NCBI RefSeq assembly: GCF_001282685.1
Contig: NZ_LN875034.1
Coordinates: 436,157-500,156 of the forward strand
Origin: Niameybacter massiliensis
GTDB taxonomy: Bacteria > Bacillota > Clostridia > Lachnospirales > Cellulosilyticaceae
Direction: 5' to 3'
Length of the DNA stretch: 64,000 bases
Translations under genes and position numbers: made by a program
The notes under the pieces: model-generated
Seen by the model: only the letters and a program-made list of their open reading frames with translations
Told to the model about the DNA's origin: nothing
The model's database searches: none
Part shown: positions 1 through 64,000 of the stretch, piece after piece
Layout: the number at the start of each line of letters is the position of its first letter
Position numbering within the stretch: position 1 is the first letter of the stretch

Positions 1-112
1 GTGAGATTTCACGAACAAGTTCACGGAATTCTTTTGAACCTGTATCTGTGCATCTAAGACGTGATACCTTGTGTTGAATTAATGGGTGATCCATAATAAA
101 TACTTTACTCAT
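1..112 (-). CDS. upp: Uracil phosphoribosyltransferase, N-terminal part (runs off window)
   Basis: The reverse strand opens with an ATG at 112 behind an AGGAGG site (121-126) and reads in frame to the window edge. The first residues, [20 protein letters not shown], match the start of bacterial Upp, whose DHPLIQHK box is nearly invariant. Upp makes UMP from uracil and PRPP in cytosolic pyrimidine salvage. Only about 37 residues are visible, so the PRPP loop cannot be checked. It lies 23 bp downstream of rpiB and is probably co-transcribed with it, an order also known from Bacillus. Confidence 0.88.
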
Positions 113-135
113 AAATAAGTCCTCCTAAGATTATA

Positions 136-564
136 TTATTTTTCGATTAGTTCAATACGTCTAATGTGACGCTCATCATTTGAAAATGGTGTATTTAAGA
201 AAGTCTCAACTACTTTAAGGGCATGTCCTGCACCAATAACACGTGCACCTAATGCAAGCATATTAGCATCATTGTGTTCGCGTGTTGCAGCAGCAGAGAA
301 ACAATCATGACAAAGTGCACAACGAATACCTGGTACTTTATTAGCAGTAATAGAAATACCAATACCTGTTCCACAAATGATAATACCTTTATCACATTCT
401 CCATTTGCTACAGCCATAGCTGCACGTCTTCCATACTCAGGATAATCAACTGCCTCAGTAGAATCGCAACCAAAATCTTTGTAAGCGATATTATGAGCGT
501 CTAAATAACCTAAGATTTCTTGTTTTAATCCATAACCACCATGGTCACAAGCAATTGCTAGCAT
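136..564 (-). CDS. rpiB: Ribose-5-phosphate isomerase B
   Basis: A 142-aa cytosolic sugar-phosphate isomerase of the RpiB/LacAB family that interconverts ribose 5-phosphate and ribulose 5-phosphate. The N-terminus has the ACDHGG phosphate-binding signature (residues 5-10). The segment IIICGTGIGIS (about 62-72) carries the family's catalytic Cys and anion hole. The length is normal for RpiB. RpiB and LacA/LacB-type isomerases are hard to separate by sequence, but the neighbouring upp and Sua5-type genes match the conserved Firmicutes rpiB context. It is followed after 23 bp by upp. Confidence 0.93.
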   Translation of the reverse strand: MLAIACDHGGYGLKQEILGYLDAHNIAYKDFGCDSTEAVDYPEYGRRAAMAVANGECDKGIIICGTGIGISITANKVPGIRCALCHDCFSAAATREHNDANMLALGARVIGAGHALKVVETFLNTPFSNDERHIRRIELIEK

Positions 565-604
565 AAAAAGTCCTCCGCTAATTTAAAAGTGTTTTATTTT
601 ATAG

Positions 605-640
605 TATATACATAAATGAAAGAATTCATTTATGTATATA
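605..640 (-). other. Perfect AT-rich hairpin between the Sua5-type gene and rpiB
   Basis: Sixteen bases at 605-620 are perfectly complementary to 625-640 around a 4-nt loop. It lies in the 84-bp gap between the threonylcarbamoyl-AMP synthase gene (ends 649) and rpiB (starts 564). There is no long T run, so it is not a classic terminator; it may be an mRNA-processing or stabilising stem, or a weak terminator. Confidence 0.5.
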
Positions 641-648
641 TATGGGCA

Positions 649-1680
649 TTATACGTAATTAATATGATGTCCTGCAGATTTTTCAAGTCTGTTCATAATA
701 GCACTGCCTACCCCTTCAGTAGAGAAACTTAAAGAATAAACTTTTTGAACATGTAAGTCATCAAAGCTTCTTAATGCTTCAAAGAGGTTCATAGCAATAT
801 CATCAGGATGATTACGACTACCTAAACTAATGATATACTCTGCATTAAAAAGTGCCTTTGTCTCATCATCACAAAGTACACCAGAACAAATATTATGAAG
901 GTTGTCTTCGCTTAATTGTTCATTGATAGCAAGGACAACTTTATCATCTTCACCTTTATAGATGATAACATCTGCATTAGGTGAATAATGCGTATACTTC
1001 ATACCTGGAGCTTTAGGTTTTACATTACTTTCAACGCTTAGAAGAGCAGGATCCATAATAATATCTCCTAGAACTTCATGTAGCATAGCCTCTGTAATGC
1101 CGCCAGGTCTTAAGATAGTAGGCACTTCACTTGTTAAGTCTACAATAGTAGATTCAACACCTACAGTTGATAAGCCTCCATCTACAATCGCATCTATTTT
1201 ACCATTTAAATCTTCAAATACACGCTTTGCATTTGTTGGACTAGGTTTACCAGAAAGGTTTGCACTAGGTGCAGCAAGTGGTAGACCAGTCATTTTGATT
1301 AAAGATTGTATAGTAGGATGAGAAGGAAAACGAATAGCAACAGTAGATAACCCGCCACGTACACTAAGTGGTACTAAAGAAGAAGACTCAAAAATAAGCG
1401 TTAATGGACCAGGCCAAAAATGCTTCATAAGAAGTGTAGCTGAGTCAGGGATATGCGCGACGAGTGGTTTAAGCATCTCTAAATCAGCAATATGTAAGAT
1501 AAGAGGATTATCACTTGGACGTCCTTTAGCTTTATAAATATTAGATACAGCATGCTCGTCTAAAGCATTTGCAGCCAAACCGTAAACGGTCTCAGTAGGT
1601 ACTGCAACAAGGCCTCCATTTTTTAGAATATCAGCAGCAATGTGAAGTTTTTCTTGCTCATCAATCATTAATGTGTTCAT
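649..1680 (-). CDS. L-threonylcarbamoyladenylate synthase (Sua5/YwlC type)
   Basis: 343 aa, the length of the two-domain Sua5 form rather than the short TsaC form. The YrdC/TsaC catalytic domain spans about residues 10-205, with the PTETVYGLAANA and KGRPSDNPL motifs near the start and PSANLSGKPSPT in the middle. A C-terminal Sua5 domain covers about 230-343. The enzyme makes threonylcarbamoyl-AMP from threonine, bicarbonate and ATP, the first step of t6A37 tRNA modification, in the cytosol. The ATG at 1680 follows an AGGAG site. The gene lies between the tdk terminator and the 605-640 hairpin. Confidence 0.93.
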   Translation of the reverse strand: MNTLMIDEQEKLHIAADILKNGGLVAVPTETVYGLAANALDEHAVSNIYKAKGRPSDNPLILHIADLEMLKPLVAHIPDSATLLMKHFWPGPLTLIFESSSLVPLSVRGGLSTVAIRFPSHPTIQSLIKMTGLPLAAPSANLSGKPSPTNAKRVFEDLNGKIDAIVDGGLSTVGVESTIVDLTSEVPTILRPGGITEAMLHEVLGDIIMDPALLSVESNVKPKAPGMKYTHYSPNADVIIYKGEDDKVVLAINEQLSEDNLHNICSGVLCDDETKALFNAEYIISLGSRNHPDDIAMNLFEALRSFDDLHVQKVYSLSFSTEGVGSAIMNRLEKSAGHHINYV

Positions 1681-1767
1681 GACAATACTCCTATAATTTC
1701 GCTTTTAGAAATTTATCCTATATAGTATACCACAAAAATCCAATAAAATAATAGTACAATATAAAAA

Positions 1768-1800
1768 AATTAGACGAGCTTTGTAGAAGCTCGTCTAATT
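1768..1800 (-). terminator. Rho-independent terminator after tdk
   Basis: A perfect 14-bp stem (1768-1781 with 1787-1800) and a 5-nt loop lie just past the tdk stop codon. On the minus strand the stem is followed by a T run (complement of the A run at 1763-1769). T-rich flanks on the plus side mean it could work in both directions. Confidence 0.9.
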
Positions 1801-1802
1801 TT

Positions 1803-2390
1803 TTATATATCATTACGATCTATTTGATAGCATAAGCGACATCTTGCCTCATAGCTTTCAGAAGCACCTATTAAAATAAGAGGATCGTTATAAGAAGCAG
1901 GTTTGCCTGCAATAAGACGTTGTGTAAAGTTAGCAGGACGTCCACAACACATACAAATGGCTGTAAGCTTTGTTACATCATCGGCAAGTGCTAAAAGTTC
2001 AGGCATTTGACCAAAGCTTTCTGCTTTGAAATCTTTATCAAGTCCAGCACAAACAACACGTTTGCCAGAGTTAACAAGTTTCATGATAACACTTACAATT
2101 TCTCCATCAAGGAATTGAACTTCATCAATACCAATAACTGTTGTATCATCTTGCACATAATCTAAAATTTCTTCAATGTGAGAAATAGAAATAGCTTCTA
2201 ATTTTTTGCCGTCATGTGAGCAGATATGGTCTTCTGCATAACGGTTATCAATATTAGGTGTGAAAATGATAGTTGGCATACCAGCTAATATGGTACGTTT
2301 AAGTCTTCTAATAAGTTCTTCAGATTTACCTGAGAACATAGGGCCACAGATCATTTCTAAGCGGCCAACGTCTACAAAATGTGAATACAT
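1803..2390 (-). CDS. tdk: Thymidine kinase (type II)
   Basis: 195 aa. The P-loop GPMFSGKS lies near residue 16-23. A Walker-B-like IGIDEVQF sits near 88-95. Two Cys pairs (CMCC near 146-149 and CRLC near 183-186) would bind the structural zinc of type II kinases. It phosphorylates thymidine to dTMP in cytosolic salvage. The ATG at 2390 has a rather distant AAAGGA site but gives the usual N-terminus, as in Bacillus Tdk. The UspA-like gene ends 27 bp upstream; the terminator follows immediately. Confidence 0.93.
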   Translation of the reverse strand: MYSHFVDVGRLEMICGPMFSGKSEELIRRLKRTILAGMPTIIFTPNIDNRYAEDHICSHDGKKLEAISISHIEEILDYVQDDTTVIGIDEVQFLDGEIVSVIMKLVNSGKRVVCAGLDKDFKAESFGQMPELLALADDVTKLTAICMCCGRPANFTQRLIAGKPASYNDPLILIGASESYEARCRLCYQIDRNDI

Positions 2391-2416
2391 CTAGAACAAA
2401 TCCTTTCGTAATGGAA

Positions 2417-2806
2417 TCAATTTTCTTCTCTATCTAATACACATACTTCTACAGTTTCAGGTAATTGAATGAGTTGTTCATATACAGTAGATAGAGATGG
2501 AGCATGTGATGATACAGGCGGTTTCCCAATAATAAGCTGGGTGATATTATTTTTTATGATAAATTCATGAATAGTTTTTGGTATATCCGTGCTACAGAGG
2601 AAGTGAACTTGTCCTCCTAATTCACTACCATAAACAAATAATTCTTCGAATAATAAGCTGCTGTCTGGAGATTCAAATATGGTTTCACCTTTGCGGATAT
2701 GTATAATATGAAGTTCACCATTTTTTTCAGTGGCAAGATCATAACCTTTTCTAATAAGTCGTTTACTATTTTCTTGAATAGTGATACATACAAGTACTTT
2801 ATTCAT
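2417..2806 (-). CDS. Universal-stress-protein-like (UspA/KdpD-sensor type) protein
   Basis: 129 aa with one UspA-type alpha/beta fold. The first strand is KVLVCITI, followed by a helix with NSKRLIRKGYDLA and the strand ELHIIHIRKG. The second half has ITQLIIGKPPVSS, which aligns with the nucleotide-loop region of Usp domains and of the Usp module in KdpD. No kinase domain is attached. The start is supported by AGGAGGG 6 bp upstream. The exact function is unknown. It lies in the tdk transcription unit, 27 bp before that gene. Confidence 0.7.
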   Translation of the reverse strand: MNKVLVCITIQENSKRLIRKGYDLATEKNGELHIIHIRKGETIFESPDSSLLFEELFVYGSELGGQVHFLCSTDIPKTIHEFIIKNNITQLIIGKPPVSSHAPSLSTVYEQLIQLPETVEVCVLDREEN

Positions 2807-2909
2807 GTGCTTACCCTCCTAATTTGTGGATTAAAAATGCACCTTCTCTATCATACAATCAAATTATGAAACTGTATATATGTATTTGTTAACAATTCAT
2901 GAAGAGAAT

Positions 2910-2937
2910 AAGAAACCTTGAAATAACAAGGTTTCTT
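2910..2937 (-). terminator. Stem-loop downstream of the M18 aminopeptidase gene
   Basis: An 11-bp perfect stem (2910-2920 with 2927-2937) has a 6-nt loop and lies 25 bp past the aminopeptidase stop. The T run on the minus side is poor, so termination may be incomplete. Confidence 0.55.
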
Positions 2938-2962
2938 AGAGTTGGTTAATTGTGGATATAGA

Positions 2963-4252
2963 TTATAGGTTAAAGAAAGCAGCCATAGCAGAAGTTGTAT
3001 GAATAAAGTCAGAAGTCGCCATGAGCTCACGTGCAGAGTGCATACTAAGCATTGGTGTACCGATATCAATTGAACGTACGCCTAAGTGAGAAGCTGTTAC
3101 AGGCCCAATAGTAGATCCACCACGTTCATCTGAACGATTTACAAATACTTGGTAAGGAATATTATTGCTTGCACAAAGGTTAGCAAATACACCAAAAGAG
3201 TCACTATCTGTTGTGTAGCTACAACCAGCAGTTAATTTGATAGCTGGTCCATTACCAGGAAGTACTTTATTTGTTGGATCAGATTTTTCTGGGTAGTTTG
3301 GATGAAGAAGATGAGCTACGTCGGCAGAAATAATGAAAGACATAGCAAGAGATCTTAAGTATTCATCACGAGACTTACCAAGAGCCATAGCAATACGCTC
3401 AAGTGTGTGGTTAAGGAGTGGAGAATTTGCACCTTGTTTTGAAGTGCTTCCCACTTCTTCGTTATCAAAGCAAGCTAAAACATTGATACCACAAGTAGAT
3501 GTACTGTTGATTAGAGCATCAAGTCCACTGTAAACCATAGATAAGTCATCAAGTCTAGCAGCTGAGATGAACTCTTCATTTAAGCCTACTAAGCAGCTTT
3601 TTTCAACTGGATAAAGGAATAAGTCCATTTCTAAAATATCAGAAGATGCTACACCAAGTTTTTTAGCAACTTCTTCTAATATAAGATTGCCTTCAATTTT
3701 TTCTTTCATATAAGTAAGGATTGGAAGGGTTTCTTTTTGTGGATTAAGTTTAACACCATTATTCACTTCACGATTCATATGAATGGCTAAGTTTGGAATG
3801 ATAAGAATAGGTTTTTCAAGGTCTACTAATTGGATAGTAGGATGAAGAGGATGACTACCTTTAAGTGCTACACGACCAGCAGCAGATAAAGGACGATCTA
3901 ACCAAGTATTAACGATAGGTCCACCGTAGATTTCAGTATTAAGTTTAACGTAAGACTCTGTACTCATTTGAGGGTTTGGTTTGATTTTAAATCCTGGTAC
4001 ATCAGTATGAGCACCTACTATTTTAAAACCTTCATTTTCAATAGATGTACTATTTACAGTGAAAGCAATAACTGCTGAATGATTAGAAGTTACATAGTAT
4101 TTGCCACCTTCTTGAAGCTCCCAGTTAGAAGCAGAATCTAAGAAAGAAAAGCCCTCAGATTCTAATTTTTGAATAACAGAATCTGCAGCATGAAACATAG
4201 AAGTACTTTTATCTAAAAAAGATAGAAGTCCATTAACCAATAGATTAGACAT
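2963..4252 (-). CDS. apeB: M18 family aminopeptidase
   Basis: 429 aa, the usual length for M18 (aspartyl/yeast aminopeptidase I-like) enzymes, which are dinuclear-zinc, dodecameric peptidases of the cytosol. Visible metal and active-site motifs are GAHTDVPGFKIKP (near 79), HMNREVNNG (near 157), CFDNEEVGS (near 261) and the C-terminal MLSMHSARELM. It removes N-terminal residues, often acidic or hydrophobic, from peptides. The ATG at 4252 follows an AGGAG site. It diverges from the metal ATPase gene at 4458. Confidence 0.93.
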   Translation of the reverse strand: MSNLLVNGLLSFLDKSTSMFHAADSVIQKLESEGFSFLDSASNWELQEGGKYYVTSNHSAVIAFTVNSTSIENEGFKIVGAHTDVPGFKIKPNPQMSTESYVKLNTEIYGGPIVNTWLDRPLSAAGRVALKGSHPLHPTIQLVDLEKPILIIPNLAIHMNREVNNGVKLNPQKETLPILTYMKEKIEGNLILEEVAKKLGVASSDILEMDLFLYPVEKSCLVGLNEEFISAARLDDLSMVYSGLDALINSTSTCGINVLACFDNEEVGSTSKQGANSPLLNHTLERIAMALGKSRDEYLRSLAMSFIISADVAHLLHPNYPEKSDPTNKVLPGNGPAIKLTAGCSYTTDSDSFGVFANLCASNNIPYQVFVNRSDERGGSTIGPVTASHLGVRSIDIGTPMLSMHSARELMATSDFIHTTSAMAAFFNL

Positions 4253-4364
4253 AATAATTCTCCTTTGTATAATGCGATAATAATCGATTTAATATTATTA
4301 TTTTATCAAAAAGCGACGCATAATAACAGGGAAAGAAAAGAGAAAGTTAAATTATGAAAAAGTG

Positions 4365-4393
4365 TTGACAAAATAATATGAGATGCATAATAT
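4365..4393 (+). promoter_or_regulatory. Probable sigma-A promoter of the metal ATPase gene
   Basis: A perfect TTGACA (4365-4370) and a TAATAT (4388-4393) are separated by 17 bp. The expected start point, about 4400, falls on the inverted repeat at 4400-4419. Confidence 0.65.
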
Positions 4394-4399
4394 AATAAT

Positions 4400-4419
4400 A
4401 TATGAGCAATCATTCATAT
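4400..4419 (+). promoter_or_regulatory. ArsR/SmtB-like metal-sensor operator
   Basis: ATATGAGCAATCATTCATAT is an imperfect inverted repeat: ATATGA and TCATAT are exact complements. It has the TGAxCA-N2-xATTCA arrangement known from SmtB/CzrA-type operators. It overlaps the predicted transcription start of the P-type ATPase gene, where a repressor would block initiation until zinc or cadmium rises. No ArsR-family gene lies in the window, so the regulator would act from elsewhere. Confidence 0.55.
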
Positions 4420-4457
4420 GAAAAAGGGAAATCGGCAGATAAAAAAGGAGGCGGAGT

Positions 4458-7097
4458 ATGAAATATTTATTTAGAATAGAAGGCATTGATTGTGCTAACT
4501 GTGCGGCAAAAATTGAAAGAGCTTTAAATAAAGATGGGTTATTTAAAGAAGCTTATATTAACTTTATGCTTAAGAAAGTTGAAGTACATACTGAAGAAAA
4601 AGATTCTAAGATAATAGAAGAAAAGATCAGAAAAATTGCAAATAAGGTAGAGGATGGTGTAGTCATTACACCTTGGGATAACCAAACTCAAGAAGCTACT
4701 CAAGCTGTAGCTCAAAAACACTTATTTAAAATAGATGGTATTGATTGTGCTAATTGTGCAGCAAAAATTGAGCGCGCTTTAAATAAAGATGACTTCTTTA
4801 AAGAAGCCTATATTAATTTTATGCTTAAGAAGGTAGAAGTCCTTACAGAGGAAACTAACATTACTCTTATAGAAGAAAAACTTAAAAAGATTGCTAACAA
4901 GGTAGAAGATGGCGTAATTATTGAACCTTGGGATAATCAAGTTAGTTCAACTACATCATATCGCCATGAGCATGGAGACGGATGTGGGTGTGGTGAAGCA
5001 CATCATCACAGCCATAAGGATGAATGTGGATGCGGTGTAGATCATCATCACCAACATGAGAATGGATGTGGATGTGGTGACCATCATCATAAACAAGTAA
5101 CAAGAAAAAAAGTTGCTAAGAGAACAGCAACTAGAAAAGCAGTAGCTGGGAAAGCAACAGTTAGATCTATTGGTACAGTAGAGAATAATAGAATTGAAAA
5201 AGTAAAACAACCTAAGAATGAAGTTAGTCAGGCACCTAAGTCAGCTATACAAAAGTTTAAAGAGTACTTAAAAACTGAAGATGCAATGATGATGCGTATT
5301 ATTGTAGGTTTAGGTTTATTATTGTTTGGGGCAGTAAGTAAATTAGAAGTATTCACAATTATATCTTATGTTATTGTTGGCTATGACATTGTCTTAAAAG
5401 CTGTTAAAAATATTATTAAAGGAAAAGTATTTGATGAGAACTTCTTAATGACGATTGCTACATTAGCTGCATTTGTTATTGGTGAGTATAGCGAAGCCGT
5501 AGCGGTTATGCTTTTCTACCAAGTAGGGGAGTACTTCCAATCTAAAGCAGTAGCGAAGTCAAGAAAAGCTATTGAAGGGCTTATGGATATCAAACCTGAA
5601 TTTGCCCGTGTGAAGAGAAATGGTAATTGGGTCGTTGTAGCACCAGGTGAAGTAAGAATTGGTGATACTTTAGCAGTTAGACCAGGAGAGAAAATTCCTC
5701 TTGATGGTATTATTGTAAAAGGTAAAAGTAATTTGGACCATTCTGCATTAACAGGCGAATCTGTGCCTGTATTTATGGAAGAAGGTAGTGAAGTATTAAG
5801 CGGAAGTATTAACGTTGACCAACTTATTGAAATTAAAGTTACACAAACACTACAAAACTCTACAGTATCCAAAATTTTAGACTTAATAGAAAATGCAACA
5901 AGCAAAAAAGCACAAACAGAGCAATTTATTACTAAATTTGCAGCTGTATATACACCAGCAGTTGTTATAGCAGCAGCGCTTATTGCTATTATTCCTTCAT
6001 TAGTTACAGGTGATTGGAACCACTGGATTTATACAAGTATTGTCTTTTTAGTTATCTCTTGCCCATGTGCATTAGTTGTATCTATACCTCTTGGGTTCTT
6101 TGGAGGAATCGGTGCAGCTTCTAAATGTGGTGTGCTTATTAAAGGAAGTAACTATCTAGAAAAACTTACACAAATTGATACAGTTGTAATGGATAAAACA
6201 GGAACAATTACAAAAGGAAGCTTTGAAGTTATTGGTATCTTCCCAGCACGTAAAGGGTTAGAAGAAGACCTTATAAGATATGCTGTACAAATTGAAAGAA
6301 ACTCTAATCATCCGATAGCACGAGCTATTGCTAATTATAGAAGTGAGTTAGTGACAGAAGAGCTTACAGATTACACAGAAAAAGCAGGATACGGATTAAG
6401 TGCTACATTAAAAGGTAAGAAAGTTATTGCTGGTAATGAACGCTTCATGGAAATGAATCATGTTGAGTATAAGGTACCAAAAATGTTAGGAACAAGTGTA
6501 CACGTTGCAGTAGATGGTGAATATATTGGATGTCTTATTGTAGCTGACGTTGTAAAAGAAGAAAGTATGAAAGCTATTGAAGAACTTAAGAAACAAGGTA
6601 TTCAAAAGGTAATCATGCTTACAGGTGACAAAAAAGAAGTTGCTGAATATATTGGTGGGGAAGTTGGTGTAGACCAAGTCTATGCAGAGCTACTTCCACA
6701 AGATAAAGTACATCAAGTTGAAAAACTGATTGAAGAAGGCAATAAAGTAGCCTTCGTAGGTGACGGTATTAATGACGCACCTGTACTTGCATTAGCAGAT
6801 GTAGGGATTGCTATGGGTGGCATAGGTTCAGATGCAGCAGTAGAAGCAAGTGATATTGTGCTTATGCAAGATAACTTAATGCAAATTAATAAAGGAATTG
6901 AGATTGCTAAGTATACAAAACGTATTGTTAAACAAAATATTATCTTCGCACTGGGAACTAAATTCTTAGTAATGATTTTAGGTATATTAGGTTTTGCCAA
7001 TATGTGGCTTGCAGTATTTGCCGATGTAGGGGTATCTATTATTGCAATTTTAAATGCCATTCGTATTTTACCTAAACACGGGAAAATGGATAAATAA
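4458..7097 (+). CDS. Heavy-metal translocating P1B-type ATPase (Zn/Cd/Pb class)
   Basis: 879 aa, an ATP-driven metal exporter of the cell membrane. Two HMA domains lie at about 2-68 and 88-153, each with an IDCANCAAKIE site (Cys12/15 and Cys97/100). A linker at about 170-215 has three GCGCG-plus-His clusters. The catalytic core follows: TGES in the actuator, SCPCALV in the membrane (Cys535/537), DKTGT (Asp579), GDGINDAP, and ADVGVS in the last helix, whose Asp marks the Zn/Cd/Pb class. The two HMA copies are almost identical, so the duplication is recent. GGAGGCGG precedes the ATG. Confidence 0.93.
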   Translation: MKYLFRIEGIDCANCAAKIERALNKDGLFKEAYINFMLKKVEVHTEEKDSKIIEEKIRKIANKVEDGVVITPWDNQTQEATQAVAQKHLFKIDGIDCANCAAKIERALNKDDFFKEAYINFMLKKVEVLTEETNITLIEEKLKKIANKVEDGVIIEPWDNQVSSTTSYRHEHGDGCGCGEAHHHSHKDECGCGVDHHHQHENGCGCGDHHHKQVTRKKVAKRTATRKAVAGKATVRSIGTVENNRIEKVKQPKNEVSQAPKSAIQKFKEYLKTEDAMMMRIIVGLGLLLFGAVSKLEVFTIISYVIVGYDIVLKAVKNIIKGKVFDENFLMTIATLAAFVIGEYSEAVAVMLFYQVGEYFQSKAVAKSRKAIEGLMDIKPEFARVKRNGNWVVVAPGEVRIGDTLAVRPGEKIPLDGIIVKGKSNLDHSALTGESVPVFMEEGSEVLSGSINVDQLIEIKVTQTLQNSTVSKILDLIENATSKKAQTEQFITKFAAVYTPAVVIAAALIAIIPSLVTGDWNHWIYTSIVFLVISCPCALVVSIPLGFFGGIGAASKCGVLIKGSNYLEKLTQIDTVVMDKTGTITKGSFEVIGIFPARKGLEEDLIRYAVQIERNSNHPIARAIANYRSELVTEELTDYTEKAGYGLSATLKGKKVIAGNERFMEMNHVEYKVPKMLGTSVHVAVDGEYIGCLIVADVVKEESMKAIEELKKQGIQKVIMLTGDKKEVAEYIGGEVGVDQVYAELLPQDKVHQVEKLIEEGNKVAFVGDGINDAPVLALADVGIAMGGIGSDAAVEASDIVLMQDNLMQINKGIEIAKYTKRIVKQNIIFALGTKFLVMILGILGFANMWLAVFADVGVSIIAILNAIRILPKHGKMDK

Positions 7098-7101
7098 AAA
7101 G

Positions 7102-7139
7102 AAGGAGTTGTTGCATTGGATAATGCAATAGCTCCTTTT
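7102..7139 (+). terminator. Terminator after the metal ATPase gene
   Basis: A 16-bp stem with two G-U pairs (7102-7117 with 7122-7137) and a GGAT loop, followed by TTTT, lies directly after the ATPase stop. Confidence 0.85.
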
Positions 7140-7151
7140 ATGTTGTAAGAA

Positions 7152-7533
7152 AGGTGGTAGGTTTGATTATTCTCCTTCAGCTTAACGTTCGGTGGCAAAG
7201 AAAATAATATAAAACTCCTTGTGTATAGGAGAGTGGAAACTGTGCATAGTTTATGCTTTCGGCTTCAACTTCAAGAACGCTAAGAAGGCGTAAATTCTAT
7301 AATCACAAAAACGCCATAAACTCACTTCGCTTACCCTGAAGGGCACACAGCAGACATATGGCTAAAACCTTTGTTCATATTTCATTAACGCCTTCTAAGC
7401 AACCTTTCATAAAGAAGCCTGCAGCGTAGCTATACATAGCCTTCCACTTTCTAAACTGCCTAGAGTAACCATAAAAGGCAATCTAATAGCTCACCTCACT
7501 AGCCGCTTTCGTAGAATGATCAAACCTACCACT
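7152..7533. repeat. Long nested inverted-repeat block (region A)
   Basis: There is no plausible gene between 7140 and 7634. The ends, 7152-7172 and 7513-7533, are 21-nt inverted repeats with about two mismatches (core GGTAGGTTTGAT). Inside them, AGAAGGCGT near 7281 pairs with ACGCCTTCT near 7388, and GCCATA near 7312 pairs with TATGGC near 7366. The innermost loop has AACTCACTTCGCTTA and CACACAGCA, close to the loop of the block at 54632-54742. It looks like a MITE-type element or a large structured RNA; the function is unknown. Confidence 0.6.
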
Positions 7534-7558
7534 GGAGCAAAGAAAAGACAATACAAAA

Positions 7559-7598
7559 GCTCCTTCATGGATCAAGGGAGATAGATCGGTGAAGGAGC
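7559..7598 (-). terminator. Terminator of the membrane-protein gene
   Basis: GCTCCTTCA (7559-7567) pairs with TGAAGGAGC (7590-7598), extended by GATC/GATC inside. On the minus strand it is followed by TTTTGT. It lies 37 bp past the stop codon at 7635. Confidence 0.75.
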
Positions 7599-7634
7599 AA
7601 ATTTAACTTTTCGGGATTTAACTTTATGGGAATT

Positions 7635-8351
7635 TTAATGTATGAGTTCTAGGTAATGTGATTGTATTTTCTGTGCGAGTGGGAGTTCTGTCTTAGGAAT
7701 AGGGATGATTAGTTTTTGATAAGTGTCATAAGTTGTGCCAGGTATACCGTAATTGAATTGAAGGTAATTTTGTTCTCCGTAGATGACTTCAATTTGATCT
7801 AGTGCATAACAAGATTTATATAAACTGTATAGTGTACCGTCATAATAAATGTATTTGTCAGTAATAATAGTCATTGTTTCCTTTTCTAGTTTATCGTTGT
7901 GGTAGATAGAGATGCAAATACTTATTAAACTTGAAAGGATAACGCTTAGAGTAATTAAAGTAGCAGCAATGAGGTAATGGTTTGGTGTATTAGAAAAGAT
8001 AAAGCCAATAGATACAATGAGACCTAAAATACCTATTAACATAATAATCGATAAATCAATATGGTAATCTTCAGTAGCTCTATCTCTGGTAAGTGTATAA
8101 GCAGAAGGTATATAGGACCATTTTGCCAGTGGAGAGAGCTTTTCTTCCTTTATAGCTTTAATAATCAAGTGATTCTTATAATGTAAAATAAAAGAGCAAA
8201 AGCCAGTAATGATAAGAAATAATCCAAGTATTATAGTAAGTATATAGGCTGGACTAGCAGCATTAAAATGCAAAACAAAATATACAGTTAAAATGGTGCC
8301 TAATATAAAATATAGAACAGCCAATAGACATTTAAAAAATTCTTTACTCAT
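7635..8351 (-). CDS. Hypothetical four-helix membrane protein
   Basis: 238 aa, family not recognised. Hydrophobic helices lie at about 8-28, 34-56, 100-120 and 128-150. A basic loop (about 57-95) separates the pairs and a soluble C-terminal domain of about 85 residues follows. The tail contains short strands around YIYYDGTLYSLYKS and IEVIYGEQNYLQFNYG, reminiscent of a small PH-like membrane domain; that is only an impression. A G-rich site precedes the ATG at 8351. It is monocistronic with its own terminator and diverges from the 51-aa gene at 8524. Confidence 0.7.
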   Translation of the reverse strand: MSKEFFKCLLAVLYFILGTILTVYFVLHFNAASPAYILTIILGLFLIITGFCSFILHYKNHLIIKAIKEEKLSPLAKWSYIPSAYTLTRDRATEDYHIDLSIIMLIGILGLIVSIGFIFSNTPNHYLIAATLITLSVILSSLISICISIYHNDKLEKETMTIITDKYIYYDGTLYSLYKSCYALDQIEVIYGEQNYLQFNYGIPGTTYDTYQKLIIPIPKTELPLAQKIQSHYLELIH

Positions 8352-8523
8352 AATATCCCCCCTTTTACTAGAGAAACAAGTAAGTGATTAATAGGAGTAA
8401 TATAGTATATGAAGCAAGAAGTAAATTTGACTTTGTCCGATTGAAATAATTATGTGAGAATAAAACATTGAGATGTGACAAATAATAGAGGGGAATAGAA
8501 AAGCAAAGAAAGGTGTGATAGTT

Positions 8524-8679
8524 ATGGCTAAAAAAGGTATGAGAAGACCAGATGTTAATGATCCACATGGTTTAGAAAGTAATAGTAAGTCTCATTTTCC
8601 TAAAAATGATGTAGAACCTGTTCCAGAAATTAGTGGTAAAGCAAAGACAGGTAATAAAAAAGCAGGAAAAATTTATTAA
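8524..8679 (+). CDS. Small basic/proline-rich hypothetical protein (51 aa)
   Basis: A 51-aa reading frame starts at an ATG 9 bp after AAAGGTG and ends at TAA, 28 bp before a strong terminator. The product starts MAKKGMRRPDVNDPHG and contains SHFPKNDVEPVPEISGKAK; it has no hydrophobic stretch and is rich in Lys, Pro and Gly. The clean ribosome site, the terminator and the ordered composition argue that it is real. I believe similar short proteins exist in Lachnospiraceae but cannot confirm it. The role is unknown; it is probably a soluble, disordered protein. Confidence 0.65.
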   Translation: MAKKGMRRPDVNDPHGLESNSKSHFPKNDVEPVPEISGKAKTGNKKAGKIY

Positions 8680-8707
8680 ATAGCACATTCTAGATGAAAG
8701 TAAAATT

Positions 8708-8750
8708 AAAGGGCTGTCATAAAATGAAAGTTATTTTGTGGCAGCCCTTT
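8708..8750 (+). terminator. Terminator after the 51-aa gene
   Basis: An 18-bp stem, AAAGGGCTGTCATAAAAT with its near-perfect complement, and a 7-nt loop lie just after the small gene. The downstream T run is only three bases. Confidence 0.75.
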
Positions 8751-8845
8751 CAAAGCTATTTATTTAATTTCTTGACGAACGGCATACTATCCTCTACACT
8801 TGAAATGGCAAGAATTATTTTTTGCATACATTAAGATAATAAGGA

Positions 8846-8970
8846 GAGTGAATAGAACAATGGATATTGGACCGAGTAGTCCCAGGTACAAGGTTTTAAA
8901 ATCAAATAATAAAATGATTTCTTTTTGTTAGTACAAGATGCCTAGTCGCTTTTTTAGGTCCCTTGTCTAA
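8846..8970 (+). ncRNA. Structured 5' leader upstream of corA (unassigned)
   Basis: The 315-bp gap before corA holds no gene. From about 8846 three hairpins can be drawn: GGAC-cgagta-GTCC near 8869, AAATCA/TGATTT near 8900-8921, and ACAAGxxxCCTA/TAGGxxCTTGT at about 8932-8970. The last ends 25 bp before the start codon. TACAAG occurs twice, so alternative pairings with CCTTGT are possible, as in a switching leader. It does not match the M-box, NiCo or yybP-ykoY consensus that I know. A magnesium- or metal-responsive role is inferred only from the downstream gene. Confidence 0.4.
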
Positions 8971-8994
8971 TGAAAAGACGAAGGATGTGAAAAA

Positions 8995-9924
8995 ATGATT
9001 AGTATGTATAAAACTCAACATGACCGTCTAGAACTCATGCAATCTTTTGAAACTGGAACTTGGATAAATGTAGAAAATCCAACCTTAGAAGAGATGGATT
9101 ATCTCTCAAAAACTTTTGGTATTGCACCTGAAGATTTAAAAGCAGGTCTTGACGAAGAAGAACGTGCTCACATTAATACGGAAGATGATTATACAGTTAT
9201 TATCGTAGACGTTCCTATTAAAGATGAAGAGGGTGTGCACGAATATGTAACAATACCTATGGAAATTGTAATTAGTGAACATTTCATTATGACTATTTGT
9301 CTTAGACGTGTAGAAATGATTCAAGACTTTATTACAGGAAAAGTAAAGACATTCTATACCTTTAAAAAAACAAGATTCATTCTGCAACTACTTTATAAAA
9401 ATGCTTCTTATTATCTTCAATATCTAAGATATATAGATAAAGCAAGTAACAAAGTAGAACAAGAATTAAATAAAGCAATGAGAAATAAAGAACTTATACA
9501 ACTTTTAGAATTAGAAAAGAGTTTGGTTTACTTTACCACATCATTACGAGCAAATGAAATAGTATTCGAAAAAATGATGCGCATGGAGAAAATCAAACAA
9601 TACCCAGAAGATAAGGATTTATTAGAAGACCTTATTATTGAAAATAAACAGGCGATGGAGATGGCCAATATATATAGTAGTATTTTAAGTGAGACAAGAG
9701 ATGCCTTTGCTTCTGTTATATCTAATAACTTAAATATTGTGATGAAAACCCTAACATCATTAACCATAGTACTTTCTATTCCTACAATGATTTTCAGTTT
9801 ATTTGGTATGAATGTGCCCCTCCCTTTTATGCATGATCCAGCAGGTCTTGTGTATATCTTATTTGGCTGTTTTATTTTAATTATTATAGGTGTGATTATT
9901 ATGTTTCGTAAGAAAATGTTCTAG
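8995..9924 (+). CDS. corA: CorA-family divalent cation (magnesium) transporter
   Basis: 309 aa. A large acidic N-terminal cytoplasmic domain (about 1-245) is followed by two C-terminal helices (about 250-270 and 280-302) and a basic tail. The defining GMN motif (Gly271-Met272-Asn273, in LFGMNVPLPF) closes the first helix and forms the pore mouth. The family assembles as membrane pentamers that admit Mg2+ and sometimes Co2+ or Ni2+. The ATG at 8995 is preceded by AAGGATGTG. The gene stands alone after a structured leader. The length and motifs are normal. Confidence 0.9.
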   Translation: MISMYKTQHDRLELMQSFETGTWINVENPTLEEMDYLSKTFGIAPEDLKAGLDEEERAHINTEDDYTVIIVDVPIKDEEGVHEYVTIPMEIVISEHFIMTICLRRVEMIQDFITGKVKTFYTFKKTRFILQLLYKNASYYLQYLRYIDKASNKVEQELNKAMRNKELIQLLELEKSLVYFTTSLRANEIVFEKMMRMEKIKQYPEDKDLLEDLIIENKQAMEMANIYSSILSETRDAFASVISNNLNIVMKTLTSLTIVLSIPTMIFSLFGMNVPLPFMHDPAGLVYILFGCFILIIIGVIIMFRKKMF

Positions 9925-10043
9925 TAAATTTTTTTATTATTTTGTAAAAAAACGTATTTTAATCTATAAAGTTAAGTGATAAAATATTCATATAAATATT
10001 ATTTTAGTAAGGGCAAATATTAAAACAAGGGGTAATATTAAAT

Positions 10044-11084
10044 ATGAAAGATAAAAAGGTAACTATTTATGAATGCAATGCAGGGGATATTATTGCAAGA
10101 AACGTTATAGACATCCGTTCAGGTATTACACTATGTCAAGAAGGCCACGTTTTAACTGAGCAAAGTATAGAGTGGCTGAAGCGATTCATGTGTTCAGATA
10201 TTTATATAGAATCTAATACTTGGGATAAAGTATGGCATATACCTGCCGAATCTAAAGTGTCTTATGAACAAGATAAAGAAAAGTTACAAAAGACACTTAG
10301 TGCAATAGGACTAGGAGAAGAAATAGATAAAGAAGCAGTAGAAGAAATAAAAACTACTTTTTTCACAAAGCTTAATAGTAATAGTACAATTATGGGATGT
10401 GTGAATGTAGTTAAAACTTTAGATGAGTATACCTATACACATAGTTTAAATGTAGGGATGCTTTCAGTATTAATTGGTAAGTGGATGGGACTTAAAGAAG
10501 AGCAATTAGAGGAGCTTTTTTTAGCAGGTGTTTTACATGATGCAGGTAAGTATAAAGTTAATCAAAATGTATTAAATAAAAAGGGTGAATTGAATAGCTT
10601 AGAGTACTTAATAGTAAAGAGACATGCAACAGAAAGTTATAATCTTATTAAAGATGTGGATGGAATAAGTAATGCGGTAAAAGAGGGGGTACTTAGCCAC
10701 CATGAACGCATAGACGGAACGGGCTATCCAAGAGAACTAAAGGGTGATGAAATCCACCTTTATGGTAGGATTTTAGCAATTGCAGATACATATGATGCAA
10801 TGATTTCTGAAAGGGTCTATAAAACACGTCAAACCCCATTTGAAGTTATGGAAAAGATGCTGAGTGAGGGCATAGATAAACTAGATACACAGATTTTACT
10901 GCTCTTTTTGAAAAATATGGCGGACTATTATATTGGTGTACAAGTAACACTAAATACTGGTGAAGTAGGTGAAGTGGTTTTCATGCATCCACATTGTATT
11001 TATAGACCGATTATAAAAGTAGCAGAGACTTATTATGATTTAGATCGTAGAACAGATTTAGAAATCGTTGAAATGATCTCGTAA
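10044..11084 (+). CDS. HD-GYP domain protein (probable c-di-GMP phosphodiesterase)
   Basis: 346 aa without a membrane segment. An N-terminal region of about 115 residues (GDIIARNVIDIRSG) resembles the DUF3391-like domain in front of some HD-GYP domains. The HD-GYP domain at about 125-310 has HDAGK (His165-Asp166), a later SHHERIDGTGYP and IADTYDAMISERVYK. All metal-binding residues of active enzymes appear present. Such proteins hydrolyse cyclic di-GMP and so affect motility and adhesion. The gene is monocistronic with a strong terminator. A GGDEF protein of opposing activity is encoded at 27645. Confidence 0.9.
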   Translation: MKDKKVTIYECNAGDIIARNVIDIRSGITLCQEGHVLTEQSIEWLKRFMCSDIYIESNTWDKVWHIPAESKVSYEQDKEKLQKTLSAIGLGEEIDKEAVEEIKTTFFTKLNSNSTIMGCVNVVKTLDEYTYTHSLNVGMLSVLIGKWMGLKEEQLEELFLAGVLHDAGKYKVNQNVLNKKGELNSLEYLIVKRHATESYNLIKDVDGISNAVKEGVLSHHERIDGTGYPRELKGDEIHLYGRILAIADTYDAMISERVYKTRQTPFEVMEKMLSEGIDKLDTQILLLFLKNMADYYIGVQVTLNTGEVGEVVFMHPHCIYRPIIKVAETYYDLDRRTDLEIVEMIS

Positions 11085-11121
11085 TAGAAAATAATAAACT
11101 GTATCATTTTACATATAGATA

Positions 11122-11173
11122 AAGAGGCTGTTACTAACTTGGTCAATGAGAAGAGTTAGTAGCAGCTTTTTAT
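11122..11173 (+). terminator. Terminator after the HD-GYP gene
   Basis: AGGCTGTTACTAAC pairs with GTTAGTAGCAGCTT across a 14-nt loop, followed by a run of T. Confidence 0.85.
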
Positions 11174-11230
11174 TTACTTAAGATAGAAGCATACAGGCAG
11201 TTAGAAATTGTATAAGGATAAAAATAAATA

Positions 11231-11286
11231 AGACCTAGCTAGTGATGGAAGCTATAAGTAAGTGCATCCATGACCAGCTAGGTCTT
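11231..11286 (-). terminator. Terminator of ileS
   Basis: GACCTAGCT (11232-11240) pairs with AGCTAGGTC (11276-11284), with a second inner pairing ATGGA/TCCAT. The minus-strand side continues as T-rich DNA. It lies 31 bp past the ileS stop. Confidence 0.8.
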
Positions 11287-11316
11287 TAAAGTTAGAAATT
11301 ATATAGAGCTTATAAA

Positions 11317-14300
11317 TTAAGCACGTTTAACAGAAAGTGTTACAGTTTCACCGTTAACTTTCCATTCTTTTGTATAACCATCAACAAGAGTGCCTTCTGC
11401 TACTTCATTTGCAAGAACTTCAGATGCAATTTCAGCATTGTTTCTTGTCATAAGGTCAGCAATCTTAGCATTATCTGCATAACCAACTAAGATGTGATCT
11501 TGAACTTCGAAGTCAGCTTCTTTTCTCATTGTTTGGATTTTAGAAATGATTTCACGTACGAAACCTTCTTCAATGAGTTCTTCTGAAAGGTTAGTATCAA
11601 GTACAACTGTGAAACCACCTTCACTTTGTGCTACGAAACCTTCTTTTTGAGCTGTAGCGATAAGAACATCATCTTTTGTAAGCTCAATTTCTTGACCGTT
11701 GATATCAAGTTTAAGAACGCCTGTTGCATTAAGTTCAGCCATAGCTTTTGTACCATCAAGCTCTGTAAGAGCAGTTCTGATTGGGTTGAGAAGTTGGCCG
11801 TATTTTGGTCCTAAAGTACGCATTTGTGGTTTAAATGTGTAAGAGATGAAGTCACTTGCATCTTCTGTGAAGACAACGTTCTTAACATTTAATTCGTCTG
11901 CAATGATTTCATTGTATGCAGCAGGAAGAACTTCTGTTGCACCAATTCTCATTGTACCGATTGGTTGACGGTTTTTAATGTTAGATTCGTTACGGCAAGC
12001 ACGACCAAGTACTACGATTTGAAGTACATCATCCATGTGTTTTTCAAGCTCTTTGTTGATCATTGCTTCGTTTGCAACTGGGAAGTCACAAAGGTGAATG
12101 CTCTCTGGAGCGTTAGTATCGTTTGTACGAACTAAGTTTTGGTACATTTCTTCTGTCATGAAAGGAATGAATGGTGCAGATACTTTAGCTAAAGTTGTAA
12201 GAACTGTGTAAAGTGTCATGTACGCATTTACTTTATCTTGTGGCATATCACTTTGCCAGAATCTTTCACGGCTACGACGAACGTACCAGTTAGATACATC
12301 ATCAATGAAGTCTTGCATTACACGAGAAGCTTCGAAGATACGGTAGTTTTCAAGGTTTTCATCAACTTCTTTCACTAATGTGTTAAGTTTTGAAAGAACC
12401 CATTTATCCATCATGTTTAATGAATCATAGTTAAGTTCATATTGTGTTGGATTGAAGTTATCAATGTTTGCATAAAGGATGTAGAACGCATAAGTGTTCC
12501 AGAAAGTACCCATGAACTTTCTTTGTGCTTCGCTTACGTTTTCTGGACCGAAACGGCTTGGAAGGTATGGAGCACTTGCTGAGTAGAAGTACCAACGAAC
12601 AGCGTCAGCACCTTGACCATCAAGTACTGTCCAAGGATCTACTACATTACCTTTATGTTTACTCATTTTAAGACCATCTTTATCACATACGTGACCTAAA
12701 ACGATAACGTTTTTGTATGGAGCCTTATCGAAGATAAGTGTTGAGATAGCCATAAGTGTGTAGAACCAACCACGAGTTTGGTCAACAGCTTCAGAGATGA
12801 AGTCAGCTGGGTAGTTTGCTTCAAACACTTCTTTGTTTTCAAATGGATAGTGAAGTTGTGCGAATGGCATTGATCCACTATCATACCAGCAGTCAATAAC
12901 GTCTGATACACGTGTCATTTGTTTATTACATTTTGGACAGTTAAGGTGTACATTATCGATGTATGGTTTATGAAGTTCGATGTCATCTGGACAGTCAGAA
13001 CTCATTGCTTTAAGTTCTTCAATGCTACCGATAAGGTGTTGGTGACCGCATTCACATTCCCAGATTGGAAGTGGAGTACCCCAGTAACGTGAACGTGAAA
13101 GACCCCAGTCGATTACGCCTTCAAGGAAGTTACCAAAACGGCCTTCACCGATTGATGGTGGTAACCAGTTAACTGTGTTATTGTTTTTAACAAGTTTGTC
13201 ACGAACTTTTGACATAGAGATGAACCATGTGTCACGTGCATAGTAAAGAAGTGGTGTATCACATCTCCAGCAGTGTGGGTAACTATGTTCATAAGGTGCA
13301 GCTTTAAAGAGTTTGCCATTAGCTTCTAACCATTTAAGGATAGCTGGGTCAGCGTCTTTAACGAAGATATCTTGCCACTCAGTAACTTCTGGTGTGAAGT
13401 AACCTTGTTCGTTAACAAGTTGAACGAATGGAAGGTCATTTTCGCGACCGATTCTCGCATCATCTTCACCGAATGCAGGTGCAATGTGTACGATACCTGT
13501 ACCGTCTGACATTGTAACGTAGTTATCAGCAACTACGAAGTAAGCTTTTTTGTTTGGTTTAGCAAAGTCGAAGAGTGGTTCGTATGCTTTGCCGCAAAGG
13601 TCAGTACCTTTTACTGTTTCAACTACAGTAGCTTCTTCATCAGAGAATACACTTGCAACAAGTGCTTCAGCTAAGATGTAGAATGTACCACTAGCATCTA
13701 CTTTTACATAGTTCTCATCTGGGTTTACACAAAGTGCAACGTTTGATGGAAGTGTCCAAGGTGTTGTTGTCCAAGCAAGGAAGTAAGTATTTTCTTCACC
13801 TACAACTTTGAACTTAGCAATAGCTGTAGCATCTTTGACATCTTTGTAGCCTTGAGCTACTTCGTGTGATGAAAGAGATGTTCCACATCTTGGGCAGTAA
13901 GGAACGATTTTGTGACCTTTGTAGATAAGATCCTTGTCCCAGATTTGGCGAAGTGACCACCATACAGATTCGATGTAGTTATTGTGATAAGTAACATATG
14001 GATTATCCATGTCTACCCAGTAACCAACACGGCTAGTCATTTTTTCCCATTCACTTTGGTATTTCCAAACACTTTCTTTACATTTAGTAATGAAGTCTTC
14101 TACACCATAGTTTTCGATTTGTGGTTTACCACTGATGCCAAGAAGTTTTTCAACTTCAAGCTCTACTGGAAGACCATGTGTGTCCCAACCAGCTTTACGA
14201 AGTACTTTGTAACCTTTCATAGTACGGTAACGAGGGATAAGGTCTTTGATAACGCGAGTTAAGATATGACCGATATGAGGTTTACCGTTTGCTGTTGGTG

Positions 14301-14439
14301 GGCCATCGTAGAATGTAAATACAGGGCCGTCTTCTCTTGATTTGATTGATTCTTCAAACACGTTGTTTTCTTGCCAGAACTTGAGGACTTCAAGCTCACG
14401 ATCAACGAAGTTGAGATTGGTATCAACTTTTTTATACAT
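11317..14439 (-). CDS. ileS: Isoleucyl-tRNA synthetase (IleS2-type)
   Basis: 1040 aa from the ATG at 14439, which follows AGGAGGC (about 14448-14454). An upstream in-frame ATG at 14556 lies inside the T-box terminator and is not the start. A class I synthetase that charges tRNA-Ile in the cytosol. The HIGH motif is PHIGHIL, followed by GWDTHGLPVE; KMSKS appears as KMSKHKGN. An editing (CP1) domain lies between, and Cys pairs CPRC and CPKC are present. The HIGH context and length match the IleS2 (eukaryote-like) branch, whose members are often less sensitive to mupirocin; sensitivity here is inferred only. Confidence 0.95.
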   Translation of the reverse strand: MYKKVDTNLNFVDRELEVLKFWQENNVFEESIKSREDGPVFTFYDGPPTANGKPHIGHILTRVIKDLIPRYRTMKGYKVLRKAGWDTHGLPVELEVEKLLGISGKPQIENYGVEDFITKCKESVWKYQSEWEKMTSRVGYWVDMDNPYVTYHNNYIESVWWSLRQIWDKDLIYKGHKIVPYCPRCGTSLSSHEVAQGYKDVKDATAIAKFKVVGEENTYFLAWTTTPWTLPSNVALCVNPDENYVKVDASGTFYILAEALVASVFSDEEATVVETVKGTDLCGKAYEPLFDFAKPNKKAYFVVADNYVTMSDGTGIVHIAPAFGEDDARIGRENDLPFVQLVNEQGYFTPEVTEWQDIFVKDADPAILKWLEANGKLFKAAPYEHSYPHCWRCDTPLLYYARDTWFISMSKVRDKLVKNNNTVNWLPPSIGEGRFGNFLEGVIDWGLSRSRYWGTPLPIWECECGHQHLIGSIEELKAMSSDCPDDIELHKPYIDNVHLNCPKCNKQMTRVSDVIDCWYDSGSMPFAQLHYPFENKEVFEANYPADFISEAVDQTRGWFYTLMAISTLIFDKAPYKNVIVLGHVCDKDGLKMSKHKGNVVDPWTVLDGQGADAVRWYFYSASAPYLPSRFGPENVSEAQRKFMGTFWNTYAFYILYANIDNFNPTQYELNYDSLNMMDKWVLSKLNTLVKEVDENLENYRIFEASRVMQDFIDDVSNWYVRRSRERFWQSDMPQDKVNAYMTLYTVLTTLAKVSAPFIPFMTEEMYQNLVRTNDTNAPESIHLCDFPVANEAMINKELEKHMDDVLQIVVLGRACRNESNIKNRQPIGTMRIGATEVLPAAYNEIIADELNVKNVVFTEDASDFISYTFKPQMRTLGPKYGQLLNPIRTALTELDGTKAMAELNATGVLKLDINGQEIELTKDDVLIATAQKEGFVAQSEGGFTVVLDTNLSEELIEEGFVREIISKIQTMRKEADFEVQDHILVGYADNAKIADLMTRNNAEIASEVLANEVAEGTLVDGYTKEWKVNGETVTLSVKRA

Positions 14440-14542
14440 TGTTTGTGCCTCCTTAGGATTTTTATAAATATATAGTAGCGCCAACAGATATAAACACTGT
14501 AAGGCTTGATGACGTGGGGAAATGCTAAAAAAATATAAAAAA

Positions 14543-14775
14543 GCCCTTCCGTCCACGTTTATATACAGGACGAAAGGGCATTAAGTATCCATCTTCCGCG
14601 GTACCACCTGATTTGCCTATTAGGCCACTCGTTATACCTTTCCTTGAGTTAACGGGAGGATTCCGTCAGAGCCTACTTAGAAGTTCGGTCTGCCACTCCA
14701 AGGTGATTGTTCATATTTTCTATCGTATGGGCTCACACCGTCCCCACTCGCTTTAACGCCTTAAAAATACTACTT
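14543..14775 (-). promoter_or_regulatory. T-box riboswitch of ileS (specifier AUC)
   Basis: Read on the minus strand, the leader has the stem I elements AGCGAG and GGTGTGAGCCC, then GAAC-A-ATC-ACC, where ATC (14707-14705) is the expected isoleucine specifier. The T-box CAGGTGGTACCGCGGAAG (14610-14593) follows. The terminator GCCCTTTCGTCC/GGACGGAAGGGC (14579-14543) ends in TTTTTT. Uncharged tRNA-Ile binding should favour the antiterminator and switch ileS on. Confidence 0.95.
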
Positions 14776-14847
14776 TTCCTTTTCATAGTGTTTCAAAATT
14801 ATATGAATTTATTCCTATTATAAAAGGTAATAAGAAATTTGTAAAGA

Positions 14848-15000
14848 TTATTTGTCGAATGCACCGCCACTTTTCTTATTGTTAAAACCTTTGTGTGTAG
14901 TGATAGAAACATTCTCAGGACGTTTAACTTGATTTTTTTGGTTATTTTTATTCTTTTTAGCTTCAATAAGTTGTTTCATACGTTCCATTTGTGTAGACAT
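14848..15000 (-). CDS. Small basic hypothetical protein (50 aa)
   Basis: A 50-aa frame runs on the minus strand from the ATG at 15000 to TAA at 14848. It starts MSTQMERMKQLIEAKKNKNN, a likely charged helix, and ends KGFNNKKSGGAFDK. There is no membrane segment. The ribosome site is weak (GAAGAG about 10 bp upstream), which lowers confidence. The ordered Lys/Asn-rich composition and the position just upstream of the ileS T-box suggest a real short gene. The function is unknown. Confidence 0.5.
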   Translation of the reverse strand: MSTQMERMKQLIEAKKNKNNQKNQVKRPENVSITTHKGFNNKKSGGAFDK

Positions 15001-15293
15001 AGTTGTGTACTCTTCATTCTATAGATTTGATAACTGTATTGTATATCATTTGGCTGTACATAGCTAGGGCTGAGAGTAGATAAAAGGCTAAAATAAGAAG
15101 GTTATAAAGAAATAATAGAATATGGATTAAACTATAAGTAATGGAGAAAAAATGAATAAAACAACTTGTGTAGAATATATGGATGAGTACAAAAAAGTGA
15201 TATACTAAATAAAATACAAGTAGTGTTTATTTTAATACGCTATAGAGAATATAAGTTCAATAATAGTGTTAGGGAAAAGAGAGGGAAGAAAAA
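15001..15293. other. Intergenic region with no gene recognised
   Basis: 293 bp of AT-rich DNA between two divergent small genes. It should hold promoters for both. I see no convincing hairpin, repeat or further reading frame. Confidence 0.5.
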
Positions 15294-15458
15294 ATGAGTA
15301 CAAAAGTTATAGAGTTTAGTATGGTCACAGGATGGGAATGGTTTGTACAGCTATTAAGTTTAGTCTTATTAATTCCCATAGTGGTAGGTCCTATTATTCT
15401 TATTATATTAGGGATAAGAGCATTAAGTATTTATGTTAAGAAGAATCGTAAAGGATAG
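15294..15458 (+). CDS. 54-aa membrane protein resembling the N-terminus of ATP synthase subunit b
   Basis: A 54-aa frame with AGGGA about 8 bp before the ATG. Its first 20 residues, MSTKVIEFSMVTGWEWFVQL, match the start of AtpF at 32469 (MSSKIIEFSMQTGWEWFVQL) at 16 of 20 positions. The DNA over GWEWFVQ is also nearly identical. It then diverges into one long hydrophobic helix (about 18-42) and a basic tail, YVKKNRKG, with none of the b-subunit coiled coil. It looks like a duplicated AtpF membrane anchor turned into a separate small protein. Whether it joins or competes in Fo is unknown. Confidence 0.7.
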   Translation: MSTKVIEFSMVTGWEWFVQLLSLVLLIPIVVGPIILIILGIRALSIYVKKNRKG

Positions 15459-15572
15459 ATATTTATTGATTTGAGATGGTGATTAGAGAAAGAAGGTAAA
15501 CTAAGATCAACTTGAAAAATAGATAATCTATAAATAGAAATCCAACATAATTTTGGGAAAGGAAATTATATT

Positions 15573-15839
15573 ATGAAGAAAATATTTGCAAAAAGAGCAC
15601 TTATTATAATGAGCATTATTTTTGCTATAGGACTAATGTTTGTATTTAGCTCAGTTAAAGCTGGAGAAAATGCTGGACACAAAGCGATGAAAAATAATGG
15701 TGGTTCAATGGATACAAATGCATATTATCGAGTAATAGATACAACAACACTTAACTATCAACTTACGGGGGGAGTTTTATCTTTAATAGGTGGATGTGGT
15801 GTATTAATAAGTGGATATGCGCTTTATAAAGAGATATAG
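15573..15839 (+). CDS. Hypothetical small membrane protein (88 aa)
   Basis: 88 aa. A basic start (MKKIFAKRA) leads into a hydrophobic helix at about 9-29. A polar, Asn/Gly-rich loop of about 30 residues follows, and a second helix at about 62-83 ends in YKEI. The first helix could be a signal anchor. No family is recognised. GGAAAGGAAA precedes the ATG and a terminator follows. It lies 114 bp after the AtpF-N-like gene in the same orientation and may be co-transcribed. Confidence 0.6.
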   Translation: MKKIFAKRALIIMSIIFAIGLMFVFSSVKAGENAGHKAMKNNGGSMDTNAYYRVIDTTTLNYQLTGGVLSLIGGCGVLISGYALYKEI

Positions 15840-15884
15840 TAATACATATTTATTCTAATGATAAAGAAGCAAATAGTTAATTGT

Positions 15885-15928
15885 TAAAAGTAGTGTTTTG
15901 GTTGAGATAACAAAAGTACTACTTTTTT
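15885..15928 (+). terminator. Terminator after the 88-aa gene
   Basis: AAAAGTAGT (15886-15894) pairs with ACTACTTTT (15918-15926) and runs into a T tract. Confidence 0.7.
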
Positions 15929-16280
15929 ATTTATAAGAATTACGGTATTCCAACTTCGGAGGAACTTAGAAAAGGGGGGGATGATTGTAATCTTAGGCTG
16001 GCTTGTTTTGCGTGCAAATCTTTTTGAACAAAATAAATTAAAACTAAAAGGAGTAGTTTATAATAAATAACATAAGCTACTAAAAGGAAAAGTCCACAAG
16101 TTGTGTAAGAATTGGTGATTTATCCACGTATGTATAAGAAATAATAGAGCATAATGTGGACAAATAGTGTGAAAAGAGTATTCCATTTAGACTACAAATA
16201 ACTATTTATATGATATAATAATAGATAACAAACATAGGTAGACAGCGATAAGTATTTATAAATGAACAGGAGACTATTGT
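15929..16280. other. Intergenic region upstream of pncB
   Basis: There is no convincing gene. A 29-codon frame (15981-16070) follows a run of G, but its product looks random. Three near-matches to the DnaA box lie at 16092-16100, 16120-16128 and 16155-16163. A promoter-like extended -10 is at 16211-16219. Confidence 0.5.
16211..16219 (+). promoter_or_regulatory. Extended -10 promoter element of pncB
   Basis: TGATATAAT fits the extended -10 form TGnTATAAT and lies 62 bp before the pncB start codon. No good -35 box is visible, as is usual for this promoter type. Confidence 0.45.
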
Positions 16281-17729
16281 ATGAGTAATAGAAATCTTAC
16301 ATTGTTAACAGACCTTTATCAATTAACTATGATGCAAGGTTATTTTGAAAATGATGTAAATAACCACGAAGTAGTATTTGACTTATTTTATAGAAAAAAT
16401 CCATCAGGAAATGGCTATGCGATTTGCTGTGGATTAGAGCAAGCTATTGATTATATTAAAAATCTTCATTTTGCAGATGAAGATATTCAGTACTTAGAAT
16501 CCCTTAATATCTTTAGCAAGGATTTCTTAGAGTATTTAAGTGATTTTAAATTTACAGGAGATATTGATGCTATACCAGAAGGGACGGTTGTACTTCCAGG
16601 TGAACCACTTATGCGTGTCAAAGCACCTATTTTTGAAGCACAATTTATTGAAACAACATTATTAAATATTATCAATCACCAAAGTTTAATTGCTACAAAG
16701 GCATCTCGTGTTGTAAGAGCAGCAGAAGGTGATACAGTACTTGAATTTGGACTTCGTCGTGCGCAAGGACCAGATGCAGGACTATATGGTGCAAGAGCAG
16801 CTATTATTGGTGGTTGCCATGCTACATCTAATGTACTTACAGGGCAAATGTTTGATGTACCCGTAGCAGGTACTCATGCACATAGCTGGGTTATGAGTTT
16901 TGAAAGTGAGCTAGAGGCTTTCCGTGCTTATGCAAAGTTATTCCCTCATAAGTGTATTTTACTTGTAGATACTTATGATACATTAGGGCAAGGTGTGCCT
17001 AATGCCATCAAAGTCTTTGATGAGATGAAAGCAGCAGGTATTGAATCCAAATCCTATGGTATTCGTTTAGATAGTGGTGACCTTGCTTATTTATCAAAAT
17101 GTGCAAGAAAGATGCTTGATGATGCAGGCTATAAAGATGCAGTTATTAGTGCATCTTGTGATTTAGATGAATACTTAATTGCAGACCTTAAACGTCAAGG
17201 TGCAGCTATTACATTATGGGGTGTAGGTACAAAGCTTATCACTTCAGATGATTGTCCATCTTTTGGAGGAATCTATAAGCTTGCAGCAGAACGTGAAAAT
17301 CAAGAAATGTTCAAACCAAAAATTAAAATCTCAGAGAATCCAGAAAAAATAACAAACCCAGGGATTAAAAAAGTTATCCGTATCTATGACAATGCTACAC
17401 AAAAGGTTAAAGTAGATTTAATCGCTCTAGAAGAGGAAGAATTTGATTTAACTCAAGATATTACGGTACGTGATCCAAAAGCAAGATGGAGAAAAATGCA
17501 TCTTAAAGCTGGGGAATACACTATGCGTGAACTCCTTGTACCAATCTTTAGAGAAGGTGAATGTGTTTATGAATCACCAAAGACAATGGACATTCGTGCT
17601 TATGCAAAACAAGAGTTAGAAAAGCTATGGGATGAGCAAAAGCGCCTAATTAATCCAGCTCATATTCCAGTAGACTTATCTGATGATTTATATTATCTCA
17701 AAGAACGTATGCTAGATGCATATAAATAA
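16281..17729 (+). CDS. pncB: Nicotinate phosphoribosyltransferase
   Basis: 482 aa, the long form typical of Firmicutes. The start contains LLTDLYQLTMMQGYF, the family signature. Further motifs are EFGLRRAQGPD (about 156-166), GTHAHSWVMSF (about 197-207), LVDTYDTLGQGV and YGIRLDSGDL. The cytosolic enzyme converts nicotinate and PRPP (with ATP) to nicotinate mononucleotide, the entry step of NAD salvage. ACAGGAG precedes the ATG. The acyltransferase gene follows after 46 bp and may share the transcript. Confidence 0.95.
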   Translation: MSNRNLTLLTDLYQLTMMQGYFENDVNNHEVVFDLFYRKNPSGNGYAICCGLEQAIDYIKNLHFADEDIQYLESLNIFSKDFLEYLSDFKFTGDIDAIPEGTVVLPGEPLMRVKAPIFEAQFIETTLLNIINHQSLIATKASRVVRAAEGDTVLEFGLRRAQGPDAGLYGARAAIIGGCHATSNVLTGQMFDVPVAGTHAHSWVMSFESELEAFRAYAKLFPHKCILLVDTYDTLGQGVPNAIKVFDEMKAAGIESKSYGIRLDSGDLAYLSKCARKMLDDAGYKDAVISASCDLDEYLIADLKRQGAAITLWGVGTKLITSDDCPSFGGIYKLAAERENQEMFKPKIKISENPEKITNPGIKKVIRIYDNATQKVKVDLIALEEEEFDLTQDITVRDPKARWRKMHLKAGEYTMRELLVPIFREGECVYESPKTMDIRAYAKQELEKLWDEQKRLINPAHIPVDLSDDLYYLKERMLDAYK

Positions 17730-17775
17730 ACTTCTATAATGGTTATCAGACAAAACAAAAGAAGGAAGTGAGAAT

Positions 17776-18513
17776 GTGCTAAGAGGAATTTGGGTATTAT
17801 GGGCTATGGGTTTTCACTTTGTAACCAATACATTTAATCGTAAAAGATATAGAGTGGATAACAAAGAGTTAGATCGTGCAACAAAGCAAGCTTATCGTGC
17901 TAAAATTTATGCAATGATGAGAGAATTAAGCCGGAGAATGATACGTGCAGCAGGAGCAGAACTTGTGATTAAAGGTAAAGAAAATTTACCTGAACATGGG
18001 CCAGTTGTTTATATGGCAAATCATAAAGGTCTTTTTGATAGTCCTGTTATGGCTACGCTAGTAGAAAAGGATACTTTAATCTTTATTGGAAAAGATGAAA
18101 CAAAGAAAATGCCTGTTATTGGACCATGGTTTGATGCAATGGGGTGTATTTATATTGTAAGAGATGATATGAAACAATCTCTAAAAGCGATTTTAGATGG
18201 GATCGATGAACTTAAACAAGGGCAGTCAGTAGTAATCTTTCCAGAAGGAACACGCCAAAAAGGACCAGAAATGGGAAGCTTTAAAGCAGGAAGCTTTAAA
18301 CTAGCAACAAAAGCAAACGTACCGATTGTACCTATAGCTATTCAAAACAGTTATAAGGTGTTAGAAGAAAAGGGTAGAATTCAAAAAACTACAATTTATG
18401 TTAATGTAGGTAAGCCAATAGACGTAGCGAGTTTAAGTGCAGAAGAAAAGAAAAGATTACCACAAGATGTAGAAGACACCGTAAGAGCGTTATTAGAAGA
18501 GATTACAGAGTAA
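17776..18513 (+). CDS. plsC: 1-acyl-sn-glycerol-3-phosphate acyltransferase
   Basis: 245 aa from a GTG start behind GAAGGAAGTGAG. A short hydrophobic N-terminus (about 2-17) would anchor it to the membrane. The acyltransferase block I motif is NHKGLFD (Asn82-His83 to Asp88), and block III is FPEGTRQKG (from Phe155). It adds the second fatty acid to lysophosphatidate to make phosphatidate. The cardiolipin synthase gene at 19994-21439 acts later in the same lipid pathway but is on the other strand. Confidence 0.9.
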   Translation: MLRGIWVLWAMGFHFVTNTFNRKRYRVDNKELDRATKQAYRAKIYAMMRELSRRMIRAAGAELVIKGKENLPEHGPVVYMANHKGLFDSPVMATLVEKDTLIFIGKDETKKMPVIGPWFDAMGCIYIVRDDMKQSLKAILDGIDELKQGQSVVIFPEGTRQKGPEMGSFKAGSFKLATKANVPIVPIAIQNSYKVLEEKGRIQKTTIYVNVGKPIDVASLSAEEKKRLPQDVEDTVRALLEEITE

Positions 18514-18599
18514 TTATAAATATATAGAGAAGAAATTGCAGATTAAGCATAAAGAATTAAGAGTACTAATCAAACATCAGATAAAATGGGGGGCTACGC

Positions 18600-19997
18600 A
18601 TGGATACATTAAGAGAAGCTGTTAATGAGACAATGACTTTAGAAGTGACACCAGATAAGATGCTTGCTGTAGTATCTTTTAAACCATCTTTAGGAGATGG
18701 AAAGCAGTTAGGGATAGATGAAATAAAAAAGCAAATCCATGATAAAGGAATAGTATATGGACTTGATGAGAATGTCTTAAATGATATTGAGTCAAATAGA
18801 CAAATGGAGTTTAAATATATCATTGCAAGAGGAATGGTGCCACAAAAAGGTGATGATGCTAAAAGCCTATTTCATTTTGATGTAGAAAACTTTAATAAAG
18901 TTCAACCTAAAGAAAATGAAGATGGTACTGTAGACTTTAAAAGCTTAAATATAGTTCATAATGTGAATAAAGGGCAAGTTCTATATGAAAAAGTACCTGC
19001 TACTGAGGGTATAGAAGGTATGAATGTTTTTGGCGAAGTAGTACGCGCAGTCAAAGGTAAAGATATAAGGTTACCACGTGGTAAAAATGTAGACTTATTA
19101 GAAGATGGTAAAACATTAGTAGCAGGTATCAGTGGTCGTCTTTGCTATGATAAACATAATATTTATATTGCTCCACTTTTAGTCATTGAAAAAGACGTGG
19201 ATAGTAGTACAGGTAATGTAGAATTTGTAGGAAGTATACTTATCAATGGAAGTGTTAAAAATGGCTTCAAAGTAAAGGCCACGGGCAACATAGAAATCCA
19301 TGGAAGCGTAGAGGCAGCACATCTTGAAGCTGAAGGTGATATCAGTGTTTGGTATGGTATACAAGGTATAGATAAAGGAACTGTAAAGACCAATGGGAAT
19401 TTGGTGGCGAAGTTTATTCAAAATGCAAGTGTAGAAGCTACAGGGAATGTAGTAGCAGAAGCTATTATGCATAGCCAAGTTGCAGCTAGCAATGTTTATG
19501 TAGAAAAAGGAAAAGGGCTTATAGTTGGAGGGCAGATTATAGCAAGTCATTATATAACTGCTACTACGATGGGTTCTTCAATGGCAACACAAACAGACTT
19601 ACAAATTGGTATACCACCACATGTTATGAATGAATTTAAACAGATTGAAAAGAAATACTTTACACTATCAGAAGAACTAAGTAAAATTGGTCAAAGTGTA
19701 AATTTCCTTACAACCAAACAAGCTAGAGGAGAATTACCACCAGATAAGCTAGAACTTCTAAGGAAATTATTAATTACGAGGCAGCAAACTCAAAGTACTC
19801 ACAGAGAACTATCAAGTAGATATAAGGAACTTTCTGAGAGCATACAAGATGCTACAGGAGGGCAAATCAAAGTCAAAAATATACTTCACTCAGGTGTGAA
19901 AGTTACAATGGGTAGCTTAGTAAAGTATATTTTTGAAGATGTTACATATTGTACAGTTAAGCGATCAGGTGCTGATATTGTTATTGGTGGCTATTAA
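18600..19997 (+). CDS. FapA-like (DUF342) protein
   Basis: 465 aa. The N-terminal 160 residues are a mixed domain. The middle (about 160-340) has Gly/Val-rich repeats such as GNVEFVGSILINGSVKNGFKV, GNIEIHGSVEAA and GNLVAKFIQNA, which form the right-handed beta-helix of FapA/DUF342 proteins. A helical region with coiled-coil character (about 345-420) follows, then a short beta tail. Proteins of this family are often linked to surface or motility functions, but no biochemical role is firm. GGGGGG precedes the ATG. The stop overlaps the convergent cardiolipin synthase gene by 3-4 bp. Confidence 0.85.
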   Translation: MDTLREAVNETMTLEVTPDKMLAVVSFKPSLGDGKQLGIDEIKKQIHDKGIVYGLDENVLNDIESNRQMEFKYIIARGMVPQKGDDAKSLFHFDVENFNKVQPKENEDGTVDFKSLNIVHNVNKGQVLYEKVPATEGIEGMNVFGEVVRAVKGKDIRLPRGKNVDLLEDGKTLVAGISGRLCYDKHNIYIAPLLVIEKDVDSSTGNVEFVGSILINGSVKNGFKVKATGNIEIHGSVEAAHLEAEGDISVWYGIQGIDKGTVKTNGNLVAKFIQNASVEATGNVVAEAIMHSQVAASNVYVEKGKGLIVGGQIIASHYITATTMGSSMATQTDLQIGIPPHVMNEFKQIEKKYFTLSEELSKIGQSVNFLTTKQARGELPPDKLELLRKLLITRQQTQSTHRELSSRYKELSESIQDATGGQIKVKNILHSGVKVTMGSLVKYIFEDVTYCTVKRSGADIVIGGY

Positions 19998-21439
19998 AGA
20001 ATAGGTGAAAATAGCCTAGAAATAGATTCTTTAAACTTGATAAATAGAGGCCTAGCATCATAAATTTCTAAAGTTAGATCTTTACAATCTAATAAATCTT
20101 TTTCAAAAGCTTCGCTAAGTTGAATAGCGGAGCTTTTGTCATAGATAAAAGCATTCATCTCAAAGTTAAGTTTTAGACTTCTCATATCAAAGTTTGCTGT
20201 CCCTACACAAGAAAGGGTTTGGTCTATTACAATGGTTTTAGAATGTAGAAAACCCTTTTCATAAGTATAGGCTCTAGCTCCACAGCTTATAAGTTCACCA
20301 ATATAAGAATAAGTTGCCCAATAAACAAACATATGGTCAGGTTTGTTAGGAATCATAATACGTACATCAAGGCCAGATAAGCTTGCTAGCTTGAGAGCAG
20401 TAAGAAGTGCTTCATCAGGAATAAAGTAAGGGGTTTGAATCCAAATACTAGACTTTGCTTCATTAATCATTTTGATATAGCCATTTCTAATTGTAGGGTA
20501 CTTAGAATCAGGGCCACTTGAAACAAGCTGTATAATAGCGCCTGTAGCATGGCATAAAGGTGCTAGATTAGGCAGCTTATAATGATCTAGACAATGGGAC
20601 TCATGTGATGCAAAACGCCAATCTAATAGAAATTGAAGATTGCAAAGTAAAGCACCACTACCTACTATTTTAAGATGGGTATCACGCCAATACCCCATAC
20701 GTTTACTTTTTCCAAGATATTCATCACCCACATTAAAACCACCAAGATAGGCAACTTTATCATCAATAATACAGAGTTTGCGATGGTTACGATAATTAAA
20801 ATGGAGGTTAAGCCAAGGTGTAAAAGGTGGTGCAAAGCAGGTTAAATTAATTCCGGCTTCTCTGAGCTCCTTAAAATAGGAAGAAGGTGTTTTAAGGCAA
20901 CCCATACCATCATAGAGTAATGAGACTTCTACCCCCTCAGATGCTTTCTTGATAAGTAAGTCTTTAAATGCCAGACCTAACTTATCATTATGAATAATAT
21001 AGTACTCTAGATGAACATATTGAGTTGCAGACTTGATATCTTCAAAGAGTGCATTAAATTTAGCGTGACCATCGGTGAAGATTTCTATTGCATTATCACA
21101 GGTATAGACAGATTCATGACCGATGAGTAAGAAGTGTAAAAGGTTATAGTCACAACAACTTGAACAGTTATTATGGGTGCAATGACTACATGAGTCTTTA
21201 TAAATCTCACTATGTAGTAGATGCATATAACGATCAGATTCTTCTTTTTTATTAAACATCTTACGTTTTTTCATACTCTGTCCAAAAAAAAGATAGAGAA
21301 AGAATCCAATAAAAGGAAGAAATAGGAGTACCATTAGCCACGCCCATGTTGCGGTTACATCTTTATGCTCAATAAAAATCATATAGCCTATGAGACTTAA
21401 ATTGATGAATAGGGATAAAATAAGGAAGAAAATAAGCAT
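19994..21439 (-). CDS. cls: Cardiolipin synthase (phospholipase D family)
   Basis: 481 aa from the ATG at 21439, chosen because AAAGGTGG lies 8 bp upstream; an in-frame ATG at 21484 has no such site. Two N-terminal membrane helices (about 2-24 and 30-52) precede the tandem PLD domains. Both HKD motifs are intact: HRKLCIIDDKVAYLGGFN and HSKTIVIDQTLSCVGTAN. It condenses two phosphatidylglycerols into cardiolipin at the membrane. A Cys/His-rich patch (HCTHNNCSSCC, about 95-105) between the helices and the first PLD domain is uncommon in Cls and might bind metal. Confidence 0.92.
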   Translation of the reverse strand: MLIFFLILSLFINLSLIGYMIFIEHKDVTATWAWLMVLLFLPFIGFFLYLFFGQSMKKRKMFNKKEESDRYMHLLHSEIYKDSCSHCTHNNCSSCCDYNLLHFLLIGHESVYTCDNAIEIFTDGHAKFNALFEDIKSATQYVHLEYYIIHNDKLGLAFKDLLIKKASEGVEVSLLYDGMGCLKTPSSYFKELREAGINLTCFAPPFTPWLNLHFNYRNHRKLCIIDDKVAYLGGFNVGDEYLGKSKRMGYWRDTHLKIVGSGALLCNLQFLLDWRFASHESHCLDHYKLPNLAPLCHATGAIIQLVSSGPDSKYPTIRNGYIKMINEAKSSIWIQTPYFIPDEALLTALKLASLSGLDVRIMIPNKPDHMFVYWATYSYIGELISCGARAYTYEKGFLHSKTIVIDQTLSCVGTANFDMRSLKLNFEMNAFIYDKSSAIQLSEAFEKDLLDCKDLTLEIYDARPLFIKFKESISRLFSPIL

Positions 21440-21548
21440 GATGATACCACCTTTTTGTAAGATAAAAACTAATATGTTAATCATATTGTGGTATATTCGG
21501 TTATATGCTATACTATTTGAAGATTAAAGTTGTACAAGGAGGTCTAAG

Positions 21549-21998
21549 ATGGAAACCTGGATGGTAGTTTTAATATGGGTAGTCGTAATTGCCGCAATCG
21601 GTGCTGGGCTTTATTTTTGGGGTAGAAAGCTACAAAAAAGATATGATGAACAACAACAAATGGTTAACCAATATAAACAAGTGGTTCCATTATTTGTTAT
21701 TGATAAGAAGAAAGATAAATTAGAGAACTTAAAGCTTCCTAAACAAGTAAAAGAACAAGTTCCAAAAATGCAACGTAAACGTAAAATGCCAGTTGTTATT
21801 GCAAAAGCAGGTCCACAAATCGTAACACTTATGTGTGATGAAGTTGTATACAATACAGTACCTGTTAAAAAACAAATTAAAGCCGAAGTAGCAGGTATTA
21901 TGCTTGTTAATGTGGTTTCTGGAAAACTTCCAACGCCACAAAAAGAAGGTTTTATGAACAAAATGAAACGTAAAGCGAAAGAGCTTAGAAATAAATAG
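21549..21998 (+). CDS. Membrane-anchored hypothetical protein (149 aa)
   Basis: 149 aa with one N-terminal helix (about 5-25) followed by GRKLQKRYDEQQQ, a basic/Gln-rich coiled segment. A Lys-rich soluble domain contains the hydrophobic strands MPVVIAKAGPQIVTLMCDE and AEVAGIMLVNVVSG. The C-terminus is very basic (MKRKAKELRNK). I do not recognise the family, though the layout suggests a conserved clostridial protein with the tail in the cytoplasm. AAGGAGG lies 6 bp before the ATG. It has its own terminator. Confidence 0.75.
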   Translation: METWMVVLIWVVVIAAIGAGLYFWGRKLQKRYDEQQQMVNQYKQVVPLFVIDKKKDKLENLKLPKQVKEQVPKMQRKRKMPVVIAKAGPQIVTLMCDEVVYNTVPVKKQIKAEVAGIMLVNVVSGKLPTPQKEGFMNKMKRKAKELRNK

Positions 21999-22005
21999 TC
22001 ACAAA

Positions 22006-22034
22006 AACACAAGCAAATGCTTGTGTTTTTTTTA
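22006..22034 (+). terminator. Terminator after the 149-aa gene
   Basis: AACACAAGC (22006-22014) pairs with GCTTGTGTT (22019-22027), followed by eight T. Confidence 0.9.
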
Positions 22035-22174
22035 TGAGCAAAAACTTTTACAAAAATATAAATTATGATATAGTTATAAAAAAGATTTATAAAAATGATG
22101 GATAAAGTGAGTATACTTCCACTTAGCTCGAGATATACTGAATATGAGATTGTACATAAAAGTGAGGAATATCA

Positions 22175-23044
22175 TTGGAGAAAATAAAGTATTTTATAGA
22201 TTATATATTGAAATTAGAAAAGCGATTTACAGGACATGAAATTGCTTCTAGAAGTGCACAAATTACGTATTATTGGGTATTAGCATTTTTCCCATTTTTG
22301 GTTATGGTCATCTCTATTTTAACATTTACGAATATTGCACAGAGTGAATTTATGGTGTACTTAGCAGAAGTTATTCCAACTGCGATTATGCCTTTTATTG
22401 AGCAGACAATTAATCAGTTAATTGAATACCGTAGTGCAACACTACTGTCATTTAGTGCGATTGCTGCAATCTGGTCAGCATCAGCAGCTGTAAATGCTAT
22501 GATGAAAGGTATTTATAAGGCTTATAGTGCTGTAGATGAAAGATCCTTTTTTATTAGAAAGATTATTTCTATGATTTATTCAGTTATTCTTGCAGTGTTG
22601 ATAGCAGGGATGATTGTATTATTAGTATTTGGAAATAGAATAGGTGAATATATTATTCATCGATTTAGTATTGAACAGCAATATTATAAAATGCTGTGGG
22701 ATCTTGTTCGTTTCACCTTGCCAGTAGCAGCTCTGTTGGTAGGTTTATATATTATCTACAAATATGTTCCGAGAAAACATTTAAGAGATGGGAATGTATG
22801 GCCAGGTACTATTTTTGCTAGTATCAGTTGGTATGCTTTTTCTTATCTCTTTTCAATCTACGTAGATAAGTTCAGTAAATATAATCAAATGTATGGAAGT
22901 ATTGGAAGCATATTCATTTTACTTATTTGGCTTTATACCAGTGGTATGCTTGTACTTATTGGAGCTGAGATGAATGCACTTTTCCAAGATATGAAGCATG
23001 TAAGACCAGCAAGAATAAGAAGGGAGGAAAGAAGTGGAAAGTAA
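22175..23044 (+). CDS. YihY/BrkB family inner-membrane protein
   Basis: 289 aa from a TTG start behind GTGAGG. It has about six membrane helices. The family's ITYYWVLAFFPFLV and SIGSIFILLIWLYTSGMLVLIGAEMNA segments are clear. The family was once annotated as RNase BN; that activity belongs to another protein, and these are now regarded as transporters or lipid-related membrane proteins of unknown substrate. The 3' end overlaps the start of the DNA glycosylase gene by 11 bp, so the two are probably translationally coupled. Confidence 0.88.
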   Translation: MEKIKYFIDYILKLEKRFTGHEIASRSAQITYYWVLAFFPFLVMVISILTFTNIAQSEFMVYLAEVIPTAIMPFIEQTINQLIEYRSATLLSFSAIAAIWSASAAVNAMMKGIYKAYSAVDERSFFIRKIISMIYSVILAVLIAGMIVLLVFGNRIGEYIIHRFSIEQQYYKMLWDLVRFTLPVAALLVGLYIIYKYVPRKHLRDGNVWPGTIFASISWYAFSYLFSIYVDKFSKYNQMYGSIGSIFILLIWLYTSGMLVLIGAEMNALFQDMKHVRPARIRREERSGK

Positions 23045-23642
23045 CATTAAGCGTTCCTTCTATCTAAGAGATGGGCTAAAAGTAGCAAAAGACTTGTTAG
23101 GAAAGACATTAGTAAGAGTGAAAGATGGGAAGCGATATGCTTTCAAAATTGTTGAAACAGAAGCATATTTAGGGCCAGATGATAAAGGTGCCCATACTTA
23201 TGGTGGTAAGCCAACTGCTCGGACAAAACCTATTTTTGACGAAGGTGGGATAACCTATATTTATCTTATTTATGGTATGTATTACTGCCTCAATATCGTA
23301 GCCAATGAGGTGAATATACCTCATTGTGTATTAATAAGGGCTGTCGAGCCATTAGATGAAGAGAGTCTAGTGTATTGTAAAGCCAACAGACCTATTAAAT
23401 CTAAGAAAGTACAAGATTTAACCAATGGACCAGGTAAGCTGTGTAAAGCCTTAGAAATTGATAAATTTTTAAATGAGATAGATGTTACAAAAGAAGGTGC
23501 GTTATATATTGAAGAAGGTGAAACACCAAAAGAGATTGTAACAGACAAGCGTATCAATATTGACTATGCCGAAGAATATAAAGACAAAGAATGGCGATTC
23601 TACATTAAAGATAATCCGTTTGTGTCCGTATTAAAAAAATAG
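23034..23642 (+). CDS. DNA-3-methyladenine glycosylase (AAG/MPG type)
   Basis: 202 aa from a GTG start with AGGGAGGAAAG upstream, inside the end of the BrkB-family gene. Motifs of the MPG family are present: RDGLKVAKDLLGKTLVR near the start, KIVETEAYLGPDDKGAHTYGGKPTARTKP with the catalytic Glu, IYLIYGMYYCLNIVAN, and LTNGPGKLCKAL. It cuts alkylated purines from DNA to start base excision repair. The C-terminus DNPFVSVLKK is typical. It is followed by metF at close spacing. Confidence 0.93.
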   Translation: MESNIKRSFYLRDGLKVAKDLLGKTLVRVKDGKRYAFKIVETEAYLGPDDKGAHTYGGKPTARTKPIFDEGGITYIYLIYGMYYCLNIVANEVNIPHCVLIRAVEPLDEESLVYCKANRPIKSKKVQDLTNGPGKLCKALEIDKFLNEIDVTKEGALYIEEGETPKEIVTDKRINIDYAEEYKDKEWRFYIKDNPFVSVLKK

Positions 23643-23663
23643 ATGAGTAAAAGGGGATTTAGC

Positions 23664-24542
23664 ATGAAAATAAGTGAAATATTTGAAAAAAATAAACCAG
23701 TCATTTCGTTTGAGATTTTTCCACCAAAGCAAACAACATCAATAGATAGTATTTATAGTACTATTGATGCATTAGCACCCTTATCACCAGATTTTATTAG
23801 TGTAACTTATGGTGCAGGTGGAAGTACAAGGGGAAATACAGTACAAATTGCATCTGTATTAAAGAATAAATATAATATTACACCACTGGCGCATTTAACG
23901 TGTGTAGATGGCACAAAGGAAAGCATGGCTCAGATATTACAAGAACTAGAAGATGAAGGTGTAGAAAATATCCTAGCACTAAGAGGTGATTTACCAGAAG
24001 GAGCAAGTTTAGGTGAATTCCATTATGCAAATGATTTAGTAAGTTACATAAAAGAAAACGGAAATTTTGATGTAGCAGCAGCCTGCTATCCAGAAAAACA
24101 TATAGAAGCACTTACTTTAGATGATGATATAACACACTTAAAACATAAAATTGAATGTGGAACAGACGTACTTATTAGCCAACTTTTCTTTGACAATGAA
24201 GCCTTTTATAAATGGCGTGACCAAGTGAGAAGCTTAGGGATACAAACGCCTATTGTTGCAGGGATTATGCCTATTACATCTGCAAAACAATTAGAACGTA
24301 TGGTGACTTTATGTGGTGCAAGCATTCCAAGTACAATCCAAGGTCTTGTAAAGGCTTATAATCATAATGCACAAGCTTTAAAAGAAGCTGGCATTGCTTA
24401 TGCAACCATGCAGATTATTGACTTACTAGCATCTGGTGTCGATGGGATTCACTTATATACTATGAATCAAGCAGATATTGCAAAACGTATAATGGAAAAC
24501 ATTAGGGGAATTAATTATGCAGTAAAGACAAAGAGGGCTTAA
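23664..24542 (+). CDS. metF: 5,10-methylenetetrahydrofolate reductase
   Basis: 292 aa from the ATG at 23664, preceded by AAGGGGAT. An ATG 21 bp earlier abuts the previous stop and lacks a ribosome site. The cytosolic TIM-barrel enzyme reduces methylene-THF to methyl-THF, the methyl donor for MetH. Motifs seen are ISFEIFPPKQ, the catalytic Glu region VTYGAGGSTR, LAHLTCVD, LALRGDLPEG and the CYPEKH box. The MetH-activation and metH genes follow, forming one operon for methionine synthesis. Confidence 0.95.
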   Translation: MKISEIFEKNKPVISFEIFPPKQTTSIDSIYSTIDALAPLSPDFISVTYGAGGSTRGNTVQIASVLKNKYNITPLAHLTCVDGTKESMAQILQELEDEGVENILALRGDLPEGASLGEFHYANDLVSYIKENGNFDVAAACYPEKHIEALTLDDDITHLKHKIECGTDVLISQLFFDNEAFYKWRDQVRSLGIQTPIVAGIMPITSAKQLERMVTLCGASIPSTIQGLVKAYNHNAQALKEAGIAYATMQIIDLLASGVDGIHLYTMNQADIAKRIMENIRGINYAVKTKRA

Positions 24543-24548
24543 ATCATT

Positions 24549-25220
24549 ATGGCAAAAGATGAAATTATACTTAGAGAAGTACTGAGATATATCAATGTAC
24601 CTTACCATGCGGCAGATGCAACACTTAAACAAGAAATACTTACTGCCTATGGTGAAATAGAGTCTATGGCTAGGATCAGAGAGGTCTATGGACTTTTTAA
24701 TATAGAACCGAAAGAAGATCTAATAGTATTTCAAGAAATCAATTTTCAAATAGAGAGTGCAGATTTAGCAAAGGTTGTTAAAAACTGTAATCAATTATAT
24801 GTAATGGCTGTAACAATAGGAAGTGAAATTGATAAACGTATTAGTGGGACTCAGCAGACTGATATGATGAAAGCACTTATTTATAACGCTTGTGCCAATG
24901 TTTTAATCGAGCAAGCATGTGATCATGTAGAAGAAGAAATCATGAAAAACATAAAAGAGGGACAATACTTAACTATGCGTTATAGTCCAGGTTATGGAGA
25001 TGTACCTCTTACAGTACAAACAGAAATTTTAAATTTTTTAGATGCAACAAGAAAAGCAGGTATTACAACAACAAAGGCAGGAATGCTTATTCCACTCAAA
25101 TCAGTTACAGCTTTTATAGGCCTATCTAGTATAAAAGAGAAAAGACATAAAGGATGTGAGAGCTGCTTGATACAAGATAAGTGTATTTATAGAAAACGAG
25201 GTGAAAAGTGTGGCAGTTAG
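24549..25220 (+). CDS. MetH activation-domain protein (stand-alone)
   Basis: 223 aa. The region around YLTMRYSPGYGDVPLTVQ (about 137-154) and TTTKAGMLIPLKSVTAFIGL (about 175-194) matches the AdoMet-binding activation domain found at the C-terminus of E. coli MetH (RxxxGYP-like motif). The Cys-rich tail CESCLIQDKCIYRKRGEKC resembles an Fe-S or zinc site and is known from clostridial stand-alone versions. It should help remethylate oxidised cob(II)alamin on MetH. It lies 6 bp after metF and overlaps the metH region. Confidence 0.88.
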   Translation: MAKDEIILREVLRYINVPYHAADATLKQEILTAYGEIESMARIREVYGLFNIEPKEDLIVFQEINFQIESADLAKVVKNCNQLYVMAVTIGSEIDKRISGTQQTDMMKALIYNACANVLIEQACDHVEEEIMKNIKEGQYLTMRYSPGYGDVPLTVQTEILNFLDATRKAGITTTKAGMLIPLKSVTAFIGLSSIKEKRHKGCESCLIQDKCIYRKRGEKCGS

Positions 25221-27564
25221 ATTTTTTGATGGTGCAATGGGAACAGTGCTTCAGAATAAGGGGTTAAAGTTAGGTGAGATACCAGAACTTTTCAACTTTA
25301 CTCATAGAGAGTTAGTAGAACAAGTTCATTTAGATTACTTAGATGCAGGAGCAGACTGTGTAACAACCAATACTTTTGGAGCAAATCGCTATAAAATAAA
25401 TGAAACCAACTATACAGTTGAAGAAGTTATTACACAAGCAGTAGGTATTGCAAAAAGTGCAGTAAGTAAGAAAAATAAAGGTAAAGTTGTATTAGACATA
25501 GGTTCAACAGGGAAACTCATTGAACCAGTAGGGGATATTTCTTTTGAAGAAGCTTATGAAGTATTCAAAGAACAAGTTATAGCAGGAGAAAAAGCAGGAG
25601 CAGATATTATCCTTTTTGAGACCTTTACAGACTTATATGAGCTTAAGGCAGGGGTACTTGCAGCTAAAGAAAATACTTCATTACCTATCTTCTGTACCAT
25701 GACCTTTGAAGCAAATGGGAGAACCTTCTTTGGGACAAGTTTAGAAGCCATGGTATTAACGCTAGAAGCATTAGGTGTGGATGCACTTGGTATTAACTGT
25801 AGCTTAGGACCTAAAGAACTTGTACCATTAGTAGAGCAACTTGTAGGCTTAGCTTCTATCCCAGTACTCGTACAACCTAATGCTGGGTTGCCAGATATGA
25901 AGGATGGAAAAGCTGTTTATAATATTACAGAAGAAGAGTTTACACACTACATGGGTTACTTTGCAGAACTTGGTGTGAGTATTTTAGGTGGATGTTGTGG
26001 AACAAATCCGTCTTATATTAAAGGTGTTGTGGATAAAGTAAGTGACATTCAGCCTAAACCTATTGTACCTAAAAAATTATGTGGGATTTGTAGTAGTCAA
26101 AAAGCAGTATTTTTTGATGATGTAAGAATAATAGGAGAAAGACTGAATCCAACAGGTAAGAAGTTACTTCAACAAGCTTTAAGAGAAGATAATATGGATT
26201 ACATCCTTAGACTTGCACTAGAGCAAAAAGAAGAAGGCGCTGACTTACTCGATGTCAATATGGGATTACCTGATATAGATGAAGTTGGTATGCTTAAAAA
26301 AGCAATTAAACAAATACAAGGGGTAGTAGATTTGCCACTTCAAATTGATTCATCTAACGTTAAAGCATTAGAAGAATCTGTTCGTATTTATAATGGTAAA
26401 CCACTTATTAACTCAGTGAATGGTAAAAAGGAAAGTCTAGATGCTATTTTACCAATTGCTAAAAAGTATGGTGCAGCCGTATTAGGACTTACACTAGATG
26501 AAAAAGGTATTCCAAATACAGCTGAAGAAAGACTAGAAGTAGCAAGAATTATAGTTGAGGCAGCTAAGTCATACAATATACCTAAAGAGGACATCTTTAT
26601 AGATTGTCTTGTAGTTACAGCATCTGCACAGCAAGAATTAGTTTATGAGACATTAAGAGCTGTAAAATTAGTAAAAGAAGAGTTGGGTGTAAAGACAGTA
26701 CTTGGAGTAAGTAATGTGTCTTTTGGACTTCCAGCAAGACCAGCACTTAACCAAGCGATGCTTACAATGGCACTCTTACAAGGGTTAGATGCACCAATTA
26801 TGAATCCAAAGAATAAAGAAATGATAGAGGCTATTTTATCTTATAGAGTATTAGTAGGGAAAGATAAAGAATCAAAAGATTATATAGATTACTTTAGTAA
26901 ACAGCAAGAAGTCAGTAAGGAAGTATCTACAAGTAATGAATATACCCTTGAACAAGCCATTATTAAAGGGCTTAAAGAAGAAGCATACAAGATTACACAG
27001 CAATACTTAAAAGATTATGAACCACTAGAAATAGTAGAAAAGTTTATTGTACCTGCGCTTAACCAGGTTGGAGATGACTATGAAAAACAAGTGTTATACT
27101 TGCCACAGCTTATTAAGTCAGCAGAAGCAGCACAAAGTAGCTTTGAAGTATTAAAAGTAGCTATGATTAAAAATGGAGGAACACATCAAAGTGGGCCAAA
27201 AGTTATTTTAGCAACTGTACATGGAGACATTCATGATATAGGTAAAAATATCGTTAAGGTTATTATGCAAAACTATGGTTTTACAGTAATAGATTTAGGT
27301 AAGGATGTACCAACTGAAGCTGTTTTAGAAGCGGTTAAAAAGCATGAAGTTAAGTTAGTTGGACTCAGTGCACTTATGACAACGACAGTTGCAAGTATGA
27401 AAGAAACAATAGAAAGCTTGAAAAAAGTTGAACCAAAGTGTAAAGTTATAGTAGGAGGCGCAGTTCTTACACCAGAGTTGGCAGAATTCGTAGGTGCGGA
27501 CTTCTATGCAAAAGATGCTATGGAAACTGTAAGGATTAGCGAGAAAGTTTTCAAAGATCTTTAA
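25210..27564 (+). CDS. metH: Cobalamin-dependent methionine synthase, lacking its activation domain
   Basis: 784 aa from the GTG at 25210, favoured by GAGGTGAAAA just upstream; a GTG at 25201 would add three residues. A homocysteine methyltransferase domain (about 1-285) has DGAMGT and the zinc site GGCCGT. A pterin-binding domain (about 300-550) contains ERLNPTGKK. A B12 cap and a Rossmann domain (about 590-784) follow, with DIHDIGKN carrying the cobalt-ligating His, then GLSALMTTT and GGAVLTPEL. The C-terminal activation domain is absent and is encoded by the preceding gene, as in other Clostridia. Confidence 0.95.
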   Translation: MAVRFFDGAMGTVLQNKGLKLGEIPELFNFTHRELVEQVHLDYLDAGADCVTTNTFGANRYKINETNYTVEEVITQAVGIAKSAVSKKNKGKVVLDIGSTGKLIEPVGDISFEEAYEVFKEQVIAGEKAGADIILFETFTDLYELKAGVLAAKENTSLPIFCTMTFEANGRTFFGTSLEAMVLTLEALGVDALGINCSLGPKELVPLVEQLVGLASIPVLVQPNAGLPDMKDGKAVYNITEEEFTHYMGYFAELGVSILGGCCGTNPSYIKGVVDKVSDIQPKPIVPKKLCGICSSQKAVFFDDVRIIGERLNPTGKKLLQQALREDNMDYILRLALEQKEEGADLLDVNMGLPDIDEVGMLKKAIKQIQGVVDLPLQIDSSNVKALEESVRIYNGKPLINSVNGKKESLDAILPIAKKYGAAVLGLTLDEKGIPNTAEERLEVARIIVEAAKSYNIPKEDIFIDCLVVTASAQQELVYETLRAVKLVKEELGVKTVLGVSNVSFGLPARPALNQAMLTMALLQGLDAPIMNPKNKEMIEAILSYRVLVGKDKESKDYIDYFSKQQEVSKEVSTSNEYTLEQAIIKGLKEEAYKITQQYLKDYEPLEIVEKFIVPALNQVGDDYEKQVLYLPQLIKSAEAAQSSFEVLKVAMIKNGGTHQSGPKVILATVHGDIHDIGKNIVKVIMQNYGFTVIDLGKDVPTEAVLEAVKKHEVKLVGLSALMTTTVASMKETIESLKKVEPKCKVIVGGAVLTPELAEFVGADFYAKDAMETVRISEKVFKDL

Positions 27565-27644
27565 TGCATAAGCTAAAACTTGACGATAAATAAAATAGTT
27601 ACTAAATAAAGCAACTACATTGTAGGACCAGGGGAGGGACCGCG

Positions 27645-28703
27645 ATGAATGAAGTGGCTGCAAGACAAATGGTTACAATAGGCAACCTTGAGAAAGAACT
27701 TCAAGCGCAAAAAGGCATGCTATGGGTACTAGGGGAAATCATTAAAGTCGCTAACAATATTGGATCTTTTAAAGCTTTGATGAATGCGATGACAGATATG
27801 CTTATGGGGGTAACAGGTGTTAACGCCTGTTATCTATGGGCGTATCATGGAGATCGTATTAAAGTCTATTATAGAAGTACGGAATTTAATAATGAGTTTT
27901 TAGAGCTAGATGAAAGTACAATCAGTAAAGAAATTAAAATTCTAAGAAATACTTATATCTATACAGAAGAAGAAATAGAATATCCTATTATAGAAGGTGC
28001 AAGTATTCCACAGTCTAGATTAGTTGTACCACTTATGAACTTTGTTGATGAGAGTGTAATAGGAGGCTTAGTATTAGAACATGGACAAGCTAACTTTTTT
28101 ACTGCAAATAATAGAGTATTTTTTGAAACACTAGCTACATTTATTGCTTCTAATACAATGAATTCTAGATTGTATGAACAAGTGTCACAAGAATCGAAAA
28201 AGGATCCGCTTACAGGTGTTTATAATAGAAGGCAGCTAAATCGTATGATTGAACAGCTTATTAAAAATTATGAGCTATTAACAATAGGGATTTTTGATTC
28301 AGATAACTTTAAAGCAGTAAATGATTTATTGGGGCATAGAAAGGGCGATGAAGTACTTCAAGCCATTTCTCATGCTGCAACAGAAGCTATAAGTAGATAT
28401 AATGGAAAAGTTATCCGTTATGGGGGGGATGAGTTTGTACTCCTACTTCCTTTAGCGTTAGAAGAAGGGATGAAAGTCTTTAGAGGGTTTCAACAATCAG
28501 TACCTGAGCTTGTAACAATCAAAGATATTAATATTCCCGTAACGATAACAATGGGTGTATCTGCTTATCCAGATACCAAAGTAGATAAAAAAGATTTAGT
28601 ACACTTAGCTGATAAGGCCTTACTAAGAGGCAAAGATTTAGGAAAGAATTGTATAATGCTCGTAGGAGAAGAGGACTTTGGAGAGAGCGAAGAGGTGTTA
28701 TAA
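27645..28703 (+). CDS. GAF-GGDEF diguanylate cyclase
   Basis: 352 aa, soluble. A GAF-like sensory domain spans about 20-170. The GGDEF domain (about 185-345) starts DPLTGVYNRR and has an intact catalytic YGGDEF followed by VLLLPL. It should make cyclic di-GMP from two GTP. No inhibitory RxxD motif is obvious before the active site. GGGAGGG precedes the ATG. It lies 80 bp after metH without a clear terminator between. The HD-GYP gene at 10044 encodes the opposite activity. Confidence 0.92.
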   Translation: MNEVAARQMVTIGNLEKELQAQKGMLWVLGEIIKVANNIGSFKALMNAMTDMLMGVTGVNACYLWAYHGDRIKVYYRSTEFNNEFLELDESTISKEIKILRNTYIYTEEEIEYPIIEGASIPQSRLVVPLMNFVDESVIGGLVLEHGQANFFTANNRVFFETLATFIASNTMNSRLYEQVSQESKKDPLTGVYNRRQLNRMIEQLIKNYELLTIGIFDSDNFKAVNDLLGHRKGDEVLQAISHAATEAISRYNGKVIRYGGDEFVLLLPLALEEGMKVFRGFQQSVPELVTIKDINIPVTITMGVSAYPDTKVDKKDLVHLADKALLRGKDLGKNCIMLVGEEDFGESEEVL

Positions 28704-28714
28704 AACGCCTCTTT
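28691..28714 (+). terminator. Terminator overlapping the end of the GGDEF gene
   Basis: AGAGGTGTT and AACGCCTCT form the stem around the stop codon, followed by TTTTTT. Confidence 0.85.
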
Positions 28715-28733
28715 TTTATGTTAATAAAATAAG

Positions 28734-28766
28734 AATACTAAAATGAACAAAAGTCATTTTAGTATT
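28734..28766. other. Perfect 13-bp hairpin upstream of wecB
   Basis: AATACTAAAATGA (28734-28746) and its exact complement (28754-28766) surround a 7-nt loop. No T run follows. It could be an operator or a second, weaker terminator. The rest of 28767-28999 holds no gene; a possible -10 (TATAAT, 28942-28947) lies before wecB. Confidence 0.4.
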
Positions 28767-28999
28767 AGACAGTAAGAATCTAGAAATGTTATAATGCAAG
28801 AGAATTAGAGTGCGGCGTAATTTTATATAAGATTCAATATAATCCAACTTATACATAAAGCATTTACAATTGTATGATTATAATGGTAAAGTAGTAAGGA
28901 TTAAAAGCTGGTTTTTTTTATATACGTACATATTATTACAATATAATAAACACAATAGAAATAAGTACTATATTGCTAATAGGATAGGAGAGTAAAGAA

Positions 29000-30166
29000 A
29001 TGGACCAAAAGATCCGTGTTATGAGTGTTTTTGGAACAAGACCAGAAGCAATTAAAATGGCACCTTTAGTAAAAGAACTTGAAAAAAATGACAACATAGA
29101 GAATCTAGTGTGTGTAACAGCTCAACATCGTGAGATGCTCGACCAAGTATTAGAGATATTTGACATTAAACCAGATTATGACTTAAATATCATGAAAGAT
29201 AGACAAACATTAACAGGTATTACAACACGTGTTTTAGAAGGAATGGAAGGGGTACTTGAAGAAGCAAAACCAGATATTGTACTTGTACATGGGGATACTT
29301 CAACAACTTTCGTTACTGCACTTGCTGCCTTCTATAAACAAATTCCAGTTGGACATGTTGAGGCAGGACTTCGTACATATAACATATACGAACCGTTCCC
29401 AGAAGAGATGAACAGAAAATTAGCAGGCGCTATTGCTACGTTACACTTTTCACCAACACCACTTGCAAAAGGGAATTTATTACGTGAAGCCGTAGATGAA
29501 AAAGCAATTTATGTAACAGGCAATACTGTTATTGATGCACTTAAAACAACAATTAGTGAAGATTATCATTTTACAGTAGATATATTAAATGGTATCGATT
29601 ATGCAAATAAACGTGTTATTACTATGACAGCACATAGAAGAGAGAATTTAGGAGAGCCTTTACGTAACATTTGTGAGGCTGTTAAAGCAATTGCTAATGA
29701 ATTTAGTGATGTTGAAGTTGTCTATGCTGTTCATAAGAATCCAGCTGTACGTGACGTAGCCTATGAAATCTTAGGAGACTTACAAAACGTACATCTTATA
29801 GAGCCACTTGATCTTAAAGATATGCATAACTTAATGCAAAGATCTTATTTAGTTCTTACTGATTCAGGCGGACTTCAAGAAGAAGTACCTTCTATGGGTA
29901 AACCAGTTCTTGTCCTTCGTAATGTAACAGAAAGACCAGAAGGTATTGAGGCTGGTACACTTAAACTTGCAGGTGTAGAAAAAGAAACAATTTATAACTT
30001 AACGAAAGAACTTCTTACAGATGAAGTTGTTTATAAAGAAATGGCACAGGCCAAAAATCCATTTGGTGATGGAGAAGCATCAAGACGTATTGTTGAAGCA
30101 ATCCTTTCTTATTTTATAGAAGGTTCACCTCGTCCAGATGATTATATTTATAATGCTAAGAAGTAG
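29000..30166 (+). CDS. wecB: UDP-N-acetylglucosamine 2-epimerase (non-hydrolysing)
   Basis: 388 aa. It interconverts UDP-GlcNAc and UDP-ManNAc, supplying ManNAc for teichoic acid or capsule linkage units. Motifs of the family are FGTRPEAIKMAPL near the start, VCVTAQHREMLDQVL, VHGDTSTTF, GHVEAGLRT, EEMNRK and TDSGGLQEEVPSMGKPVLVLR. The length is normal. AGGAGAG precedes the ATG. The gene lies directly before the ATP synthase operon, the same neighbourhood as mnaA in Bacillus; atpZ begins 9 bp after its stop. Confidence 0.95.
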   Translation: MDQKIRVMSVFGTRPEAIKMAPLVKELEKNDNIENLVCVTAQHREMLDQVLEIFDIKPDYDLNIMKDRQTLTGITTRVLEGMEGVLEEAKPDIVLVHGDTSTTFVTALAAFYKQIPVGHVEAGLRTYNIYEPFPEEMNRKLAGAIATLHFSPTPLAKGNLLREAVDEKAIYVTGNTVIDALKTTISEDYHFTVDILNGIDYANKRVITMTAHRRENLGEPLRNICEAVKAIANEFSDVEVVYAVHKNPAVRDVAYEILGDLQNVHLIEPLDLKDMHNLMQRSYLVLTDSGGLQEEVPSMGKPVLVLRNVTERPEGIEAGTLKLAGVEKETIYNLTKELLTDEVVYKEMAQAKNPFGDGEASRRIVEAILSYFIEGSPRPDDYIYNAKK

Positions 30167-30175
30167 GTGGAAATC

Positions 30176-30409
30176 ATGAAGCAACGAGGCTGGATAAGAG
30201 CATTAGCCCTTCTAGAACAAGTTGGTTTTTCCATGGCTGTTCCTATCTTTTTATGTGTATTTTTAGGGATTTTTATAGATAATACCACTAACAAATCTCC
30301 CTTATTCCTGATTATTTTTATATTACTAGGAGTAGGGGCCGCTTTTCGTAATTTATTCTATATAATAGGAAAAGAAGCTAAGAGAGGAGAAAAAGAGAGA
30401 GATGAATAA
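30176..30409 (+). CDS. atpZ: AtpZ/AtpI-family small membrane protein
   Basis: 77 aa from the ATG at 30176, which has AGGTGG 7 bp upstream; the GTG three codons earlier is less likely. Two membrane helices (about 13-32 and 39-61) are joined by a short loop with DNTTNKSP, and the tail is highly charged (KEAKRGEKERDE). Proteins of this type sit at the head of atp operons and are thought to help divalent cation supply or c-ring assembly. It overlaps the next gene by 8 bp. Confidence 0.8.
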   Translation: MKQRGWIRALALLEQVGFSMAVPIFLCVFLGIFIDNTTNKSPLFLIIFILLGVGAAFRNLFYIIGKEAKRGEKERDE

Positions 30410-30767
30410 GGCATATATTAAACAACATTTAATGCAAGTTACAATGGTTGCCTTTTCGCTTGTTGTTTATGGAATCGGAATGTTTTTTACTTCAGATTCA
30501 TTAGCATGGACAACGGGAATCTTTTTGGGACTAGTCATTGCACTTCTTAAATTAAGGCTTATGGAACTCACTTTTACTAAGGCTGTTGCTATGCCAGAAG
30601 GTAAGGCTAAAAATTATACACAAAGACACTATATGTTACGTTATTTAGTAACAGGTCTTGTATTATTCATAGCAGCTTTATCTCCAAGTGTTAGTCTAAT
30701 AGGCGTGTTCTTTGGACTGATTTCTATGAAAGTAGGAGCATATGCACAGTTAGGTGTAAGAAACTAA
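30402..30767 (+). CDS. atpI: ATP synthase subunit I
   Basis: 121 aa with four predicted helices (about 10-28, 34-52, 74-92 and 97-115). The layout, size and place between atpZ and atpB match the AtpI proteins that help assemble the Na+ ATP synthase c-ring in acetogens and other Clostridia. The conserved basic segment YTQRHYMLRY lies before the third helix. It overlaps atpZ by 8 bp, so it is translationally coupled. Confidence 0.82.
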   Translation: MNKAYIKQHLMQVTMVAFSLVVYGIGMFFTSDSLAWTTGIFLGLVIALLKLRLMELTFTKAVAMPEGKAKNYTQRHYMLRYLVTGLVLFIAALSPSVSLIGVFFGLISMKVGAYAQLGVRN

Positions 30768-30780
30768 TTATTTTAGCAAC

Positions 30781-30796
30781 AAGAGCGTAAGCTCTT
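30781..30796 (+). other. Intercistronic hairpin between atpI and atpB
   Basis: AAGAGC-gtaa-GCTCTT forms a compact stem in the 65-bp gap. There is no T run; it may protect or separate mRNA segments. Confidence 0.45.
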
Positions 30797-30832
30797 TAGC
30801 ATAGAAATTTATATGGAAAGGAGAGTGAGTAG

Positions 30833-32087
<1,255 letters not shown>

Positions 32088-32102
32088 GAACAAAAACATT
32101 AA

Positions 32103-32420
<318 letters not shown>

Positions 32421-32468
32421 TAAAAACATAGTAAGCGGTATAAGACATAGAAAGGAGGGAATTTCCCT

Positions 32469-32974
32469 TTGAGCTCAAAAATTATTGAATTTTCCATGCA
32501 AACAGGATGGGAATGGTTTGTGCAGCTTCTTGCTCTATTTCTAATTATTGCAATTCTAGCGAAGTTATTATTTAAACCAGTAAGTGAGTTTTTAGATAAA
32601 CGTCAAGCAATGATTGCAGCAGAAGTAAATGGTGCTACAAATGCTAAAAAAGATGCAGAAAGCCTTAAAAAAGATTACCAAAGTAAACTTGTTAATATCG
32701 AGGCAGAAGCTAGTGAAATATTAAAACAAGCAAGAGCAAAAGCATTAGTCCGTGAAGAAGAAATTATTAACGAGGCTAAAAAAGAAGCTGAAGCCATTAA
32801 AGAAAAAGCATTTAAAGATATCGAACTTGAAAAAGAACGTGTTCAATCTGAGATGAAACAAGAAATGATCGAAGTAGCTACACTTATGGCAAGTAAGTTT
32901 GTAGCTGAATCAATGAGTGCAGATAAACAAAATGCATTAGTTGATGATATGATTAAAGAGATGGGGGATGTACA

Positions 32975-32987
<13 letters not shown>
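32469..32987 (+). CDS. atpF: ATP synthase subunit b
   Basis: 172 aa from a TTG start behind AAAGGAGGG. One N-terminal membrane helix (about 15-37, after GWEWFVQL) is followed by a long charged coiled coil (about 45-150) that forms the peripheral stalk. The stem begins LFKPVSEFLDKRQ, typical for b. The last 13 bp overlap atpH. The first 20 residues recur in the small protein encoded at 15294. Confidence 0.93.
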
Positions 32988-35052
<2,065 letters not shown>

Positions 35053-35075
35053 TTTAGAAAGAAGAGGTGCGGTAG

Positions 35076-35936
35076 ATGGCGTCTTTACAAGCAATTAAAG
35101 GACGAATTAAAAGTGTAAACAGCACCAAACAAATTACCAATGCCATGAATCTTGTAGCTACAGCTAAGCTGACTAAAGCAAAAGATGCAGCATTTAAAAC
35201 AAGACCATTCTTTACTGAAGTTCAAAAAGTAATTAAATCAATTGCTAAAAACTCAGAGAATGTAAATTCACCACTTCTTCGTGAAAATGGGTCAAATGCA
35301 AAAGGCTATATTGTTATAGCCGGAGATAAAGGGCTTGCTGGTGGATACAATTCAAACATTGGTAAATTAGTATTAAATCATATAACTAATAAAGACGAAA
35401 CTCGTCTTGTTACAGTAGGAAAGAAATCAAGAGAGTTCTTTAGAGCAAGACACTTTGATATTGCTAAAGAAGTTATTGGAGTTTCAGGAGAACCTACGTA
35501 TAATGATGCAAGAGAAATTGCTGATTATGCTATAGATTTATTTGCTAAAGGTGAAGTTGGAGAAGTATATTTAGCTTATACAGCATTCAAATCTACAATC
35601 CAACAAGAACCAACTTTGATTCGTCTATTACCAGTAGATATATCAGAAATAGAAGAACCAGAAACAGAAGGTCCAAAAGATTTATTAATCTATGAACCTT
35701 CACCAGAAGCTGTACTTAACTACTTAATGCCAAGATACGTAACAGATGTTATTTATGGAGGATTAGTAGAATCAAGTGCAAGTGAACAAGGTGCAAGAAT
35801 GACAGCGATGGATTCAGCTACAGAAAATGCAAACGAAATGATTGCAAAACTTGAAATTGAATCTAACCGTGCACGTCAAGCAGCGATTACACAAGAGTTA
35901 TCTGAAATCGTAGGTGGAGCTGCTGCCCTTAAGTAA
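35076..35936 (+). CDS. atpG: ATP synthase subunit gamma
   Basis: 286 aa. The central rotor shaft of F1. It begins MASLQAIKGRIKSVNSTKQIT, a family hallmark, and ends with the helix IESNRARQAAITQELSEIVGGAAAL. The Rossmann-like middle has GDKGLAGGYNSNI. AAGAGGTG precedes the ATG. It lies between alpha and beta as in all F-type operons. Confidence 0.96.
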   Translation: MASLQAIKGRIKSVNSTKQITNAMNLVATAKLTKAKDAAFKTRPFFTEVQKVIKSIAKNSENVNSPLLRENGSNAKGYIVIAGDKGLAGGYNSNIGKLVLNHITNKDETRLVTVGKKSREFFRARHFDIAKEVIGVSGEPTYNDAREIADYAIDLFAKGEVGEVYLAYTAFKSTIQQEPTLIRLLPVDISEIEEPETEGPKDLLIYEPSPEAVLNYLMPRYVTDVIYGGLVESSASEQGARMTAMDSATENANEMIAKLEIESNRARQAAITQELSEIVGGAAALK

Positions 35937-35940
35937 TTAA

Positions 35941-37353
<1,413 letters not shown>

Positions 37354-37362
37354 GTGATGACT

Positions 37363-37761
37363 ATGGCAGAAAATAAATTAAGCCTTCAAATCATAACACC
37401 GACTAGATCAGTATTAAACATTAAAGTTGATAGTGTTGTATTACGTACACTAGATGGCGATATGGGTGTGTACTACGATCATGAGCCAGTTGTTACACTT
37501 CTTAACTACGGTATTTTACGTTACAAAGTGGACGGTAAAGTTCACAAAGTAACAACAATGGGTGGTTTTGCAGAAGTAACAGAGGACAAAGTAGTAGTAC
37601 TTACAGATGCATCAGAATTAGAAGAAGAAATCGACTTTGCACGTGCCGAGGCAGCTAAAGAACGTGCAGAGGGACGTGTAGGTCATAATGACTTAGATAT
37701 GCGTCGTGCAGAAATTGCACTTCGTAAATCACTTGTACGTTTAGATTTAAAAAAGAAATAG
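37363..37761 (+). CDS. atpC: ATP synthase subunit epsilon
   Basis: 132 aa from the ATG at 37363, since AGGTGA lies 5-7 bp upstream; two earlier in-frame starts (GTG 37354, ATG 37357) are too close to that site. The N-terminal beta sandwich has LDGDMGVYYDHEPVVTLLNYG, the epsilon signature, and GGFAEVTEDKVVVLTDASE. A helical hairpin of about 40 residues follows. It couples the rotor to the ring and restrains ATP hydrolysis. A terminator ends the operon. Confidence 0.94.
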   Translation: MAENKLSLQIITPTRSVLNIKVDSVVLRTLDGDMGVYYDHEPVVTLLNYGILRYKVDGKVHKVTTMGGFAEVTEDKVVVLTDASELEEEIDFARAEAAKERAEGRVGHNDLDMRRAEIALRKSLVRLDLKKK

Positions 37762-37767
37762 ATTAAA

Positions 37768-37801
37768 AAGAGGTGCTACCTTAGGGTGGCACCTTCTTTT
37801 A
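37768..37801 (+). terminator. Terminator of the ATP synthase operon
   Basis: GAGGTGCTACC pairs with GGTGGCACCTTC around TTAG and is followed by TTTTAT, 9 bp past the atpC stop. Confidence 0.88.
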
Positions 37802-37831
37802 TATTTATATATAGTAGGAGGCGTTTGAAGT

Positions 37832-38212
37832 ATGACAAAAGTAAGTAATGAAGTTGATCACTATATCGCAGCTCTTTCTGGTATAGAACAAGACTGGGTG
37901 TGCTTTTTTGTAGAATATATGCGTGAAAAACATTCGGATTTGGAAGAAGTGATTTCCTTTCAAATGCCCACTTACAAACTTGGTAGTGGGAAACTACGAA
38001 ATTATATTGCATTTTCACCAGCTAAAAATCACTTTTCTTTGCACTCCATGGATTTTGAGTATATTGGAATGCTTAAAGAAAAACTCGTAAAACCAGGAAA
38101 AGGTAAAGGGTGTGTAAATGTTAAATATACAAGTCTAGAAGAGAGAGAAATTTTAGTTGAGGCAATTGAAGAAATTATTAAGCGTAAAAAGTTAGCATCC
38201 TACGGGAAATGA
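37832..38212 (+). CDS. DUF1801-family protein
   Basis: 126 aa, soluble. The pattern VDHYIAALSG...EYMREKHSDLEEVISFQMPTYKL, IAFSPAKNHFSLH and the basic C-terminal helix IEEIIKRKKLASYGK fit the DUF1801 (YdhG/YdeI-like) fold. Some members have been proposed as iron chaperones, but no firm function is known. TAGGAGG precedes the ATG. It stands alone after the ATP synthase operon. Confidence 0.78.
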   Translation: MTKVSNEVDHYIAALSGIEQDWVCFFVEYMREKHSDLEEVISFQMPTYKLGSGKLRNYIAFSPAKNHFSLHSMDFEYIGMLKEKLVKPGKGKGCVNVKYTSLEEREILVEAIEEIIKRKKLASYGK

Positions 38213-38469
38213 GATGGTAGAAAGTTGATCTAGCAAATGAGATGACGAGAATAGAGGAATTAAAGGGGGATTTTTAAGAAGTTACTATTATTATAAAACA
38301 TAAAATAAAGAGAAAATATTTCCCGGGAAGTAGAAAAAAGGAGAATTAAGGGAGACAATACATGGATTTTTTTATAAGGGTATATTAAAATAGATTTAAC
38401 AGACTAAGATTATAAAGAAAAGTAATCAAATAGAGTCCATAGAGAGAGAAAAGTAGTAGGAGGACGAGG
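38213..38469. other. Intergenic region, nothing recognised
   Basis: 257 bp of AT-rich DNA between the DUF1801 gene and the BadF-type gene. Apart from the TAGGAGG ribosome site just before 38470 I see no gene, clear hairpin or repeat. Confidence 0.5.
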
Positions 38470-39396
38470 ATGTATTTATTAGGCCTAGATGGTGGGGAAA
38501 CAAAAACTCATTGTATTATTGGTGATGAAGCGGGGAATATATTTGCTGAAGGTTTTGGGGGACCAGCAAATTATCAAACAGTGGGGGTAGAAACAACAAG
38601 ACATTCTATAATAACAGCAATATCAAGAGCTCTAAGTAAATTGAGTATAAAAATAACAGATATTACTCATGGAATTATCGGACTTGCGGGGGTAGATGGA
38701 GAAAATGATTTAAAAATAATTAATCAAATTTGTAGTTCGGTATTTAACAATGTACCATATGAAATTTACAATGATTGTTGGTTAGTACTTCGAGTAGGGA
38801 GTGATGAAAACTGGGGTGTTGTAAGTGTTTGTGGCCGTGGTCATGGATGTATGGGGAGAACAAGAGAAGGCAAGGAAGTACAATTACGAAATAAAGTTTA
38901 TATGATAGGAAACAGGGGCGGTGGAACGGAAGTAGTATATGAAGCATTGCATCATACTTTTAGAGCAGATGAAGGCGTAGGGCCAACTACAAGGTTGCAA
39001 GAAGAAATTCCTAAAATTCTAGGTGTAGAGACAATGGAAGACGTAGATATATTGATTAGAGATCATGGATATAGTATAGAAGGCTTAACTCAAATACCAT
39101 TCCTCTTATCTAGATTAGCAAGAGAAGAAGATGAGGTAGCCCAAAATATTATTATTGAAAATGGCAAAGCCATAGGCAAAAGTGCTGCTTCAGTTATTAA
39201 GCAGTTAAATTTTCAACACACAGAAGTACCTATTGTTGTGGGAGGAAGTGCTTTTGTCGAAGATAATCCATTATTCATTGATGCGTATAGATTAGAAGTA
39301 CATAGGGTAGCACCCCATGCGAGGTTTACAGTAATAGATAAACGTCCTGTTATAGGAGCTTATTACTTAGCTATTGATAAATTTAAAAATAAATAA
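38470..39396 (+). CDS. BadF/BcrA-family ATPase, N-acetylglucosamine-kinase-like
   Basis: 308 aa of the actin/hexokinase ATPase fold. The phosphate-1 loop is GLDGGETKTHC (about 4-14), phosphate-2 follows SVCGRGHGCMGR, and GGSAFVEDNP is the adenosine motif. Single-domain proteins of this length and motif set are mostly amino-sugar kinases like human NAGK, while longer ones activate benzoyl-CoA reductases; the kinase assignment is therefore favoured but unproven. A PTS or glycosidase neighbour that would name the sugar is missing. TAGGAGG precedes the ATG. Confidence 0.8.
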   Translation: MYLLGLDGGETKTHCIIGDEAGNIFAEGFGGPANYQTVGVETTRHSIITAISRALSKLSIKITDITHGIIGLAGVDGENDLKIINQICSSVFNNVPYEIYNDCWLVLRVGSDENWGVVSVCGRGHGCMGRTREGKEVQLRNKVYMIGNRGGGTEVVYEALHHTFRADEGVGPTTRLQEEIPKILGVETMEDVDILIRDHGYSIEGLTQIPFLLSRLAREEDEVAQNIIIENGKAIGKSAASVIKQLNFQHTEVPIVVGGSAFVEDNPLFIDAYRLEVHRVAPHARFTVIDKRPVIGAYYLAIDKFKNK

Positions 39397-39419
39397 AAGT
39401 GATTAAACCATACATAAAA

Positions 39420-39712
39420 AAAGTATGTGAGGATATACTAATAACATACACAGGATGTACAACATCTGTAATAGATGAAAGACGTCAAGTGTATAAAAGA
39501 TCATGGAGGGGATGATTCCCTTGGAGAACAGATGGCAATAACCATAAAAGTACTAAGTGATTCGAATCCGAAATGACCAAAGTCTAAGACAAGCACTTCC
39601 ATAAAGAATTAAAGATAATTGCCCTAAAAAGCAAACATTTTTAACAATCGGGAAGAGAGCACCTTAGCAAAAGTAGTAAGAACAGCTCAAACTGTTCTTA
39701 CTATTTTTTTTG
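39420..39712 (+). ncRNA. Candidate orphan structured RNA with its own terminator
   Basis: About 290 nt with no reading frame lie after the BadF-type gene. The segment folds locally in several places: GTATGT/ACATAC near 39423-39447, GATGTacaACATC near 39455, and GGGATGATTCCC near 39519. It holds a T-loop-like ATTCGAATCCG near 39562. It ends in a strong terminator at 39675-39711. The purine-rich single-stranded pieces and T-loop-like motif resemble those of conserved clostridial RNAs such as the raiA class, but I cannot assign a family. It is not tmRNA, 6S, SRP or RNase P by their known cores. Confidence 0.45.
39675..39711 (+). terminator. Strong terminator of the orphan transcript
   Basis: AGTAAGAACAG (39675-39685) and its perfect complement (39692-39702) surround a 6-nt loop and are followed by eight T. 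Confidence 0.92.
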
Positions 39713-39820
39713 CTCCCAACTCAGCCTGTAGATACAAAGAAAGTAAAATATCCTTTCAAACGGGAGTGAAACTAAATAAAAAAAGTAAATCTCTTTTAAA
39801 CGGCGATAAGGCTAAATAGA

Positions 39821-39982
39821 CAAGAAAGTATAAAGACGAGGGTGGTGATATAGTCTGAAATCTATCTACGTAGTGTTGAGAAAAGAAATGTATGAAATAA
39901 AAAATTTTGAATGAATTACATTTCTCTGAACACGAAGTGAAGTAGATGAAAGACTATACCACTAGCCTCGTCTTCTATCTTG
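39821..39982. repeat. Long imperfect palindrome (region C)
   Basis: A 162-nt inverted repeat lies between the orphan transcript and the convergent DUF3810 gene. The outer arms are GACGAGGGTGGTGATATAGTC (from 39835) and its near complement ending at 39972. The middle arms are CTATCTAC/GTAGAT, and the inner arms AGAAATGTATGAA/ATTACATTTCT. On the minus strand the core TTCAGAGAAATGTAATTCATT and the trailing CTACGTAG also occur in the block at 54634-54750. It may also end transcription of the DUF3810 gene. Confidence 0.65.
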
Positions 39983-39987
39983 TTTAT

Positions 39988-41076
39988 TTAATAATACTTA
40001 TCATGAAGTGCTAAAATTAAATTAACCATTTCACCATAGCTTGCAGTTCCAGCTTCTACACCGTTAGATTGTAGATAGGCGTTATTAATTTGTTCAGCGG
40101 CTTCTTTTACATCACCTTTATAGCCATCCCAGAATTCATTAATAGCTACAAGGTCTTTATAAATACCATCAGGCATAGTAGCATTGATTGAAAGTAATAA
40201 GTCACGGTCGGCAGAAGCCAGAGCATTACTGAGATATGAAATAGCCATAATGTACCCAGAGTACTGGAAGTCAGGGTCTGGATGAGATAAAGAAGTAATA
40301 TAAGCAATGAAGTTACATTCATTTTCAAAGCCATAACCTCTTTGATGGGCCATTTCATGGCAAGTAGTAGCAGGAATTGTAATAGCAGGAACACTAATGT
40401 TAATATTAGGTTCACCAGTAAAAGGTGAGTAGATGCCTGTTATACCTGTATAGTTCATGAGAGGCGAAGCAAGGACTGCTTTAGCCTTACCATAGTTCCC
40501 ATTAAGAACAGTGAATTTTTGACCAGCGATATCAAATCCTGCCTGAGCACGGTCAAATATATCATGATGATCTCCAAGAGGTTGAGCGCGTCCATTTTCA
40601 TCTACAGGGAGTTCTTCACGAATTTTACCAGCAACTTCTAATAAATGGGCATAAAGTTCACCAAGCTCTTGAGGAGTATGTTCACCTATAACAATATCGT
40701 AACGTTCACTAAAGTGAGGGCGCTTGTAATTCATTCCCCAGAAGGCAATGAAGATAAAGAATAAAATAGATGCAATACATCCGATGTTTAGTACATAATG
40801 ACCTAGTAATTTGAAAATAGAGTGAAAATCTGTAATACATTTATAAAGCGTATAGAGTGTGTAGATTATAAGACTTACTATACCAACATAGATTCCCCAT
40901 TCAAAGAGAGAAAAAGGAAAGATGCCTGTAATCTTACTTAAAATCTGAATCGTACATTTGTTAATGCCAAGAGAATAATATTGCTCCCATTTCTCAGGTG
41001 AGAGTGTATAAAGATAAGAGAGTAATATACTAAGTGGAATTAATAATAAGCTGAGTAACTTTAAACGAATCTGCAA
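39988..41076 (-). CDS. DUF3810 family membrane protein with a zinc-peptidase motif
   Basis: 362 aa. Three N-terminal helices (about 5-22, 58-80 and 92-115) precede an extracytoplasmic domain. That domain contains ATTCHEMAHQRGYGFENECNFIAY (about 228-251): HEMAH is an HExxH zinc site and the downstream Glu a possible third ligand. This combination defines DUF3810, whose members are putative membrane metalloproteases with unknown substrates. The ATG at 41076 is preceded by AGGGAGGG. It is monocistronic; region C lies immediately downstream. Confidence 0.85.
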   Translation of the reverse strand: MQIRLKLLSLLLIPLSILLSYLYTLSPEKWEQYYSLGINKCTIQILSKITGIFPFSLFEWGIYVGIVSLIIYTLYTLYKCITDFHSIFKLLGHYVLNIGCIASILFFIFIAFWGMNYKRPHFSERYDIVIGEHTPQELGELYAHLLEVAGKIREELPVDENGRAQPLGDHHDIFDRAQAGFDIAGQKFTVLNGNYGKAKAVLASPLMNYTGITGIYSPFTGEPNINISVPAITIPATTCHEMAHQRGYGFENECNFIAYITSLSHPDPDFQYSGYIMAISYLSNALASADRDLLLSINATMPDGIYKDLVAINEFWDGYKGDVKEAAEQINNAYLQSNGVEAGTASYGEMVNLILALHDKYY

Positions 41077-41185
41077 TCGAAGCCCTCCCTAAAAATTATG
41101 ATGTCTTTTAATAGTTTTCACATTCTTAGACTTTTTATTTATTGTACTACAACAAGGATAAAATTGGACATATGTTTATAAATAA

Positions 41186-41219
41186 AAAAGAAGGTTGTTA
41201 AAAAACAACCTTCTTTTTT
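41186..41219 (-). terminator. Terminator of the BFD-domain gene
   Basis: AAGAAGGTTGTT and AACAACCTTCTT form a perfect stem around a short A loop, with T runs on both sides. It overlaps the end of the BFD gene and can work in both directions. Confidence 0.9.
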
Positions 41220-41538
41220 ACCTACCTAATTCAATAACATTAGCAACAAGTTTTTGACAACGTCCACAAGCACTACCTGCTTTAGTTACTTCAGCAACTT
41301 TTTCTACTGTATCTGCTCCATTTTTTACAGCTGTTACAACATCTTCAAGAGAAACGTTATGACATCCACAAACAGAAGCAAGGATTTTTTCAATTTCAGG
41401 GATACAACCACCGCAAGCAGTACCTGCACCTGTCATTTCTTGAATTTCAGCAACAGTACGAGCACCGTTACACATTGCTTGACGAATTGCTATGTAATCT
41501 ACATTTTTACAGTGACAAATTACTTTATTTTGAGCCAT
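41218..41538 (-). CDS. Double BFD-type [2Fe-2S]-binding protein
   Basis: 106 aa made of two bacterioferritin-associated-ferredoxin (BFD) modules. Module 1 has CHCKNV (Cys9, Cys11) and GTACGGC; module 2 has VCGCHNV and GSACGRC. Each offers four Cys in the C-x-C...C-x2-C pattern used for a [2Fe-2S] cluster. Single BFD proteins pass electrons to release iron from bacterioferritin, or form domains of NifU and nitrite reductases. No partner is adjacent. The ATG at 41538 is preceded by AGGAGGA. The tandem arrangement is less common than a single module. Confidence 0.85.
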   Translation of the reverse strand: MAQNKVICHCKNVDYIAIRQAMCNGARTVAEIQEMTGAGTACGGCIPEIEKILASVCGCHNVSLEDVVTAVKNGADTVEKVAEVTKAGSACGRCQKLVANVIELGR

Positions 41539-41827
41539 ATTCTAGTCCTCCTATTGGGCATGTAATAATTCCTATTATATAAGAAGAGATATAGCAATGC
41601 AAGCTAAGAAACAAAAGAACATTCTAATAGGGTAATACGAATAGAGAGTAATCGAAATATGTAGAGAGCTATGAGATTAAACACGAAAGTTAAGTAATTA
41701 TATAATCAAACAGGCTAATTATGTCGATAAAATAAAGGGAAACTTTAACCAAAATCAAATCCTAAATTAAACAAAGATATTTATTATAAAATCATCTAAA
41801 ACAAATATAGAAAGGTCAGGGTAAAGC
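41539..41827. other. Intergenic promoter region before the giant secreted proteins
   Basis: 289 bp of AT-rich DNA. TATATAAT occurs near 41699 as a possible -10. I see no riboswitch core, including c-di-GMP-I, and no hairpin or reading frame. Confidence 0.45.
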
Positions 41828-44800
41828 ATGAGAAGAATTACTGCAATGTTACTAAGCATAATCCTTTTTGTAGGTGTGTTACAAGGTATACCAACCTTTG
41901 CAGCTACAAATAGCATGAAAGCAGATGATAAGCTAGGCTTTCAAGAAATGAGTATAGAAATTAAAGATAATAAGGGAACTGTCATTCAAAAGGCCCAGGG
42001 GATTCAGTACTCCCAATGGCAACTTCAACTTGTAGAAGAACTTCTCTTAGATGAGGTAACAATGAAGTGGAAGCTAGGGGATGCTACAGCACCGAGAAAC
42101 GGAACTTATGTCTTAGATTATTATATTGAGAGTGGGACAAAGGAAGCTTCTAAGATTTATCAAGTTAAAATAACTTATGAATTAGCAGGGACAACTGATA
42201 TAAATGTAAATATAGAAGTATTGGATGACAAAGGCAATCCAGTTCAAACTAAGTTTACAACATATAAGCCATCTTATGGGGATACAGATATTGAAAAGGT
42301 TGAAGATACCTTAAAATCTACACATAAAATCAATATGGATCCTAGTGCATTAACAAAAAATAAAGAGTTAGTAGTAGCAGTAGGAAATCTTACAAAAGTT
42401 AAAATGTTTTTCAAAGATTATGAGATGCATGTATCTGTAACAGGCATTAAGAAAGATTATATTACGCCTTTCACATTAACCTATGATAGTGGAGTGGTAG
42501 GTGCAGATAAAGAAGAAAGTAGTTTTAATGCATTTAAGGGTATTCAAGAGTTCAAGATTCTTCCTACCCATTTAACAACTGAAGCAGATGTAGAAACGGA
42601 TAAAAGTTTGAAGTTACCATCTCAAACAGTAGTTGATTTAGATAAAGTTGTGGCAGAAGGTGAACTTGGTGTTGAAGCAGGTTCAAGACCAGGGATTGTT
42701 GTAACACTTACCAAACCTATGACATTAGTTAATAAAGCAGGTTCGCTAAAATTCGAATCTATCGATAACGTAACAGATTCAACCAATGCACAGCAAGCAG
42801 AAATTTATTTAGAAGAATTATTAGGAAAAGATATTAGTACAGGTGATGCCAAACAAATCAAAGTAAAATTTAAGTTGAAACATGGAGAAGCTATGGTAGA
42901 TACCATAGATGGTAAAGAAAAAGGAAAAGTTATTTCTAATGGCAATCGATTTGAATTGTATTTTGCCAAGGACTTGAAAATTAAAGGCTTAGCAAGTGAG
43001 GAAGACCTTAAATATTTATTTGAGTGGCCACACTTACAAGAAGGTATGCTCATTAATGGTGAAATTGCATTTGGTGGACATTTGTTTGGAGATCCAACAA
43101 AGAATCTTACCTTTAAACCAGATAAAGTGGGATACACTTATGTACGTTATACCATTTATCGCTTAACAACAGATGATATTTCATTTAAAGTAGAACCTTA
43201 TAATATTAGAGGACCTGTAAGCTATACCCTTTTAAAAGAGGGACTCTTAGGTGTGGGATGGGATGCCGTAGATGTAAGGCATTATCAAGACAAGCCACTC
43301 ACAGAGCAGATTACATTGACCACTAAAAAGGGTGCTTATGAAAAATATAAAATTGTAATGACTACGGGGAGTGACAAAGGAGAATTTGAGTCACAAATTG
43401 TAAAATACAATGGTAGAAATGATATTGTACCACCACCTTATTCAGAAATACTCAATATTGACAATGTATATGTTATCCCAGATGACTTCACAAAGGATAA
43501 CCCAACAAGTACAGATGTTGCAGCAGTAGGAATTGACCTTGAATGGAGTGCACCAGAGAAAGAGAAACTTAATAGCTATCTTAAAGATGGGGATATTTAC
43601 TATGAAATTTATTTAAGTGATAGCCCAAATAAAATAGGTAAACCTATTAAAGTATTTAAAGCTTTCTTAGAGGGCAGTGATATCAAGCTTACAACTCATG
43701 CAGGGGAGGTAAAAGGAGAAACTATTTATGATTCATCTAGAGGAAGTTTCATCGCTCCTGGAATTGTTTTAAAAGATGAGACAGCACCTTTAAATGAATG
43801 GGAAGTTCTTGATATACCTGAGTATGAGGGAAATCCCAAATATCCTACGAAAGATAAAATCGTAGTGAAAAATGAAGCCAAATATGAAGTTCCTAATACA
43901 TACTACTTAACAGTAAGACCAGTATATGAAAAACGTTATAGTGGAGAAGGTGTAGAACCTAAGCTTGCGATTAGTAAATACTCTAATCCAAAATCTCTTT
44001 CTTTGGATATTGTAAAAAGAGTTGTTCCAACACCTGAAATTATTCAAAGTAAGCCACAAACTGCAAATGAAGGAAAAAGTGTGCAAACACTATACTTTAA
44101 TCCAGTAGATTTAACAACCTATGTAAAATACATGCTTAATCCTCTAGGTCTTAAATTACACAAACTTGCAGCATCTGATGAACAATATACTTATTATAGA
44201 AATTATGAGATTTATATTTATCAGAAAACACCTGATTCAGGAAGTAGTGAAACCGTACCATTTAATAAGACGCAAGAAATCAAGAGCGAAAAAAATGAAG
44301 AAGGTATGACTTATACCACTTTATCTGAAGCAGACCGTGTGTTTATGCGTGAGCAAAATGGGGCACTTTTATTAAATTATGAAAGTACTCAAAATGCCTT
44401 AACAGGTGAGCAAAACCTACATGAATTAAAAATTAAAGGATTAGAATCTAATACGCCTTATTATATTCAAATTAGAACACGTATTGATTTGTATAAAGGA
44501 GAAGAGCCTTTAGGTAAGAGTGTTTACTCAGTATTTTCAAAAATACATTCCTTTACAACCCAGACGAAGCCTGTACCACCTACAACTGATGAGCAGGTAC
44601 CACCAGCACCAGAAAAATTCTTCATTGAAAGTCAGCCCAATAATACAACGGTTAAAATAGGTTGGGAAGAATCGGAGTTTGCATTAAGTCATAAAGACAA
44701 GACGTATTACCAATTAGTACGTTCAGATGGTACAGCAATGATCAAAGAGCATACCAATCGTTTACTAGATATTGAAGATGTACTAGGTAAAAGTAGTAAA

Positions 44801-46732
44801 TACAAAGGTTTCCATACAAAGGATACCTATATCCAAGCTTATAATAAAGGTGTATGGATAGAACATACACCAAGACAAGGTAGCCAATTCTTAAGATTAG
44901 AAGAAAATACCCTATTACCAAATACAACCTATTACTATTATATTCGTACAGTATATGAAAACTTAGGTGAGAAGGTTTACTCAGATTGGATTATGCTACC
45001 TGTTACAACATCACCAGTGAATCCACCTATCAATTTAAAAGTTGAATCTCAAAGTGCCTTTAAATATGATGGACAACACGAAACAGTTATTAGTTTCTTA
45101 GCACCTATCCCACAAGGAAGTAAAGTGCCAGAAGATTTTAGTTTTGATATTGCCGTTAAAGGTGAAAAAGATGAAGATTATAGATTAGATTATGAAGTAA
45201 GCTTTGTACAAGAAGAAACATCTAGTAAAGAATATAGACGCTTTGTCTATAAGGTTAAAGGGCTGACTCATGGGACACGCTATGACATTAAAGTTCGTAT
45301 TGTAGATAAAACAGGGGAAGCTCTGAGTACATCTCTTTACTCAGAGAAAGTAACAGCAAGAACAGACTTTAGTGAAGACGATCAAGATGAAGAAAATGCA
45401 TTCAACAAATATTTAGAGCAATATGATAGAGAAGCAGAAAAACTTAAACGTAATCCATATTGGGAAGTAGAAAGTAGTAAATACGAAGAAATTTATAAGT
45501 ATAGAGGCAGTTATATTCAATCAGAGCTTGCAGCTTTTAAAACCTATGAGTTAGTAAGCAATGATACAGGTAGTAGTGTCTATTACTATGTGCCTTCAAC
45601 ATTTTTTAATGAAGCAGTTAAGAACAATACATTAGTAACGATTCAGCTGGATAAATACACAGCAACATTAAGACCAAACATGCTTAAAGATAATGAAGAT
45701 ATTAAAGAAGCACAAGAACGAGTTAAAAAAGGTAAGTATCAAGATTATTATGTAGGTATTGAATTTAGATTAATAGGTTTAACAGGTAGGATTCAAGGAG
45801 ATTATGTTATTTCTCCTGAGATTTCTATGAACTTAGAAATTGTATATCTAAACAAAGAAGAACTAATTATTGAAGATACTATTATGAATGAACTTCTTGA
45901 ATTGATTGATGATGGCCGAGAAGATGTAGTTAAAGATTTAGAGAAGTATGTAGTAGGTGGGAAAATAGATGATGCTAAGTTAAATAGTATTATAGACAAA
46001 GCTATTACTTGGGTTAAAAACAAACACCTAACTGAGGTACAAAAGATTTTAAAGAAAGTCATAGAGAAAGATGCAGATATCTATGAGATTCAAACACCTA
46101 TTTATTTAGAGGCAACTCTAGATGCTTATGAAGCCAATGCATATTATCATGATGGTAGTAGATGGGAGAGCGTATACGCTTATAATGTAGCTTCTAAACT
46201 GGCATTAGAAATGGATCGTTTAGGAAGCTATGCTTTCACAGGAAAGAGTAGTAGCACTGTTCTAGTACCAGATATTCCAGGAGGAAGTAGTCTAATTAGT
46301 AAGTACACGCTATCAGATTTCTTTGATGTAGAAAAAGGATTAAATCAAACAGTAACAAGAGAAAAAGTTTATGGTGCAGTAGCAAGAGTGCTTGGCGCAA
46401 GACGTGGTACAGACTATACACTTTATTTAAAAGATAGAGGGGTTAAACTGATTGTACCAAATAATATGTATCAACCTATTAGACAAGATGAAGCTATATA
46501 TACCATCATGCAAGCTTATGAAAAAATGTACTACAAAGATATTAATACAATTACAGTAAGTAACAAGTTAAAAGTGAGCAATATTGGTGCTTTCCAAACC
46601 CAATACAGACCCTATGTTTATGCAGCGGTAGAATTAGGTGTAGTAGTGCCAGAGAGTAATAAAGTTTTACCAAGCAAAGTAATGACCGCAAAAGAAATCA
46701 TATATATGCTTACAAAAATTGTACCTAAATAG
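41828..46732 (+). CDS. Giant secreted protein with Fn3-like repeats and SLH-like C-terminus (1634 aa)
   Basis: A typical Sec signal peptide (MRRITAMLLSIILFVG...TFAATNS) leads a wholly extracellular protein. From about residue 500 several fibronectin-III-like modules can be picked out by paired motifs such as KFFIESQPNNTTVKIGWEES and LLPNTTYYYYIRTVYE. A beta-rich and coiled region (about 1185-1500) follows. The C-terminus (about 1500-1634) has weak S-layer-homology-like repeats, for example YVYAAVELGVVVP. It probably sits in or on the cell wall. No catalytic motif is recognised. The next gene, 9 bp downstream, encodes a protein of the same build. Confidence 0.8.
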   Translation: MRRITAMLLSIILFVGVLQGIPTFAATNSMKADDKLGFQEMSIEIKDNKGTVIQKAQGIQYSQWQLQLVEELLLDEVTMKWKLGDATAPRNGTYVLDYYIESGTKEASKIYQVKITYELAGTTDINVNIEVLDDKGNPVQTKFTTYKPSYGDTDIEKVEDTLKSTHKINMDPSALTKNKELVVAVGNLTKVKMFFKDYEMHVSVTGIKKDYITPFTLTYDSGVVGADKEESSFNAFKGIQEFKILPTHLTTEADVETDKSLKLPSQTVVDLDKVVAEGELGVEAGSRPGIVVTLTKPMTLVNKAGSLKFESIDNVTDSTNAQQAEIYLEELLGKDISTGDAKQIKVKFKLKHGEAMVDTIDGKEKGKVISNGNRFELYFAKDLKIKGLASEEDLKYLFEWPHLQEGMLINGEIAFGGHLFGDPTKNLTFKPDKVGYTYVRYTIYRLTTDDISFKVEPYNIRGPVSYTLLKEGLLGVGWDAVDVRHYQDKPLTEQITLTTKKGAYEKYKIVMTTGSDKGEFESQIVKYNGRNDIVPPPYSEILNIDNVYVIPDDFTKDNPTSTDVAAVGIDLEWSAPEKEKLNSYLKDGDIYYEIYLSDSPNKIGKPIKVFKAFLEGSDIKLTTHAGEVKGETIYDSSRGSFIAPGIVLKDETAPLNEWEVLDIPEYEGNPKYPTKDKIVVKNEAKYEVPNTYYLTVRPVYEKRYSGEGVEPKLAISKYSNPKSLSLDIVKRVVPTPEIIQSKPQTANEGKSVQTLYFNPVDLTTYVKYMLNPLGLKLHKLAASDEQYTYYRNYEIYIYQKTPDSGSSETVPFNKTQEIKSEKNEEGMTYTTLSEADRVFMREQNGALLLNYESTQNALTGEQNLHELKIKGLESNTPYYIQIRTRIDLYKGEEPLGKSVYSVFSKIHSFTTQTKPVPPTTDEQVPPAPEKFFIESQPNNTTVKIGWEESEFALSHKDKTYYQLVRSDGTAMIKEHTNRLLDIEDVLGKSSKYKGFHTKDTYIQAYNKGVWIEHTPRQGSQFLRLEENTLLPNTTYYYYIRTVYENLGEKVYSDWIMLPVTTSPVNPPINLKVESQSAFKYDGQHETVISFLAPIPQGSKVPEDFSFDIAVKGEKDEDYRLDYEVSFVQEETSSKEYRRFVYKVKGLTHGTRYDIKVRIVDKTGEALSTSLYSEKVTARTDFSEDDQDEENAFNKYLEQYDREAEKLKRNPYWEVESSKYEEIYKYRGSYIQSELAAFKTYELVSNDTGSSVYYYVPSTFFNEAVKNNTLVTIQLDKYTATLRPNMLKDNEDIKEAQERVKKGKYQDYYVGIEFRLIGLTGRIQGDYVISPEISMNLEIVYLNKEELIIEDTIMNELLELIDDGREDVVKDLEKYVVGGKIDDAKLNSIIDKAITWVKNKHLTEVQKILKKVIEKDADIYEIQTPIYLEATLDAYEANAYYHDGSRWESVYAYNVASKLALEMDRLGSYAFTGKSSSTVLVPDIPGGSSLISKYTLSDFFDVEKGLNQTVTREKVYGAVARVLGARRGTDYTLYLKDRGVKLIVPNNMYQPIRQDEAIYTIMQAYEKMYYKDINTITVSNKLKVSNIGAFQTQYRPYVYAAVELGVVVPESNKVLPSKVMTAKEIIYMLTKIVPK

Positions 46733-46741
46733 GAGGCAAGA

Positions 46742-49700
46742 ATGAGAAAAAGTAAATGGTTGGCATGGCTTATGATCTGTATCATGTTGATACAGATCAT
46801 GCCAGTTCAACTTTTGGCAAACAGTCAGAATCATGTAACAACCTTGCAACTTACAAATGATAAGATAACACATGTAACAGATAAGGATAATACAGAGAAA
46901 ATTACACCATCTATAGGACTTGTGTGGAACAAGCCAACTCCAGCAGACCCAGTAGGGAAACCTGATACAGTAATGGGGCAAACACATGAAACTACACATT
47001 ATCAAATTGAATTATATGATTATGCAAATAAAAAAACATACTTAAGTAAATTCATTGAAGACCCAGCTCCAACAAAACTAGATGATAGTATGAGCCAAAG
47101 GCTAGAAAATATTGACTTTGGATACAATAAAGTCAACGTGTTTCAAGGAGAACATTACTATATTGAAAATGGTACTTTCTATCGTGGAACAGTATTTGGT
47201 AAGCATTACCACAAGATAACAGACGGAGAAACAATAAGAGCAGACCTAGCTCCAGATTCACCAGGAATACCAGCGTCTCTTTACTTCCTTACAGACTTTA
47301 ATACCAAGCTATATGATTCATCAGAAGGTATGGAGTTAGAATGGGAGTACATACCAGGCGCAGATTATACTATTTACTATGTTGCTGCTGATAAGAAAAC
47401 AAAACAAGAAATTTTAGGAATAGATCAATCAAGCGGTAATATTCCTCATAGTAAAATCACTGTTACAGATGAAATGGCACAAGAATTCATTGTTCAAAGC
47501 AGTGGTAAGACAAAAGTACGTTATGTATTAAAAGACTTAAAACCTAAACAAATCTACTCAATGTTTGTAGAAGTAACAGGATTTAGTAAGGATCCATCAG
47601 GACAAGGCTTTGAACGTATTCAAAAAAATACATATACAGATGAAAGAGGACCCAAAGTTGTACAAGGGATTCCAGGGATCGATATTGATATCTACAATGT
47701 AGGTAAAGATGAAATAGAAATCTACTGGGGACCAATTGCTTGGGCAGAACTTGGTGGTAACTTACAAGGCGTTAAAGTATATGCTAGACAAGATGGTGGT
47801 GAACAACACCTTGTAGCAGAAAAATCAGTAAGTAGTGGTGGGAATTTAATTTCTATCATATTGGATGAGCCAGAGAAGGCAACGTATTATCAAGTTGGAT
47901 TTATTATAGATGGTAAGGAAATTCTAAGTCGAGAGAAACTCTATGTACCACTTGATTTAAGACTTCAACCACTTAATCCTAAGATACCAAAGCCATATGG
48001 CAAAAACTTAGATATTACAAGTACGAAGAATGAATACTTAGTTACAGGAGATACGATAGGATTAGAAGATCCAGACTTTATTAACCATACATTCCATGGG
48101 AAGGTAGATAAAGAAACAACTATTCAAGTGGTATGGGATGCACCACATAAGCAAGAAGAGGGTCAAAAAAATGAAATAGATTATGACCTTTCTTATGATA
48201 TATGGGTAAGTGATAATTTAAAAACACTACAGAATAATAGTAAGTTAGAACCTGTTGAAAAGGATCTTAAGATTAGACAAGGTAATCTCAAGCAACTGAT
48301 TACGCATCCAGAAGATACAAGTAAAGTTATAGGTATGCGTACAACACTTACACAGTATGTTGATAAATTAGGTATCGTACAACCTATTAAATCAAACAAT
48401 GCTTACTATATTAAAATAGTAGCAAAACGTGCATATGGTGACCAATACGCCATCTCACAACCAACTTATGTAAGTATTAATCTTGATAAAAATGGAAACA
48501 TTTCAGTTCCTCCAGTTATAGGTAAGCCACCTCTTAGAATTCAAAAAGAAGGTGTAACACAAACAAGTGTAACCATTGAATGGAGAACTGTATGGTATGA
48601 GATTTTAGCAAAAGACTTATCTCTTTATGATGATGATAAAGATGAACAAGTACTTGCTGAAATAGGAAGTACAAAGGTTTATACATCAAAGACTCCAACT
48701 TTAATCAAACCACTTATCCACTTTAAGTTTAAGGAAAACTGGGAAGAACATATCTTGTTAACTGAAGATGATGTAAAACAAGTTAAAAACAATGTAACAG
48801 AGGCTGCATTTAATGAAGATTATTATAACCGTAAAATAGAGCTTGAAGATGATGTGAAATATGAGCTTAAAGTATTACCTTATAGCCAAGTAGAAGCAGT
48901 ACTTGAAAAAGATCAAAGTATTGAAAACTGGGTGGCTACAACACAAAAAGATAATGAAGAAGGTTGGTCAGATATTGACCCAACTGAAGGAACTCAAGAT
49001 GATAGAGGGCTGATTTGGAAACAGTATAGTGTAGGCAACTTAGAACCTAATACACGTTATGTTGTTATGCTTCGTGCCTATCGTACATTAGATACGGGAG
49101 AAAAGCTTATGCAAAGCTTCCCAAGTTATATTATTGCGACCACACTTACGGATTATGAAGGACCAGAGCCTATACCAACTGTACCAACTTTACAGTTAGA
49201 AAGCTATACAGATACAGAAGTAACAGTATCTTGGAAGTATAATAAGGACTTTGAATATGAACTTGTATATAGTACAAAGGATAAGCCAGATGAAGCGATT
49301 AAATGGGATTTTGTGATTTCAGATAATCAATCAGATAAAGATTATGTACCTGATGGAGAAAAAGCTGTTGTTACTATAACAGGCCTTTTCCCACAGACAA
49401 CTTATAATATATGGCTTAAAGCCAAACAGAAAAAAGGAACAGAAGAATCCGCATGGAGTAATCCAGTAACAGTTAAAACCAAAGATTTACAAGCTCCACA
49501 TATACCAACAGGATTAGGCCCAGCTGCTTCACAAAGTTTACAAGATATTAATTTAGACTTTGCGCCACTGGGGCCAGATTACATTACAGTAGAGTGGACA
49601 AAGGATCATAACGATACAGGTACTCAGCAAGAAGGCAATATTCAAAAAGCTTATGAGTATGATCTAGAATTTGCAGATAATGTTGAGTTTTTAGATAGCC

Positions 49701-51040
49701 AAGTTGTAGTGGTGCAAGATTCTTTAGGAAAAGGCAATAACTATGATGTACTTGCTAAGAACTTAGTGAAGTTTAATAAGTTAATTGCTAACAGACCTTA
49801 CTATGTGCGTATTAAAGCAAGAGTTATTTTAACAGATACACAATCTAAACGCTCTATTAGCAAAGAGTCTGCGTACTCGACTTGGGTACGTATCTTTACC
49901 AAGACAAGTGGTGGGGAATATGATGGTGGAGAAAATGATAACATTGTCACTTATCCAGATGCCATAGAAGAAGAATTTAAAAATGGTGAGTGGACTTTAG
50001 AAATTGTAGATGCACAAAAAATCATCGGTGAGATCAAAGCCTCTAAAGACTACTTCTATACCATTACAATGAAAAAGTATAATAATCGCTATGAAGCTCA
50101 TTTAAGACGTATCAAGATTCCAGTCTCAGTGATGCAAGCACTTGCGACAAGTCGTATGGAGCTTAAAATAGAAACTGAAATAGGGATTTATGAGATTCCA
50201 GCACAAGCCATGAGCTACTATATAGATAAGGCAAATGCTAAAGATATGGTTCAACTTGAACTTGAAACACTTCTTGCATATGACTTAAGGAATATTGCTA
50301 TGCCATTCCCATATAGCATTGATAAGGCAGAGAAGTTAAGTGTTAAACTACAAAGTAAGGTCCTTACTAAAGCACCACTTGAACGTTTTGATAGCAGGGT
50401 TAAGGTAGCACTTAAACTAGATACAGCTAATATGTATCAGACACAAACACTGAAGACTTATACTTATGATTATAGTTATGGTGGATGGCTTGCAAATGAG
50501 CATAAGATTGATACAAGAGTAGATGCAACTTATGCGGTATATTCTACAGCAAGTACAGGGATTTATACGTTACAACGCATTATTAATTATACAGATTATC
50601 GTCACACCAATGCTGCTATGGATCAGCTCTTATCAAGATACAATATAGAAGCATTAGGCAATAAATATGGCAAAAATACATCTGTCAATAGTGATCAGAT
50701 GATTAATCTGATTTTAGGTATTGCACAAGGCTATACAGATATTAATATGGATGCTGACGTTGTACAAAATAGAAAAAAAGCATCTGCAGCAAATATCTAT
50801 ACAGAAGCTAGACCTGGAACAGTTACTCAAGAACAAGCACTGCATGCTGTTGTAAGACTTTATGAGATGACTTCAGGTAATAGAGTAAAAGCTTCTAGTG
50901 TAAGTGTGAGAGGTGTAAGCCAAGTTTATAAAGAAGGTGTACAAAAGGCTTATGCATTAGGAATAGTTAATGATGTAGCACCACAACAAACAGTAACATA
51001 TGGAGAATTAGCAGAACTTATTGTAATGGTTCTTCCATAA
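46742..51040 (+). CDS. Giant secreted protein with Fn3-like repeats and SLH-like C-terminus (1432 aa)
   Basis: Begins with a signal peptide (h-region WLAWLMICIMLIQIM) and continues as an extracellular protein. Fn3-like modules are visible, for example LQLESYTDTEVTVSWKYN with ITGLFPQTTYNIWLKAKQ (about 815-925) and an adjacent one starting APHIPTGLGP. The C-terminal 200 residues contain SLH-like pieces (VYKEGVQKAYALGIVND). The architecture parallels the preceding gene, so the two are tandem paralogues or partners. AGGAGG overlaps the upstream stop. A perfect hairpin lies within the signal-peptide codons (46772-46800). Confidence 0.8.
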   Translation: MRKSKWLAWLMICIMLIQIMPVQLLANSQNHVTTLQLTNDKITHVTDKDNTEKITPSIGLVWNKPTPADPVGKPDTVMGQTHETTHYQIELYDYANKKTYLSKFIEDPAPTKLDDSMSQRLENIDFGYNKVNVFQGEHYYIENGTFYRGTVFGKHYHKITDGETIRADLAPDSPGIPASLYFLTDFNTKLYDSSEGMELEWEYIPGADYTIYYVAADKKTKQEILGIDQSSGNIPHSKITVTDEMAQEFIVQSSGKTKVRYVLKDLKPKQIYSMFVEVTGFSKDPSGQGFERIQKNTYTDERGPKVVQGIPGIDIDIYNVGKDEIEIYWGPIAWAELGGNLQGVKVYARQDGGEQHLVAEKSVSSGGNLISIILDEPEKATYYQVGFIIDGKEILSREKLYVPLDLRLQPLNPKIPKPYGKNLDITSTKNEYLVTGDTIGLEDPDFINHTFHGKVDKETTIQVVWDAPHKQEEGQKNEIDYDLSYDIWVSDNLKTLQNNSKLEPVEKDLKIRQGNLKQLITHPEDTSKVIGMRTTLTQYVDKLGIVQPIKSNNAYYIKIVAKRAYGDQYAISQPTYVSINLDKNGNISVPPVIGKPPLRIQKEGVTQTSVTIEWRTVWYEILAKDLSLYDDDKDEQVLAEIGSTKVYTSKTPTLIKPLIHFKFKENWEEHILLTEDDVKQVKNNVTEAAFNEDYYNRKIELEDDVKYELKVLPYSQVEAVLEKDQSIENWVATTQKDNEEGWSDIDPTEGTQDDRGLIWKQYSVGNLEPNTRYVVMLRAYRTLDTGEKLMQSFPSYIIATTLTDYEGPEPIPTVPTLQLESYTDTEVTVSWKYNKDFEYELVYSTKDKPDEAIKWDFVISDNQSDKDYVPDGEKAVVTITGLFPQTTYNIWLKAKQKKGTEESAWSNPVTVKTKDLQAPHIPTGLGPAASQSLQDINLDFAPLGPDYITVEWTKDHNDTGTQQEGNIQKAYEYDLEFADNVEFLDSQVVVVQDSLGKGNNYDVLAKNLVKFNKLIANRPYYVRIKARVILTDTQSKRSISKESAYSTWVRIFTKTSGGEYDGGENDNIVTYPDAIEEEFKNGEWTLEIVDAQKIIGEIKASKDYFYTITMKKYNNRYEAHLRRIKIPVSVMQALATSRMELKIETEIGIYEIPAQAMSYYIDKANAKDMVQLELETLLAYDLRNIAMPFPYSIDKAEKLSVKLQSKVLTKAPLERFDSRVKVALKLDTANMYQTQTLKTYTYDYSYGGWLANEHKIDTRVDATYAVYSTASTGIYTLQRIINYTDYRHTNAAMDQLLSRYNIEALGNKYGKNTSVNSDQMINLILGIAQGYTDINMDADVVQNRKKASAANIYTEARPGTVTQEQALHAVVRLYEMTSGNRVKASSVSVRGVSQVYKEGVQKAYALGIVNDVAPQQTVTYGELAELIVMVLP
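46772..46800 (+). other. Perfect 13-bp hairpin inside a signal-peptide coding region
   Basis: ATGATCTGTATCA and its exact complement flank a 3-nt loop, 30 nt after the start codon of the second giant protein. It encodes the hydrophobic MICIMLIQI part of the signal. In mRNA it would be a stable stem at the very beginning of the reading frame. Confidence 0.6.
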
Positions 51041-51056
51041 GTTGAATAAAGTTATA

Positions 51057-51100
51057 AAAAAGTCTCCATACTCTTAGAAAATAAGAGGAGGAGGCTTTTT
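51057..51100 (+). terminator. Terminator of the giant-protein operon, overlapping a ribosome site
   Basis: AAAAAGTCTCC pairs with GGAGGCTTTTT, with an inner CTCTT/AAGAG stem, and ends in a T run. The 3' arm contains the AGGAGGAGG that would serve the 28-aa frame starting at 51102. Confidence 0.7.
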
Positions 51101-51101
51101 T

Positions 51102-51188
51102 ATGTATGATAAGAAAAATATTACGGTAATCCTTATTACCTTTGTAATATGTACGATTTGCATCATTGGATTAGAATTGATGTTCTAG
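51102..51188 (+). CDS. Possible 28-aa single-helix membrane peptide
   Basis: A 28-codon frame, MYDKKNITVILITFVICTIC and eight more residues, begins 7 bp after a very strong AGGAGGAGG. The peptide is one hydrophobic helix with a short polar start, like many real small membrane proteins. The ribosome site is inside a terminator stem, so only read-through or a separate promoter would express it. It precedes spoIID by 73 bp. Confidence 0.4.
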   Translation: MYDKKNITVILITFVICTICIIGLELMF

Positions 51189-51193
51189 ATAGA

Positions 51194-51222
51194 GGCATAA
51201 ACTTGTCTACCTTTCATATAAT
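51194..51222 (+). promoter_or_regulatory. Possible sigma-E-type promoter of spoIID
   Basis: GGCATAAA and CATATAAT are separated by 13 bp and resemble the mother-cell sigma-E consensus (-35 with an ATA core, -10 CATAnnnT). They lie 40 bp before the spoIID start. spoIID is a sigma-E gene in Bacillus, which supports the reading. Confidence 0.35.
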
Positions 51223-51261
51223 GTAATACAGGATTAAAGATAGAGATACGGGAGGACAAGC

Positions 51262-52167
51262 ATGAAACAGATAGGAGCATGGTGCCTACTATTATTAGGA
51301 ATGTTGATTGGTATACCTTCATTAGTGGTTTATATGGGGGGACATTATAGTACAGAATTATTACAGAGTGTAAAAGGTATAAGTGAGCAAGATAAGAGCA
51401 AAGACGAAGAGTTGGCTAAACAAAAGGACGAGCTTATTGGAGCTATTGCAAAGATTGCTTCGCCTACAGAATCAGAGGAAGCATTAAAAGCCTATGCTGT
51501 TATGCTAAGAACTTATAGGCTTAGAAGACAGTTAGGTATTGTAAGCCAAGGATCATTAAACTATATGACAGTCGATGAAATGAAAGAAACTTGGGGTAAA
51601 AGTTATACGACCTATTATAATAAACTAAAAAAAGCAGTTGAAGATACAGCTAACGAAGTCATTTATTGTGGCAATGAATTGATCGAGCCTATTTATCATA
51701 ATGAGAGTGCTGGCTGGACAAGAAATGCAAATGCAATTTATAAACAAGATATTCCTTATCTACAACCCGTTGAGAGTGGTCTTGATACAGTAGAAGAAAG
51801 TTTTAACTTTACACAAGATGAATTTGTCAAACGTTTACAAGAGGCATATAGTCATCTGTCCTTACAAGCAGAGGCCTTATCACAACAAATTCAAGTAGTA
51901 TCAAAGGACCAAGCAGGTTACATAGAAAGTTTGCAGATTGGGAATCTATTGATAGAGGGAGAGACACTAAGAAAGATACTTGATTTACCATCTTCTTGCT
52001 TTACAGTTGTACAAAGTGCAGATACTATTACTTTTAATGTAAAAGGTGTAGGACATGGTATAGGACTCAGCCAACATGGAGCGAACGAAATGGCAAAACA
52101 AGGCGCAACTTATAAGGAAATTCTAGGTTACTACTATACAGGTATAGAAGTTAAGGTTAATAATTAA
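51262..52167 (+). CDS. spoIID: Stage II sporulation protein D
   Basis: 301 aa. One N-terminal membrane anchor (about 5-27) is followed by a peptidoglycan lytic transglycosylase domain facing the space between the spore membranes. EEALKAYAVMLRTYRL contains the family's catalytic Glu region, IYHNESAGWTRNAN and DIPYLQPVES follow, and the C-terminal GVGHGIGLSQHGANEMAKQG is the SpoIID hallmark. With SpoIIM and SpoIIP it drives engulfment of the forespore. GGGAGGA precedes the ATG. spoIIQ, spoIIID and mbl follow, as in Bacillus. Confidence 0.93.
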   Translation: MKQIGAWCLLLLGMLIGIPSLVVYMGGHYSTELLQSVKGISEQDKSKDEELAKQKDELIGAIAKIASPTESEEALKAYAVMLRTYRLRRQLGIVSQGSLNYMTVDEMKETWGKSYTTYYNKLKKAVEDTANEVIYCGNELIEPIYHNESAGWTRNANAIYKQDIPYLQPVESGLDTVEESFNFTQDEFVKRLQEAYSHLSLQAEALSQQIQVVSKDQAGYIESLQIGNLLIEGETLRKILDLPSSCFTVVQSADTITFNVKGVGHGIGLSQHGANEMAKQGATYKEILGYYYTGIEVKVNN

Positions 52168-52236
52168 AAATTTTTAATAGTATGTGAATAAAAGCCTATT
52201 ACTCTGGCGACAATGTAGACGTCGGAGGTGTAAAGG

Positions 52237-53136
52237 ATGAACAAACTTAAAGACTTTACAAAAAAATATGGTTTTTATTTAGCAGTAGGACTTGTAAGTG
52301 TAAGTGCTATTGTGGCTGCTGTTGTACTTTCAAACAATACAACAACAGTAGAAAGTGAAAATGGAGCATATGTAGAAGATGTTACAAATGGTATGCTAGA
52401 AGGAACAGAAAATGAAATGGGAGATGTAGAAATCTTACCAGAAGATGAAGTAGCAACTAATGAAGAAGCTATTTCAGAAGAAGCTGTATCTGATAGCGTA
52501 GCTACAGACACTACAGATGTAGATGTTGCTGTTGATGAAAACAATCAAACAGAATCAGCAGATGCAATTGTAGAAGATGAAATGGCTGTTGAAACATTTA
52601 GCTCTACAACAGCAGATCCAAATGAAGGACCTTTCTTCGCAGATGGTGATACAATGTTATGGCCTGTAGAAGGTAATATTATTGTACCATTTAGAGATGA
52701 TAGTACAAAACATTGGTATAGTACAGCGTTAGAACAAACAATGCGTACTTATGGTGTTTGTATCAGTGCTTCAGAAGGTGAATCTATTAAAGCTCCAGCT
52801 AAAGGTATTATTGTAGACATTATTGATGATGCAACAACACTTGATAGTATGAAACTTATTGGTAATGTAGGTCGTGTTATTGTTATTGACCACGGTAATG
52901 GATATACATCAGAAATCGGTATCCAAGGTGGTAAAGCTGACAAAGACTTATTAGGACAAACAGTAGATGCTATGCAAGTAATTGGTACAACAGGAAGTGC
53001 AACTGGTCCATTTGCTGACCTTGGTTGCAATGTATATTTACAAGTTAAACACAATGATGAAATTGTAGATCCTACATCTATTTTAGGCTACCATGAATCA
53101 GTAGCAGGTGTAGATATGGGTCATATTGCAGACTAA
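52237..53136 (+). CDS. spoIIQ: SpoIIQ-like M23/LytM-fold protein with degenerate active site
   Basis: 299 aa. An N-terminal membrane anchor (about 14-31), an acidic linker rich in Glu, Val and Asp (about 38-125) and a C-terminal M23 domain (about 140-290). The domain keeps the fold marks MLWPVEGNIIVPF, KAPAKGIIVDI, IDHGNGYTSEIG and VDPTSIL. The zinc residues are lost: the usual HxGxD is TYGVCIS, and HxH is NVYLQV. This resembles Bacillus SpoIIQ, which bridges to SpoIIIAH without enzymatic activity. It lies between spoIID and spoIIID. Confidence 0.85.
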   Translation: MNKLKDFTKKYGFYLAVGLVSVSAIVAAVVLSNNTTTVESENGAYVEDVTNGMLEGTENEMGDVEILPEDEVATNEEAISEEAVSDSVATDTTDVDVAVDENNQTESADAIVEDEMAVETFSSTTADPNEGPFFADGDTMLWPVEGNIIVPFRDDSTKHWYSTALEQTMRTYGVCISASEGESIKAPAKGIIVDIIDDATTLDSMKLIGNVGRVIVIDHGNGYTSEIGIQGGKADKDLLGQTVDAMQVIGTTGSATGPFADLGCNVYLQVKHNDEIVDPTSILGYHESVAGVDMGHIAD

Positions 53137-53151
53137 GTTTGCATAGAATAG

Positions 53152-53178
53152 GAGGTTGCCAAAGGCAGCCTCTTTTTT
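53152..53178 (+). terminator. Terminator after spoIIQ
   Basis: GAGGTTGCC pairs with GGCAGCCTC around AAA and is followed by TTTTTT. Confidence 0.9.
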
Positions 53179-53191
53179 GTGTGGGAAGAGG

Positions 53192-53281
53192 GAAGTGAAG
53201 TCGAAGTGATAGAAAATATTCTTCCAGCTTTACCTTCGTGAAAAAGCTTACAGAATGTTTTCTATCACTTCTTTTCACTTC
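53192..53281. repeat. Long nested hairpin (region D)
   Basis: In the 281-bp gap between spoIIQ and the convergent 3D-domain gene, GAAGTGAA, then GAAGTGATAGAAAATATTCT, pair with AGAATGTTTTCTATCACTTC and TTCACTTC. An inner AGCTTT/AAAGCT stem and the loop ACCTTCGTGA complete it. The stems are almost perfect over 90 nt. The remaining 53282-53417 shows no gene. The build resembles regions A, B and C, though the sequence differs. Confidence 0.6.
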
Positions 53282-53417
53282 AGCTAGACAGCAAGAAAAT
53301 GCTACTGCTTTGGACAATGCAGGGGTGGGAAGAAGATGGGTAATTGCTCATACTTCCCTAATTGCAGTTAGGCATTCAAGGCAAGATAGCTACTATGAGG
53401 ATGAAGAAAAGGGGGGG

Positions 53418-54035
53418 TTAAGAATGGTGAGGAAGCTTGTAGAGGGCTTTAGTATAGATGATGCCAAGGGCGTTGGTGCGATCGAAGTATTGGGCATCAC
53501 TTTCACCGGGGTTGCGTTTTACATAGACATCTACTTTAATGGTATTGTCATTAATCCGTTTAATGGCACCACCGCGGTCATCGACAATGAAGGTATCGGT
53601 TGATACATCTTGAGGAAGATTTTTGATGATAAATGATGTACCGAATGGAATATCTTGTGGGGCAGCTAGCGAGCCTATTTGAAGTGGGGCACCTATGGCA
53701 TTGCGTTCTGCATAGCCACCATTTTCACAAGCTAGGCCTGTGTAGAAGGACACACGTACATTAATAAGATGGTAGTTACTTGTATCTAGGGAAGGATGAG
53801 CCATGTAGATTTCCATCGGAATATTAATAATATCTGGGAAACTATGATCTTCGGAATTGGCATTATAAAATGAAAAGAAGGTTGGTTCATGCATATCAAA
53901 TGTTGTAAGTATAGAATTTGCTTCTATGGTTTCTGAAGGTATTAAATAAGATATGAGAATAAGAGCTACAATGAGCCCTAAAAAGGTTCCGGTTCCTAAA
54001 GAAGCAAATAATTCTTTTTTTGTGAGCAATCGCAT
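53418..54035 (-). CDS. Membrane-anchored 3D-domain protein
   Basis: 205 aa. An N-terminal membrane helix (about 12-31) is followed by an extracytoplasmic 3D (Asp-Asp-Asp) domain. VRVSFYTGLACENGGY (about 93-108), IPFGTSFIIKNLP, FIVDDRGGAIK and IKVDVYVK supply the double-psi beta-barrel and the three Asp residues. This domain occurs in MltA-like lytic transglycosylases, Rpf-like and spore cortex proteins. A role in peptidoglycan remodelling, perhaps during sporulation given the neighbours, is inferred. Read on the strand opposite to spoIIQ and spoIIID. Confidence 0.8.
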   Translation of the reverse strand: MRLLTKKELFASLGTGTFLGLIVALILISYLIPSETIEANSILTTFDMHEPTFFSFYNANSEDHSFPDIINIPMEIYMAHPSLDTSNYHLINVRVSFYTGLACENGGYAERNAIGAPLQIGSLAAPQDIPFGTSFIIKNLPQDVSTDTFIVDDRGGAIKRINDNTIKVDVYVKRNPGESDAQYFDRTNALGIIYTKALYKLPHHS

Positions 54036-54196
54036 AGATAAACTTCCTTTGCTAAAAATAAATATAAACTTGAGTTAAATTATATAATTAAAATATATTT
54101 TTTGTCAAAAACCTTGTCCTTAATTAAGTTTTGAGAATAAAGAGGGACTTCTTAGCATATTTATTAATCAAGAGTTGTGTTAAGGGGGGCCTTTTC

Positions 54197-54451
54197 TTGA
54201 AACCTTATATCGAAGAAAGAGCCATTGAAGCTGCAAAATTTATTATCAATTCTAACGCTACAGTAAGGGAAACGGCCAAAAAATTTGGTATCAGTAAAAG
54301 TACAGTTCATAAAGATGTTACAGAACGATTAGAAAAAATTAATCCAAAACTTGCCATGGAAGCTAGGAAAGTTTTAGAGCTCAACAAAGCTGAAAGACAC
54401 TTAAGAGGTGGCCTAGCAACAAAAGAAAAATACTCAGGATTAATGAAATAG
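54197..54451 (+). CDS. spoIIID: Stage III sporulation transcription factor SpoIIID
   Basis: 84 aa from a TTG at 54197, set by the AAGGGGGG 8 bp upstream and by the family start (M)KPYIEERAIEAAKFI; a longer frame from 54131 is not supported. A helix-turn-helix, TVRETAKKFGISKSTVHKDVTERL, fills residues about 21-44, and HLRGGLATKEKY is the conserved basic tail that also contacts DNA. SpoIIID switches many sigma-E genes on or off in the mother cell. A strong terminator follows, then about 1 kb of non-coding DNA before mbl. Confidence 0.95.
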   Translation: MKPYIEERAIEAAKFIINSNATVRETAKKFGISKSTVHKDVTERLEKINPKLAMEARKVLELNKAERHLRGGLATKEKYSGLMK

Positions 54452-54466
54452 ATGAGTGATAGAGGT

Positions 54467-54507
54467 GAAGGCTGTTACACTTTCAAATAGGAGTGTAGCA
54501 GCCTTTA
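54467..54507 (+). terminator. Terminator after spoIIID
   Basis: AAGGCTGTTACACT pairs with AGTGTAGCAGCCTT across a 10-nt loop and leads into a T-rich stretch. Confidence 0.88.
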
Positions 54508-54558
54508 CTGTTTTGGGCCTTAATTTCGAAAAGGATGATTAAATAAATATTTTATAGA

Positions 54559-55049
54559 GTGAGGGTGTGCTTATATTTAGTCTACTTGCGTGAGTTAGCT
54601 AGGTGGATTCTCCTCCACCTGCTACACTCCGCTTTCAGAGAAATGTAACTCATTTAAAAATAATAACGGTGTGAACTCGCTACGCTCAAACAGCACACCT
54701 AAAACCATTATTTTTTTATTTCGTACATTTCTTATCTGAAAGCTACGTAGGCAGGTTCCGAAGAACGCCCCTATCCAGCTCACTGAATCAAGTTTACGAA
54801 TATGCCTCCCTCACTTTGTGGACTGCGCCGGCGGAGAGATTACTAAACTGCATGTAGCTTATATTCTAAGTCCATCCTCGAAAAAAGCTCCATGGAGGTC
54901 ACCCACGCATCACCGCTCTTTTCTACTCAGAAAGGTAAGCTTTCACTTCCAGTGACATGCCGAAGAAAAAACGTGGAGTGTAGCAGGTGAAGGAGAATAC
55001 CCGCAGCCACCTCGCTTGGTTAGACATGTAGTAATATGCACAACCTCAC
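54559..55049. repeat. Element with about 72-bp terminal inverted repeats (region B)
   Basis: 54559-54630 and the complement of 54975-55049 start GTGAGGxTGTGC and end ATTCTCCTyCACCTGCTACA plus CTCC; 23 of the last 24 bases agree. Inside the left part lies a nested hairpin (54632-54742): CTTTCAGA/TCTGAAAG, AAATGTA/TACATTT, AAAAATAAT/ATTATTTTT and GGTGTG/CACACC around the loop AACTCGCTACGCTCAAACAG. No transposase or other gene is present. It looks like a MITE-type element or a very large structured RNA. It lies between spoIIID and mbl, where Bacillus has only a short gap. Confidence 0.65.
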
Positions 55050-55219
55050 TCAGTAGATGGCAGTGATAGGTAAGAAGAGGGTGGAAGCTTTTCAAAGGTG
55101 GTGTAGGAGAGTATAGGCGTGATTTCACGAAAGTATGTCTCTTTTCCCTCAGGCGGAAGAGTTTGCTAAGTGAGGTACTGTAAGTAGACATTGTATGAGA
55201 ACTTTTCCACAGACTTTTT

Positions 55220-55330
55220 AGAGAGGCTTAGTGAATGGAATCAAACTGGTTTTAGGGAAATGTTTGAAGAAAAGTGAACTTCTCTTCTGAGTTTTGACCG
55301 TTAGTTTGATGAAATGAACTTAGCATCTCT
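55220..55330. repeat. Additional 111-nt imperfect palindrome upstream of mbl
   Basis: AGAGAGGCTTAGTGAATGGAAT leads a left arm whose imperfect complement ends at 55330 (ATCAAACT/AGTTTGAT and GCTTAGT/ACTTAGC are the best blocks). The stretch 55050-55219 also has a CGTGatttCACG stem. From 55331 to 55553 I see only a likely promoter area and the AAAGGAGAA site of mbl. Confidence 0.45.
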
Positions 55331-55553
55331 TAAAGGCGAGGACTAGAAGTTGGAATACAATAAGCTTACCTATATGTCCTCAGCTTATTAAACTGTAATT
55401 TTTTTATAAAAAGTACATATAAATCTTAGGTGTGTTATAAGCTAGTTATGACATGATGAATAAAGTAAATATTTTGCATTAAATGTAGGATTGAGTTATA
55501 ATTAAAGTAATTTTATGGTGAAAAATGACAACAGGTAAAGGAGAACGCTATAT

Positions 55554-56567
55554 ATGTTTGGAAGAGGAGCCGACATAGGGATCGATTTAGGAACAGCTTC
55601 TGTTCTTATTTATATAAAAGGTCAAGGGATTGTGCTACAAGAGCCATCTATTGTAGCCATTAATAATAAATCAGGTGAAGTGATTGCTGTGGGAGAAGAA
55701 GCAAGAGCTATGCTTGGGCGTACGCCACAAAATATTACGGCTATCAGACCATTAAGGCGTGGGGTTATTGATGATTATGAAGCCACAGAAAAAATGCTTA
55801 AATATTTTATTCATAAAGCAATAGGTCCAAGACTTATTAAACCTCGTATTGCGGTATGTGTACCTAGTGGGGTTACAGAGGTAGAAAAGCGTGCAGTAGA
55901 GGATGCGACTAGACAAGCAGGTGCTAGGAAAGTTGATATCATTGAAGAGCCTATTGCAGCAGCTATTGGTGCTGGTATTGATATTAGTAGACCATGTGGG
56001 AGTATGATTGTAGATATTGGTGGTGGGACAGCTGATATTGCAGTTATTTCTTTAGGTGGTGCAGTTGTAAATAAATCTATCAAAGTTGCTGGGGACAATT
56101 TTGATGAAGCGATTATGACTTATTTACGTAAAAAACATGGGATGTTAATTGGTGAGAGAACAGCAGAAGAGATTAAAAAGAACATTGGAACAGCTTATAC
56201 AAGAGACTTCCCTGTTGAAATGACAGCTAAAGGACGTAACTTAGTTTCTGGGCTTCCAAAAAATATTGTGCTTTCTTCAGATGAGATACAAGAGGCCTTA
56301 GCTGGACCAATTGATGAGATTGTATGGGCAGTACGTGACGTACTTGAGACTACGCCTCCAGAACTTGCTGCCGATATATCAGATAGAGGCATTGTTTTAA
56401 CAGGCGGTGGCAGCCTTATCTATGGATTAGACAAACTTATTGCCGAGAGAGTAGGGATCAATGCTGTGATTGCAGATGAAGCTATTTCTTGTGTTGCAGT
56501 TGGAACAGGTCTATTTGTAGAATACAAGTACTCTAGAAAAAACAGAAGGAGAAATGCATATGATTAG
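55554..56567 (+). CDS. mbl: MreB-family rod-shape protein (Mbl)
   Basis: 337 aa of the actin fold. Phosphate-1 is IGIDLGTASVLIYIKGQG, phosphate-2 MIVDIGGGTADIAVISLGG, and the adenosine motif GIVLTGGGSLIYGLD. It forms membrane-associated filaments that guide side-wall synthesis. The name Mbl rather than MreB is chosen from position: spoIIID-mbl-flgF/flgG is the Bacillus order, and mreC/mreD are not adjacent. The end overlaps flgF by 8 bp, so cell-shape and flagellar genes share a transcript. Confidence 0.93.
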   Translation: MFGRGADIGIDLGTASVLIYIKGQGIVLQEPSIVAINNKSGEVIAVGEEARAMLGRTPQNITAIRPLRRGVIDDYEATEKMLKYFIHKAIGPRLIKPRIAVCVPSGVTEVEKRAVEDATRQAGARKVDIIEEPIAAAIGAGIDISRPCGSMIVDIGGGTADIAVISLGGAVVNKSIKVAGDNFDEAIMTYLRKKHGMLIGERTAEEIKKNIGTAYTRDFPVEMTAKGRNLVSGLPKNIVLSSDEIQEALAGPIDEIVWAVRDVLETTPPELAADISDRGIVLTGGGSLIYGLDKLIAERVGINAVIADEAISCVAVGTGLFVEYKYSRKNRRRNAYD

Positions 56568-57327
56568 AGGTCTTTATATTGCTGGTACAGGTATGAATGT
56601 ACAGACGAAAAAACTGGATGTCATCTCTAATGATTTAGCCAATGTGAATACAACCGGCTATAAAAAAGATGATGCAGTCATAGCGTCATTTAATGAAGTA
56701 CTGACTTACAGACTCAAAGATATGGAAAACAATATTCCAAATGACAGAGCAATTGGATCAATGAACTTTGGTGCACGTGTGGATCAAATCTATACTCAAT
56801 TTGCACAAGGCTCATTAGTAAAGACAGATGGCTTAGTGGATTTGGCTTTACAAGGTGACGGCTTCTTTACAGTACAAACACCAAATGGAATGGCTTATAC
56901 CCGTGATGGGAAATTCTCTATTAATGGTGAGGGTGCACTTGTAACCAAAGAAGGTTATGCGGTTATGGGAGAAGATGGCCCTATTGAGTTTGGAGAAGAG
57001 TATTTAACCAATGGTGGTAAGCTTGCTGTCGGAGAAAAAGGCACAATTACTGTAGATGGTAGAGAAATTGATACATTAGCTTTAGTAAAGTTTAATGACA
57101 ATCAAGGTTTAACTAAAAGAGAAGATAATCTTTACTTAGCAAATGGTGGTGCAGAACCTTTTGAAGGTAGTGTAATGCAAGGGTACATAGAAGCTTCAAA
57201 TGTTAATCCAGTAACAGCGATGGTAGATATGATCACTGTTTCAAGAGCATATGAAGCCAATCAAAAGATGATTCAAGTTCATGATAATTTACTTGGTAAA
57301 GCGGTAAATGAAGTAGGACGTGTATAG
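56560..57327 (+). CDS. flgF: Flagellar basal-body rod protein (FlgF/FlhO type)
   Basis: 255 aa from the ATG at 56560, which has AGGAG 8 bp upstream; the ATG at 56554 is too close. The N-terminal rod signature is GLYIAGTGMNVQTKKLDVISNDLANVNTTGYK; the C-terminal one is ISRAYEAN-like (TVSRAYEANQKMIQ). DLALQGDGFFTVQTPNG is typical of the FlgF/FlgG group. It forms part of the rod inside the cell wall. Another rod gene, flgG, follows after 14 bp. Confidence 0.88.
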   Translation: MIRGLYIAGTGMNVQTKKLDVISNDLANVNTTGYKKDDAVIASFNEVLTYRLKDMENNIPNDRAIGSMNFGARVDQIYTQFAQGSLVKTDGLVDLALQGDGFFTVQTPNGMAYTRDGKFSINGEGALVTKEGYAVMGEDGPIEFGEEYLTNGGKLAVGEKGTITVDGREIDTLALVKFNDNQGLTKREDNLYLANGGAEPFEGSVMQGYIEASNVNPVTAMVDMITVSRAYEANQKMIQVHDNLLGKAVNEVGRV

Positions 57328-57341
57328 GGGGTATAAGACAA

Positions 57342-58148
57342 ATGATGCGATCATTATGGACGGCTGCTTCAGGTATGACAGCCCAACAAACAAATGTAGA
57401 TACGATTTCAAATAACCTAGCAAACGTAAATACAGTAGGTTACAAAAAAGAAACAACTAATTTTAAAAGCTTACTTTATACAAAAATGGGCAATCAAGCA
57501 GAAACAAATGCCCCAACGACTATGCAAGTAGGACATGGTGTACGTATCGGTTCAAGTAGTCGTATGTATACACAAGGTACCATCCAAAGAACAGGTAATC
57601 CAACAGATATGGCCATTGAAGGTAAAGGCTTTTTCACTATTATGCAAGATGATGAATATATGTATACAAGAGATGGTAACTTCAGAATGGCTATGTTAGA
57701 TGATGGTAACTATGCTCTTGTTACAACAGATGGACATCCAGTTGTATCTATAGATGAAGAACCTATTGTTGTAGATGGTGGAATTGGTGTAGATAAACTT
57801 ATCGTTGGTCAAGATGGTATGATTTCTTACATGGATGAAGAGACAGGGATACGTATGGATATTGCACAATTACGTATTGTACAGTTCTCCAATACAGAGG
57901 GCTTAGAAGCAGCAGGAAGTAACTTATTTATGGAGACAGCAGCATCTGGTATAGCACGTGTTGAAGGTGAAGAAGATGGACTTACAAGAAGTATCATTAA
58001 ATCAGGTGTACTAGAAGGCTCAAACGTAGATGTAGCCAATGAAATGGTTAACTTAATTGTAGCCCAAAGAGCTTATGAGCTTAACTCTACAGCCATTAAA
58101 ACAGCAGATACCATGCTTCAACAAGCAAATGAACTTAAACGTGGATAA
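57342..58148 (+). CDS. flgG: Flagellar distal rod protein FlgG
   Basis: 268 aa. It starts MMRSLWTAASGMTAQQTNVDTISNNLANVNTVGYKKE, the standard rod motif, and ends VNLIVAQRAYELNSTAIKTADTMLQQANELKR, nearly identical to FlgG elsewhere. MAIEGKGFFTIMQDDEYMYTRDGNF is the D1-domain signature. FlgG forms the distal rod. Two consecutive ATG codons start the frame; either may be used. It follows flgF and precedes the FlgJ-like gene. Confidence 0.93.
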   Translation: MMRSLWTAASGMTAQQTNVDTISNNLANVNTVGYKKETTNFKSLLYTKMGNQAETNAPTTMQVGHGVRIGSSSRMYTQGTIQRTGNPTDMAIEGKGFFTIMQDDEYMYTRDGNFRMAMLDDGNYALVTTDGHPVVSIDEEPIVVDGGIGVDKLIVGQDGMISYMDEETGIRMDIAQLRIVQFSNTEGLEAAGSNLFMETAASGIARVEGEEDGLTRSIIKSGVLEGSNVDVANEMVNLIVAQRAYELNSTAIKTADTMLQQANELKRG

Positions 58149-58163
58149 GTAGGAGGAAGCTAA

Positions 58164-58535
58164 ATGAGTATTTCAGGGATTAACTTAAATGCAACGCTTA
58201 CAAGTCAACTAGAACTTCAAAAAACACAAAATGAAAATACAGATTTTGAAGCAGTGCTTCAAGATGCTATTGCAAGTAAAGATGATGAAGCATTAAAAGA
58301 TGCATGTAAACAAATCGAACAATATATGCTTTCTAGCCTGTTTAAACAAATGAAATCTTCAACAGAAATGGGAGAAAGATTGATTCCTAAAGGTGACTAT
58401 GAAGAGATGTTTGAAAGCTATTTAGTGGATGAACAATGCAAAATTATGTGCGATGCTGGTGGTATTGGCTTAGCTGATAGTATGTATAAACAGATGACAG
58501 GTGCTTACAACACACAACAGAACTATAAAAAATAA
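58164..58535 (+). CDS. FlgJ-like rod-binding protein
   Basis: 123 aa, only the N-terminal rod-binding half of FlgJ; the muramidase domain found in proteobacterial FlgJ is absent, as usual in Firmicutes. DACKQIEQYMLSSLFKQMKSST (about 46-67) and GDYEEMFESYLVDEQCKIMCDAGGIGLADSMYKQM match the family. It should act as a rod-assembly scaffold. TAGGAGGAAGC precedes the ATG. It is the last gene of the mbl-flgF-flgG unit. Confidence 0.85.
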   Translation: MSISGINLNATLTSQLELQKTQNENTDFEAVLQDAIASKDDEALKDACKQIEQYMLSSLFKQMKSSTEMGERLIPKGDYEEMFESYLVDEQCKIMCDAGGIGLADSMYKQMTGAYNTQQNYKK

Positions 58536-58540
58536 ATTAC

Positions 58541-58570
58541 TTGACAAATAAAAGTAATCACTTATATAAT
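58541..58570 (+). promoter_or_regulatory. Sigma-A promoter of metK
   Basis: TTGACA (58541-58546) and TATAAT (58565-58570) are both perfect and separated by 18 bp, 30 bp before the SAM riboswitch. Confidence 0.88.
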
Positions 58571-58599
58571 AAACTCAACAATTAAATAGCGATGAGTAA

Positions 58600-58762
58600 T
58601 TCTTATCCAGAGAGGTGGAGGGACAGGGCCCTATGAAACCCGGCAACCAGCGTAGATCGCGGGTGCCAATTCCCACAAGTGCAGTAGCATTTGTAAGATG
58701 AGGATGTATCGTATTTACGATCAAGCAGACAAGGCCTCATTTTTTGAGGCCTTTATTTTTTT
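58600..58762 (+). promoter_or_regulatory. SAM-I (S-box) riboswitch with terminator
   Basis: TTATCCAGAGAGGTGGAGGG is followed by the S-box core ACAGGGCCCTATGAAACCCG and GCAACC. The downstream arm has GGGTGCCAATTCC and a GATGAGG-containing stem. The terminator AAGGCCTCA/TGAGGCCTT (58731-58753) ends in ATTTTTTT. Bound S-adenosylmethionine should favour the terminator and lower metK expression, a feedback on the product of the enzyme. Confidence 0.96.
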
Positions 58763-58848
58763 AGCTTAAATCAAGCATTCAACCATCTAACCTTTAAAAT
58801 ACATCGCTTATGTTGAATTCACAACCGTATTAAAGGAGGATTTTGAAA

Positions 58849-60039
58849 ATGGCAAGAAGATTATTTACATCAGAATCAGTAACAGAAGGGCATCCAGATA
58901 AAATCGCTGACCAGATTTCTGATTCAGTTTTAGATGCAATTTATGCACAAGACCCACAAGCACGTGTAGCGTGTGAAACAGCTGTCACAACAGGTTTAGT
59001 ACTTGTAATGGGAGAGGTTACAACAAACTGCTACGTAGATATCAACAAAATTGCACGTGATACAATCAATGAGATTGGTTACAACAACCCAGCCTTTGGC
59101 TTTGATGGCAACAGCTGTGGTGTAATGGTAGCTCTTGATGAGCAATCACCAGATATCGCAATGGGTGTAGATACAGCATTAGAAAAAAGAAATAATGAAA
59201 TGTCAGATGAAAGCATTGAAGCAACAGGAGCAGGGGACCAAGGGATGATGTTTGGTTTTGCTTGTGATGAAACACCAGAGCTTATGCCAATGCCTATTTC
59301 ATTAGCACATAAATTAACACGTCGTCTTACAGAAGTACGTAAAAACGGTACACTTAGCTACCTTCGTCCAGATGGTAAATCTCAAGTAACTGTAGAGTAC
59401 GATGGAGATAAAGTAGTAAGAGTAGATGCAGTTGTTATCTCAACACAACATGCTGAAGAAGTTTCACAAGCACAAATTCATGAAGATCTTATGGAACATG
59501 TTATTAAACACGTCATTCCAGCAGAACTTTTAGATGATGAAACAAAATACTTTATCAACCCAACAGGTCGTTTCGTAATCGGTGGACCAGTAGGGGATTC
59601 AGGTCTTACAGGACGTAAAATTATCGTAGATACTTACGGTGGTTATGCAAGCCACGGGGGTGGTGCTTTCTCTGGAAAAGATCCAACAAAAGTAGACCGT
59701 TCAGCAGCTTATGCAGCACGTTATGTAGCTAAAAACATTGTAGCAGCAGGACTTGCAAATAGATGTGAAATCGAACTTGCTTATGCAATCGGTGTAGCAC
59801 AACCAGTTTCTATCTTAATCAACACACATGGTACAGGCGTAGTAAGTGATGAAAGACTTGTAGAAATCGTAAGAGAAACATTTGATCTTCGTCCAGCAGG
59901 TATTATCAAAATGCTTGATCTTAGAAGACCAATCTACAAACAAACAGCAGCTTATGGACACTTTGGTCGTACAGATGTAAGCCTTCCATGGGAACAAACA
60001 GATAAAGTAGAAGCGCTTAAAAAATTAGCAGCTCACTAA
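58849..60039 (+). CDS. metK: S-adenosylmethionine synthetase
   Basis: 396 aa from the ATG at 58849, with AAAGGAGGA 8 bp upstream; the in-frame TTG six bases earlier is too close to it. Motifs are [31 protein letters not shown] and [19 protein letters not shown], all intact. It makes SAM from methionine and ATP in the cytosol. With metF, metH and the MetH-activation gene it completes the methyl cycle. A terminator follows. Confidence 0.97.
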
Positions 60040-60078
60040 GATATACAAATAGATATAACGGGATAGATTATGAATAGA

Positions 60079-60110
60079 AAGGGCCTACTTTGAGGGAAGT
60101 AGGCCTTTTA
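60079..60110 (+). terminator. Terminator after metK
   Basis: AAGGGCCTACTT pairs with AAGTAGGCCTTT around TGAGGG and ends in TTTTAAT. Confidence 0.88.
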
Positions 60111-60210
60111 ATATTGTAAGAGAAGGCCTCTACATTTCTGTTATGTACTTAAAAAGTTTGTCTACATATGATAAAATAAAAGTACTAATAAAAATAGTAG
60201 AGGAGCTTGC

Positions 60211-61482
60211 ATGAATACAATTAAGATTACGAGAGAAAAAGAAGTATCAAGAAGTACCATGTATAACGTACTCTATATCCTTCCATTAGCGATGGTACTC
60301 TTTGCATTGATTACAACGAGTCCCAAGGAGCTTATTGAAGGGATAGGAACTATTTATAAGTCAAATGATATTTTACTAACCGATTACTTATTGATTGCTG
60401 GAACAGGCGCTACATTTTTGAATGCAGCAGTGGTATTGTTAGTAAATTTATGGCTTATTAAGCGATTGGAATTAAAGCCGAATGGGATCATTATTGCAGC
60501 ATTATTTTTGCTAACAGGATTTAGCTTTATGGGTAAGAATATGTTTAATATATGGCCATTCTATTTTGGGGGCTATATATATAGTAGATATCATGGTATA
60601 TCTTATAAAAATGTAGTCATCATTAATATGTTTTCCACAGCTTTTAGCCCCGTTGCAAGCCTGATTGGTGAGATGATGGGAACTAATGTAATCGCAGCCT
60701 TGGTGATCATGGCAGTAGTAGGCGGATTCATTGGATTTATTATGCCAACTGTATCTTCACGTTTTGTAACTTTCCACTCAGGATATAATTTATACAATAT
60801 GGGAACTGCAGCTGGATTTGTAGGGATGCTAGTCTATGCTTTGATAAACGAATCAAGTATTACTGTAACAAAAAACTATGCCTTACTTGAAAGTAATGAT
60901 TGGCGTGTTGTTACTTTCTTATTGTTATATTGTATAGCACTGATTATAATAGGTTACTGTATTAATGATAAGAGTTTTAAAGGCTATAAGCATTTAATGA
61001 AACATTCAGGTAGATTGATTACAGATATGATCAAGCAAGATGGTTTTGGACTCAGTTTAATGAATATGGGATTTTTAGGCCTCATGTGTATGGGATTTAT
61101 ATTCATATTAGATGGAAGTTTTAATGGCCCAGTTGTTGCAGCGATGCTGACAGTAATGGGATTTGGAAGTTTTGGTAAGCATCCAAGAAATGTATGGCCG
61201 ATTGTAGCAGGTGTGGTACTAGGTTGGTACTTTTTTAAGATAGAAACTTCTACATCCATGTTGATTATTTCAGCTCTATTTGGGACAACCCTTGCACCTA
61301 TAGCTGGTGAATATGGATCAATTATAGGGATGTTGGCAGGTATATTACATGCTACACTTATACAAAATATAGGTGCTTTGCATGGTGGATTAATGTTATA
61401 TAACAATGGATTATCAGGAGGTATCATAGCAGCTATTTTAATTCCTGTTATTGATGCATTTAAGAAGGAGAATAAAGCGTGA
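60211..61482 (+). CDS. DUF1576 multi-pass membrane protein
   Basis: 423 aa with about ten to twelve hydrophobic helices. Repeated motifs GFSFMGKNMFNIWPFYFGGYIYSRY (first half) and GFGSFGKHPRNVWPIVAGVVLGWYF (second half) show an internal repeat, as in many transporters. GALHGGLMLYNNGLSGG near the C-terminus is conserved in DUF1576. The substrate is unknown. AGAGGAG precedes the ATG. The stop overlaps the next start (GTGA), so the two products are made together. Confidence 0.82.
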   Translation: MNTIKITREKEVSRSTMYNVLYILPLAMVLFALITTSPKELIEGIGTIYKSNDILLTDYLLIAGTGATFLNAAVVLLVNLWLIKRLELKPNGIIIAALFLLTGFSFMGKNMFNIWPFYFGGYIYSRYHGISYKNVVIINMFSTAFSPVASLIGEMMGTNVIAALVIMAVVGGFIGFIMPTVSSRFVTFHSGYNLYNMGTAAGFVGMLVYALINESSITVTKNYALLESNDWRVVTFLLLYCIALIIIGYCINDKSFKGYKHLMKHSGRLITDMIKQDGFGLSLMNMGFLGLMCMGFIFILDGSFNGPVVAAMLTVMGFGSFGKHPRNVWPIVAGVVLGWYFFKIETSTSMLIISALFGTTLAPIAGEYGSIIGMLAGILHATLIQNIGALHGGLMLYNNGLSGGIIAAILIPVIDAFKKENKA

Positions 61483-61820
61483 GACACGAAGTAAAAAAGA
61501 TTTCTAAGATGGTAGATGAATTAACAACCTTTTTCTTAGAACATCAAGCACAAAGTTTAGAAATTAAAATTAATAATTTAGTAGATCGTGAGATCATTAT
61601 AGTAGAAGCAATAGCCTTAGATGATATGGCACTCTGTGTCAAACGTTTACAACGCTTTCTAAGTTACCCAAGAGAACGAGAAATGGAAGAGTACTACTGG
61701 GAGCTTGCAGGTGAAACAGATAGTTCAGAGGAATTAGGACTTGTAGGAACCATGATTGATGAAGCAAATATTGGCTATGATGAGGAGAAGATACAACTAG
61801 AGCTTATACGTAGGAAATAG
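61479..61820 (+). CDS. Hypothetical acidic protein coupled to the DUF1576 gene (113 aa)
   Basis: 113 aa from a GTG overlapping the stop of the DUF1576 gene. Soluble and acidic, with predicted helix-strand pattern KKISKMVDELTTFFLEHQAQSLEIKIN and REIIIVEAIALDDMALCVKRLQRFL. No known domain is recognised. Translational coupling suggests a function with the membrane protein, perhaps regulatory; that is inference. Its stop lies 11 bp before recD2. Confidence 0.7.
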   Translation: MRHEVKKISKMVDELTTFFLEHQAQSLEIKINNLVDREIIIVEAIALDDMALCVKRLQRFLSYPREREMEEYYWELAGETDSSEELGLVGTMIDEANIGYDEEKIQLELIRRK

Positions 61821-61831
61821 CAAAGGATAGG

Positions 61832-64000
61832 GTGGATAAATTGGAAGAACAATTAGTTATAGAAGGTGTCGTCGACGACATCATATATCAAAACGAAGAA
61901 AATGGTTATACAGTATGTACAATTGAATATGAAGGAGAAGAAGTGTCTTGTGTAGGAAGTATGCTAGGCATTCATCCTGGAGAAGAAATACGTATTGTGG
62001 GCCAATGGGCTACCCACCCTATCTATGGAAAGCAACTCAAAGTGGATACTTTTGAAAGAAGTATTCCAAAGACTGTACAAGGTATAGAACGTTATCTGGC
62101 TTCAGGTGCTATTAAAGGGATTGGACCAAAAACAGCTAAGAAGATTGTCAAGCATTTTGGGCTAGATACCTTCCGAATTATAGAAAGTGAGCCAACAGTC
62201 CTTTCGCAGATTCAAGGGATTAGTGAAAAGAAAGCGTTAGAGATTAGTGAAGTCTTCCGTGCACAGCATGAACTGCGTAATGCCATGCTTGTGTTACAAG
62301 AGTTTGGGATTACACCAACCTATGCCATCAAGATTTATAAGCGTTATAAAGATAAGACCATAGAAGTGATTAAGAGTAATCCTTATAGATTAGCAGAAGA
62401 TATCTTTGGCATTGGTTTTAAAAAAGCCGATGAGATTGCAGCACAGATTGGAATCGATAAGAATGACCCACAACGTATTAAGACAGGGATTCTTTATATC
62501 CTTAATACGTATACGTTAGAGGGACATACTTATATGCCAAGAGATATTCTTGTAGAGAAAAGTTTACAGCTCCTTGGTGTGACAGAAGATTTTGTAGACC
62601 ATGCCATGATGGAGCTTGGAATACAAAAAGCTATCATTGTCAAAAATTATAATAATGTAGCTTGTGTGTTCTTAAGTAGGCTTTACCACTGTGAGGTCTC
62701 GATTGCAAGGAAGCTGATCGATTTAGCAGCGACTTATGACAAAGAAATGCCTTTTGACTTTGATAAGGAACTTAAGCAAACAGAGAAAGAACTTTCTATT
62801 CAGTTAGTTGAAGAGCAGCGAGAAGCAGTGCGCTACGTATTGATGCATGGGGTCACCATCTTAACAGGGGGGCCAGGTACAGGGAAGACTACAACTATTA
62901 AGGCAATCCTTCATATGCTAGAAAAGGCCAATGAAGAAGTACTCCTTGCAGCGCCTACAGGACGTGCAGCAAAACGTATGAGTGAAGCGACTGAGATGAA
63001 GGCACAGACCATACACCGTCTCCTTGAAATTGGTTATCTTAAAGAAGATAGTAGTAGACAGATGTTCAATCGTAATGATGAAAATCCATTAGAAGCAGAT
63101 GTTGTCATTATCGATGAGATGTCTATGGTAGATGTGAATTTAATGTATGCCCTCTTACAAGCAGTACAAGAAGGGCAAAGATTAATCCTTATTGGAGATG
63201 CTGACCAGCTACCATCAGTAGGTGCTGGGAATGTGCTTAAAGATATGATTAAGAGTGAACGCCTTCCAGTTGTACGCTTAACTCAAATCTTTAGACAGGC
63301 ACAAGAAAGTGCCATTGTTATGAATGCCCATCGTATTAACCAAGGGAAAGAACCTGTATGTAATGAAAAAGATACGGATTTCTTCTTTATGAATAGAAGT
63401 ATGCAACAACAAGTTCAAGAGACTATTGTAGAACTGATTATGAAACGTATTCCCAAGTTCCAAAAAGTAGATTTCCTTAAAGACATACAAGTACTGGCAC
63501 CTATGCGCAAAGGTTTATTGGGAGTCAATGAACTTAATAAACTCCTCCAAGCAGCTCTTAATCCACCTTCAGTAGGCAAGATTGAGAAGGACTACCGAGA
63601 TAATATATTCCGTGTAGGGGATAAGGTCATGCAGATTAAAAATAACTACAATACCCCATGGAAGATTTATGCTCATACAGGCTATCCACTGGATGAAGGG
63701 ATAGGCGTATTCAATGGTGATTGTGGTATGGTTAAAGATATTGACCTAGGGAGAGAAATACTAACCGTTATCTTTGATGATCAAAAAACAGTAGAGTACG
63801 AATTTAACCAGTTAGATGAATTAGAACTGGCTTATGCAGTTACCATTCATAAATCACAAGGAAGTGAGTACCCTGTAGTGATCCTACCAATCCATAGTGG
63901 CCCACCTATGCTCCTGAGCCGTAACTTGCTCTACACTGCTGTAACTAGGGCGAAGAAAATGGTTGTCATTGTAGGGATTAAAGATACAGTAGGGCGTATG
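61832..64000 (+). CDS. recD2: RecD2-type ATP-dependent DNA helicase (3' end outside window)
   Basis: About 723 codons, open to the window end. The GTG at 61832 (after AAAGGA) or the in-frame TTG at 61841 (after GGGTGG) may start it. The N-terminal OB-like part (EGVVDDIIYQNEENGYTV) and the helix-hairpin-helix GAIKGIGPKTAKKIVKHFG are RecD2 hallmarks. Helicase motifs are GGPGTGKTTT (Walker A), VIIDEMSMVD (Walker B), GDADQLPSVGAGN, YAVTIHKSQGSE and LYTAVTRAKK. A 5'-3' superfamily 1B helicase acting in repair without RecBC. Confidence 0.93.
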   Translation, partial: MDKLEEQLVIEGVVDDIIYQNEENGYTVCTIEYEGEEVSCVGSMLGIHPGEEIRIVGQWATHPIYGKQLKVDTFERSIPKTVQGIERYLASGAIKGIGPKTAKKIVKHFGLDTFRIIESEPTVLSQIQGISEKKALEISEVFRAQHELRNAMLVLQEFGITPTYAIKIYKRYKDKTIEVIKSNPYRLAEDIFGIGFKKADEIAAQIGIDKNDPQRIKTGILYILNTYTLEGHTYMPRDILVEKSLQLLGVTEDFVDHAMMELGIQKAIIVKNYNNVACVFLSRLYHCEVSIARKLIDLAATYDKEMPFDFDKELKQTEKELSIQLVEEQREAVRYVLMHGVTILTGGPGTGKTTTIKAILHMLEKANEEVLLAAPTGRAAKRMSEATEMKAQTIHRLLEIGYLKEDSSRQMFNRNDENPLEADVVIIDEMSMVDVNLMYALLQAVQEGQRLILIGDADQLPSVGAGNVLKDMIKSERLPVVRLTQIFRQAQESAIVMNAHRINQGKEPVCNEKDTDFFFMNRSMQQQVQETIVELIMKRIPKFQKVDFLKDIQVLAPMRKGLLGVNELNKLLQAALNPPSVGKIEKDYRDNIFRVGDKVMQIKNNYNTPWKIYAHTGYPLDEGIGVFNGDCGMVKDIDLGREILTVIFDDQKTVEYEFNQLDELELAYAVTIHKSQGSEYPVVILPIHSGPPMLLSRNLLYTAVTRAKKMVVIVGIKDTVGRM

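Follow-up and report, generated by a model that had tools for sequence, protein, structure and literature searches.

A 54-residue membrane protein of Niameybacter massiliensis with an N-terminus resembling ATP synthase subunit b, and its relatives in other Bacillota

The two b helices of the Bacillus PS3 ATP synthase pack on subunit a from different sides, with b Tyr13, the residue preceding Gln14, adjacent to Gly188 of subunit a; the equivalent E. coli b change, G9D, gives an enzyme that is assembled but non-functional (PMC6377231, excerpts). According to the same excerpts, the second b occupies the place of subunit 8 (A6L, ATP8). A bacterial b is regarded as the ancestor of subunit 8 (PMC4980432 and PMC5893901), and the b-derived N-terminus of subunit 8, which carries an MPQL motif (PMC4980432), lies on subunit a in the place of the second b (PMC6377231). 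Chloroplasts and some bacteria have two differing homologous b helices, b and b', per subunit a (PMC6377231). Other small proteins are connected with the enzyme. AtpTheta acts on FoF1 of cyanobacteria, where it prevents ATP hydrolysis; PMC9241938 does not present it as b-like. Mco10 ("subunit l") of yeast is a small, eukaryotic ATP synthase-associated protein (PMC9992712). No bacterial stalkless b was found in the accessible text of the open-licence literature on small proteins, subunit b and ATP synthase.

The window analysed here, 64,000 nucleotides of Niameybacter massiliensis (contig NZ_LN875034.1), contains a 54-aa frame whose N-terminus resembles that of AtpF, the subunit b of the same genome (Table 1). 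It is like subunit 8 in being a small one-helix protein with a short hydrophilic tail, in having an N-terminus related to the b of its own lineage (25-column tree, support 94/92) and in the placement that we predict for it. Unlike subunit 8, which is mitochondrial, fixed and replaces one b, it occurs beside a full b gene, is patchily distributed and is probably accessory; its tail comes from another small-protein family, and it starts with MSTKVIEF, without the MPQL motif. With AtpF (PF00430) it shares the N-terminal ~30 residues and the polar residue of the membrane segment, and unlike AtpF it has no coiled-coil stalk, no PF00430 match and no place in the atp operon. It would resemble the b/b' pair in providing a second, differing b-type helix. 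Unlike the 54-aa protein, b' keeps its stalk; Mco10 is not known to be b-derived.

Table 1. Positions in the window of the 54-aa ORF, its parts and the other features discussed.
Feature	Position	Strand	Basis or description
54-aa ORF (P0001), stalkless b-like membrane protein	15294..15458	+	translation, own-genome match, one predicted helix
b-like N-terminal 30 residues of the 54-aa ORF	15294..15383	+	16 identities to AtpF among residues 2-20
C-terminal module GIRALSIYVKKNRKG of the 54-aa ORF, common to the wider tiny-protein family	15408..15455	+	alignment, nearest C-termini
Shine-Dalgarno-like AGAGGG, 8 nt 5' of the ATG of the 54-aa ORF	15280..15285	+	sequence
T-box leader ahead of the ileS-like gene	14563-14795	-	
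88-aa ORF directly 3' of the 54-aa ORF	15573-15839	+	signal-like N-terminus, C-terminal hydrophobic stretch
AtpF, full-length Fo subunit b, in the atp operon, 17 kb from the 54-aa ORF	32469..32987	+	PF00430 2.1e-25

The 54-aa frame and its resemblance to AtpF

The frame translates as the sequence-only reading had given it and ends in KKNRKG, a short hydrophilic and basic C-terminus. AlphaFold2, run with an 11-sequence alignment, gives one continuous helix over residues 10-53 (mean pLDDT 88.9, pTM 0.49). The chain stops at residue 54, and the coiled-coil stalk that reaches F1 is absent. The prediction thus differs from the anchor plus second hydrophobic helix first proposed.

AtpF is the only PF00430 gene in this genome. 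Residues 2-20 of the two proteins are identical at 16 of 19 positions (17/20 with the start Met), in agreement with the 16 matches counted previously; the likeness had been confined to the first 20 residues and in fact reaches about residue 30. A chance likeness is excluded: the ORF scores 116 against AtpF, the runner-up among the 541 window ORFs of at least 25 aa (AtpF itself not counted) has 36, and the highest score in 2000 shuffles of the first 34 aa of the ORF is 48. When the protein was searched against its own genome, AtpF was the sole strong second match (E 1.7e-9, the next being 0.04). In Pfam the protein has no PF00430 match, only PFF1_TM at E 0.14, and no match to a solved b was obtained from the PDB sequences, which gave chance hits only.

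The gene lies outside the atp operon, among other genes. Its neighbours, as read from translations, are a gene resembling nicotinate phosphoribosyltransferase and, on the other strand, the unit of the T-box and the ileS-like gene. The ~470 bases from 14822 to the start of the ORF showed no promoter-like site on the + strand, and no Pfam or NCBIfam family was found over cut-off for the 88-aa ORF that follows.

A recent duplication of atpF had been suggested by the DNA encoding GWEWFVQ, which is indeed near-identical, with 20/21 bases the same. The best local DNA alignment of the two genes, with 46/58 bases identical, starts at base 2 of the start codon; it does not extend upstream. The window pair uses the same codon at 7 of 15 identical degenerate residues, with 6.1 expected at saturation. 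Eight small-gene/atpF pairs from 8 genomes use the same codon at 36/91 such residues against about 38 expected from codon usage, an approximation in which the codon usage of the window was applied to every genome. The count is 10/17 against 6.9 for G113, and the other pairs either do not exceed expectation or lie within one standard deviation of it. Both recent duplication and gene conversion are rejected on the evidence of the saturated synonymous sites (8 pairs) and the absent upstream similarity (window pair). Because synonymous codons are saturated, the resemblance is held at the protein level: as judged from these genes, it consists of amino acids that were kept and not of DNA that was lately copied.

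Two c-subunit genes, both matching PF00137, are found at 31548-32420 of the window. They encode a 94-aa protein and a 179-aa protein with two c-type hairpins, the first carrying AETSG and the second AQTTG (Gln for Glu), and look like components of a hybrid rotor of the Na+ type, as in Acetobacterium.

The C-terminal half and the tiny-protein family

Searches of relatives, order and class led to tiny one-helix membrane proteins ending like IKAL(D/K)IYI.KN. The segment GIRALSIYVKKN of the 54-aa protein aligns with them, and the C-terminal module that follows the single membrane helix is conserved. On this alignment, the C-terminal half is part of a widespread, undescribed family of tiny membrane proteins in Bacillota and no arbitrary replacement of the stalk. 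The family has two further members in the same genome (C11:145720 and C11:2157235) and 75 loci in GTDB contigs, many of them in Paenibacillus and Clostridium; with the 54-aa protein alone as query against the GTDB contigs, no match passed. Neither Pfam nor NCBIfam gave a family over cut-off for the 54-aa protein and the relatives tested, the best match being DUF4234 (E 0.0015, below its own cut-off) for a non-b-like relative. PHROGs gave weak matches only, among them that of a non-b-like relative with phrog_4546 (1.2e-4), a family of unknown function, and no family covering the 54-aa protein was found in Pfam, NCBIfam, PHROGs or the PDB.

The N-termini of the family vary greatly. b-like members were found in 4/24 genomes of f1, the family of the window (including a weak one in G019), and in 7/22 genomes of family f22; as fractions these are biased because profiles A1 and A3 include b-like members, which leaves the ranking of own against other AtpFs unaffected. 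Conservation in related genomes, by which the sequence-only reading could be checked, is therefore seen: similar b-like small proteins recur in several related genera, and the free-standing Fo-b anchor without a stalk holds as a kind of protein. Its patchy distribution argues for a role of the 54-aa protein and its b-like relatives as accessory to the ATP synthase.

The same C-terminal module is carried by many proteins with other, non-b-like N-termini, which counts against docking as a b subunit, as do the patchy occurrence, the location outside the atp operon and the existence of b-like members lacking the module. The spread of the module over other N-termini, together with the location outside the operon, favours an explanation in which the b N-terminus was repeatedly taken up as a mere ready-made membrane-insertion segment, YidC being an example for insertion of this sort, while the C-terminal module acts on something else and the b likeness has no meaning for the ATP synthase. 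We consider this unlikely: the same subunit was copied in several genera, some b-like members (G068, G142 and G162) have no usual C-terminal module, and a segment used for insertion need not keep one helical face identical to that of its own AtpF (see below) at synonymous saturation.

A relic, or a frame without translation, is a very improbable explanation. It is short, with the + strand lacking a promoter-like site upstream; the 59 relatives searched include no genome of the same genus, and the relative in G013 is interrupted by an in-frame stop. Against this, the frame is intact and preceded by a Shine-Dalgarno-like site, its amino acids were kept at synonymous saturation, its C-terminal half has homologues among the small proteins of other genera, and the same build arises elsewhere. 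We infer that it is translated.

In other Clostridia, a like membrane segment (I.ALRKYI) was observed fused to an HTH regulator-like domain (L063, L071, L087 and L091), as if the module could anchor a transcription factor.

Agreement with the AtpF of the host

The small proteins of G002 and G013 ('..RVIGYDNSLVWDLLLQ..' and '..KVVGFDVQLIMDLIFQ..', respectively) have N-termini that resemble the AtpF of their own genus ('GRIIGFD.QLLWDL..Q') and are unlike the 'SSKIIEFSMQTGWEWFVQ' of the window. In f22, the G113 small protein RIIGFDKQLLIQTGIH pairs with its own AtpF RILGFDQQLLIQTGIH, and the G121 small protein PYIIFMTESTILQVVFHI with PYVIFFTEQTVIQVIAHI. We scored 49 members against the AtpFs of 25 genera, taking as the own-genus score the highest that any AtpF of the genus gave, a choice that favours genera with several AtpFs; G203, with no PF00430 match in its 86%-complete assembly, was scored with the AtpFs of its genus mates. 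The own-genus AtpF came first for 15/49 members and for 12/14 of those scoring at least 41, the exceptions being G149 (rank 2) and the second G113 protein (rank 3). Permuted genus labels reached the observed sum in 0/10000 cases, and 14/14 top members exceeded their 300 shuffles, a comparison with at most three AtpFs per own genus. Five members at 41-48 are individually weak, since foreign AtpF scores of non-b-like members reach 43.

In a narrower test, with 33 AtpFs and only the own genome counted as own, the own AtpF was first for 7/31 members, and G002 and G013 were beaten by another AtpF of their own genus. Seven members added later include two that are b-like, each fitting its own AtpF best of 7 (95 against 42 for the next in G162, 51 against 42 in G045); G032, with 47 for a foreign AtpF and 22 for its own, again marks single scores of 41-48 as weak. 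As a control, 29 members from Paenibacillus, Clostridium and other Bacillota did not exceed a score of 35 with their own AtpF, which came first in 1/29. This sample covered 40 of the 75 GTDB loci; 39 genomes were searched, 37 had an AtpF, 30 AtpF loci were taken, and L165 was without a usable frame. A b-like nature of the whole family is ruled out by this control and by the 35/49 members that score at most 39 against their own-genus AtpF. The N-terminal half thus tends to track AtpF lineage by lineage in several related genera, not in all.

Within the family of the window, the AtpF N-terminus itself switches from RIIGFD.QLLWDL to KIIEFS..T.WEW.WQ (L006, L007, L008 and L010-L012), a large change for a conserved interface.

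We also built a tree from 25 ungapped columns of 11 small N-termini and 26 AtpFs, leaving out G019, G210, G353 and G478. The 54-aa protein is the sister of its own AtpF, with the support given above; two g49 small proteins join the AtpFs of their own genus (90/94), and the g40 small proteins, with one of g68, join the g40 AtpFs (94/98). Support is weak for the two g3 small proteins beside the family f1 AtpFs (66/25) and for the first G113 small protein near its own AtpF (51/43). The second G113 protein and that of G149 (f22) pair together (99/98), away from their own AtpFs, which counts against tracking. A single clade of all small N-termini was rejected (p-AU 0.0025, same 25 columns), as was a clade uniting the three small N-termini of family f1 in the set (p-AU 0.006).

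The C-termini were compared for 11 of the 15 b-like names, those of G068, G142, G203 and G210 having no anchor motif. Over its C-terminal 24 residues the window protein is nearest to the proteins of G002, G019 and G013. An N-terminus like the own AtpF, joined to a C-terminus like that of relatives, implies that the N-terminus was replaced by the b of the host after divergence or that both co-evolved. For G353, G478, G121 and G170, the closest C-termini are those of non-b-like members, which suggests more than one origin of the b-like small proteins.

For 11 pairs, helix positions were numbered from the polar residue of the membrane segment (position 0; Gln19 in the 54-aa protein). Mean identity is 0.46 to the own AtpF, 0.25 to those of other genera and 0.35 between AtpFs across genera. 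Identity to the own AtpF is 11/11 at position 0, 10/11 at -4, 9/11 at -7 and 8/11 at -3, -11 and -12, and is concentrated on the helical face formed by -7, -4, -3 and 0, where AtpFs of different genera agree at 0.40, 0.28, 0.18 and 0.54, respectively. This helical spacing has p 0.005 over -9..+5, 0.023 over -9..+9 and 0.045 with one pair per genus; for own minus other, p is 0.045 and, over -9..+9, 0.15, which is not significant. The polar residue agrees, as Q, H or N, in 14/16 pairs, a count dependent on overall similarity; the misses are G182 and G019, where the ungapped method meets a 2-residue deletion. Gln19 aligns with Gln14 of the solved Bacillus-type b and, by the reported match range, with E. 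coli b residue 10, also a Gln.

Proposed docking on subunit a

We propose, with a probability of about 0.55, that the 54-aa protein represents a subunit-b helix without its stalk and docks on subunit a in the manner of mitochondrial subunit 8/A6L. The proposal is drawn from a likeness to the own AtpF far above chance, from amino acids kept despite synonymous saturation in 8 pairs, and from the own-genus ranking, the sisterhood in the tree and the likeness on one helical face. The first ~30 residues reproduce the membrane-spanning segment with which AtpF packs on subunit a. There is no cytoplasmic coiled coil to hold F1, and the chain ends in the short basic tail of the tiny-protein family. Such a helix would most likely dock on subunit a, free or within Fo, in one of the two b-helix grooves, and the packing of b in PS3 and the derivation of subunit 8 from b make a b groove plausible for a stalkless, basic-tailed helix. 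Once docked, it could act as an assembly aid that stabilises subunit a, or as a competitor of full-length b, so that fewer complete, F1-coupled enzymes would form; an effect on assembly or activity may thus go either way. The recurrence of the stalkless anchor is best explained, from the comparisons made here, by a predicted interaction with Fo.

More tentatively, and with the odds against it, the order may repeatedly build an accessory "mini-b", the own Fo-b anchor on a tiny-protein chassis, which occupies one b site on subunit a and sets the number of F1-coupled ATP synthases. Its specificity would be kept by co-evolution with the subunit a of the host, as a regulatory bacterial parallel to the origin of subunit 8. 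In that case, bacterial FoF1 would include accessory subunits of a class modelled on a core subunit and adapted anew by each lineage, providing a testable bacterial model for the origin of subunit 8/A6L from b; the two b sites on subunit a would be separable targets, and anaerobes would have a natural control of ATP synthase assembly. Even without the mechanism, these are tiny proteins that tend to track a core enzyme subunit, of which no description was found in the accessible text of the open-licence literature.

The genomic setting of some relatives raises another explanation, namely a membrane effector on small mobile gene arrays (toxin-like, anti-host, or a decoy shielding b) that uses the b shape to reach or shield Fo. 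It agrees with the G019 relative, which belongs to an array of small genes separated by repeats, beside terminase genes, and with the several paralogues per genome, some of them neighbouring pairs. It is improbable, and more so than a mere insertion segment, given that the window copy stands among ordinary genes with no array seen, and that no relative was found in viral contigs, phages or plasmids, two of these record searches having used the window protein only. A phage or plasmid origin is rejected on the same negative searches.

In G019, the b-like gene (L235 4709-4867) adjoins an array (L235 4901-7002) in which small genes are spaced by 39-90 nt repeats, with copies at 4901, 5467, 5822, 6409 and 6936, between two terminase small-subunit genes; the array is cassette-like. 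Near the G113 b-like gene (L236 961-3551), a 35-nt repeat that has an inverted partner occurs four times between small genes, in an arrangement that is cassette-like as in G019. Finally, a DUF2500 protein is encoded at most about 2 kb from a tiny-family member both in the genome of the window and in G002 (L244 2848-3222 and L233 2642-3016), an assignment for which Pfam was run on the G002 copy only.
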